Positions 1-35,348 of a stretch of DNA of 35,348 nucleotides are shown here, piece by piece. The stretch covers positions 1 to 35,348 of the forward strand of contig JAFAXS010000147.1 in assembly GCA_019240755.1 (NCBI GenBank), given 5' to 3'. How positions within the stretch are numbered: position 1 is the first letter of the stretch; each line of letters starts with the position of its first letter. This DNA comes from Vulcanimicrobiota bacterium. GTDB taxonomy: Bacteria > Vulcanimicrobiota > Vulcanimicrobiia > Vulcanimicrobiales > Vulcanimicrobiaceae. Both the position numbers and the translations under genes were made by a program. Under the pieces are notes generated by a model, which was not told where the DNA came from, searched no databases, and saw nothing but the letters and a program-made list of their open reading frames with translations.

Positions 1-116
1 CCCGCGAAGCCGTGATAGACCATCGAACCTAGCCCCAGCGCAATCACGGCGTACGAGATCCATGAAATGATCCGGAACCAGCCGACGATGTTCCAGTTCA
101 GGCGACGAAACAGCAT
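1..116 (-). CDS. secF: Protein-export membrane protein SecF, N-terminal fragment (cut by window edge)
   Basis: Only the first 38 or so codons lie in the window. They start at ATG 116 and read MLFRRLNWNIVGWFRIISW followed by a hydrophobic first membrane segment, the usual opening of SecF. SecF works with SecD and YajC as an accessory of the SecYEG channel, using the proton motive force to pull exported proteins across the membrane. The start lies 3 bases after the secD stop, so secD and secF are one transcription unit. The identification rests on the N-terminal pattern and the position directly after secD. Confidence 0.9.
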   Translation of the reverse strand, partial: MLFRRLNWNIVGWFRIISWISYAVIALGLGSMVYHGFA

Positions 117-119
117 GCG

Positions 120-1490
120 TTACGCCTCCGCCGCCGCCGTTTTCGCAAAAATTCCGACGTCGTCGCGCTTGACGCCGTAGAACTCCGGCGCGGTCAGAAT
201 CTCGTTGTCCACCAGCACGTCCACGAAGAAGCGCGTGATGAAGACGGCGGTGACGAGCGACACGACGGTGCCCCAGAAGAGCGTGAAGGCGAAGCCTTTC
301 ACCGTTCCGGTGCCCAGCATATACAGCACGCCGGCGCCCACGATCGTCGTGAAGTGACTGTCGAAGACCGCAGAGAACGCGCGCTGGAATCCGACGCGCA
401 CCGAGGCGCGCATCGTCTTGCCGTTCCAGAGCTCTTCCTTGATGCGCTCGAAGATCAGGACGTTCGCGTCCACGGCCATGCCGATCGAGAGGACGAAACC
501 GGCGATGCCCGGCAGCGTGAGGGTCGCGTGCGAGAGAGCGAGGATCGCCATCATCACGAGCACGTAGATCGCGAGCGCGAGGTCGGCCAGAAAGCCGGGC
601 AGCCGATAGACGACGATCATGAAGATCAGCACGAGCGCCAGACCTAACCCCGCGGCGCGCATGGACTGCACGAGGTCGACCTTGCCGAGCGTCGGACCGA
701 TCGTCTCTTTCTCGACGATCTTCACGCTCACGGGCAACGCACCGGCGTTGAGCTCGTTGGCGAGCGTCACGGTGTCCTCTTCGGTGAACGCGCCGGTGAT
801 CTGCCCGTTATCGTAGATCGGACTCTGAATGATCGGTGCCGAGAGGTAGTGATGATCCAAGAAGATACCAAGCGGCTTTTGTAAATTCGAGGCCGTCAAC
901 TTGCCGAACTTCGCCGGGTCCTTCGTTTGAAAGAGGATGTTCGGGCGGCCGCCCTGATCGTAACTCGCCTGCGCCGACTTGAGGTCCTTGCCCGAATAGA
1001 CGACGTTGCCGCTGAGCGCATAGGCCGTCTCCGCGACGTATTTCTCCGCGGCGGCCTTCTCTTTCGACGGAACGTTCGGGTTCTTGAGGGTCGCGAGTGC
1101 GGCCTCGGCTTTCTGCATCACGTCGAACGGCACGATCTTGTACTGCAGGACGGCGACCTGCTTGAGCACCTGCTCGGCCTGATCCGGATTCTTCACGGCG
1201 GGCAGCTCGACCAAGATCCGATCCGTTCCGACGTTGCTGATCGACGGCTCCGCGACGCCTAGGCCGTTGATTCGGCGGTCGATCACTTCGCGGGTCTGCG
1301 CCTGCACCTGCGAGGTGATCTGGGGCACCTCTTCCGTTGGGTAGAGCTGGAGCAACAGCCGCGCGCCGCCCTGCAGGTCGAGACCGAGGTGGATCTTCGT
1401 TTGCACGGGCAAAATCGCCCAGATCGAGACCGCGCAAATCGCGACGATGACCAGCGCTTTAAAGGGCGCCCGCAGAATTTTCCAGTTCAT
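120..1490 (-). CDS. secD: Protein translocase subunit SecD
   Basis: 456 aa. SecD is an inner-membrane subunit that assists late steps of Sec-dependent export. An N-terminal membrane segment (about residues 12-28) is followed by the family motif LGLDLQGGARLLLQL (about 36-50), a large periplasmic P1 domain, and five further membrane helices from about residue 275. The helix segment GIAGFVLSIGMAVDANVLIFERI is the classic SecD/SecF signature. The length matches single-gene SecD of Gram-positive-like bacteria. The gene starts 15 bases after the symporter stop and runs directly into secF, so it may be co-transcribed with the flagellar-type cluster upstream. Confidence 0.96.
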   Translation of the reverse strand: MNWKILRAPFKALVIVAICAVSIWAILPVQTKIHLGLDLQGGARLLLQLYPTEEVPQITSQVQAQTREVIDRRINGLGVAEPSISNVGTDRILVELPAVKNPDQAEQVLKQVAVLQYKIVPFDVMQKAEAALATLKNPNVPSKEKAAAEKYVAETAYALSGNVVYSGKDLKSAQASYDQGGRPNILFQTKDPAKFGKLTASNLQKPLGIFLDHHYLSAPIIQSPIYDNGQITGAFTEEDTVTLANELNAGALPVSVKIVEKETIGPTLGKVDLVQSMRAAGLGLALVLIFMIVVYRLPGFLADLALAIYVLVMMAILALSHATLTLPGIAGFVLSIGMAVDANVLIFERIKEELWNGKTMRASVRVGFQRAFSAVFDSHFTTIVGAGVLYMLGTGTVKGFAFTLFWGTVVSLVTAVFITRFFVDVLVDNEILTAPEFYGVKRDDVGIFAKTAAAEA

Positions 1491-1505
1491 TGGAGTCGAG
1501 CCAGC

Positions 1506-3302
1506 TTAGCTTTTGACGGGGGCCGGGCCTGCCGTCGGGCGCCACGCCCGCCGCCCGATCGCCAGCAAGCCATAGCATGCCGCCAAGCTCACGGCGCTCC
1601 AGATAACGCCTTGAGCGACGCGGCCGTAGACGAATCCGCCTGCGCCGAAGAGCGCGCCGTAGACGGCCGCGAGCCCCAGGATCCAACCGGCGAAGGCCAG
1701 CGTCAGCGAATCCTCCGACGCCGGTAATCCGCTCGCGCGAGCGACGCGGCGCCAGCCCGGGCCGGCCGGACGCACCTTCGCGTAAAACGCGCGCAACGTA
1801 ACGGCATCGACGGGAGGCGTCGCAAACGTGACGGCGATCCACACGACCGTCGTTACGCCGATCGTCACGAGCAGCGTCGTGACGCTGTCGGCGGCGTGGC
1901 CGCTCTTCGCGGCGATGAGAAAGCCCAGCGACACCGCGAACGATGCGCACATCGCGCTCACCTCGCTCCACGCGTTGATGCGCCACCAGAACCAGCGCAA
2001 AAGGTAGATGAGCCCGGTTCCCGCGCCGATCGAGAGCAGCAGGTTGAAGGCGTTTTTCGCGTTGTCGAGCAGCAGAGTCAGCACGATTCCCAACGCCATC
2101 AACAGCGCGGTGACAACCCGCCCCATCAACACGAGCTCGCGCTGGCTCGACTGCGGTCGAATGAATCGCTGGTAGAGGTCGTGCACGAGGTACGACGTGC
2201 CCCAGTTCAGATGCGTCTCGATCGTCGAGCGATACGCCGCGAAGATGCCGGCTACCATGAAGCCCGCAAAACCCGCGGGCAGAAAGACGAGCATCGCCGG
2301 ATACGCGATGTCGTTGCCGAGCAGGCTCGGCGAGAGATGCGGAAAGCGCAGCTGGATGTCATGCAGCGACGGATAGACGATCGTGGAGGCCAGCGCCACG
2401 ACGATCCACGGCCACGGCCGTAGCGCGTAGTGCATCACTTGAAAGGCGAACGTGCCGAAGAGCGCGTCCGATTCGGTGCGCGCCGCGAGCATCCGTTGCG
2501 CGACGTAGCTGCCGCCGCCGGGCTCGGCTCCCGGATACCAGACCGACCACCACAACACCGTGAGCGGAATCACGAAGATTCCGAGCGCCGTCTTCGGGTC
2601 GGCGAAGTTCGGCAGGATCGAGAGGATCGTCGCGTCGTGTGCCCGCACGTGCGCCACGAGCCCGTGCAGGCCGCCGACGCCGGGCGCGTGGACCGCGAAA
2701 TAGGCGGCGGCGAACGCAGACGTCATCGTGATGCAAAACTGGATCATGTCGGTCACCATCACGCCCCACAGCCCGGCGGTGGCGGCGAAAATGATCGGCA
2801 CGGCGACGCAGATCGCGAGCGTCTCGGCGCGCGGCCACCCGAAGAGAATGCCGGCGATCTTCACCAGTGCCAAGTTGACCGTCGCGATGATCCAACAGTT
2901 GAAGAACAGCCCGAGGTAGATCGCGCGAAAGCCTCGCACGAACGACGCGGCACGGCCGCTATAGCGCAGCTCGTAAAACTCCAGATCGGTCAGCACGCCG
3001 CTGCGCCGCCATAAGCGCGCGAAGAAAAAGACCGTCGCCATGCCCGTGAGCAGAAACGACCACCACACCCAGTTCTCCGCGACGCCGCCGTCGCGCACGA
3101 GATTGGTGACGAGGTTCGGCGTGTCGGTGGAAAACGTTGTGGCGACGAGCGAGATGCCGATCAGCCACCATGGCGCCTGACGCCCTGCCGCGAAGAACTC
3201 CGCGATGTTGCGCCCGGCGCGGCGCGCGAGAACGATCGCCGGAACGAAGCTGATGCCCAATGAAACGACGACGATGACCCAATCGAGCGCCGTCAATTTC
3301 AT
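1506..3302 (-). CDS. Sodium:solute symporter (SSS family)
   Basis: 598 aa, about 13 hydrophobic segments. The N-terminal pattern (first helix, RAGRNIAEFFAAGRQAPWWL, then the STDTPNLVTNL stretch) is typical of the SSS/SSF family of Na+-coupled transporters for sugars, amino acids or carboxylates. The substrate cannot be read from sequence. Its ATG (3302-3300) overlaps the TGA of the upstream inserted gene in an ATGA arrangement. The same arrangement occurs at the flhA stop 572 bases upstream, which suggests the symporter once directly followed flhA. There is no obvious functional link to the flagellar genes. Confidence 0.9.
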   Translation of the reverse strand: MKLTALDWVIVVVSLGISFVPAIVLARRAGRNIAEFFAAGRQAPWWLIGISLVATTFSTDTPNLVTNLVRDGGVAENWVWWSFLLTGMATVFFFARLWRRSGVLTDLEFYELRYSGRAASFVRGFRAIYLGLFFNCWIIATVNLALVKIAGILFGWPRAETLAICVAVPIIFAATAGLWGVMVTDMIQFCITMTSAFAAAYFAVHAPGVGGLHGLVAHVRAHDATILSILPNFADPKTALGIFVIPLTVLWWSVWYPGAEPGGGSYVAQRMLAARTESDALFGTFAFQVMHYALRPWPWIVVALASTIVYPSLHDIQLRFPHLSPSLLGNDIAYPAMLVFLPAGFAGFMVAGIFAAYRSTIETHLNWGTSYLVHDLYQRFIRPQSSQRELVLMGRVVTALLMALGIVLTLLLDNAKNAFNLLLSIGAGTGLIYLLRWFWWRINAWSEVSAMCASFAVSLGFLIAAKSGHAADSVTTLLVTIGVTTVVWIAVTFATPPVDAVTLRAFYAKVRPAGPGWRRVARASGLPASEDSLTLAFAGWILGLAAVYGALFGAGGFVYGRVAQGVIWSAVSLAACYGLLAIGRRAWRPTAGPAPVKS

Positions 3303-3357
3303 GCAGGCAGCGCGTTCGGTTTGACTTCCTCGATGACCTCGGCGGGCGTGAACGCGA
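3299..3357. repeat. 59-bp direct repeat, copy A (duplicated flhA 3' end)
   Basis: Positions 3299-3357 match 3871-3929 with only three differences (3326, 3349, 3352). Copy A encodes the C-terminus of the unknown secreted protein. It carries the stop codon that overlaps the start of the symporter gene. Confidence 0.9.
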
Positions 3358-3874
3358 CAGCTTTATGCGGTGGAGACGGCATCGGCGTCAACTGCCAGGA
3401 TACGACTTGCACTGCAAACGACACGCACCTAACGTAATAGTTGTTGTAGCTAATGGCAGCGCACGCATGAAGGTGGTAGAGACCCGGAGCCGTCTGAGGT
3501 TGCACAGTGAACCATTCCGTTGCGATGCCTCGACCGTGGGTAACCGTCGGCGCAAAGCCGCCTTGGAAGCCACTTGGAACCGGCCCCGTCGTCCAGTTGG
3601 TCGTAGCACTAGGCGGGCACGTTGCTTGCGGGTGCGACTGATGGTATGTCTCGCAAGTCCAATCTAAATACATGGTAGCGCTCTGCGAGAGCAGCAGATG
3701 TCTGTCGCCGCTGAATCGAAATGTAGGACTCATCCCCGAACCAGGGTCTGCGTCGGGACTCATAGGTCCGTACGTCGATTGCGTTTGAGCTTCGTGTTCC
3801 GCGAGACCCGTTGAGTAACCGCTCGAGAACGCGATAGCGACGAACAATACCGCCGCCCCCAAACAGCGCATCAT
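3299..3874 (-). CDS. Unknown secreted protein on a short insert between flhA and the symporter gene
   Basis: 191 aa, not recognised. The first ~25 residues (MMRCLGAAVLFVAIAFSSG, ending near GLA) look like a signal peptide. The mature part has four Cys in two pairs (CETYHQSHPQATC; CAAISYNNYYVRC), suggesting disulphides outside the cytoplasm, and is rich in Thr, Pro and aromatic residues. The last ~15 residues (AEVIEEVKPNALPA) are identical to the C-terminus of FlhA because the 3' end of flhA is duplicated here. The gene body is visibly poorer in GC than its neighbours: about 48-57% in two 60-base lines I counted, against nearly 80% in one flhA line. Its ATG overlaps the flhA stop, and its TGA overlaps the symporter start. 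A longer open frame continues upstream inside flhA, but that part is antiframe shadow. Confidence 0.65.
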   Translation of the reverse strand: MMRCLGAAVLFVAIAFSSGYSTGLAEHEAQTQSTYGPMSPDADPGSGMSPTFRFSGDRHLLLSQSATMYLDWTCETYHQSHPQATCPPSATTNWTTGPVPSGFQGGFAPTVTHGRGIATEWFTVQPQTAPGLYHLHACAAISYNNYYVRCVSFAVQVVSWQLTPMPSPPHKAVAFTPAEVIEEVKPNALPA

Positions 3875-3929
3875 GCAGGCAGCGCGTTCGGTTTGACCTC
3901 CTCGATGACCTCGGCGGGCGAGAGCGCGA
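3871..3929. repeat. 59-bp direct repeat, copy B (native flhA 3' end)
   Basis: This is the C-terminal coding end of flhA. It reads on without a break into the FlhA domain, so copy B is taken as the original and copy A as the duplicate. The two copies bound a 572-bp unit. Confidence 0.9.
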
Positions 3930-5922
3930 TCTCGCTCGGCAACTCGCCGAACGCAAAGACGTTGACCCGCAGTCCCGAACGCAGCAAGAAATCCGACAGC
4001 ACGGGGCGCAACGCCGCCGTGCAGACGACCGCCGCTCGATCGCGGGGCGTGCGCGACGCATATGCGGCAATTTGCGCGCGCAACGCGACAGCCGTCGCCG
4101 GCTCCGGCCCCGCGGCGCCGTACGGACACCACGCGGCGACGAGCTCGCGTTCGAAGGCGGCGTCGAAGACTATCGGCTCGAGCGATGGAGTGCCGCGCCG
4201 GCGCAACAGGTCGGCGATGACGGCGCGGCGGGCCGCTTCCGCCAGCTCGCGCGGGTCGGTCGTGTTCGCTTCGAGCATCGCTTCCAGAACGGCTATCGGA
4301 TCGCGCGGCCACGCGCCTTCGCGCAAGAGCAATGCGAACGCGCGGTGCAGCGCGGCAAAGGGCAGTCCCTCGCCGCCGACCTCCTTCACCAGCGCCGGAA
4401 CGCTCGCGCGCAAGTGTTCCAGTAGAGTTTGCAACTCTTGCCGTCCCACGAGTTGCGCCGCGTGCGCGCGCGCGACCTCGGCGAGGTGCGACCCTAGAAC
4501 CGAGATCGGATCGAAGACGAGCGCGCCGGCGTTGCCGGCGTTCTCGCGCATCTCGGTAGGGATCCACGCCGCGGGCAGACCGTAAACGGGTTCTGCCTCA
4601 ATCGTAACGTGCAACCGCTCGAGCACCGCGGCATCCGCCACGGCCAGAAAACGCTCCAGCTGCAGTCGTCCCGTGCCGACTAAACGATCGCGCACGCGGA
4701 TTCCGTAGCTTCGCGGATCGCGCGTGAGATCGTCGCGCAAGCGCACGCCGGGCAACACGACGCCGATGTCGGCGGCCAGCGCGCGCCGCACCTCGCCGAT
4801 TCGGTCGAGCAGCGCATCGCAGAGCGGCGACGCGAGCAGCGGCGCCAAGTCGGCGCCGATCTCGATGGCCACCGCGTCTACGCCGACCAGACTCAGTGCG
4901 AGCTCGGGGCGGCGCATCGCATTGCGCTTCGCGCGCTCGCGCGTCGCCAGCGCATCGCTCTCGCCGCGCGCGCGGTTGCGGTGCGCGAGCTGGGCGAGCG
5001 CAAATGCGCTGCCGGCCAGCACGAGAAAGAGCGGGCGCGGCAGCGCCGGTACGAACGCGAGCACTGCCAGCAAGCCGCCGGCGCTGCGCAAGACGTCGGG
5101 TCGCGCAAACAGCTGCGCCGCGAGGTCGGCGCCGAGCGCGCCATCCGAGGCGACGCGCGTCACCATCATTCCCATCGCCGTCGAGATCAGAAACGCGGGC
5201 AGCGTCGTGACCAACGCGTTGCCGATCGAGAGCAGCGCGAACGTATTGAGCGCGTCCAGCGGCGACATGCCGCGATAGCCCATGCCAACGACGATGCCGC
5301 CCATCAGGTTGAGCGCGACGATCACCAACGCGGCAATGGCGTCGCCTTTGATGAACTTGCCGGCGCCGTCCATCGCGCCGTAGAAGTCGGCTTCGCGCTG
5401 AACCGCCTCGCGCTTGCGACGCGCGCCCTCGGCGTCGAGCGCTCCGGCGTGAACGTCGGCATCGATCGCCATCTGCTTGCCCGGCATCGCGTCGAGTGTG
5501 AAGCGCGCCGCCACTTCGGCGACGCGCTGCGAACCGCTCGCAATCACGACGAACTGTATCGTAATCAAAATCGCAAAGACGATCAGGCCGACGACCAGAT
5601 TCCCGTGGACGACGAACGCGCCGAACGCGGGAATGATGCTCCCGACGGCGCCGGGCGTTGCGCCGTCGGTGAGGATCAGCCGCGTCGCCGATACGTCGAG
5701 CGCGAGGCGAAAGAGCGTCGCAACCAAGAGCGCCGGAGCGAAGGCGGAGAACTCCAGCGGGTCCTCGACGGTCACCGACAGCAGCAATACCAACGCCGAG
5801 CCGAAGACGTTGATACCGAGCAATAGATCGAGCAACGGCGGCGGCAACGGCACGATCAAGATCGCGACGATCGCCAGCAACAGACCGGCGAAGGCGTAGA
5901 CCGCGCGGCGGTGGCCGTTCAC
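3871..5922 (-). CDS. flhA: Flagellar/type III export gate protein FlhA
   Basis: 683 aa, full length for the family. FlhA forms the nonameric gate under the export pore and couples the proton motive force to secretion. The N-terminal half has about eight membrane helices with the signatures PLEFSAFAPALLVATLFRL (about 58-76) and the FHIPEP loop READFYGAMDGAGKFIKGDA. The C-terminal cytoplasmic domain binds export substrates and chaperones. The ATG overlaps the flhB stop by 4 bases. It is the last clearly flagellar gene of the cluster. Its final 59 bases are duplicated 572 bases downstream. Confidence 0.97.
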   Translation of the reverse strand: MNGHRRAVYAFAGLLLAIVAILIVPLPPPLLDLLLGINVFGSALVLLLSVTVEDPLEFSAFAPALLVATLFRLALDVSATRLILTDGATPGAVGSIIPAFGAFVVHGNLVVGLIVFAILITIQFVVIASGSQRVAEVAARFTLDAMPGKQMAIDADVHAGALDAEGARRKREAVQREADFYGAMDGAGKFIKGDAIAALVIVALNLMGGIVVGMGYRGMSPLDALNTFALLSIGNALVTTLPAFLISTAMGMMVTRVASDGALGADLAAQLFARPDVLRSAGGLLAVLAFVPALPRPLFLVLAGSAFALAQLAHRNRARGESDALATRERAKRNAMRRPELALSLVGVDAVAIEIGADLAPLLASPLCDALLDRIGEVRRALAADIGVVLPGVRLRDDLTRDPRSYGIRVRDRLVGTGRLQLERFLAVADAAVLERLHVTIEAEPVYGLPAAWIPTEMRENAGNAGALVFDPISVLGSHLAEVARAHAAQLVGRQELQTLLEHLRASVPALVKEVGGEGLPFAALHRAFALLLREGAWPRDPIAVLEAMLEANTTDPRELAEAARRAVIADLLRRRGTPSLEPIVFDAAFERELVAAWCPYGAAGPEPATAVALRAQIAAYASRTPRDRAAVVCTAALRPVLSDFLLRSGLRVNVFAFGELPSEIALSPAEVIEEVKPNALPA

Positions 5923-6923
5923 GCGCGCGTCCCGATGCGGCCGAGAGCGACCACGACTTCCGCGACCGCGACGTAGTGTGCCACGGGAATCGGTTGTCCC
6001 GCGCGAACGTCACGATAGAGCGCGCGCGCCAGCGCAGCGCTTTCGACCACTGGGATCCCGTGGCGCGCGGCCGCGGCGCGGACTTCGAGCGCGAATGCGT
6101 CGAGCGCACGGATCAGTACGCGTGGAACGGGAACGTCCGGCGGTCGATACTCCAGCGCGACCGCGACGTGGCGCGGATTGGCGACGACGAAGGCCGCCGC
6201 TTTGATCCGTTGCAGCCCGCCGCGCAGCAACGCTCGGTGCAGCGCGCGACGCCGTCCGCGCGTCGCGGCATCGCCCTCTTCCTCTTTAACCTCGCGGCGG
6301 CGTTCGTCGAAGCTCATGCGCAGCTTGCGCAACCACGCGCCGCGCGAGGCCGCGTATTCCGCCGCCGAGAAGAGCAGGCCGACCCCGACGCAGACGCCGG
6401 CGATCGCCTGCGACGACTTCCACGCATGCGCCGCGACCGCGGCGACGGACTGCGCGTTCATCATGGCCGCGGCGCCCATTGCGGCGACGGGCAGAATCGC
6501 AGCCGTCGCGCAGCCGAACGCGATCACCGCCCGCAGGCCGCCGTCGAGCGTCTCGCGCGAGCAGAGCCGACGCAATCCTTGCGCGGGATCCAGCCGCTCG
6601 AACTTCGCCGTAACGGCGATCAGTGCAAAGCCGCCGCTCTGCGCCGCAGCGGCGAACACGCTGCCGGCCGCGGCGCACCCGATGCACGCGATCGTCAAGA
6701 CGACGACCAGCCACATCGAGGAGGGCGCGCTGAGGTGCGCGGCGGCAGCGGCGACGTCGCGGTGCGCGAGGCCAGCGACCTGCGGCGAGACCGCGGCGAC
6801 CGCCAGCACCGCCAGTGCGAACGACAGATTGGCCGTCAGCTGACTCGAACGCGCGACGTCGCCCTCGCGTCGCGCCTTGCGAATGCGATGCGGCGTCGCC
6901 TCGAGCGGTTTCTCTTCCGGCAC
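5919..6923 (-). CDS. flhB: Flagellar/type III export switch protein FlhB
   Basis: 334 aa from a GTG start at 6923. The N-terminus EEKPLEATPHRIRKARREGDV is the family opening, followed by four membrane segments. The cytoplasmic autocleavage motif, normally NPTH, reads NPRH at residues 249-252. Asn and Pro, the residues flanking the cleaved bond, are kept, so self-cleavage and substrate switching remain possible. The Thr to Arg change is unusual. FlhB controls the change from rod/hook-type to late substrates. The gene lies between fliR (12-base gap) and flhA (overlap). Confidence 0.95.
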   Translation of the reverse strand: MPEEKPLEATPHRIRKARREGDVARSSQLTANLSFALAVLAVAAVSPQVAGLAHRDVAAAAAHLSAPSSMWLVVVLTIACIGCAAAGSVFAAAAQSGGFALIAVTAKFERLDPAQGLRRLCSRETLDGGLRAVIAFGCATAAILPVAAMGAAAMMNAQSVAAVAAHAWKSSQAIAGVCVGVGLLFSAAEYAASRGAWLRKLRMSFDERRREVKEEEGDAATRGRRRALHRALLRGGLQRIKAAAFVVANPRHVAVALEYRPPDVPVPRVLIRALDAFALEVRAAAARHGIPVVESAALARALYRDVRAGQPIPVAHYVAVAEVVVALGRIGTRA

Positions 6924-6935
6924 GCGCGCGTCGCT

Positions 6936-7643
6936 TTAGGGCACGAGGTCGAGCGCGACCGGCGCGCGCATGCGCACTGCGATCGCCGGCACCGTCAGCG
7001 CGGTAACGATCAAGGCCGCCGCAAACGCGAGCGGAAATGCCAGCGTCACGCTACCGAAGCGAGGCACGACGCGCGCAAGCGCTCCGACCGCCACCTGTAC
7101 GACGAAGGCGACACCGATTGCAGGAGCCGCTATCTCTGCCGCAATCGCGACGAACGATGAAAAGAAGGTCGCGGCAAACGTCCCCCACTGTGCGGGAGTC
7201 ACGATCGCGCCGGATGGAATGCGCGCGAAACTTTGGGCGAAGTTCAGCAGCACGATGCGATACGCGCCCGACAGAAAGAATGCGCCGGTGAATGCCAGCG
7301 ACCACACCCGGCCAAAGCCGCTCGGCGCGACGAGCACGACGCTCGGCGCGATCGCCCTGACGCCGACGTAATCGTCCACCGCTCGTCCGCCCGCATACGC
7401 GGCGTCGTACAGGAGCGCGGCCGCCATGCCGAGCGCGCTGCCGATCGAAAACTCGAACGCCATAGCGGCGATCGCCGCCGCACCGTCAACTGTAGTACTG
7501 GCAACTCCCGAGTGCGTCAGGGCCATCGCCAACGCGGCCGCGAACCCCGCGCGCAGCGGCACGGGGATGCTCGGATGCGAAAATCCCGGCGCGCGAAACA
7601 CGAATCCGGCGCAGCGCGCGAAGACGAGCAACCATGCTACCAT
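6936..7643 (-). CDS. fliR: Flagellar/type III export gate protein FliR
   Basis: 235 aa with about six hydrophobic segments. It opens MVAWLLVFARCAGFVFRAP and has PVPLRAGFAAALAMAL near residue 28, matching the FliR/SctT family. FliR joins FliP and FliQ in the helical export-gate complex within the MS ring. The ATG overlaps the fliQ stop by 7 bases. Length is slightly below the usual ~255 aa. Confidence 0.93.
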   Translation of the reverse strand: MVAWLLVFARCAGFVFRAPGFSHPSIPVPLRAGFAAALAMALTHSGVASTTVDGAAAIAAMAFEFSIGSALGMAAALLYDAAYAGGRAVDDYVGVRAIAPSVVLVAPSGFGRVWSLAFTGAFFLSGAYRIVLLNFAQSFARIPSGAIVTPAQWGTFAATFFSSFVAIAAEIAAPAIGVAFVVQVAVGALARVVPRFGSVTLAFPLAFAAALIVTALTVPAIAVRMRAPVALDLVP

Positions 7644-7906
7644 CGCGCCGTCAACGGCGCGATGGCGGTCAACGCGCGATCGAAGAGCGTGGCCAGCAAA
7701 TGCATCGCCGTCCTACCTAACAGCGCGACCATGGCCCCGACGGTGATGACCTTGGGCAGCAGCGTCAGCGTCTGCTCCTGCACCTGTGTTGCGGCTTGCA
7801 CGACGGCGACGACCGTACCGACCAGCGCCGCCGCCGCGAGCACCGGCAACGCTACGATCGCCGTCGTGACCAACGCGTCGTGAAGCAGAGCATCGAGCGC
7901 ATCCAC
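7637..7906 (-). CDS. fliQ: Flagellar/type III export gate protein FliQ
   Basis: 89 aa with two membrane helices, the standard FliQ/SctS size. The pattern LVGTVVAVVQAATQVQEQTL matches the conserved GxxxxxxQxxTxxxExTL region. The start is a GTG at 7906. It follows metF by 34 bases rather than fliP directly, which is atypical. FliQ packs around FliP/FliR to seal the export pore. Confidence 0.93.
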   Translation of the reverse strand: MDALDALLHDALVTTAIVALPVLAAAALVGTVVAVVQAATQVQEQTLTLLPKVITVGAMVALLGRTAMHLLATLFDRALTAIAPLTARW

Positions 7907-7940
7907 GCGTCGAGCGTACGCGTTCGCCGTTACGGCGATG

Positions 7941-8840
7941 TTAGCGGGATGTTGTTGAGAAGGCGGGGCGCCAGGCGCTGGCGGCGAGCAGCGCCGACAC
8001 GATGGCGCGCGTGGCCGGCGACCGGTTCAGCGTGTAAAAGTGGATTCCCGGAACGCCGGCGTGGAGCAGTTCCAACGCCTGCATCGAGGCAAACGCCACG
8101 CCGAGGTCCTCCACCGATTTCGTGTCGTCTTTGCGCGCCTCCATTTCGACGCGCAGCTTCGGCGGAATCGTCGCGCCGCACATCGCGACGAAGCGCTGGA
8201 TTTGCCCGAAGTTGGTGATCGGCATCAGGCCGGGAAGGATCGGCAAATCGATGCCGGCCGCCTGCGCGCGTCGCGTGAACCGGAGAAAGCGTTCGTTATC
8301 GAAGAACAGCTGTGAAACGAGGAAGTCGGCGCCGGCGTCGGCCTTCATTTTCAAATAAGCGAGATCGTCGTCGAACGTCGCGGCCTCCGGATGCTTCTCC
8401 GGATAACACGCCGCTCCGATGCAAAAATCGTAGTTGCGGCGCAACATGGCGATTAGCTCGTTCGCGTGCGCGTAGCCGCCGGGCGACGCAACGAAAGGAG
8501 CCCCCGCGGGGGGATCGCCGCGCAGCGCCAGGACGTTTTCGATTCCGCTGCGCGCCAGGTCGTCGAAGAGCCCTCGCAACTCGGAGCGATCCGAGCCGAT
8601 GCAGGTGACGTGCGCCACGACGGTCAGGCCGATCTCTTGCTGAATCTGCTTAGCGAGGGCGACGGTACGCGTACGCGTCGATCCTCCCGCTCCGTACGTG
8701 ATCGACACGAAGGAGGGGCGCAGCGGCGCGAGCGCCGCGATGGCCGCAAAGAGTTGACGGGAGCCCGCGTCATCCCTCGGTGGAAAGAATTCGAACGAAA
8801 AAAATGGGCGCTGCGTGGCCAGCGCCGTGCTGATGCGCAT
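7941..8840 (-). CDS. metF: 5,10-methylenetetrahydrofolate reductase
   Basis: 299 aa, the family's usual length. It reduces methylene-THF to methyl-THF with FAD, supplying the methyl group for methionine synthesis. Diagnostic stretches are FFSFEFFPPRDDA (about 13-25, with the catalytic-type Glu), SITYGAGGSTRTRT, NVLALRGDPP and DFLVSQLFFDN. It sits inside the flagellar export operon, between fliP (32-base gap) and fliQ (34-base gap), on the same strand. No connection to secretion is known to me. I have no sign that it is defective. Confidence 0.97.
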   Translation of the reverse strand: MRISTALATQRPFFSFEFFPPRDDAGSRQLFAAIAALAPLRPSFVSITYGAGGSTRTRTVALAKQIQQEIGLTVVAHVTCIGSDRSELRGLFDDLARSGIENVLALRGDPPAGAPFVASPGGYAHANELIAMLRRNYDFCIGAACYPEKHPEAATFDDDLAYLKMKADAGADFLVSQLFFDNERFLRFTRRAQAAGIDLPILPGLMPITNFGQIQRFVAMCGATIPPKLRVEMEARKDDTKSVEDLGVAFASMQALELLHAGVPGIHFYTLNRSPATRAIVSALLAASAWRPAFSTTSR

Positions 8841-8872
8841 GCTACATTCGTGCCTTCATGTCGGCTGCTGCC

Positions 8873-9532
8873 TTATCGAAAGCTGGCCGCGACGCCTCCG
8901 CAGAGCATCGCCCAGCCGTCGACCATGACGAAGAGCAGCAACTTGACCGGCAGCGACACGACGGGCGGGCTGAGCATCATCATCCCGAGCCCCATCAGCA
9001 TCGCGGCGACCGCCAAGTCGATCGCGACGAACGGCAGATAGAGCGCAAAGCCGATTGCGAACGCGTTGCGCAACTCCCCGACGACGAACGCGGGCACCAG
9101 GACGCTCAAGGCGACGGCGGCCGCAGGCTGGGAGCGCCGGCGCGCAATGCGTTCGAACAGCGCCAGATCGCTGCTGCGGGTTTGGCGCTGCATGAAGCCG
9201 CGCAGCGGTCCGAGCGCCTTGGACAGGGCTTGCGAGGCGCTCATCGTTCCACGCGAATACGGCTCGAACGCCTCGCGCCGGATCTGTTGCGTCGTCGGCC
9301 CCATGACGACCAACGTGAGCACGAACGCCAAGCCGGTCAGGACGGCGTTGGGTGGAAGCGCCGACGCGCCGATTGCCGATCGCACGAGCGAGAGCACGAC
9401 CACGATGCGGACAAACGACGTGCACATGATGAGAACGAGCGGTACGAGCGAGAGCAGCGTGAGGCTCGCGAGGACGTCGAGAGGGGCCGTCGCGTGCCGA
9501 TTCGCGACACCCACCAGCTCGTTCAGCGGCAC
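8873..9532 (-). CDS. fliP: Flagellar/type III export gate protein FliP
   Basis: About 219 aa from GTG 9532. The frame is open further upstream to an ATG at 9610, but that part overlaps fliN and does not look like protein of this family. Signatures are LTLLSLVPLVLIMCTSF and VRIVVVLSLVRSAIGASALPPN, and near the C-terminus YLPFVAIDLAVAAMLMGLGMMMLSPP. Unlike many FliP proteins there is no clear cleavable signal peptide before the first conserved helix. FliP is the core of the export gate. FliO, often located next to FliP, is not seen. Confidence 0.93.
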   Translation of the reverse strand: MPLNELVGVANRHATAPLDVLASLTLLSLVPLVLIMCTSFVRIVVVLSLVRSAIGASALPPNAVLTGLAFVLTLVVMGPTTQQIRREAFEPYSRGTMSASQALSKALGPLRGFMQRQTRSSDLALFERIARRRSQPAAAVALSVLVPAFVVGELRNAFAIGFALYLPFVAIDLAVAAMLMGLGMMMLSPPVVSLPVKLLLFVMVDGWAMLCGGVAASFR

Positions 9533-9551
9533 GATTGGACTCGACCGGCGA

Positions 9552-9812
9552 TCACACGACCAGCTCGGTAATGCGCAGTCCGAAGTTTTCGTCCACGGCC
9601 ACGATCTCACCGCGCGCGATCGGTCGATCGTTCGCGAGCAACGTCACGGGGCGCTCGATCGGACGATCGAGCTCGATCACGGAGCCGGCGCCGACCTTAA
9701 GGATGTCGGCAATTGACATCGTCGTCGTTCCCAGCTCGACGGAGAGCCGCAGCGGCACGTGCATCAGCAGACCGACCGTTTCCGACGAGCGGTCGCTCTT
9801 CGAATCAGGCAC
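9552..9812 (-). CDS. fliN: Flagellar C-ring protein FliN (SpoA domain)
   Basis: About 86 aa from GTG 9812, which overlaps the fliM-like stop. The internal ATG 9764 would cut into the conserved LLMHVPLRLSVELGTT strand. The body (MSIADILKVGAGSVIELD through ARGEIVAVDENFGLRITEL) is a near-consensus SpoA/FliN domain. In flagella FliN forms the bottom of the C-ring. In injectisomes the same domain forms sorting-platform pods. It has only the SpoA domain and no long N-terminal extension. Confidence 0.93.
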   Translation of the reverse strand: MPDSKSDRSSETVGLLMHVPLRLSVELGTTTMSIADILKVGAGSVIELDRPIERPVTLLANDRPIARGEIVAVDENFGLRITELVV

Positions 9813-10614
9813 GAGGGGTGGCTTCGCACAGCGACCGTAGCGCGAATGCAAAGCGGCCGTTGCGCGCTCCGCAGGTTCCCGATGCGAGCGCACGACCGTG
9901 GATCGCTAAACGGCAACGCGAGAAGTCCGCGGAACGAATCCGTACGAAGGCGCCCGGCTTCAACTCCAAAATTTGGGCTGCAGTGAGACTTTCTAACGGG
10001 AGCGCGGCGGTCGCGCGTAGGCCGACGGCGGCCAAGTGGCTCGTCGAGAACATTGCGCGGGCCTCGATCGCGGGGTCGCGCGATATTGCGACGCCGATCC
10101 GCGCCTGCACCGGATTGTCGACTATCAGTTCGAAGAAGGTTTCAAAGCCCTCGAGGCGGTCGATGCGCCGTGCTCGATGGCGTTCCGCAACGCCGCAGAT
10201 CGGCCCCAGGTTCACGGCGATCTCGTCCACCATGCGATCGAGCACGTCGTGCTCGACCGTTGACAGCGTTCGCGACGTGGAAGCGCCCGCAGGCGCCTCG
10301 CCGAAGGCGGCGCCCACGAGCGCCACGGCATCGCTGCGCGCGAACACGAGCGCGGCGTCTGCGACACTGCCGGCAACGCGGTAGATCAGCGCATCGCCGA
10401 GCACCACCTGCCAACCCTCGGACGTAGGAATCAGCGGCTCGATCAACCGGAGCGTTACCGTCGTGCCCAGCAAAGAGGCGAGCATCTCGCGCACGCCGTT
10501 TGCGACGACGCACGCCGCATTGATCGGCAACGCCGACCGCGTGGCGAAACGCACCCGTCGGATCGCGCGTCCGTCGGCGCATCGAGCCCGCGTTTCGAAG
10601 CTCAGCGCCATCAC
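9805..10614 (-). CDS. FliM-like protein (middle domain plus SpoA domain), N-terminally reduced
   Basis: 269 aa, against about 330 for typical FliM. The C-terminus (ALPLESLTAAQILELKPGAF onward) is a SpoA domain and the centre resembles the CheC-like middle domain of FliM. The N-terminal CheY-P-binding peptide (consensus around EIDALL) is absent: the protein opens directly with the domain. No clear GGxG motif, used by FliM to contact FliG, is visible. The nearest stretch reads NLGPICGV. The ATG overlaps the rod gene's stop (ATGA). It could equally be called a SctQ-like C-ring protein. Confidence 0.75.
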   Translation of the reverse strand: MMALSFETRARCADGRAIRRVRFATRSALPINAACVVANGVREMLASLLGTTVTLRLIEPLIPTSEGWQVVLGDALIYRVAGSVADAALVFARSDAVALVGAAFGEAPAGASTSRTLSTVEHDVLDRMVDEIAVNLGPICGVAERHRARRIDRLEGFETFFELIVDNPVQARIGVAISRDPAIEARAMFSTSHLAAVGLRATAALPLESLTAAQILELKPGAFVRIRSADFSRCRLAIHGRALASGTCGARNGRFAFALRSLCEATPRA

Positions 10615-11333
10615 TTGACGAGGTCCACCGCGGTCTTGCCGAGATGCGCCTTCGCCGTTTCCGCAGCGCGCAGCGCGTCGAAGGCAAGGTACGCGTCTTT
10701 CAGGCGGGTCAAGCTTCGTTCGATGTCAATCCGGCTACGGTCGCGCTGCATCGGCGCAATCGCTCCAAACGTGCCGTCCTTGGCCGTTCCCACGTGCGGC
10801 GGCACGTCCCGAGGCGCCGAAGCCTCGATCGCGTCGCTGCTGTCGATCTTCGAGCCTGGGGGGAATAGCGCCAGCGCAATTCGGCCGACGACGATCCGCT
10901 GGGCGTCGGTCGCACCGGTGCGCGGGTCGATCGTCAGCCGGCTGTACACCAGCGATCCATCGGGCTCGATGCGCGGATCGCCGATGCGCCCGAGCGCCGC
11001 GTCAACGGGGTCGGCATGCAGCGCGCTCGGCACATCGCTTGCGGTTCGAAACCCACAGACCTCATTGCCTCGTTGATCGAGCAGCCGTCCATCCGAGAGG
11101 CTGAACGCGCCGTCGCGCGTGTAGCTCACTTCGCTTCGCTCGTTGCGCGTGATGAAGTACGCGCGCGCCGGAGCGCTGACAACCAACGGATCGAGCGTGA
11201 AATCCGACGCTGCAGACGCGGTGGCAACGTCATCGTGCAGCGGAAGAGCTCCGGGAGTGAACGCGCGACGAGCGTCGGCGGCGCGCTCCGCGATGCGGTC
11301 GAGCGCAGCGCTCATTGCAGCGTTGAGAAACAT
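10611..11333 (-). CDS. Flagellar rod/hook-type basal body protein (FlgG/FlgF-like)
   Basis: 240 aa from ATG 11333, preceded by a strong AGGAGA ribosome site. The central pattern YFITRNERSEVSYTRDGAFSL, then DGRLLDQRGNEVCGF, is the conserved FlgG/FlgF/FlgE block. The N-terminal ANNLANVNT-type motif that caps normal rod proteins is not recognisable, and the C-terminal helix is divergent (AYLAFDALRAAETAKAHLGK). It probably forms the distal rod or an equivalent short channel. It lies between an unknown gene (22-base overlap) and the fliM-like gene. Confidence 0.8.
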   Translation of the reverse strand: MFLNAAMSAALDRIAERAADARRAFTPGALPLHDDVATASAASDFTLDPLVVSAPARAYFITRNERSEVSYTRDGAFSLSDGRLLDQRGNEVCGFRTASDVPSALHADPVDAALGRIGDPRIEPDGSLVYSRLTIDPRTGATDAQRIVVGRIALALFPPGSKIDSSDAIEASAPRDVPPHVGTAKDGTFGAIAPMQRDRSRIDIERSLTRLKDAYLAFDALRAAETAKAHLGKTAVDLVK

Positions 11334-11884
11334 TGCTTCTCCTCTCGTAGGTGCAGGTCGGCGACGACGCCGCGCGCGGCGAGGGACCGGCGCGCCTGCG
11401 CCAGCGCTCGCGAAACTTGAGCCGAATAGGCGGTCGGGCAGAGCGCAACCAGCGCCGCTGCGCTTCCGTTGCTGTGCAGGAGCACGTGCACGCGCGCGCT
11501 GCCGCGCCCCATCGAAAACGTCGCGCGGCGCGGGCGAACCGCCGGATTGCAAAACGCCTCTTCGATGGCCTTGGCCAGCGGTCGCGGAGCGGCGTTCGAA
11601 CGCCGCAGCGGCGATTCGGAATCGGCAACGCTCGCTCCGCGGCGTTCGAAGAACCCGCAGGCTGTTGCGGACTGGTTCGTCGTTCCGAGCGGCGCGATAC
11701 ACGGGCCGCGCCTCGTCGTGACGGCAGCACCCTCACGTCGCAGGTCAACGCCGCGCGCTGCCGGCGTCCGCGCCGACCTCTGCCCGCAACGAAGCGCCGT
11801 GTACCAGGCTTGCGAGAGCGTTCGGCGATCGATCGCCGCCAACGGCGCCGCCAAGATGCTCACTTGCAGTTGCTGCGTCATCAT
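11312..11884 (-). CDS. Unknown protein in the flagellar cluster
   Basis: 190 aa, not recognised with confidence. The first ~110 residues are Arg/Ala-rich and look disordered. The last ~70 (SARVHVLLHSNGSAAALVAL, then QVSRALAQARRSLAARGVVA) have a strand-strand-helix pattern loosely like the C-terminal domain of hook-length proteins (FliK/SctP). The position before a rod gene would fit such a role, but this is inference. The start could be either of two adjacent ATGs at 11884 and 11881. No ribosome site is evident. The end overlaps the rod gene's start by 22 bases. Confidence 0.55.
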   Translation of the reverse strand: MMTQQLQVSILAAPLAAIDRRTLSQAWYTALRCGQRSARTPAARGVDLRREGAAVTTRRGPCIAPLGTTNQSATACGFFERRGASVADSESPLRRSNAAPRPLAKAIEEAFCNPAVRPRRATFSMGRGSARVHVLLHSNGSAAALVALCPTAYSAQVSRALAQARRSLAARGVVADLHLREEKQCFSTLQ

Positions 11885-11925
11885 CGGACGATCTTTGCAG
11901 CGAAGTGTGATCTCGCGGCGACGCT

Positions 11926-12450
11926 TTAGTTGCCGAGTTGAGAACGGTAGGCCGACATGACGTTCTGCACGTAGGCTTGCGTCTCTCGATACGGCGGCAC
12001 GCCACCGTACCGCAGCACCGCCGCCGGCCCCGCGTTGTATGCGGCAACCGCGAGCTCCACGTTTCCGAACCGGTCGAGCAGCCCGCGTAAGTACTGCGTG
12101 CCGGCGCGAACGTTCTCCGCGGGATCGTAGGCATTGGTAACGCCGAGAGCGGCAGCCGTCTGGGGCATCAGCTGCATCAAGCCCTCCGCGCCGGCTGCCG
12201 ACGTCGCATTCGGATCGAACGCCGATTCGTTCGCGATAATGGCGGAGATCAACGCCCGATCCACTCCGGATCGAGCCGCGTTGGCGTCAACGAGCCGGTC
12301 GATGTCGGCACGCGCGACCGGCTGCGGGAGCGGCGGGACGCTTTCGAAGCGTTCGACGGCGTCGGCGAAAGTAATACCGGGCGCTTGGGGTCCGGCTGCG
12401 AGCTCGGCGATTCGCCGCTGCAGCGCGCCGAGCTCGCGATCAATCTCCAA
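11926..12450 (-). CDS. Lytic transglycosylase (SLT domain), flagellar-cluster associated
   Basis: 174 aa from TTG 12450, chosen because GGGAGG lies just upstream at good spacing. An alternative ATG at 12501 lies inside fliI. A short helical N-terminal part (EIDRELGALQRRIAELA) precedes the Slt fold. Visible motifs are ISAIIANESAFDPNATS with the catalytic Glu, GLMQLMPQTAAALG, and VAAYNAGPAAVLRYGG. It cleaves the peptidoglycan glycan strand, probably opening the wall for the rod as FlgJ or injectisome-linked transglycosylases do. There is no obvious signal peptide, so it may be exported by the apparatus itself. Confidence 0.88.
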   Translation of the reverse strand: MEIDRELGALQRRIAELAAGPQAPGITFADAVERFESVPPLPQPVARADIDRLVDANAARSGVDRALISAIIANESAFDPNATSAAGAEGLMQLMPQTAAALGVTNAYDPAENVRAGTQYLRGLLDRFGNVELAVAAYNAGPAAVLRYGGVPPYRETQAYVQNVMSAYRSQLGN

Positions 12451-13477
12451 CGCGTTCCTCCCACTCCTCGGCGATGCGCTCGAGATGTGACAGCGTTTCA
12501 CTCGGCGGCGCGCTTTCGCGCCCCTGGCGCAGAAAGGCGCGCAGCGCAGCCTCGAGCGCCACCGCGGCCTTCTCGTCGCATTGCGTCGGAAGGATCCCTA
12601 AGGAGCGCGCGTCTTCGATACGATCGAGCGCTGCGAGGGCGCGGCGAACGCGCACCGCCGCACGCTGGTGAGCGGCGGTCGTCACGGCCTCCATCGTGCG
12701 GCTCGTGCTGCTCAAGACGCCGATCGCCGGATACCGGCCGGCATGCGCCAGCGCGCTCGATAGCACGAGGTGCCCGTCTAAGAACGAACGCGCCGCTTCG
12801 CTCACTGGATCGCGCTCGTCGCCGTCGCTCAGAACCGTCGCGAACAACGTGATGGAACCCGCCGGCGTCGTGCCGGCGACTTCGATGAGCCGCGCAAGAC
12901 GCGCAAATACGCTCGGCGGATATCCGCCGCGTCCGGTGCTCTCGCCGGCCGCCGACGCCAGTTCGCGCGCCGCGAGCGCGACGCGCGCTAAACTGTCCAG
13001 AACGAGCACGATGTGTAAGCCGCGCTCGCGCAGTGCGCTTGCATGCGCTAGGGCGACGTGCGCCGCGCCCACGCGTTCGGCTGCGGGCCGGTCCCCGGTG
13101 GCGCACACGATCGTAACGCGTTCGTCGCGCCGCGCGAGCCAGCGCTCCGCTTCGCGACCGCGCTCGCCGATGAGAGCGACCACCACGGCATCCGCCGCAC
13201 AGTTCCGCACGATCGTTTCCACGATCGAGCTCTTGCCGTTCCCCGGCGCCCCGAAGATTCCGACGCGCGCCCCACGGCCGACGGTCAACAGTCCGTCAAT
13301 CACACGAAGTCCCGTCCACATCGGCGCGACGATAGGCGCGCGTTCGTTCGGACGCGGCGCGCGCGCGTCAATCGGGACGCGTCGTCCGCGCAGCGCCGGT
13401 CCGCCGTCGAGTGGAGAACCGTTGGCGTCGATCGCGCGGCCGAGCGCACAGGCGCCCAAGTGCATCGTGGCCGTCAT
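12440..13477 (-). CDS. fliI: Flagellar/type III export ATPase FliI, lacking its N-terminal domain
   Basis: 345 aa from ATG 13477, which overlaps the fliH stop in an ATGA. Walker A is GAPGNGKSS (76-84) and Walker B lies in HIVLVLDSLARVA. GRGGYPPSVFARLARLIEVAG is the FliI/SctN signature. Typical FliI has ~440 aa. Here the ~90-residue N-terminal beta-barrel, including the peptide that binds FliH, is missing: the protein begins at the LGRAIDANGSPLDGG loop. Upstream sequence belongs to fliH in another frame, so a longer start is not available. ATP hydrolysis residues appear intact. Confidence 0.92.
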   Translation of the reverse strand: MTATMHLGACALGRAIDANGSPLDGGPALRGRRVPIDARAPRPNERAPIVAPMWTGLRVIDGLLTVGRGARVGIFGAPGNGKSSIVETIVRNCAADAVVVALIGERGREAERWLARRDERVTIVCATGDRPAAERVGAAHVALAHASALRERGLHIVLVLDSLARVALAARELASAAGESTGRGGYPPSVFARLARLIEVAGTTPAGSITLFATVLSDGDERDPVSEAARSFLDGHLVLSSALAHAGRYPAIGVLSSTSRTMEAVTTAAHQRAAVRVRRALAALDRIEDARSLGILPTQCDEKAAVALEAALRAFLRQGRESAPPSETLSHLERIAEEWEERVGD

Positions 13478-13944
13478 GACGCGGTACGGTCGGCTAGGAC
13501 GGCGTCGAGGCGGCTGCTCATCTGCAAGTCGATCGTTCCGCTGCGCAAGCGGAGGATGACGTCGCCACGCTGCAGCGAGTCGTCGCCGACGCACGCGATG
13601 CGCGCCGCTTCCAACTCGGGGCAATCGTCGCGATGTGCGTGAATCGTAACGACGTCATCGCCGGCGTGACGCGCCAGCGACGCGCGTACGATACTCGCCA
13701 CGTCGCACGGCGCGAGACGAAGTTCCCTCCCTAGCACGTCCCGCGCGAGCTCGGGCAGGATTGTCCCAACCGCAGCCTCCAACGCGTCGCACAAGCCCGC
13801 CCGAAAACGCCGTGCGCGCGCTGCGACATCGGCGCATTCCGGCGGCAAAGGCGGAGGCTGCGCCGGCGCCGCTTCGATACCGCCCGTCGCGGGCGTCGCA
13901 GCGGGCCGCAACAGCTCCCAAAGCGGGATGAAATCGTCATCCAC
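13474..13944 (-). CDS. fliH: FliH-like ATPase regulator/stator
   Basis: About 156 aa from GTG 13944, just overlapping the end of the fliF-fliG gene. A Pro/Ala-rich N-terminal part (about 12-35) is followed by a helical region (RARRFRAGLCDALEAAVGT) and the C-terminal FliH/V-ATPase-E-like domain, ending GDVILRLRSGTIDLQMSS with RLDAVL. FliH-family proteins tether and inhibit FliI. Full-length FliH is 220-240 aa, so this one is short, mainly by loss of the long coiled coil. The call rests on the C-terminal pattern and gene order. Confidence 0.8.
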   Translation of the reverse strand: MDDDFIPLWELLRPAATPATGGIEAAPAQPPPLPPECADVAARARRFRAGLCDALEAAVGTILPELARDVLGRELRLAPCDVASIVRASLARHAGDDVVTIHAHRDDCPELEAARIACVGDDSLQRGDVILRLRSGTIDLQMSSRLDAVLADRTAS

Positions 13945-15406
13945 AGCGTCGCAGCAGTTCCTCCGGGTCATCAACCAGCGGAGAGGTGCGCCGCTGCATG
14001 CGGCCCACGATCGCGTCGCGCTCTGCGGGCGGATAGAGATCGAGCACCGCCGTCGCCGTCGCGGCCGGGAGTGCGCTAATGATTGCCGCGGCCGCGTGCG
14101 GCGGCTCGCGTTCCAGGAGCGAACGCACTCGTGCCGGCGCGAAGCCGGCAACGCTCTTTGAGGCGCGCTCGAGCGTCGCGCGCTCCAGCATGGATTGTAC
14201 GAGTGCGGCCATCGGTGGAAAGGCGAAGCGCGCGGCCACAATGATCGCGATCGCCAGCACTACGACGGGCGCCGCCGGGACGACCGTCCCGTAGAGCAGC
14301 CACCAGATATCCTTGCGAACGACGAGTCCCCGGTGAAAGTCGACCGCTTCCACCGCCAGCGTATCTCCTCGGCTGCGATCGTACCCGATCGCTGCGGCGG
14401 CGAGCTCGCGCATCTTCGCCAAATCGAGCGCCCGCGATTCATCGACGAAGACCGCGGCGGATAGGCGCTTCAGAACGCCGGGCGCTGCGTACGCCGTGGA
14501 ATCCCGCGTGTCGCTGCCGCGATCTTGGCCTTCGTCGAGATGACGATAGCGTTTGCCGCCACCATCGTAACTCTCGCTGCGCCGCGTTTGCTCGATCGCC
14601 TGCGTCCCCAGCGCCGTGCGCCGCGTCTCATGCTCGGACACTTGACGCGGATCGTATTCGGCTCGCACGCGGACGAGCGCCGCGCCCTCGCCGAACGTGC
14701 TGTCGAACGCCGACTGCAACGACCGCGTGAGATCGGCCGCATCGCCGTCGCCGGCGCTCGAGTCGAGGGCGATCCCGCGATCATCCACGATCGTCACCCG
14801 TTCGCGGCGCAGTTGGGGTACGCTCGCGGCGACGAACGCTCGGATTCCGGCGACGGCTTGCGCGGAGAGTGCCGCGCCGTCGCGCATTCGCAGACGTACG
14901 CCCGCGCTCGCCTCCCGGTCGGATCCGTCTGCGAACTCGCCGCGTTGCGCCGGCGCTAAGATGACCCGCGCATCTTCGATGCCTTCGATGCCGCGCAGAC
15001 TCCCCTCGATGTCTCCCGCCAATCCGATTCGGGCCTGCGCGTCGGCGACCGGCTCCGGCGTCAGCACACCGATGTTGCCGAGGGCTTCCGCCGTGCTGGC
15101 CAAGTGCTGATGCGGAATGCCTGCCAGGGAAAGGCGGAGCAGAAGATCGTTACGGCGTCCGGCGTCGACGATGATGTTCTCGGAGGTTGGGGTGAACGCA
15201 ATGTTCCAGTCCGCGAGACGCTCCTCGACTTCCGCGAGCTGGTCGGCGTGAAGCGACTGGGCAAAAAGCGGCGTGCGAGCGGGATGCGCGAGCAGGATGG
15301 CGACGATTCCCGCGACGGCGATCAATGCGGCGCCCGCACTCATTCCAAAGCGAGCGACTTTCGACAGGGTTTTCCAACGCGTCAGGAGTTGCGCGAGCGC
15401 GCCCAC
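13937..15406 (-). CDS. fliF: MS-ring protein FliF fused to a FliG-like tail
   Basis: About 489 aa from GTG 15406, 14 bases after the fliE stop. The first membrane helix (about 18-37) is followed by the ring-building motif region FAQSLHADQLAEVEERLADW and GIPHQHLASTAEALG, then VRLRMRDGAALSAQAVAGIR. The second membrane helix is WWLLYGTVVPAAPVVVLAIA. Residues ~427-489 do not look like the usual FliF tail. They resemble the FliG armadillo-type N/middle domain (SLLEREPPHAAAAIISALP, then ATAVLDLYPPAERDAIVGRM). No separate fliG follows; fliH comes next. The FliG C-terminal torque domain with its charged helix is therefore absent here. Confidence 0.88.
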   Translation of the reverse strand: MGALAQLLTRWKTLSKVARFGMSAGAALIAVAGIVAILLAHPARTPLFAQSLHADQLAEVEERLADWNIAFTPTSENIIVDAGRRNDLLLRLSLAGIPHQHLASTAEALGNIGVLTPEPVADAQARIGLAGDIEGSLRGIEGIEDARVILAPAQRGEFADGSDREASAGVRLRMRDGAALSAQAVAGIRAFVAASVPQLRRERVTIVDDRGIALDSSAGDGDAADLTRSLQSAFDSTFGEGAALVRVRAEYDPRQVSEHETRRTALGTQAIEQTRRSESYDGGGKRYRHLDEGQDRGSDTRDSTAYAAPGVLKRLSAAVFVDESRALDLAKMRELAAAAIGYDRSRGDTLAVEAVDFHRGLVVRKDIWWLLYGTVVPAAPVVVLAIAIIVAARFAFPPMAALVQSMLERATLERASKSVAGFAPARVRSLLEREPPHAAAAIISALPAATATAVLDLYPPAERDAIVGRMQRRTSPLVDDPEELLRRCG

Positions 15407-15420
15407 AGTACGCCGCTCGG

Positions 15421-15723
15421 CTAGACTTGCATGTTGAGAATCGCCTGCACCGACGCGACGATTCGCGAAGCGCTCGACGTGGCGATGGCCAGCGCGACGT
15501 CGGCTTGCGCGCGTTCGTAGACCGCCTGTTGGAGCGTTCCCGCGCCGGCAGCGAACGCGTCTTCGGCTCGCGCCGCGCCGCCGAGCGTTTGCGAGAGCGC
15601 GTCGAGCGCGCGTGCAAACTGGCCGGCATCGCCGCCCGCCGGACGCCGCTCCTGCGCGACGTCCGGAATCGGCGCAACGTCGGGAACGGGCGCAACGTCG
15701 GGGCTCACCGGTGCAACGTTCAC
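15421..15723 (-). CDS. fliE: Flagellar rod-base adaptor FliE
   Basis: 100 aa from a GTG at 15723 that overlaps the flgC stop (GTGA). The N-terminus has a short VAPVPDVAP-type repeat. The C-terminal 60 residues match FliE: QADVALAIATSSASRIVASV followed by QAILNMQV, close to the family end YQEIMRMQV. FliE joins the MS ring to the proximal rod. Size and position after flgC are standard. Confidence 0.88.
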   Translation of the reverse strand: MNVAPVSPDVAPVPDVAPIPDVAQERRPAGGDAGQFARALDALSQTLGGAARAEDAFAAGAGTLQQAVYERAQADVALAIATSSASRIVASVQAILNMQV

Positions 15724-16052
15724 AGCCGCTCCAGGTCGATCGTCTTTTCCGCCAGCGTCTTACCGACGTCGAAGATTGCAGCATCCGACTCATAGGCGCG
15801 GGACGCGTTCATGACCGCGATCATTTCCGTGAGCATATCGACGTTGGTGCCCGATTCTGTGCGCGTTCCGCTAAATGCGACGGAAACGTCGCCGTCGGGC
15901 GATTCGACGACGCGAAACTCCGGAATCATGCGCGCGTACTGGGCGTTGGGTCCGGCGGCCTGTGCCGCGGCGACGTTGCGCGCGGCGACTTCGAGCGCGG
16001 CCCGCTGCGCATCCATGCTGTCCGCGGCAGCGTCGAGTAGCTCGAATCTCAT
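15720..16052 (-). CDS. flgC: Flagellar proximal rod protein FlgC
   Basis: 110 aa, somewhat short (usual ~135-150). The N-terminal helix (DSMDAQRAALEVAARNVAAA) aligns with the rod-protein start, but the ANANT motif has degenerated to AAAQAAG. The C-terminal helix NVDMLTEMIAVMNASRAYES is textbook FlgC (NVDxxxEMvxMixAsRaYea). It is translationally coupled to the flgB-like gene upstream (ATGA) and to fliE downstream. Confidence 0.92.
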   Translation of the reverse strand: MRFELLDAAADSMDAQRAALEVAARNVAAAQAAGPNAQYARMIPEFRVVESPDGDVSVAFSGTRTESGTNVDMLTEMIAVMNASRAYESDAAIFDVGKTLAEKTIDLERL

Positions 16053-16261
16053 TTCGCTACCGCCTTGAGCTCTTCAAATCGAGCGTGCGCGGCATTGATC
16101 AACGCCTCCGTAAAGATCGCGGCTTGCGCGGTCTTCGCCATCGCGGAAGCGGCAAAACCGCTGCCTCGAGCGTTGGCGCCCGCAACGGCGCGTTGTGCGT
16201 CCTGAATTTCTCCGGCGGCCCTGTCGAGGGCGCCACGCAGCGAGTCGGCGACGTCAAACAT
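16049..16261 (-). CDS. Short FlgB-like rod protein, first gene of the flagellar-type cluster
   Basis: 70 aa against ~130 in typical FlgB. An N-terminal helix (LRGALDRAAGEIQDAQRAV) ending in ANARGSG, a poor version of ANANTPG, and a C-terminal helix (AAIFTEALINAAHARFEELK) remain. The central domain is missing. Assignment as FlgB-like rests on this two-helix pattern and the position before flgC, the normal flgB slot. GGAGGG lies about 14 bases upstream of the ATG. It opens the minus-strand cluster that runs to flhA. Confidence 0.6.
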   Translation of the reverse strand: MFDVADSLRGALDRAAGEIQDAQRAVAGANARGSGFAASAMAKTAQAAIFTEALINAAHARFEELKAVAK

Positions 16262-16470
16262 CGCTGCAATCGTAGCCCTCCGGAGTGTCCCGGCGGGATA
16301 CGGCGCGTGGCCGGAATGTTGCGTGAAAGATGGATGAAGATTAAGTTGGAACCGGCTGACGGAGGGGTAAGAATCATGTGAAACCGTTCCGGGCGCGCCC
16401 GAAACGGCGGAAGCGTCGTGCCTTGCCGGCTATAATTGGCGCTATAATGTTCTCCGCCAAAGGAGGAAAC
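16262..16470 (+). promoter_or_regulatory. Divergent intergenic region with two TATAAT boxes toward the WxxGxW gene
   Basis: TATAAT occurs at 16431-16436 and again at 16443-16448, upstream of a strong AAAGGAGG ribosome site and GTG start at 16471. A convincing -35 at standard spacing was not found for either. No clear sigma-70 or sigma-28 promoter for the flagellar-type cluster could be read on the minus strand of this region. Confidence 0.45.
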
Positions 16471-17541
16471 GTGTTACTCAAAAGATCCATTCCCGCAATC
16501 ATCGCGGCATTACTCATCACCGCAGTCCCGCTGCCCTCGCCGGCGCAGTTCACCGTCGGTATCGGCTTCACGGTGGGCTCTCCGCCGCCACCGCTGCCCG
16601 TCTACAGCGTCCCCCCGGCGCCCTATCCGAACTACCAGTGGACCCCGGGCTACTGGGGCTGGGGACCGGCCGGTTACTACTGGGTGCCAGGAACCTGGGT
16701 CGCGCCTCCGTCGGTCGGCCTCTACTGGACGCCCGGTTACTGGGGTTACGGGGGAGGCGGCTACGGCTGGAACGCCGGCTACTGGGGCCCGACCGTCGGC
16801 TTCTACGGCGGCGTGAACTACGGCTTCGGCTACTACGGTAGCGGCTTCGTCGGCGGCATCTGGCAGGGCGGAAACTTCGCCTACAACACCGCAGTCCTGC
16901 CCGTCAATCGAACGGTCATCAATCACGTCTACGTGAACAAGACCGTCATCAACAAGAACGTGTACTACAACAACAGCCGCGTCAGCTATAACGGCGGACG
17001 CGGAGGCATCTCGGCTCGCCCGACCTCCGCACAGCTCGCAGCGCGGCGCGGCGGAATCGCGCCCACGACCGAGCAACGGCGGCAAGCCACCGTTGCCTCG
17101 CAGAACCGCAGCCTCTACGCCAACGTCAACCACGGCCGGCCGCCGACAACGGCGACGGCCCGACCGGTGAGCGATCCCAAACAAATGGCACACTACGCTC
17201 CGGTGACGTCGGCCGATAAGGCCGCGGCGCAACGGCAAGCCCATCCGACCGCCGGCAGTTCGGCGAACAAGATGAGCTCAGCCAATAAGGCGCCGACCAC
17301 GGCCACGCATCACGAAGCGCCGATGACCGGCACGGTCCATCATCCCGCGCAGCCGCAGGCCGGACGGCATCCGGAGAATGCGATGTCCGGTCAGCCGGCG
17401 CACCACCATCCGCCAACCAACTCCGGCGCGATGAACGCTGCACCGCATCACCCCCAAGGCACGGGCCAAGGACATCCGCCCAGCGGTGCGCCGAAACAAC
17501 AAAACCAAAACGGCGGGAAGCAGAAGCCCCCGCCGGCCTAA
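16471..17541 (+). CDS. Secreted WxxGxW/YxWGxW-repeat protein
   Basis: 356 aa from GTG 16471, chosen for the AAGGAGG site 6 bases upstream. An in-frame ATG at 16378 would add a basic leader that hides the signal peptide. The signal peptide (MLLKRSIPAIIAALLITAV) ends near SPA-QF. Residues ~45-130 hold aromatic/Gly-rich repeats of the kind YQWTPGYWGWGPAGYYWVPG, the WxxGxW family found in surface or envelope-associated proteins. The C-terminal ~200 residues are low-complexity, rich in His, Pro, Gln and Asn. Function unknown. It is the only plus-strand gene in the left half of the window. Confidence 0.85.
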   Translation: MLLKRSIPAIIAALLITAVPLPSPAQFTVGIGFTVGSPPPPLPVYSVPPAPYPNYQWTPGYWGWGPAGYYWVPGTWVAPPSVGLYWTPGYWGYGGGGYGWNAGYWGPTVGFYGGVNYGFGYYGSGFVGGIWQGGNFAYNTAVLPVNRTVINHVYVNKTVINKNVYYNNSRVSYNGGRGGISARPTSAQLAARRGGIAPTTEQRRQATVASQNRSLYANVNHGRPPTTATARPVSDPKQMAHYAPVTSADKAAAQRQAHPTAGSSANKMSSANKAPTTATHHEAPMTGTVHHPAQPQAGRHPENAMSGQPAHHHPPTNSGAMNAAPHHPQGTGQGHPPSGAPKQQNQNGGKQKPPPA

Positions 17542-17564
17542 CCAAACAAAACCACAACTCGCTG

Positions 17565-17597
17565 CAGGGACCTCAATCGAGGTCCCTGTTCTTTCTT
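17565..17597 (+). terminator. Rho-independent terminator after the WxxGxW gene
   Basis: A perfect 10-bp stem CAGGGACCTC / GAGGTCCCTG with an AATC loop (17565-17588) is followed by TTCTTTCTT. It lies 23 bases after the stop codon and just beyond the end of the convergent DUF3810 gene, so it may also act from that side, though the T-tract favours the plus strand. Confidence 0.9.
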
Positions 17598-18633
17598 ATC
17601 GCGCGAGCGGCAGCAGCCGGCGGTCGAGCGCGACGCCCAGCATCAGGCGCGTCACCTGATCGTAGTTTGCGATCCCCGCCGCGACACGATTCGTCTTGAG
17701 GTACGCGTTGTACGTGCGCCACGACCAGTGCGCGACCAGCACGTTGATGTGGCGCGCGTTACGTTCCCGCAAGGCGGCAAAATCGCGCCACACCAGCGGA
17801 ACGAACTCGCGTCGCGCGTAATGGCGCGCTTGCGGGAGATACAAGAACAATTCGAACCAGCCCGAATACTGCACGGCCGGATCCGGCGAGCGCAGGCACG
17901 CAAGGATCGCGAGGTAGTTCGCCTCGTCCTCACGCGCGTACGCCGCGTCGTGACTCCACTCGTGCGCGAGGTCGAAGGGTCGCTCGAACCACAGAAGGTC
18001 TGACGCGAGCGCCACGTTGAGCGTGAGCGGATTGATGAAGCCGCTCGTTCCCGAGGCGACCATGAAGGGATCGGCCAGCGTCGGCTTCGGCAGGCTCACC
18101 AGCGCCGTCCAGTCGTTGCCGGCGCGCATGACGGCGGGCAGCCACGCGGAGTACAGCGCCGCCGTATCCAGCGGCACGGACGCGCGCGAATGTGCCGCAG
18201 CGGCGAGCGCATTCAGCTGCGCGATCGCCCGAGCGCGCAGCTTCACGGCAGCGTCCGGCGTGATGCGGCGCGCGTCGAAGCTCACGCGGCTCTCTAACGG
18301 CGCGCGCGCGTAGTTCCAGCCCCAGCTCAACGTGAACCACACCGCGTAGAGCGCCACGATCGCGACGCAGGTGAGCGCCGCGTTCACCATGCTGCGGCGG
18401 CGTCGCGGCGCGCGCACGAAGGCGACGATCCGCCAAACGAGCGCCACCGAGCCGGCGAGGAATGCGACGTCGCCGAGCGACCAGGGCAGCGGCGCGGTCA
18501 CTGAAACGGCGAAGTGCTCCCACGCGGGGTATGCGCCGTTGACGTAGGCGCGCTCGATCCAGGTTGGGTTCGGGGGAAGCGCGACGGCGAGTATGCCGAG
18601 CGCGATGACGAGAAGCTTGGCGCCGTTCTTTAG
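17596..18633 (-). CDS. DUF3810-type membrane protein with a zinc-protease-like HExxH motif
   Basis: 345 aa if read from the CTA at 18633 that overlaps the rpsI stop. The first ordinary start is GTG 18501 (301 aa). The extra 44 residues begin KNGAKLLVIALGILAV, a good signal anchor, and continue NPTWIERAYVNGAYPAWEHF, a pattern I associate with DUF3810 N-termini, so the upstream part looks genuine. Two more membrane helices follow. The motif HEWSH (residues 180-184 from the GTG) with a nearby EDEAN suggests a zinc metallopeptidase site. Substrate unknown. It directly follows rpsI. See the finding on non-canonical starts. Confidence 0.8.
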   Translation of the reverse strand, partial: LKNGAKLLVIALGILAVALPPNPTWIERAYVNGAYPAWEHFAVSVTAPLPWSLGDVAFLAGSVALVWRIVAFVRAPRRRRSMVNAALTCVAIVALYAVWFTLSWGWNYARAPLESRVSFDARRITPDAAVKLRARAIAQLNALAAAAHSRASVPLDTAALYSAWLPAVMRAGNDWTALVSLPKPTLADPFMVASGTSGFINPLTLNVALASDLLWFERPFDLAHEWSHDAAYAREDEANYLAILACLRSPDPAVQYSGWFELFLYLPQARHYARREFVPLVWRDFAALRERNARHINVLVAHWSWRTYNAYLKTNRVAAGIANYDQVTRLMLGVALDRRLLPLAR

Positions 18634-19028
18634 CGTTTGCTGTATTGGAAACGCTTGCGGGCGCGTTTACGGCCGTACTTCTTCGACTCTTTTTCGCGCG
18701 GGTCGCGCGTCAGGAAGCCGTTCTTGCGCAACGTGTCCTTGAGCGCTTCGTCCACTTGCAGCAACGCGCGCGCGATGCCGTGGCGAATCGCTCCGGCCTG
18801 TCCCGTGATGCCGCCGCCCTCGGCCTTCACCACGACGTCGAAGCGCGACGAACTCTGCGTCGCCTCGAGCGGCTGACGGACGATTTGATGCAGCTGGGGC
18901 CGCGGAAGATACTCTTCGAGGTTCTTACCGTTGACCGTGATCACGCCTTGCCCGAGCGTGAGCTTGACGCGCGCGACGGCGCGCTTGCGCCGTCCCGTGG
19001 ACTGCACGGCCTCGGACTGCTCGTACAC
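18630..19028 (-). CDS. rpsI: 30S ribosomal protein S9
   Basis: 132 aa from a GTG placed immediately after the rplM stop. It has the family landmarks STGRRKRAVARVKL, GQGVITVNGK and GGGITGQAGAIRHGIARAL, and the basic C-terminal tail RKRARKRFQYSKR that reaches into the ribosomal P site. rplM-rpsI is the universal bacterial pair. Confidence 0.98.
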   Translation of the reverse strand: MYEQSEAVQSTGRRKRAVARVKLTLGQGVITVNGKNLEEYLPRPQLHQIVRQPLEATQSSSRFDVVVKAEGGGITGQAGAIRHGIARALLQVDEALKDTLRKNGFLTRDPREKESKKYGRKRARKRFQYSKR

Positions 19029-19466
19029 TTAGAAGCGGCCCTCGGGCAGGCTCATCGGCTTCTGCGCATCGTGCGGATGCGCCGCGCCGGCATACACGTT
19101 TAGGCGGCGCAGCTGCGCGTCGCGCATCCGGTTGGGTGCCAGCATCCCGCGCACCGCCTTCTCGATCAGCCGCTCCGGATGCCGGTCGGCGATCTCGCGG
19201 GCCGTCTGCACTTTGAGGCCGCCGGGATAGTTGCTGTGGCGATAGTAGAACTTCTGCGTCCACTTCTTGCCGCCGAGCTCTATCTTTTCGGCGTTGACGA
19301 CGATCACGTGGTCGCCGTCGTCGATGTGTGGAGTCCAGGTCGGCTTGTGCTTGCCGGAGAGGGCGCGCGCCACGCGGACCGCTAGCGTCCCGAGGCGCTG
19401 GCCGGCGGCATCAACGATGTACCATTGATGCTCGGTCTGCGCCGTCGTCTGCTGATAGGTCCGCAC
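19029..19466 (-). CDS. rplM: 50S ribosomal protein L13
   Basis: 145 aa, standard length, GTG start at 19466. Landmarks are WYIVDAAGQRLGTLAVRVA, SGKHKPTWTPHIDDGDHVI, and AVRGMLAPNRMRDAQLRRL near the end. It sits 48 bases after truA and is followed without a gap by rpsI. Confidence 0.98.
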   Translation of the reverse strand: MRTYQQTTAQTEHQWYIVDAAGQRLGTLAVRVARALSGKHKPTWTPHIDDGDHVIVVNAEKIELGGKKWTQKFYYRHSNYPGGLKVQTAREIADRHPERLIEKAVRGMLAPNRMRDAQLRRLNVYAGAAHPHDAQKPMSLPEGRF

Positions 19467-19514
19467 AACCCCCGTAGTCTACGGGAAAGCCCGGTGGGCG
19501 TCAAGGCGAAAACG

Positions 19515-20297
19515 CTAGGGCGCAAGCGAGTTGGCCTGCCAGAGCGGGTGGGGGGCGTACGAGTCGTAGCCGTTGCGATAGCGTACTCCGGCCAGGCAGA
19601 GCCCGGCGGCGGGCGCGGTCGGGCCGGCCGCAGTGCGGTCTCGCCCCGCCAGAATCGCGGAAATCGCGTCGCTTGGGCGCGCCGCCGACGCGCACTGGAG
19701 CAGCGTGCCGACGATCGTGCGCACCATGTGGTGCAAGAAGCCGTCCGCGGCGAGCTGGATTCGGATCAGGTCGCCGCGCCGCTCCACGGTCAGCGCGCGA
19801 AGGACGCGAACCGTGCTGCCTCCGTCGCCGGCCGACGCGAACGAGCGAAAGTCGTGCTCGCCGAGCAGCCGCGCGCCGGCGTCGCGCAGCGCGTCTGCGT
19901 CCAGCGGCCGGGCAACGTGGCACGCGTACCGCGACGTGAGGGCGCTGCGCTGCGGGCGATTGAGAATCGCGTACTCGTAGGTCCGTTCGATCGCGGAGAA
20001 GCGCGCGGAAAAATCGTTCTCCATGCGGGCGGCGTCGCGCACGGAGCAGTCCGGCGGCAGCAACGCGTTGAGCGCCACCGCCAGACGCTCCACCGGAAAG
20101 TCGTTCCGCGTTGAAAACGATACGACTTGGCCGGTTGCGTGAACGCCGCTGTCGGTGCGTCCCGCGCCGGTGATCTTCGCCGGCTCGCGCAGCAGCGTCG
20201 CCAGCGCGGCCTCGAGAGTGCCTGCCACGGTACGCACCGCCGGCTGCCACTGAAATCCCGCGAACTCCGTGCCGTCGTACTCAACGGCGAGACGCAG
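19515..20297 (-). CDS. truA: tRNA pseudouridine(38-40) synthase TruA
   Basis: 260 aa if started at CTG 20297. The first ordinary start, GTG 20237, would give 240 aa and remove the conserved opening LRLAVEYDGTEFAGFQWQP. The catalytic Asp lies in GAGRTDSGVHATGQV. Further TruA landmarks are FSARFSAIERTYEYAI and ADGFLHHMVRTIVGTLL. It isomerises U38-U40 of the tRNA anticodon arm. The CTG is 11 bases after the lysS stop and no ATG, GTG or TTG occurs in frame where the N-terminus should be. Confidence 0.92.
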   Translation of the reverse strand: MRLAVEYDGTEFAGFQWQPAVRTVAGTLEAALATLLREPAKITGAGRTDSGVHATGQVVSFSTRNDFPVERLAVALNALLPPDCSVRDAARMENDFSARFSAIERTYEYAILNRPQRSALTSRYACHVARPLDADALRDAGARLLGEHDFRSFASAGDGGSTVRVLRALTVERRGDLIRIQLAADGFLHHMVRTIVGTLLQCASAARPSDAISAILAGRDRTAAGPTAPAAGLCLAGVRYRNGYDSYAPHPLWQANSLAP

Positions 20298-20307
20298 CTC
20301 GACCGAG

Positions 20308-21804
20308 TTATCCGTGTTGCCGCTGCATCGGGAAGAGCAGTACGTCGCGCACCGAGCGTTGATCGGTCAGCAGCATCATCAGCCGGTCCACCCCGATTCC
20401 GATGCCGGCGGTCGGCGGCATACCGTACTCGAGCGCGCGCACGAAGTCCCAATCCGGCTCGGGAATCTCTTCGTCACCGGCGATGCGATCGGCGACTTGC
20501 GCCTCGAAGCGTGCGCGCTGATCGTCGGGATCGTTCAACTCGGTGAAGGCATTCGAGATCTCCATGTTCGCGCAAAACAGCTCGTACCGGTCGACGACCT
20601 CGCCGTCTTTCGACCGCCGTTTCGCGAGCGGAGAGATTACGGCGGGATACCCGGTGACGAACGTCGGAGCAACGAGGTGCGGCTCCGCGATCCGCTCGAA
20701 GATCTTGTCGAGGGCGTGGCCGTGCGTCGGCGATGCCGGCAGCCCCAGCTCCCCGAGAACCTCCGCAGCCTGCCGGGCATCGAGCAACCGCGCTCGCGTA
20801 TACTTACCACCGCTAAAGCGCGCGAGCGCGTCGAAGTACTCGATGCGCGCGAACGGGCGCGCGAACGAAATCGTGGTGTCGCCGTGGCGCAAATCGGTCG
20901 CGCCCGCCGTCACGAAATCGACGAGATGCGCGACCAGGGCCTCGTTGAACTCGAGCATGTCCGACACGTCCCAATAGGCGGCATAGAGCTCGAGCATCGT
21001 AAACTCGGGGTTGTGCGTCGTGTCGATCCCTTCGTTGCGAAAGATTCGCCCGATCTCGTAGACGCGCTCCATCCCGGCGACGATCAGGCGCTTGAGGTTG
21101 AGCTCCGTCGCGATGCGCAGCTGTAACTGCCGGTCGAGTGCGTTGCAGTGCGTCACGAAGGGACGCGCCGCGGCGCCTCCCGCGACGTGCAACAGCGTCG
21201 GCGTCTCCGCCTCGTAAAATCCGCGCGCGTCGATGAAGCGGCGCATCTCCGCGATCAGCCGGCTGCGCAGCATCAGCGCCTCGCGCGCGTCGGGGTTGAC
21301 GACGAAGTCCACGTAGCGCTGACGGTAACGCTTTTCGATATCTTGCAGACCGTGCCACTTGTCGGGGAGCGGGCGCAAGGCTTTCGCGATCGGCGAAAAT
21401 GCCGTCACATGCAGCGTCAGCTCGCCGACCTTGGAGCGAAACATGTAGCCGCGCACCGCGATGAAATCCCCGCGGTCGAGGTCGTGCCAGTCGGCAAACG
21501 CGTCGTCGCCGACGTCTTGGCGGCGGACGTAGACCTGGATGCGCCCCGTACGGTCGGCCAGATCGGCAAAGACCGTCTTGCCCATCGTGCGTTTGCTCAA
21601 GACTCGGCCTGCCAGGCTCCAGGCTTCCGCGGCCGCGTCTTGCCCCGGCTCGAGAAACGCGTAGCGCTCGAGCAGCTCTTGCGCGGTTGCGTCCACGTCG
21701 CAACGGCGCTGCGCAAACGGATCCCTGCCCCGCGAACGCAACGCGGCCAGATTCTCTCGTCTGGCCGCGATGAGGGCTGCCTCAGTCTTGCCGAGTTCGT
21801 CCAA
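20308..21804 (-). CDS. lysS: Lysyl-tRNA synthetase (class II)
   Basis: 498 aa, normal length. An N-terminal OB-fold anticodon-binding domain (about 60-160, GRVLSKRTMGKTVFADL) is followed by the class II catalytic domain with motif 2 (YEIGRIFRNEGIDTTHNPEF) and motif 3 (GIGIGVDRLMMLLTD). It charges tRNA-Lys. It is followed by truA and preceded by greA, as in several Gram-positive-like genomes. Confidence 0.98.
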   Translation of the reverse strand: MDELGKTEAALIAARRENLAALRSRGRDPFAQRRCDVDATAQELLERYAFLEPGQDAAAEAWSLAGRVLSKRTMGKTVFADLADRTGRIQVYVRRQDVGDDAFADWHDLDRGDFIAVRGYMFRSKVGELTLHVTAFSPIAKALRPLPDKWHGLQDIEKRYRQRYVDFVVNPDAREALMLRSRLIAEMRRFIDARGFYEAETPTLLHVAGGAAARPFVTHCNALDRQLQLRIATELNLKRLIVAGMERVYEIGRIFRNEGIDTTHNPEFTMLELYAAYWDVSDMLEFNEALVAHLVDFVTAGATDLRHGDTTISFARPFARIEYFDALARFSGGKYTRARLLDARQAAEVLGELGLPASPTHGHALDKIFERIAEPHLVAPTFVTGYPAVISPLAKRRSKDGEVVDRYELFCANMEISNAFTELNDPDDQRARFEAQVADRIAGDEEIPEPDWDFVRALEYGMPPTAGIGIGVDRLMMLLTDQRSVRDVLLFPMQRQHG

Positions 21805-21815
21805 CGAGACCCTCG

Positions 21816-22325
21816 CTATGAAGCTTTCCGGGCCGCCTTCTTCGGTGCGCTGCTCTTGATTGACTCGATCTTGTACTTTGCCAAGCCCCGCGGCGTGGCG
21901 ACGTCTACGGTCACGCCCTTCTTGTGCCCCATCAGCGCACTGCCGAGCGGCGACTCGTTGGAAATACGGCGGTTCGGCGGGTCCGCTTCAGCCGAACCGA
22001 CGATCGAGAACTCGTAGGTGTCGTTATTTTTCAAGTCGCGCACCTTGACCACTGCGCCGAGGTGCACCTCATCGGCCGCGTACTCCGACTCGTCGATCAG
22101 CCGGGCGTTGCGAATCATCGCCTCGAGCTTGAGGATCCGGCCTTCGATGAAGGCCTGCTCTTGCTTGGCATCTTCGTATTCAGCGTTTTCGCTGAGATCG
22201 CCGTACTCTTTGGCTTGGCGAATGCGGTCGTTGACCTCTCGGCGATGGACGCTCTTGAGCTCGTCGAGCTCCCGCTCCAACTTCGATAGGCCCTCGGCCG
22301 TCAGGACGATCTCTTTCTCGTTCAA
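21816..22325 (-). CDS. greA: Transcription elongation factor GreA
   Basis: 169 aa from TTG 22325, preferred because GTGAGG lies 9 bases upstream and the protein then opens NEKEIVLTAEGLSKLERELD like its relatives. GTG 22340 is the alternative. The N-terminal coiled coil with RIRQAKEYGDLSENAEYEDA holds the acidic tip residues that restart backtracked RNA polymerase. The C-terminal FKBP-like domain contains GSAEADPPNRRISNESPLG. A basic Lys/Ala tail ends the protein. The gene stops 11 bases before lysS. Confidence 0.96.
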   Translation of the reverse strand: MNEKEIVLTAEGLSKLERELDELKSVHRREVNDRIRQAKEYGDLSENAEYEDAKQEQAFIEGRILKLEAMIRNARLIDESEYAADEVHLGAVVKVRDLKNNDTYEFSIVGSAEADPPNRRISNESPLGSALMGHKKGVTVDVATPRGLAKYKIESIKSSAPKKAARKAS

Positions 22326-22487
22326 CCTGTAGATCCTCACCGGGGCTAGATGAAAGCCGGCCCCGCCTTTATAGCGCCGGCTCAACGCTGGCGCGGGGTG
22401 TTCTGAGGGCTCCGCTCCAACGCCTTCCCGGACGATTCCGGCGCAGGCGCGGCTAGCAGTATACCCAGCGTGCCCGTCGTTGAAGCA

Positions 22488-23402
22488 CTATGCCGCGCCC
22501 CTCAAACGCACCACGCGCGGCCGCAGCTGCAGCGCGTCCAGCAGCCGATCGTACTCCTCGGGCGCCACGTCTTCCCAGCGCTTGCGCAGCAGCGCGACCA
22601 GCGCCGCTTCGAGCACGTTCGTGCCGAACGATCGGCCTTCGATGTCCGGAGTCGTCGTAATCAGCAGCGTGACTCCCCGCGCCGCCAGCTCCTCGACGTT
22701 GCCGGGCGTCACCGTGTTGGTCAAGACGATCTTGCCGTCGAGCCGCGGCGGCATGAACTGGCGCATGAAGTGGAAGTCTCCGGCGATGATCTCCGCGTCG
22801 TCGTAGTACTGCGGATATTTCGGCTCGGGCGGCTTCTCTTGTTTCTTCCCCGTCGGGTAGAAGAACTGAAACGGCAGCTTGCATGCGTCGGGGAGATATT
22901 TTTCGGCGAGCTCTTCGAAGCGGTGCAGGTCGCGCACCGGCATGTCTTTGTCCAGCGCGAAGATGAAGTCGCCGAACAGTACGTCGGCGCCGGCGTCCAC
23001 TAGCGCCTGCGCCATCCCGAAACGGTCGAGTGCGCTGACCATCAGAACGCGCTTCCCACGCAGATTCATGCCGAGGTCGTCCTGCATGAACTTCACGGCC
23101 TTCCGCTCGAGCGTGTTCTTCAGGCCGCTGCCGTCCACGACGGGAGTGAGCGTCGCCGCTTCGAGTAAGCGCAACCCGTCGCGCAACGCGTAGCGATGGC
23201 GTCCTGCATAGAGATAGACGTCGATTCCACCGAGGCCGATCGCATCGACGTTTCCGTCGAGCTCGCGCACCATCGCGATCGCGGCATCGAGCTTACCGTC
23301 GGTTCCGACGCGCGAGATATCGAACTCCTCGCCCAAGAATTGCGCGCGCGCGCGATGATCGCGGCTGCTCGATCCGAGCGAAACGGAAACGACCCGCTTC
23401 AC
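22488..23402 (-). CDS. Quinate 5-dehydrogenase-family protein (function unproven)
   Basis: 304 aa, GTG start at 23402. The opening KRVVSVSLGSSSRDHRA and the segments AIGLGGIDVYLYAGRHRYAL and LRGKRVLMVSALDRFGMAQA (nucleotide-binding-like) match a family that databases call quinate 5-dehydrogenase. I know of no biochemical support for that name, so the activity is left open. The downstream part contains TNTVTPGNVEELAARGVTLL. A long palindrome occupies the leader directly before the start. It is the last gene of a four-gene set with an acyl-ACP-reductase-like gene. Confidence 0.75.
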   Translation of the reverse strand: MKRVVSVSLGSSSRDHRARAQFLGEEFDISRVGTDGKLDAAIAMVRELDGNVDAIGLGGIDVYLYAGRHRYALRDGLRLLEAATLTPVVDGSGLKNTLERKAVKFMQDDLGMNLRGKRVLMVSALDRFGMAQALVDAGADVLFGDFIFALDKDMPVRDLHRFEELAEKYLPDACKLPFQFFYPTGKKQEKPPEPKYPQYYDDAEIIAGDFHFMRQFMPPRLDGKIVLTNTVTPGNVEELAARGVTLLITTTPDIEGRSFGTNVLEAALVALLRKRWEDVAPEEYDRLLDALQLRPRVVRLRGAA

Positions 23403-23405
23403 GAG

Positions 23406-23505
23406 TTCACCATCTTGGCTGCGGCTCGGAGTATGCCAGCCTCGCTAATTTTCAGGTCAATCGCTCGGCTGGCATACTCACTCGCCGCAGCTTGCATATG
23501 GTGAA
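23406..23505. repeat. Palindromic element, copy 1 (REP/REPIN-like hairpin)
   Basis: A 12-bp perfect stem, GAGTATGCCAGC (23429-23440) with GCTGGCATACTC (23468-23479), encloses a 27-base loop. Outer stems GCTGCGGC/GCCGCAGC and TTCACCAT/ATGGTGAA extend it to about 100 bases. The loop matches the loop of copy 2 (opposite strand) at 25 of 27 positions. It forms the leader of the quinate-dehydrogenase-family gene. Confidence 0.85.
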
Positions 23506-23514
23506 TCCCTCCGC

Positions 23515-24714
23515 TCATGGCTGCCGCGGTTGACGAGCGGGTATGGCACCCGAGCGATTAACCTGAGAATTAGCGAGGGTGCCATACCCCGGGGCAACTG
23601 CGGCATGCTCAGAGTCACCGCGGCGCGCGGCGGCGGCGCTGCGAGTTGATGCGAGTTTTTCCGGCGTGATCGCGGCGTCGAACGCCCGCATGTCGGCTAG
23701 CTCGAAGCCGCAGCGAGCCGCCATCTCGGAGATCTCGACGACCTTCTCGAGGGCGATGCCGCGTCCGAGCGTGTATGGTTCGAGGCGCCCTTCCAGGGCG
23801 AGCACCATCGTCTCGCTCATGCATGCGAGCGCCGTTCCAGGCGGCAAGTTGAGATCGAACTCGGCCCCAGGCTCGCGCACTCGTTCGAATCGCGGAGTGC
23901 CCGGGACTCGCATGTTGCCGCCTTCGACGACCAGCACGTCGGGACGGTGCTGCGCGACGCGGCGGCTCACGTCGTGCGGCAGCGAGAGCTCGCAGACGAC
24001 GGCGCCGGTTTGTAGATGCTCCGGCTCGATGACGTCGCTGGTCGAGCTGGTCGCCGTGAGAATCAGCTGCGAGCGGCGGACCGCCGAGTCGAGATCGGTC
24101 GTGTACTCGCTGGGGCACGGGAGCCGATGCGCGATTCGTTCGTGAAACTTGCGCAGCCGCGTCTCGTTGCGCGCGACGAGAATCAACTCTCTGACCTTCG
24201 GCGCAATTAAAGCGACGCATGCCGCGCCGATCGAGCCCGTCGCGCCGATCACCGTCGCGGTCGAGCGAGCGGGATCGACGCTCATCTCCGCCGCACCCCG
24301 AAAGAGGCTCTCGACGCCGCTCGCGATCGTTAAAGAGTTTCCCGTCGTTACCGGAATCGGCGAGCGCGCGTTGATCGTCACGCCGGCGTCGCCCACGACG
24401 CCGGTGAAGGCGCCGAGCCCAGCGACCTGCGCGCCCAGCTCGACGCCGATCTCGATCGCGCGCAGGACGCGCCGGTAGACTTCTTCGCGCGGAAAATCCA
24501 TCAGCTGCTGCGGCAAGAGCGGGGCCGCGACGAACCATCCCTCGGTCTCGCGTCCATCCGGCGCGCGCACGCCCGTAACGTGCACCGCCGCGTATGACGG
24601 CATCCACTCCATGATCTTGCGCAGAATCGGCTCGCCCTTGCCCTTGGCGCCCGGCTCGTAGCGCGCGATATCCTCGAACGATAACGGATGGATGACGAAG
24701 CAGAATCTGTTCAC
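23515..24714 (-). CDS. Acyl-ACP reductase-like (AAR) NAD(P)H-dependent dehydrogenase
   Basis: 399 aa, GTG start overlapping the START-fold gene's stop (GTGA). The pattern follows cyanobacterial long-chain acyl-ACP reductase: VAGLGAFTGVVGDAG (98-112), TTGNS (123-127), Rossmann loop VIGATGSIG (155-163), ELILVARNETRLRKF, and ALACMSETMVLALEG with Cys298 at the place of the acyl-accepting Cys. AAR reduces acyl-ACP to fatty aldehyde. Some databases place such non-cyanobacterial relatives under shikimate/quinate dehydrogenase. The last ~24 residues (from GYGTLANSQVNRSG) come from an inserted palindrome and are not family sequence. Confidence 0.78.
   Translation of the reverse strand: MNRFCFVIHPLSFEDIARYEPGAKGKGEPILRKIMEWMPSYAAVHVTGVRAPDGRETEGWFVAAPLLPQQLMDFPREEVYRRVLRAIEIGVELGAQVAGLGAFTGVVGDAGVTINARSPIPVTTGNSLTIASGVESLFRGAAEMSVDPARSTATVIGATGSIGAACVALIAPKVRELILVARNETRLRKFHERIAHRLPCPSEYTTDLDSAVRRSQLILTATSSTSDVIEPEHLQTGAVVCELSLPHDVSRRVAQHRPDVLVVEGGNMRVPGTPRFERVREPGAEFDLNLPPGTALACMSETMVLALEGRLEPYTLGRGIALEKVVEISEMAARCGFELADMRAFDAAITPEKLASTRSAAAARRGDSEHAAVAPGYGTLANSQVNRSGAIPARQPRQP
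23523..23604. repeat. Palindromic element, copy 2 (inverted relative to copy 1)
   Basis: A 12-bp perfect stem, GGGTATGGCACC (23539-23550) with GGTGCCATACCC (23578-23589), surrounds a 27-base loop that is the reverse complement of copy 1's loop with two changes. The stem differs from copy 1 at three positions, each compensated on the other arm. Outer arms GCCGCGGTTG / CAACTGCGGC add pairing. The element is read through as the C-terminal codons of the acyl-ACP-reductase-like gene. Confidence 0.85.
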
Positions 24715-25148
24715 GTCTGCTCCGCCTCGCGCTTGAGCGCCGCCAGCATCATCTCGCTGTTCTCGCGGACTTTTTTCTCGAGAGTCGGGCCGATCAACTC
24801 GGCCAGTGTCGGCACGCCAAAATCATACTCAACGCCCAGCGCCACGTGCGTGACGCCATCGCGGTGTTCGAAGGTCCAGGCGCCCTCGAACTTGTCGAGA
24901 TCGCCCTCCACCAACTTGTAGTCAATCCGTAAGGCGGCGTCATCGAACACGTCTTCCTCTGTCCACTCAATCGGCGCCTCTTCCACGAGCGTCTTCCAGC
25001 GCGACACGACGCCGCCGGGCTGCCGCCGAAGGATCGTCACGCTCTCGACGTCGGGCATGAATTGCGGAAACCGTTCTTGGTCTTTTGCCAATTCGTAGAC
25101 GGTTTTTGCCGGAGCAGCGATGGCGATTCGCGTCTCAACATAGGGCAT
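24711..25148 (-). CDS. START/SRPBCC-fold protein (COQ10-like, polyketide cyclase family)
   Basis: 145 aa from ATG 25148. It opens PYVETRIAIAAPAKTVYELA and KDQERFPQFMPDVESV, the classic start of COQ10/aromatase-type SRPBCC proteins, and ends in a long amphipathic helix. The fold is a hydrophobic-ligand pocket. COQ10 members bind quinones or lipids. Coupling to the AAR-like gene (GTGA overlap) suggests it carries or presents a hydrophobic intermediate of the same pathway, which is inference. It starts 7 bases after the aminotransferase stop. Confidence 0.85.
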   Translation of the reverse strand: MPYVETRIAIAAPAKTVYELAKDQERFPQFMPDVESVTILRRQPGGVVSRWKTLVEEAPIEWTEEDVFDDAALRIDYKLVEGDLDKFEGAWTFEHRDGVTHVALGVEYDFGVPTLAELIGPTLEKKVRENSEMMLAALKREAEQT

Positions 25149-25155
25149 CGGGGCG

Positions 25156-26457
25156 TCAGCGCGCGGAGTCCGTCGGGAGCGTTCCCAGTTTTTCATAGGC
25201 CGCGGCGACGCCCTGACCCAGCGCGGACAGCGCACGATCGATCTCCGCGCCGCTAACGATCAGCGGCGGTTCGAGGCGGATCACGCGCTGTTGGTTCAGC
25301 GTCCACGCGGCGGTGACTCCGGCCCTGAGCATCTCCGGAATGATGAACCCACCGTAGCCTTCGTGCGTGAGCTCGACGCCCACGAGCAATCCGAGCCCGC
25401 GAGCCTCTCGAACGACGGTGGGATACTCCGTGGCGATCGCTTGCGCGCCGCCGAGCAACTGCTCTCCTCGCTCGCGCGCGCGTGCGACGAGGCCTTCTTC
25501 TTCCAAAACGTCCATGGCCGCGAGCGCGGCCGCGCACGCGATCTCGCTTCCGCCGAACGTCGAGGTGTGCACGAGCGGCGCGTCCCCGAACGCGCGCAGC
25601 CAAACGGCGGCGCGCGCGATCAACGCTCCGACCGGAATTACACCGCCGGAGAGGCCTTTAGCGAGCGTCATTACGTCGGGTACGACGCCGTCGCGATCGC
25701 AGGCGAACCGATAGCCGCAGCGTCCCAAACCCGTTTGCACTTCGTCGGCGATGAAGAGCGCGCCGAAGCGATCGCAGAGCTCGCGCACCGCCTGTAAGTA
25801 TCCGTGCGGCGGGATGTTGACGCCGCCCTCGGCCTGAACCGGCTCGACCACGAAGGCCGCCGCATCGCTCAACTCGCGTTCGAGCGCGTGCGCGTCGCCG
25901 TAGGGGATTGCGACCGAATCTGCGAGCAGCGGACGAAACTTCGATTGAAACGGCTCGCGGCCGCTGACGGAGAGCGCCCCGAGCGTCTTGCCGTGATAGG
26001 CGTCGACCGTGCTGACGATCTTCGCTCGGCCCGTCGCGGCGCGCGCGAGCTTGATCGCGCCCTCGATCGCTTCCGTTCCGCTGTTGCACCAAAACGAGAT
26101 TTGCAAGTCGCCGGGAGCGAGCTCCGCGAGACGGCGCGCGGCGCGCCCGAGCACGACGTTGAACATCGTCTTACCGGAGAGAGCCATCCGCTCCAGTTGT
26201 TCGCGCGCCGCGGCGACGACGCGCGGATGGCGATGGCCGAGCGTGAAGACGCCATAACCGCCGGCAAAATCGAGATACGCCTTCCCGCTCTGGTCCCAGA
26301 TCGTGCAGCCTTCCGCGCGCACCTCAACCGGCGAACCGGAAATTTTCATCACGCGCGCCAGCGGCGGATTCACGAACTGTTTGTAGTTCTCGTAGACCTC
26401 GGCCGCCAGCGCTTGCGCCGACTCGGCGCCATAAAGGTCGTCGCGCTCTTCAATCAT
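25156..26457 (-). CDS. Class III PLP-dependent aminotransferase (putrescine/ornithine/GABA type)
   Basis: 433 aa. Landmarks are NSGTEA (125-130), AYHGKTLGALS (153-163), Asp238 in FIADEVQTGLGR, which holds the PLP ring nitrogen, and Lys267 in TLAKGLSGGVIPVGA, the Schiff-base lysine. The family moves amino groups between omega-amines or amino acids and aldehydes or 2-oxo acids. Closest in feel are putrescine aminotransferases. It is the first gene of the set with the START, AAR-like and quinate-dehydrogenase-family genes. An aldehyde made by the AAR-like enzyme would be a natural substrate. Confidence 0.9.
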   Translation of the reverse strand: MIEERDDLYGAESAQALAAEVYENYKQFVNPPLARVMKISGSPVEVRAEGCTIWDQSGKAYLDFAGGYGVFTLGHRHPRVVAAAREQLERMALSGKTMFNVVLGRAARRLAELAPGDLQISFWCNSGTEAIEGAIKLARAATGRAKIVSTVDAYHGKTLGALSVSGREPFQSKFRPLLADSVAIPYGDAHALERELSDAAAFVVEPVQAEGGVNIPPHGYLQAVRELCDRFGALFIADEVQTGLGRCGYRFACDRDGVVPDVMTLAKGLSGGVIPVGALIARAAVWLRAFGDAPLVHTSTFGGSEIACAAALAAMDVLEEEGLVARARERGEQLLGGAQAIATEYPTVVREARGLGLLVGVELTHEGYGGFIIPEMLRAGVTAAWTLNQQRVIRLEPPLIVSGAEIDRALSALGQGVAAAYEKLGTLPTDSAR

Positions 26458-26503
26458 GTGATAACACCTTGCCGTTTTGAAGCTTGCGCGTGATGGGCTC
26501 GAG

Positions 26504-26577
26504 GCCCCTGTAGCTCAATTGAATAGAGCTCGGTTCCGACTAAACCGAAGATGCGGGTTTGAGTCCCGCCGGGGGTG
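26504..26577 (+). tRNA. tRNA-like gene with an aberrant anticodon loop
   Basis: A full cloverleaf can be drawn: acceptor GCCCCTG/CGGGGGT, D stem GCTC/GAGC, anticodon stem CGGTT/AACCG, T stem GCGGG/CCCGC, discriminator G. CCA is not encoded. The body resembles bacterial tRNA-Arg. With a normal 7-base loop (CCGACTA) the anticodon would be GAC, but position 33 is C instead of the universal U. A 9-base loop (TCCGACTAA) would place CCG (Arg) after a U. G19 and C56 are replaced by A and U together. It could be a decaying tRNA gene or one with a special role. Confidence 0.6.
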
Positions 26578-26704
26578 CTCGTCCCGCCTGAGCATCTTGA
26601 CGCGGCCCAGTCACCCGCGCTACAGTTGGGGTGTTTAGTCGGGACCGTGCTTACGTTGTAAGCTACAGAAGAACGGGGACGGAGAGATCCGGCCTCGTTT
26701 TTTT
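26578..26704 (+). other. tRNA 3' flank with anticodon-complementary stretch and T-tract
   Basis: No gene was found between the tRNA and dus. GTTTAGTCGGGACC (26633-26646) can pair with the tRNA anticodon arm GGTTCCGACTAAAC (26532-26545) over 14 positions, one of them G-U. A small hairpin CTTAC-GTT-GTAAG follows at 26650-26662. A run of nine T at 26697-26705 could end a plus-strand transcript. Confidence 0.5.
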
Positions 26705-27700
26705 TCATGCTGCCACTAAGGCGGATGCTTCGAGCCGCTCGATCGTTGCTTCGATCAACGCCGTCGCATCGGCGGCGCGATCCAAGCGCATGATCTGTTC
26801 GCGCAACATCGCGGCGCCGGAGATGCCTTTGAGATAGAGCGCGACGTGCTTGCGCATTTGCGGAACGGCCCGCGACTCGCCCAACTCGTGTACCATCGTT
26901 CGATAGTGCACGAGCGCAAAGCGCAAGCGATCGGGCGCGGACGGCACCGGCGACGCCGCCCGCCCCTCCATTAGGTCGCGAATCTGCGTGATGAGCCACG
27001 GATTCCCGAGCGTCGCTCGGCCGAGCATGATCGCATCGACGCCGCTGTCGCGCATCTTTGCGATTGCGTCATGCGGATCGTCCAGATCGCCGTTGCCGAT
27101 GACCGGAACGTCCACGGCCCGCTTGAGGCGAGCGATGTGCTCCCAATCGGCCGCGCCCTTGTAAAACTGCTTCGCCGTGCGCGCGTGCAGCGTGACGGCC
27201 CGCACGCCGACGCTTTGCGCGCGGCGCGCGACGTCAACGTAGACGAGCGAATCGTCGCTCCAACCCAGACGCATCTTCATCGTCACGGGACAGTCGACGG
27301 CGCCGACGACCGCGCGCATGATCGCCTCGCAGCGATCCGGATCGCGCAAGCACGCCGAGCCGCCGTTGGTCTTCGTGACTTTCGGGGCCGGACAACCGAA
27401 GTTGATGTCGACGATGTCGGCCCCGCACTCGCGCACTACCTTCGCGGCCAGCGCCATCGTGCTCGGATCGTCGCCCCACAGTTGCGTCGAGACGGGCCGC
27501 TCGAGGCCGTGCTGATCGATCATCTCCATCGTGCGCCGGCTCCCGTACGCCAGCGCATTCGACGAAACGAACTCCGTCACGGTCAGGCCGAGCCCGAAGG
27601 GACGATAGAGCGCGCGCATCGTCCGGTTCGTCACGCCGGACATCGGCGCGAGAATCAGCGGCGGCCAAATCTCGATCGAGCCTATCGCCAGCGGTCGCAT
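26705..27700 (-). CDS. dusB: tRNA-dihydrouridine synthase (DusB type)
   Basis: 331 aa. It reduces uridines in the tRNA D-loop using FMN. Landmarks are LILAPMSGVTNRTMRALYR, VDINFGCPAPKVTKTNGGSA with the catalytic-type Cys, VTLHARTAKQFYKGAADWEH, and IGNGDL for FMN phosphate binding. It begins 6 bases after the coaX stop, so it is read with the CoA genes, an arrangement also seen in other bacteria. The tRNA gene lies downstream on the opposite strand. Confidence 0.95.
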   Translation of the reverse strand: MRPLAIGSIEIWPPLILAPMSGVTNRTMRALYRPFGLGLTVTEFVSSNALAYGSRRTMEMIDQHGLERPVSTQLWGDDPSTMALAAKVVRECGADIVDINFGCPAPKVTKTNGGSACLRDPDRCEAIMRAVVGAVDCPVTMKMRLGWSDDSLVYVDVARRAQSVGVRAVTLHARTAKQFYKGAADWEHIARLKRAVDVPVIGNGDLDDPHDAIAKMRDSGVDAIMLGRATLGNPWLITQIRDLMEGRAASPVPSAPDRLRFALVHYRTMVHELGESRAVPQMRKHVALYLKGISGAAMLREQIMRLDRAADATALIEATIERLEASALVAA

Positions 27701-27706
27701 CCGCGC

Positions 27707-28471
27707 TTATTTGGCTCCCGCGGCCGCAAAGCGCTGCAATCCGAACAGGCTCAGGTGCGGCTCCATCGCGTCGACCGCCGTGGTTTGCGCGGCGACGATC
27801 GACGCGAGGCCGCCGGTCGCCACCACGCGCGCGTCCACGCCCATCTCCGCGCGCATGCGCGCGACGATCGCTTCGATTTGGCCGGCAAAGCCGAAGAGGA
27901 TGCCGCTCTGGAGGGCTTCGATCGTGTTGCGTCCGATCGAGTGTCTCGGCGGCTCCAACGCGACCTGCGGCAGCTTCGCGGTGCGCCCGATCAAGGCGTC
28001 GATAGAGATACTCACTCCGGGCGCAATCGCTACGCCGAGATATTCTCCCTGCGGCGAAATCGCGATGAAGACGGTGGCAGTACCGAAGCTGACGACGATC
28101 AACGGTGCGCCGAAGATCTCGCGCGCGCCGATCGCCGCCGCAACCAAGTCGGCACCCACTTCGGACGGATTCTCCGTGCGGATCGCGATGAGCCCTTGCG
28201 TTTCCGGCTTCAAGAATACGGGCGACGCCGCGAACACGTTCGTACACGCGGCGTCCACGATCGCGTCGAGTCCCGGGACGACGCTCGCCACCGCGATCTC
28301 GGTGATGTCGGGCGCTGCGACGCCGCCGGCGGCAAAGAGTTGTGCGAACAAGACGGCGTGCTCGTCGGGCGTACGTAGCTCCGTCGTGACGCGCCACGTT
28401 CGTACCAGTCGTTCGCCGTCGAAACAGCCGAGTTTCGTCTCGGTGTTGCCGACGTCGATCGCTAAGAGCAC
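27707..28471 (-). CDS. coaX: Type III pantothenate kinase
   Basis: 254 aa from GTG 28471, overlapping the coaBC stop by 10 bases. It opens LLAIDVGNTETKLGCFDG with the phosphate-loop Asp of the acetate/sugar kinase fold. ENPSEVGADLVAAAIGA and VSFGTATVFIAISPQGEYLG are CoaX signatures. It phosphorylates pantothenate, the first step of CoA synthesis, and unlike CoaA is not feedback-inhibited by CoA. An open frame continues upstream but belongs to coaBC's shadow. Confidence 0.95.
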   Translation of the reverse strand: MLLAIDVGNTETKLGCFDGERLVRTWRVTTELRTPDEHAVLFAQLFAAGGVAAPDITEIAVASVVPGLDAIVDAACTNVFAASPVFLKPETQGLIAIRTENPSEVGADLVAAAIGAREIFGAPLIVVSFGTATVFIAISPQGEYLGVAIAPGVSISIDALIGRTAKLPQVALEPPRHSIGRNTIEALQSGILFGFAGQIEAIVARMRAEMGVDARVVATGGLASIVAAQTTAVDAMEPHLSLFGLQRFAAAGAK

Positions 28472-29640
28472 CGCATCAGCTCCCCGACCGCATCGAGCAG
28501 CCGCGCCGCCAGCGTCGCCTTGTCCGCGCGTCCGAGCTCGCGGCGGCCGTCTTCTCCCCACAGCAGCACCAGCTCGTTCTCGCCGGTACCGAAGCCGCGC
28601 TCGCCGGCCACGTCGTTCACCGCGATCGCATCCAAGTGTTTGGCGCGCAGCTTCGCGCGCGCATGGCGTTCGTGATCCTCGGTCTCGGCGGCGAACCCCA
28701 CCAAGAACGTGTTCCCCTTGCGCTCGCCCAGCGCTGCGAGCACGTCCGGATTCGGCTCGAACGCGACGGTCAGCGCATCGCCGCTCTTCTTGAGCTTCGA
28801 GTCCGAGGCGTGCGCGGGTCGCCAATCGGCGACGGCCGCGGTCGCAATCGTCAGGTCGGCGCCGACGGCGCACTGCAGCGCCGCGGCGCAGAGTTCTTGT
28901 GCGGTCGAAAAGCGCACGACGTCTACTCCCGCCGGAGGCTCCAGCAGCGTCGGCCCGAGCAGCAACGTCACCGCGGCGCCGCGCAGAGCGGCTTCGCGGG
29001 CCAACGCGATGCCGGTTGCGCCGGTGGAGGCGTTGCTCGCAAAGCGCACGGGATCGAAAGGTTCGCGCGTGGGCCCCGCGGTGATCGCAACGCGCTTGCC
29101 CTGGAGGCTGCGGCGCCGCGCGAAGGCCCGATCGAGCGCGTCAACGATTCGTTCCGGCGACGCCAGGCGACCCATGCCGCTCTCGCGTTCGGCCAAAAAT
29201 CCCCGCTCGGGATCCACGATCTCGTAGCCGCGCGCCTGCAAGGCGCGCAGATTCGCTTGCGTCGCGCCGTCTTCGTACATCGCATCGTTCATTGCCGGCG
29301 CCAAGATTCGCGGAATGCGGGCGGCTAAGAGCGCCGACGTCAGCAGATCATCTGCGATGCCGGCCGCGAGCTTCGCGATGAGGTTCGCCGTCGCCGGTGC
29401 GACGAGCGCGACGTCGGCCTCGCGCACCAGGCGTATGTGCGGAATGCGCTCCGGCGCATCCCAGAGCGATGTGTACACTGGTCGCGCCGTCAGCGAGGCA
29501 AACGTGAGCGGAGCGATGAAGCGCTGCGCGGCCGCCGTCATGATCACGTCGATGGTTACTCCGCGCTGCACGAGCGTGCTCGCGATCGCGGCGGCCTTGT
29601 ACGCCGCGATGCCGCCGCAGACGCCGAGCAGCACTCTCAC
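28462..29640 (-). CDS. coaBC: Bifunctional phosphopantothenoylcysteine decarboxylase/phosphopantothenate-cysteine ligase
   Basis: 392 aa. The N-terminal CoaC flavoprotein half (1-~175) has VCGGIAAYKAAAI, PHIRLVREADVALVAPATAN and ILAPAMNDAMY. The C-terminal CoaB half starts KRVAITAGPTREPFDPVRF and contains SNASTGATGIALAREA. It adds Cys to 4'-phosphopantothenate and decarboxylates the product. The start overlaps the panC stop by 4 bases. Confidence 0.96.
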   Translation of the reverse strand: MRVLLGVCGGIAAYKAAAIASTLVQRGVTIDVIMTAAAQRFIAPLTFASLTARPVYTSLWDAPERIPHIRLVREADVALVAPATANLIAKLAAGIADDLLTSALLAARIPRILAPAMNDAMYEDGATQANLRALQARGYEIVDPERGFLAERESGMGRLASPERIVDALDRAFARRRSLQGKRVAITAGPTREPFDPVRFASNASTGATGIALAREAALRGAAVTLLLGPTLLEPPAGVDVVRFSTAQELCAAALQCAVGADLTIATAAVADWRPAHASDSKLKKSGDALTVAFEPNPDVLAALGERKGNTFLVGFAAETEDHERHARAKLRAKHLDAIAVNDVAGERGFGTGENELVLLWGEDGRRELGRADKATLAARLLDAVGELMRCS

Positions 29641-30464
29641 GCGTTGACCCTGACGTTGTCGATGAGCCGCGTCGTGCCGAAACGCGCCGCCGCCACGAGC
29701 AACGCGGGACCTTCGGAGCGTTCGAGCGTCGCGAACGTCACCGGGTCGACGAGGTCGAGATAGTCGAGGGTGGCGCCGGCAGCGAGCGCCGCGCGTCCTC
29801 GCGCGATCGCCTGTTCTTTGGAACGCTTGCCCTCCAGCGCCTCGCGCGCCGCCGTCAGCGCGCGATAGAGTGACGGCGCCCGCGCGCGTTGCGTTTCATC
29901 CAGATAGCGGTTGCGGCTTGAGAGCGCCAGTCCGTCGTCCTCTCGAACCGTCGCGACCATCTCGACGTCCACCGGGATGTTGAGATCCGCGATCATCTTT
30001 TGAAGGATTGCCGCCTGTTGCGCGTCTTTCTCGCCGAGCACCAGCACGTCGGGAGCGACGATGTTGAGCAGCTTGGCGACGATCGTCGTGACGCCGCGGA
30101 AGTGGTGCGGCCGGTACGCACCCTCAAAGGCGGTGCCGAGCGAGCCGACTTCGACGAGCGTCGAGAAGCCCCGCGGATAGAGCTCGCGCGCTTCCGGCAG
30201 AAAGAGTATGTCGGCTCCGGCGGCCTCCAGCTTCGCGCGATCGCTCTCTGCGTCGCGGGGATACGCCGCAAAGTCCTCGTCGGGACCGAACTGCAGCGGA
30301 TTGACGAAGATCGAGACGGCCACGGTGGCGGCACGCCCCCGAGCGCGGCGAACCAACTCCAGATGGCCGTCGTGCAACGCGCCCATCGTGGGAACGAAGG
30401 CGAGCGGACGCTCCGACGCGCCGAAGAGCGCGCGCGCCCGCGCGACGTTGTGCGCTAGTTCCAT
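29637..30464 (-). CDS. panC: Pantothenate synthetase
   Basis: 275 aa, standard length. It condenses pantoate and beta-alanine with ATP. Landmarks are FVPTMGALHDGHLELVRRA with the HxGH-type nucleotide motif, VSIFVNPLQFGPDEDF, VLGEKDAQQAAIL and DGLALSSRNRYL. With coaBC and coaX downstream it forms a pantothenate-to-CoA operon. panB and panD are not in the window. Confidence 0.97.
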   Translation of the reverse strand: MELAHNVARARALFGASERPLAFVPTMGALHDGHLELVRRARGRAATVAVSIFVNPLQFGPDEDFAAYPRDAESDRAKLEAAGADILFLPEARELYPRGFSTLVEVGSLGTAFEGAYRPHHFRGVTTIVAKLLNIVAPDVLVLGEKDAQQAAILQKMIADLNIPVDVEMVATVREDDGLALSSRNRYLDETQRARAPSLYRALTAAREALEGKRSKEQAIARGRAALAAGATLDYLDLVDPVTFATLERSEGPALLVAAARFGTTRLIDNVRVNA

Positions 30465-30474
30465 TGAAGTAAGT

Positions 30475-30768
30475 CTAGGCGCGCGTCACTCGCAGGACGG
30501 TGCGGCCGACCGTGAACGGAACGCCGAGCGGAAGCGGCACGTCGCCGGTCACGGGCTTGCCGTTCAGCCGCGTTCCGTTGCGGCTGCGCAGGTCGGTCAG
30601 GCAAATTGCGCCGTCGTCGTTGCGCAAGCGGGCGTGCTGCCGGGAAACGTAGCGATCGAGTGCGAGGCAGGCCTGCGCGACCGCTTCATCTCGGCCGATC
30701 GTGATCTCTCGCTCGAAGGGCCAGGTCTTCCCGTCGAGCGGCCCGCTGAGCACTTCGAGCAGGTACAT
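30475..30768 (-). CDS. Stand-alone FHA domain protein
   Basis: 97 aa, entirely one forkhead-associated domain. The phosphothreonine-binding residues are visible: GR near residue 25, SRQHARL (about 42-48) and RSRNGTRLNG (about 61-70). There is no signal peptide or second domain. It lies 10 bases upstream of panC on the same strand, so it is probably co-transcribed with the CoA genes. A partner kinase is not present in the window. Confidence 0.9.
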   Translation of the reverse strand: MYLLEVLSGPLDGKTWPFEREITIGRDEAVAQACLALDRYVSRQHARLRNDDGAICLTDLRSRNGTRLNGKPVTGDVPLPLGVPFTVGRTVLRVTRA

Positions 30769-30786
30769 GGCGGCCAGCCCTTCTTA

Positions 30787-31064
30787 GGGAAGCTCTGAAG
30801 AAGTCGCTGCATCGATCGCAGCGAGCAGTTTTGCCGCAGCTCTAGGCGCGGCCGAGGGAGCATAGTAGTTGGCTCTGTGACTGAGGACGCAACAAAGAGA
30901 TGCGGTAAAACTGCCGCTGCCCAGAGGGTTTGGCCGCAAAGCCGCCATCTGCGTTGTCGAAGACTCGGTCACAGACCCCTTCGAGTATGCTCCCTCGCCT
31001 TCTCCTAGCACCTGGCGGCTTTGCGGTTCAAACGATCGATACATGGACTTCTTCAGAGCTTCCC
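30787..31064. mobile_element. 278-bp foldback/MITE-like element with 19-bp terminal inverted repeats
   Basis: The ends GGGAAGCTCTGAAGAAGTC (30787-30805) and its exact reverse complement (31046-31064) are perfect inverted repeats. Matching continues a few bases inward through ATCGATCG. Internal inverted arms are also present (CGAGGGAGCATA with its complement near 30985-30998; CTGTGAC with GTCACAG), so most of the element folds back on itself. No credible transposase is encoded. A clear target-site duplication was not seen. The element fills the 324-base gap between the PLP gene's stop and the FHA gene's start, where no other gene was found. Confidence 0.75.
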
Positions 31065-31092
31065 CAGGCAATCCGCCTGCCTCCTGGCACGA

Positions 31093-32337
31093 CTACGCGG
31101 CGACGGCCCGCGCGGCGAAGAGCGCTCCGAGATAGGAATGGGCGGTGCTGACGCCGCCCTGAACGTAGACCTCGAACGGCGGCCGGAGCGGAGCGTCGCA
31201 CGAGAGCTCGAGGGTGGACCCGGCGACGAAAGCGCCGGACGACATCACGACCGGCTCCGCGTACCCCGGCACGGCGCCCGGTTCGGGCCGGAAGCGCGCG
31301 TTGACCGGCAGCGCCGCCTGAAGACCGCCGGCGAATTGCTCGATGCTCTGCGCCGAGCCCAGACGAATCGCTTGGACGATGTCGGTGCGCAGCGCACCGG
31401 CCTTCGGTTCCACCTCGTAACCGAGGCCTTCGAAAAGCGCGGCCCAAAAGTCCAGTCCGCGCAGCGTCTGCGCGACGATCAGCGGCGCCTGAAAAAGCCC
31501 CTGCACGAGCGCGCGGCCGAACCCTAACGTCGGACCGAGCGCCGCACCCAACCCCGGTGCGTAGACTCTCGCAGCGACGCGGTCGACGAGGGTTGCTCGT
31601 CCGGCCACGTAGCCGCCGGCCGGCGCCATCGAGCCGCCGGCGTTCTTGATGAGCGAACCGACGATCAGGTCAACGTTCTCGCTCGGCTCGCGCTCCTCGA
31701 CCAGCTCGCCGTAGCAGTTGTCCACCACGACGACCGCATGCGGCGCGCGCGCCTTGACTAGAGCCCCGGCCGCCTCGCACTGCGCGACGCGCAGCGACGG
31801 GCGCGGCGCGTACCCGCGGGAGCGCTGCACGAACGCAACGGCAACGTCGCCGGAACGCAGCGCACGTTCGATTGCGGCAAAATCCGGCTCGCCGTCGCGC
31901 CGGAGCGCGACTTCGCGGTATTCCACGCCGGTCGAGACGAGGCAATGCGGTGCGTCCGCGATCGCATTACGCAGCGTATCGTACGGCCGCCCTGAGATCG
32001 AGAGCAGCGCCTTTCCAGGCGGCGCGCACGCGCTGAGCGCGGCGACGATCGCATGCGTTCCGCTGACGATGGAAAGCCGCGCCAGCGCGCGTTCGGCCTG
32101 AAAGATTCGGCAGAGCAGCGACTCGTATCTCGCCCTCGCCGCATCGTCGTAGCCGTAGCCCAGGGTGCCCGCCAAGTCGCTCTCGACGATTCCCTCGTCG
32201 AGAAACGCCTGCAACACGTTCGCAGCGACGCGATCTTGCGACGGATACGTGAGGTTCCTCGCGCGCTCGTACGCCGCCGTCGCCGCATCGCGCACTCGCC
32301 CGGTTATGCCGAACCGTTCGCACAGCAGCTCAATCAT
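31093..32337 (-). CDS. Aluminium-resistance-type PLP enzyme (methionine gamma-lyase-like, COG4100)
   Basis: 414 aa. The fold-type I signature is VVVDNCYGELVEEREPSENV followed by IVGSLIKNAGGSMAPAGGYV, whose Lys is the PLP lysine. GTLGYGYDDAARARYE and ERALARLSIVSGTHAIVAAL are further family blocks. These proteins are annotated from an aluminium-tolerance phenotype and resemble cystathionine/methionine lyases. The true substrate is uncertain. In many Gram-positives a relative lies near lexA, as here (two genes downstream of lexA, same strand). Confidence 0.92.
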   Translation of the reverse strand: MIELLCERFGITGRVRDAATAAYERARNLTYPSQDRVAANVLQAFLDEGIVESDLAGTLGYGYDDAARARYESLLCRIFQAERALARLSIVSGTHAIVAALSACAPPGKALLSISGRPYDTLRNAIADAPHCLVSTGVEYREVALRRDGEPDFAAIERALRSGDVAVAFVQRSRGYAPRPSLRVAQCEAAGALVKARAPHAVVVVDNCYGELVEEREPSENVDLIVGSLIKNAGGSMAPAGGYVAGRATLVDRVAARVYAPGLGAALGPTLGFGRALVQGLFQAPLIVAQTLRGLDFWAALFEGLGYEVEPKAGALRTDIVQAIRLGSAQSIEQFAGGLQAALPVNARFRPEPGAVPGYAEPVVMSSGAFVAGSTLELSCDAPLRPPFEVYVQGGVSTAHSYLGALFAARAVAA

Positions 32338-32360
32338 GTTCGACTGCGCTCAGCACAAGT

Positions 32361-33578
32361 TCACTCGAGCGACGCCACGTGGCGCTCGTACGCGCGCACG
32401 AACGGAAAGTAGACCACCGTCGCGACCGCGATGTTCAGCGCGACGAGCGCGACGGCGCGGACGTCTTGCGTCGCGAGATAGGTTGAAACGAACGTCGGCA
32501 CCGACGAGGGAACGTAAAACGCGGCACGCGCCACGAAGCCGAAAGCGACGGCGGCATAGGTCATCGTCGCAAGCAGCATCGGCGCGACGACGAACGGAAT
32601 CATCAGGTGGGGATTGAGGACGACCGGCGCCGCGAAGAGCAGCGGCTCGTTGAAGTTAAAGAGCGAGGGCACGAAGGTCGCGCGTCCGATGCGCCGCAAC
32701 GAGGGCACGCGCGAGATCGCCAAGAGCGCGGCGAGCGGCAGCGTTGCGCCGGCGCCGCCCGGAAAGACGAACAAGAAGAGCGACACGACGACGATGTACG
32801 GCATCGGCGCGTGTATCGCATAGGCATGCGTGTTCTGGAGCTGCATCGTAAGATAGACCGGCGTCACGATCGCTGCCAACATCGCCGGACCATGAATGCC
32901 CGCGGTCCAGAGCAGCGTTTCGACCAACACGATGACGGCCAGCGCGACATACGTGTCACCCAGTTGCGCGATCGGGTGCATCGCCGCGACGATCGCCGCG
33001 GGCAGCGAGAAACCGAGCGCGGCGACGACCGCAAACGTCGCGGCGGCCAGCGCCGCGCCGAGCCAGTCGGCGAGCGACGGCGCGACGCGCCGGCGCAGCA
33101 ACCAAATCCACGCGGCCGTGACGCCGCACGTGAGGATCGCCAGAAAGAGCCCCGCGGGCCCAACCAGGCGCAGATACGCGGCGACGTCGAGCGTCTTCAC
33201 TCTGGGCAGCGACAGTGCGAATGCCGCGACGCTTCCCACGACAACCGCCGCGGTGGAATACGTCGCCGCGCGCGCCAACCGCACGGCCAGAATCACGACG
33301 AGCGCGGCCGCCATCACGGCGAACGACGGCAAGAGCGCCAATGCGACGCGCATTCCGAGCGGCGTCGCCGCGGGGTGCGAGGCGCGAAAATCGACGATCA
33401 GGAAGGCGGCAAACGCCGCCAGCAGTCCAATGAAACTCCAGGGAAGCGCATCGCGAATCGCCGCGATGAACGCATATCCTGAGACGCGGCGCATGAGCGG
33501 AACGGCGATCCGCTCGAAAGAGTCGGCGGCTTTAGATGCGGCGAACCAACGCTTCGACGCGACCGACGATTTCGACAT
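32361..33578 (-). CDS. Orphan PTS EIIC permease (lactose/cellobiose family)
   Basis: About 405 aa from ATG 33578, which overlaps lexA by 47 bases. ATG 33608 and ATG 33494 are alternatives, and the conserved FERIAVPL/GYAFIAAIRDALP opening favours a start before 33530. About ten membrane segments. WTAGIHGPAMLAAIVTPVYL and PSLFNFNEPLLFAAPVVLNP are EIIC-Lac/Cel signatures, the latter with the sugar-site Glu. EIIC normally needs EIIA and EIIB to phosphorylate its sugar. Neither is present in the window. It may act with partners elsewhere or as a facilitator. Confidence 0.85.
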   Translation of the reverse strand: MSKSSVASKRWFAASKAADSFERIAVPLMRRVSGYAFIAAIRDALPWSFIGLLAAFAAFLIVDFRASHPAATPLGMRVALALLPSFAVMAAALVVILAVRLARAATYSTAAVVVGSVAAFALSLPRVKTLDVAAYLRLVGPAGLFLAILTCGVTAAWIWLLRRRVAPSLADWLGAALAAATFAVVAALGFSLPAAIVAAMHPIAQLGDTYVALAVIVLVETLLWTAGIHGPAMLAAIVTPVYLTMQLQNTHAYAIHAPMPYIVVVSLFLFVFPGGAGATLPLAALLAISRVPSLRRIGRATFVPSLFNFNEPLLFAAPVVLNPHLMIPFVVAPMLLATMTYAAVAFGFVARAAFYVPSSVPTFVSTYLATQDVRAVALVALNIAVATVVYFPFVRAYERHVASLE

Positions 33579-34152
33579 CGCTCGCGTAGATTGGCGCCAT
33601 TGCCTCATTCTCCGGCTGAAGCCGGATGCGTCCGGGTTCGCGATAGAAACGCTTCACCGTCGCCTCGCCGTCGAGCATCGCGACGACGATCTCGCCGTTA
33701 TTGGCGGTGCGCTGCGGACGCACCATGATCAGGTCACCGTCGAGAATCGCCGCCCCGATCATCGAATCGCCCTTCACCCGCAACATGAACGAGTCGGAGC
33801 CGCGCGGCGCAAACTCGGCGGCGAGGACGAAATCGCCTTCGACGTCTTCCTGCGCCGTGATCGGCACGCCGGCCGCGACGCGGCCGAGGACCGGCAGCAC
33901 CACCACGTCGGGCGTGGCGGAGCCTCCGCAGGGGCGCAGTGCTCGCGGCTTCGTCGGGTCACGTGAGATCAGGCCGCGCCTCTCGAGAGCCTTGAGGTGC
34001 GCATGAATCGTCGAGGACGACGAAAGGCCGACCCGCTCGCCGATCTCCCGGACCGAGGGCGGATAGCCGTGCTCGGCCGTAAAGGTGCGAATCACCTGTA
34101 GAATTCGCTGCTGGCGCTCGGTCGCCGGTTTCTCGGTTATCTCGCTGGCCAT
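33532..34152 (-). CDS. lexA: LexA repressor, SOS master regulator
   Basis: 206 aa from ATG 34152, preceded by GGAGGAAG. A winged-helix DNA-binding domain (about 12-70, ERQQRILQVIRTFTAEHGYP, then SVREIGERVGLSSSSTIHAHL) is followed by the S24 self-cleavage domain. The cleavage site is Ala94-Gly95 in RVAAGVPI, the nucleophile Ser130 in GDSMIG and the base Lys167 in ATVKRF. RecA filaments trigger cleavage and relieve repression. Two LexA-box-like sites lie upstream, shared with the divergent LysM gene. Confidence 0.97.
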   Translation of the reverse strand: MASEITEKPATERQQRILQVIRTFTAEHGYPPSVREIGERVGLSSSSTIHAHLKALERRGLISRDPTKPRALRPCGGSATPDVVVLPVLGRVAAGVPITAQEDVEGDFVLAAEFAPRGSDSFMLRVKGDSMIGAAILDGDLIMVRPQRTANNGEIVVAMLDGEATVKRFYREPGRIRLQPENEAMAPIYASDVEIVGRVEALVRRI

Positions 34153-34227
34153 CTTCCTCCGCAGCAAGAATGCCAACCATATGGCACTCCTGGCGGGTAC
34201 AAGCCTACCATGAATCGCGGCAGATGG

Positions 34228-34241
34228 CAAACATACGTTCG
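34228..34241. promoter_or_regulatory. LexA box-like operator 1
   Basis: CAAACATACGTTCG differs at one position from the Gram-positive SOS box CGAAC-N4-GTTCG. It lies just upstream of the -35 of the LysM gene and 75 bases before the lexA start, well placed to control both. Confidence 0.75.
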
Positions 34242-34248
34242 GAGCGGC

Positions 34249-34279
34249 TTGACAACCCTTGGCGGCTCCGTGGTAAAAT
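34249..34279 (+). promoter_or_regulatory. Promoter of the LysM (YneA-like) gene
   Basis: TTGACA (34249-34254) and TAAAAT (34274-34279) are separated by 19 bases. The -10 has an extended TGG just before it (34271-34273), which can compensate for the long spacer. It sits between the two LexA-box-like sites. Confidence 0.7.
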
Positions 34280-34287
34280 CTAGGGGA

Positions 34288-34301
34288 CGAACACCCGTTT
34301 G
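34288..34301. promoter_or_regulatory. LexA box-like operator 2
   Basis: CGAACACCCGTTTG is one mismatch from CGAAC-N4-GTTCG and has the same half-site variant as operator 1 in the opposite orientation, 60 bases away. It covers the expected transcript start of the LysM gene, so LexA bound here would block initiation. Confidence 0.75.
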
Positions 34302-34325
34302 GCACTAGATATAGGAGGGACGACG

Positions 34326-34607
34326 GTGCAGAGGCGCAGACGATTCACGCTCATGCCGGCGATCGCGCTAGCGGGCTTGGCGCTGATGGTAGCCTTACCG
34401 ACGCTCTCCAGCGTGCGGCTCTACGCCGCGTCAGCGCAGCGTTACGCCGTCGTCACGGTGCACCCCGGCGACACCCTCTGGGGCATCGCGGTCGCGCATT
34501 CCGCGGCCGGGGCCGACGTCCAGGAGACGATCGACCGGATCGCGGCAGCCAATAAGCTCGACGGCGGCACGATACAGCCCGGCGAGCGTCTCCGGATCCC
34601 CGAGTAG
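34326..34607 (+). CDS. Small membrane-anchored LysM protein, YneA-like SOS division inhibitor candidate
   Basis: 93 aa from GTG 34326 with AGGAGGG 7 bases upstream. An in-frame TTG at 34299 lies within the operator and lacks a ribosome site. A basic start MQRRRRFTLM leads into one membrane helix (about 9-28), then a LysM peptidoglycan-binding domain (about 41-92, VTVHPGDTLWGIAVAHS, then ERLRIPE). Size, topology, divergence from lexA and the SOS-type boxes match YneA of Bacillus and analogous LysM inhibitors that delay septation after DNA damage. The functional call is inference from this architecture. Confidence 0.85.
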   Translation: MQRRRRFTLMPAIALAGLALMVALPTLSSVRLYAASAQRYAVVTVHPGDTLWGIAVAHSAAGADVQETIDRIAAANKLDGGTIQPGERLRIPE

Positions 34608-34641
34608 CTCTCCCGCATTCGCCGTTAGCGGCGTCCGGCCA

Positions 34642-34854
34642 TTAGCGCCGCGAAACGATCATAAGGCTGTGGCCTTCGTGCTCGTCGAGGAACGCGAGGC
34701 CTTCCATCATCCACGAGTCCAGCCCGTCAGTCGAGTGACGCGCGACCTCGCGCACGACGTGCAGCCGCTCCTGTAGCCACTGGAGTTCGCTGCGCGTAGT
34801 CACCGGGAAGACCGCGCGTTCGCAGTCCTCACACTGGTAGCCGAAACTCGCTAT
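34642..34854 (-). CDS. Small CxxC protein, unknown function, apparent ATA start
   Basis: 70 aa if read from ATA 34854, which overlaps the TAG of the upstream gene. It would begin MASFGYQCEDCERAVFPV, with a CxxC pair, and end HEGHSLMIVSRR. The first ordinary in-frame start, a GTG at about 34804, would give ~53 aa and lose the CxxC. The remainder is helical (SELQWLQERLHVVREVARHS). Not recognised. It could be a minor zinc-binding protein or chance coding. The close coupling to the upstream gene supports it. Confidence 0.45.
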   Translation of the reverse strand: MASFGYQCEDCERAVFPVTTRSELQWLQERLHVVREVARHSTDGLDSWMMEGLAFLDEHEGHSLMIVSRR

Positions 34855-35348
34855 TGCTTCGCCATCGAGTCGGAGACGAGCTTCAGCGTGGTTTGCAGCG
34901 TCGTCGTCATGTTTTGGCCGCCCATCGCCGCGTCGCGCCTGGTGACGTATTCCTCGACCGAGACGGGCACCTTGCGCGCGGAATCCCACGCCAGCTGCGT
35001 CGAGATATCGGTGGTTGCAGGGTTGCCGCCGTGTTGTCGCATCACGCGGCGCTCGTCGATCTGCATGACGCCGTTCGCCGTGGAGCGGAGCGCGTAGTCC
35101 GCGGTTCGAGTGGCGTCCGCGTCGCTCTGGTCCACTTTCCATTGCTTCATCCCATCCGTCGCGGCCGGGTCGGCAAACGACGGCGCCAGGAAGCGCAGCA
35201 GCGTCAGCTCTTCGGAGTTGACCTGCTTGTTGGGATCGCAAATCGTGTTCGTGTTGCCGTAGGTCACGCACAGCACCGTGTCGGACGAGCGAGTGTTTTG
35301 ACCGTGCTCGCTGATCTTGACCACGAGCCCCCCGTCCGGCTGCAGCCC
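34851..35348 (-). CDS. Unknown protein, C-terminal part (runs off the right edge)
   Basis: The frame is open from the window edge to the TAG at 34851, about 165 codons. A GTG at 35324 is only an internal codon candidate. No known domain is recognised. The visible sequence includes CVTYGNTNTICDPNKQV with two Cys, a hydrophilic middle (QWKVDQSDADATRTADYALR) and a C-terminus with a helix around TTTLQTTLKLVSDSMAKQ. The start and any signal peptide are outside the window. Confidence 0.6.
   Translation of the reverse strand, partial: GLQPDGGLVVKISEHGQNTRSSDTVLCVTYGNTNTICDPNKQVNSEELTLLRFLAPSFADPAATDGMKQWKVDQSDADATRTADYALRSTANGVMQIDERRVMRQHGGNPATTDISTQLAWDSARKVPVSVEEYVTRRDAAMGGQNMTTTLQTTLKLVSDSMAKQ

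Follow-up and report, generated by a model that had tools for sequence, protein, structure and literature searches.

A preliminary description of the window (the whole 35,348-nt stretch of Vulcanimicrobiota DNA analysed here) placed a class III aminotransferase, a START-fold protein, an acyl-ACP reductase homologue and a supposed quinate dehydrogenase side by side, and suggested that they convert an acyl thioester to an aldehyde and then to an amine. What does this gene set make, and does it serve specialized or core metabolism? We favour, at slightly better than an even chance, a housekeeping module whose product, a long-chain alkylamine, goes into a membrane lipid.

Organization of the locus

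The four genes form one operon on the minus strand, beginning with a class III PLP aminotransferase (hereafter AT; 433 aa, 25156-26457), followed by a START/Polyketide_cyc-fold protein (START; 145 aa, 24711-25148), an acyl-ACP reductase-like thioester reductase (AAR; 399 aa, 23515-24714) and a two-domain Rossmann-like protein (QDH; 304 aa, 22488-23402). The minus-strand ORFs confirm the adjacency described earlier, including the overlap of START and AAR, which share 4 bp with the letters GTGA; the gap between AT and START is 7 bp, and the START start codon corresponds to M30 of a longer ORF (24711-25235). A promoter and terminator scan of the locus returned signal near chance level.

On the same strand, the set is preceded by dusB (26705-27700; TIGR00737) and coaX, encoding type III pantothenate kinase (27707-28470, start approximate; PF03309), with coaBC and panC further upstream, and is followed by the conserved neighbours greA (21816-22385; NCBIfam GreA) and lysS (20308-21804; NCBIfam lysine--tRNA ligase). 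Together with dusB, the CoA/4'-phosphopantetheine supply genes coaX, coaBC and panC adjoin the set (26705-30464) and would suit acyl-thioester chemistry. As stated in the preliminary description, no aldehyde-deformylating oxygenase is found among the scanned neighbours lysS, greA, dusB, coaX, coaBC and panC, and an alkane pathway was rejected for lack of an oxygenase there.

A dispersed inverted-repeat element (23427-23591) with 58-bp arms (23427-23484 and 23534-23591) lies between AAR and QDH, and at least six further copies, 92-95% identical, occur in the genome. The element gives the AAR ORF its last ~33 aa, and its insertion breaks the 4-bp AAR/QDH overlap that relatives have.

AAR is a member of the acyl-ACP reductase superfamily

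The NCBIfam model that AAR matches best is PigE, in its N-terminal half (1.6e-56), with 192 bits against a curated cut-off of 850 bits for the equivalog NF053554; the match to the cyanobacterial AAR equivalog TIGR04058 (1.3e-21, 77.4 bits) likewise falls below its curated cut-off of 449.7. Pfam Shikimate_DH matches the Rossmann part (6e-8), and sequence similarity extends to the structures of PigE (4ppm) and of cyanobacterial AAR. Structure prediction, one of the checks proposed with the original idea, yields a model (pLDDT 86.9) that superposes on the solved AAR structure 6jzy with a TM score of 0.81. The nucleotide-binding loop (GATGSIG at 157) and the catalytic Cys298 (within LACMSETM) are kept, as first read; C298 does not vary among 20 relatives, and all homologues examined (47/47) have the Cys. 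The window protein thus has both the AAR fold and the active-site Cys of the superfamily. It differs from the cyanobacterial enzymes in sequence (~22% identity) and in context, having an aminotransferase partner and no oxygenase nearby.

AT and AAR have a precedent in PigE and TamH

AT belongs to Aminotran_3 (PF00202; 1.1e-97, 327.7 bits against a gathering cut-off of 30.5), and its PLP lysine, K267, is invariant. Among NCBIfam models it comes closest to the C-terminal half of PigE (1.9e-126), at 424 bits again below the NF053554 cut-off of 850. The window pair therefore represents the same two enzyme families as TamH of tambjamine YP1 and PigE of prodigiosin biosynthesis, with the Cys, the GxxGxxG loop and the PLP lysine all kept, although both window proteins score far below the PigE equivalog cut-off. 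In vitro, TamH converts C12-ACP to the C12 aldehyde and then to the C12 amine using NADH and L-Glu (PMC9594044), and PigE, besides transaminating, carries out the reduction of a thioester (PMC8341465). The earlier statement that no described pathway contains this set consequently fails for the AT-AAR pair. The proposed chemistry itself, from acyl thioester through aldehyde to amine, is well supported, given the PigE best matches, the TamH precedent and the AT-AAR fusions described below; because of these matches and reactions, together with the 6jzy fold and the kept residues, it is likely right but not without precedent. TamH and PigE are each one bifunctional polypeptide, whereas AAR and AT of the window are two ORFs, though fusions occur in other phyla.

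The second-best similarity of AT is to putrescine aminotransferase, and it also resembles acetylornithine aminotransferase. Since sequence cannot tell substrate length, AAR might instead reduce a small or amino-acyl thioester, with a small diamine or amino alcohol as the product of AT, leaving START as unrelated lipid housekeeping. We consider this quite unlikely: the closest AAR, PigE and TamH relatives use medium- or long-chain acyl thioesters, a PlsY-type acyltransferase is fused to AAR in Deinococcota, and START is linked to the set.

START is an accessory component

START matches the Polyketide_cyc/START superfamily (PF03364; 8.1e-21, 75 bits against a gathering cut-off of 23.4), and its profile aligns over the full length with Thermus TTHA0849 (2d4r; 7e-29). 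At an E value of 1e-20, START is found in 16/39 AAR-positive genomes and in 0/39 others, the latter group including G195, a genome with a cyanobacterial AAR. The same profile comparison across genomes finds no START in many AAR-positive genomes. We treat START as accessory because it is enriched with AAR yet far from universal; a role in holding the hydrophobic intermediate, as originally suggested, would be plausible.

QDH is a conserved companion of AAR

QDH is the most conserved member of the set, with a mean column identity of 71% over 20 relatives. No Pfam or NCBIfam model matches it, including PF01488 and the NCBIfam quinate dehydrogenase models, a sequence search against the PDB returns no significant match, and profile comparison detects no homology between QDH and AAR. 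The predicted model (pLDDT 90.8) has a Rossmann-like fold of two domains; among its top PDB matches the highest global similarity is a TM score of only 0.48, to AAR (6jzq) and to a carmabin-pathway enzyme. The many invariant polar residues suggest that QDH is an enzyme. With neither a family match nor a close fold match, QDH cannot be recognised as a quinate dehydrogenase, and the quinate-dehydrogenase family label it first received lacks support.

That first annotation, and the Rossmann-like fold of the predicted model, could still point to a polyol or quinate dehydrogenase in a metabolically mixed neighbourhood. We give this very little credence: besides the missing family and fold matches, QDH co-occurs tightly with AAR and is fused to it in one genome (see below).

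The gene set is housekeeping in Eremiobacterota

Conservation of the neighbourhood, chosen beforehand as a test that could refute the proposal, is strongly positive. QDH is present in 135/149 genomes of the phylum Eremiobacterota, and AAR in 56/60 relatives (41/42 among the better genomes). In 30 loci inspected, drawn from about fifteen families, the order AT-START-AAR-QDH-greA-lysS is kept where contigs allow, often with 4-bp overlaps, and all Eremiobacterota families inspected share this gene order, at 40-90% identity, an arrangement far beyond chance. Two Candidatus Eremiobacterota loci (L156 and L159), which tie the window to that phylum, show this order at ~70-80% identity to the window set; START was not found at the L043 locus. 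Genes that intervene in relatives (encoding a methyltransferase, a glyoxalase, a permease, a Band 7 protein and a DHDPS-family protein) are not conserved across the phylum and were left out of the set. In one class, a Band 7/SPFH zinc-ribbon gene lies between dusB and AT (L039, L040 and L042).

The locus is a housekeeping one rather than a natural-product cluster, and this is what is new relative to PigE and TamH: the window pair sits in a housekeeping operon with START and QDH. PigE and TamH being the closest characterised enzymes, a secondary-metabolite pathway of the prodiginine or tambjamine kind, making a pyrrole or an amine tail, deserves weighing, but it is highly improbable for a set that is near-universal in the phylum and syntenic with greA, lysS and dusB. 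A prodiginine-type cluster was considered and rejected, no other pig or tam genes being present among the neighbours.

AAR and QDH co-occur and are fused in other phyla

The QDH search gave 145 matches in all, 10 of them outside Eremiobacterota, that is, in 10/96 sampled genomes of other phyla. Among sampled genomes of other phyla, AAR is present in 10/10 QDH-positive and 2/70 QDH-negative genomes (Fisher 4e-11, a value that, like all cross-genome counts here, ignores shared descent). Of the two AAR-positive, QDH-negative genomes, one has an AAR of the cyanobacterial type and the other, of 9 Mb, an AT-AAR fusion. AAR is also found in 23/24 genomes behind the named QDH loci; in Thermobrachium celere, which has QDH, no AAR was detected. 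QDH is thus a near-constant companion of AAR. In G208, QDH and AAR form a single protein, and in G164 a QDH-like domain is joined to AAR (L054:2115-4172 and L069:8111-10513).

Gene order is recognisable at a distance. Four deep Actinomycetota loci read QDH-AT-START-AAR-greA-lysS, and the usual Bacillota order is coaX-dusB-QDH-AAR-greA-lysS. In Bacillota, the phylum of Desulfovirgula, AAR is present in 153/249 sampled genomes, and in 84/85 of the Desulfovirgula class. AT and AAR are fused in a single ORF in G194, in many Bacillota and in other genomes, and at many Bacillota loci no AT is seen near AAR. In one Bacillota locus (L101:10979-15331), QDH is followed by an AT-AAR fusion and, after it, by another class III aminotransferase. 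In the AT tree, the stand-alone cluster ATs of Eremiobacterota, Actinomycetota and UBP13 form one group (94/93), from which the fused ATs stand apart (98/99); one long-branched paralogue from the window genome falls inside the cluster-AT group.

The Bacillota loci with AAR and QDH and no adjacent AT raise the question of whether the aldehyde made by AAR mainly has another fate, such as an ether lipid, a fatty alcohol or a wax, with AT acting on a different, small substrate. Ether lipids are indeed made by Bacillota, and the likeness of AT to putrescine aminotransferase would fit. Set against this, AT and AAR are fused in many Bacillota and in G194 and adjacent in Eremiobacterota and Actinomycetota, and the presence of AAR tracks Deinococcota, a phylum with alkylamine lipids. 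We regard such a fate as unlikely and continue with an alkylamine as the product of AAR and AT.

AAR in Deinococcota and the alkylamine lipids

All 61 sampled Deinococcota genomes (61/61) contain AAR. Of the 14 named genomes used as controls, 11 are negative for the AAR family and three are positive, namely Synechococcus elongatus, Thermus composti and Deinobacterium chartae. The Synechococcus match is the alkane enzyme, and few lineages have known lipids. The Deinococcota AAR proteins examined have a different nucleotide loop, GANGVVA, and are fused to a PlsY paralogue with AT not adjacent, whereas the window AAR is a separate protein beside AT. This PlsY-AAR fusion is seen in 5/5 Deinococcota genomes examined in detail (Thermus L072:7365-9026 and L076-L079); its PlsY part is a divergent extra copy, and a separate canonical PlsY is also present. 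One genome, G167, encodes a fumarase nearly identical to 1vdk, which we take to be a Thermus protein, so that G167 is presumably Thermus. Thermus also has QDH and START relatives, the START match in one Thermus genome lying on another contig than AAR, and no AT adjoins AAR. Because AT is not beside AAR in Thermus and at many Bacillota loci, the amine step there is without physical linkage to AAR.

Thermus, Meiothermus and Deinococcus radiodurans all have N-glyceroyl alkylamine phospholipids; in the first two genera alkylamine phospholipids form the major phospholipids and are closely related to those of Deinococcus, from which such lipids were first reported in a description of 1985. T. thermophilus has an iso-heptadecanyl (iso-C17) alkyl group, matching the acyl chains of the organism, and to build N-glyceroyl alkylamine phosphoglycolipids, Deinococcota and some Bacillota require a fatty amine whose chain is of the same type. 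The enzymes that form the alkylamine chain were called unidentified in 2022. In Bacillota, Moorella thermoacetica also carries N-glyceroyl alkylamine lipids, and a 2025 paper (Bale et al.) is cited as reporting that such lipids dominate in several members of the phylum. For the sole cultured member of Eremiobacterota, polar lipids are listed only as unidentified.

A proposed alkylamine-lipid pathway

From the gene content, synteny, co-occurrence, fusions, catalytic residues and folds observed here, we infer a substrate, cofactor and direction for the pathway, roles for START and QDH, and a lipid end product. In AAR, Cys298 would accept an acyl chain from acyl-ACP (or acyl-CoA), which would be reduced with NAD(P)H to the fatty aldehyde; AT would then form the fatty amine by transamination, probably using glutamate. 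The hydrophobic aldehyde, the amine or a later lipid is probably bound or carried by START, and QDH may catalyse a further step alongside AAR, perhaps formation of the amide or of its acid partner. The likeliest product would be an amide lipid built on an alkylamine, resembling the N-glyceroyl alkylamine phosphoglycolipids found in Thermus, Deinococcus and some Bacillota.

On the simplest reading, AAR and AT make the alkylamine of the lipids of the Deinococcota/Bacillota type. A broader proposal, to which we give somewhat less than an even chance, identifies the module with the missing machinery that forms the alkylamine of N-glyceroyl alkylamine phospholipids, common to Deinococcota, Bacillota, Armatimonadota, deep Actinomycetota and Eremiobacterota. 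Being fused, syntenic and apparently distributed along with the lipids, the gene set makes the alkylamine question testable in the model organism Thermus thermophilus. If the proposal is true, acyl-thioester-to-amine chemistry would move from rare pigments to core metabolism, an alkylamine lipid would be predicted in a phylum of which very few members are in culture, and N-glyceroyl alkylamine lipids would be both old and widespread as components of membranes, while QDH would represent a new enzyme family that acts with them.
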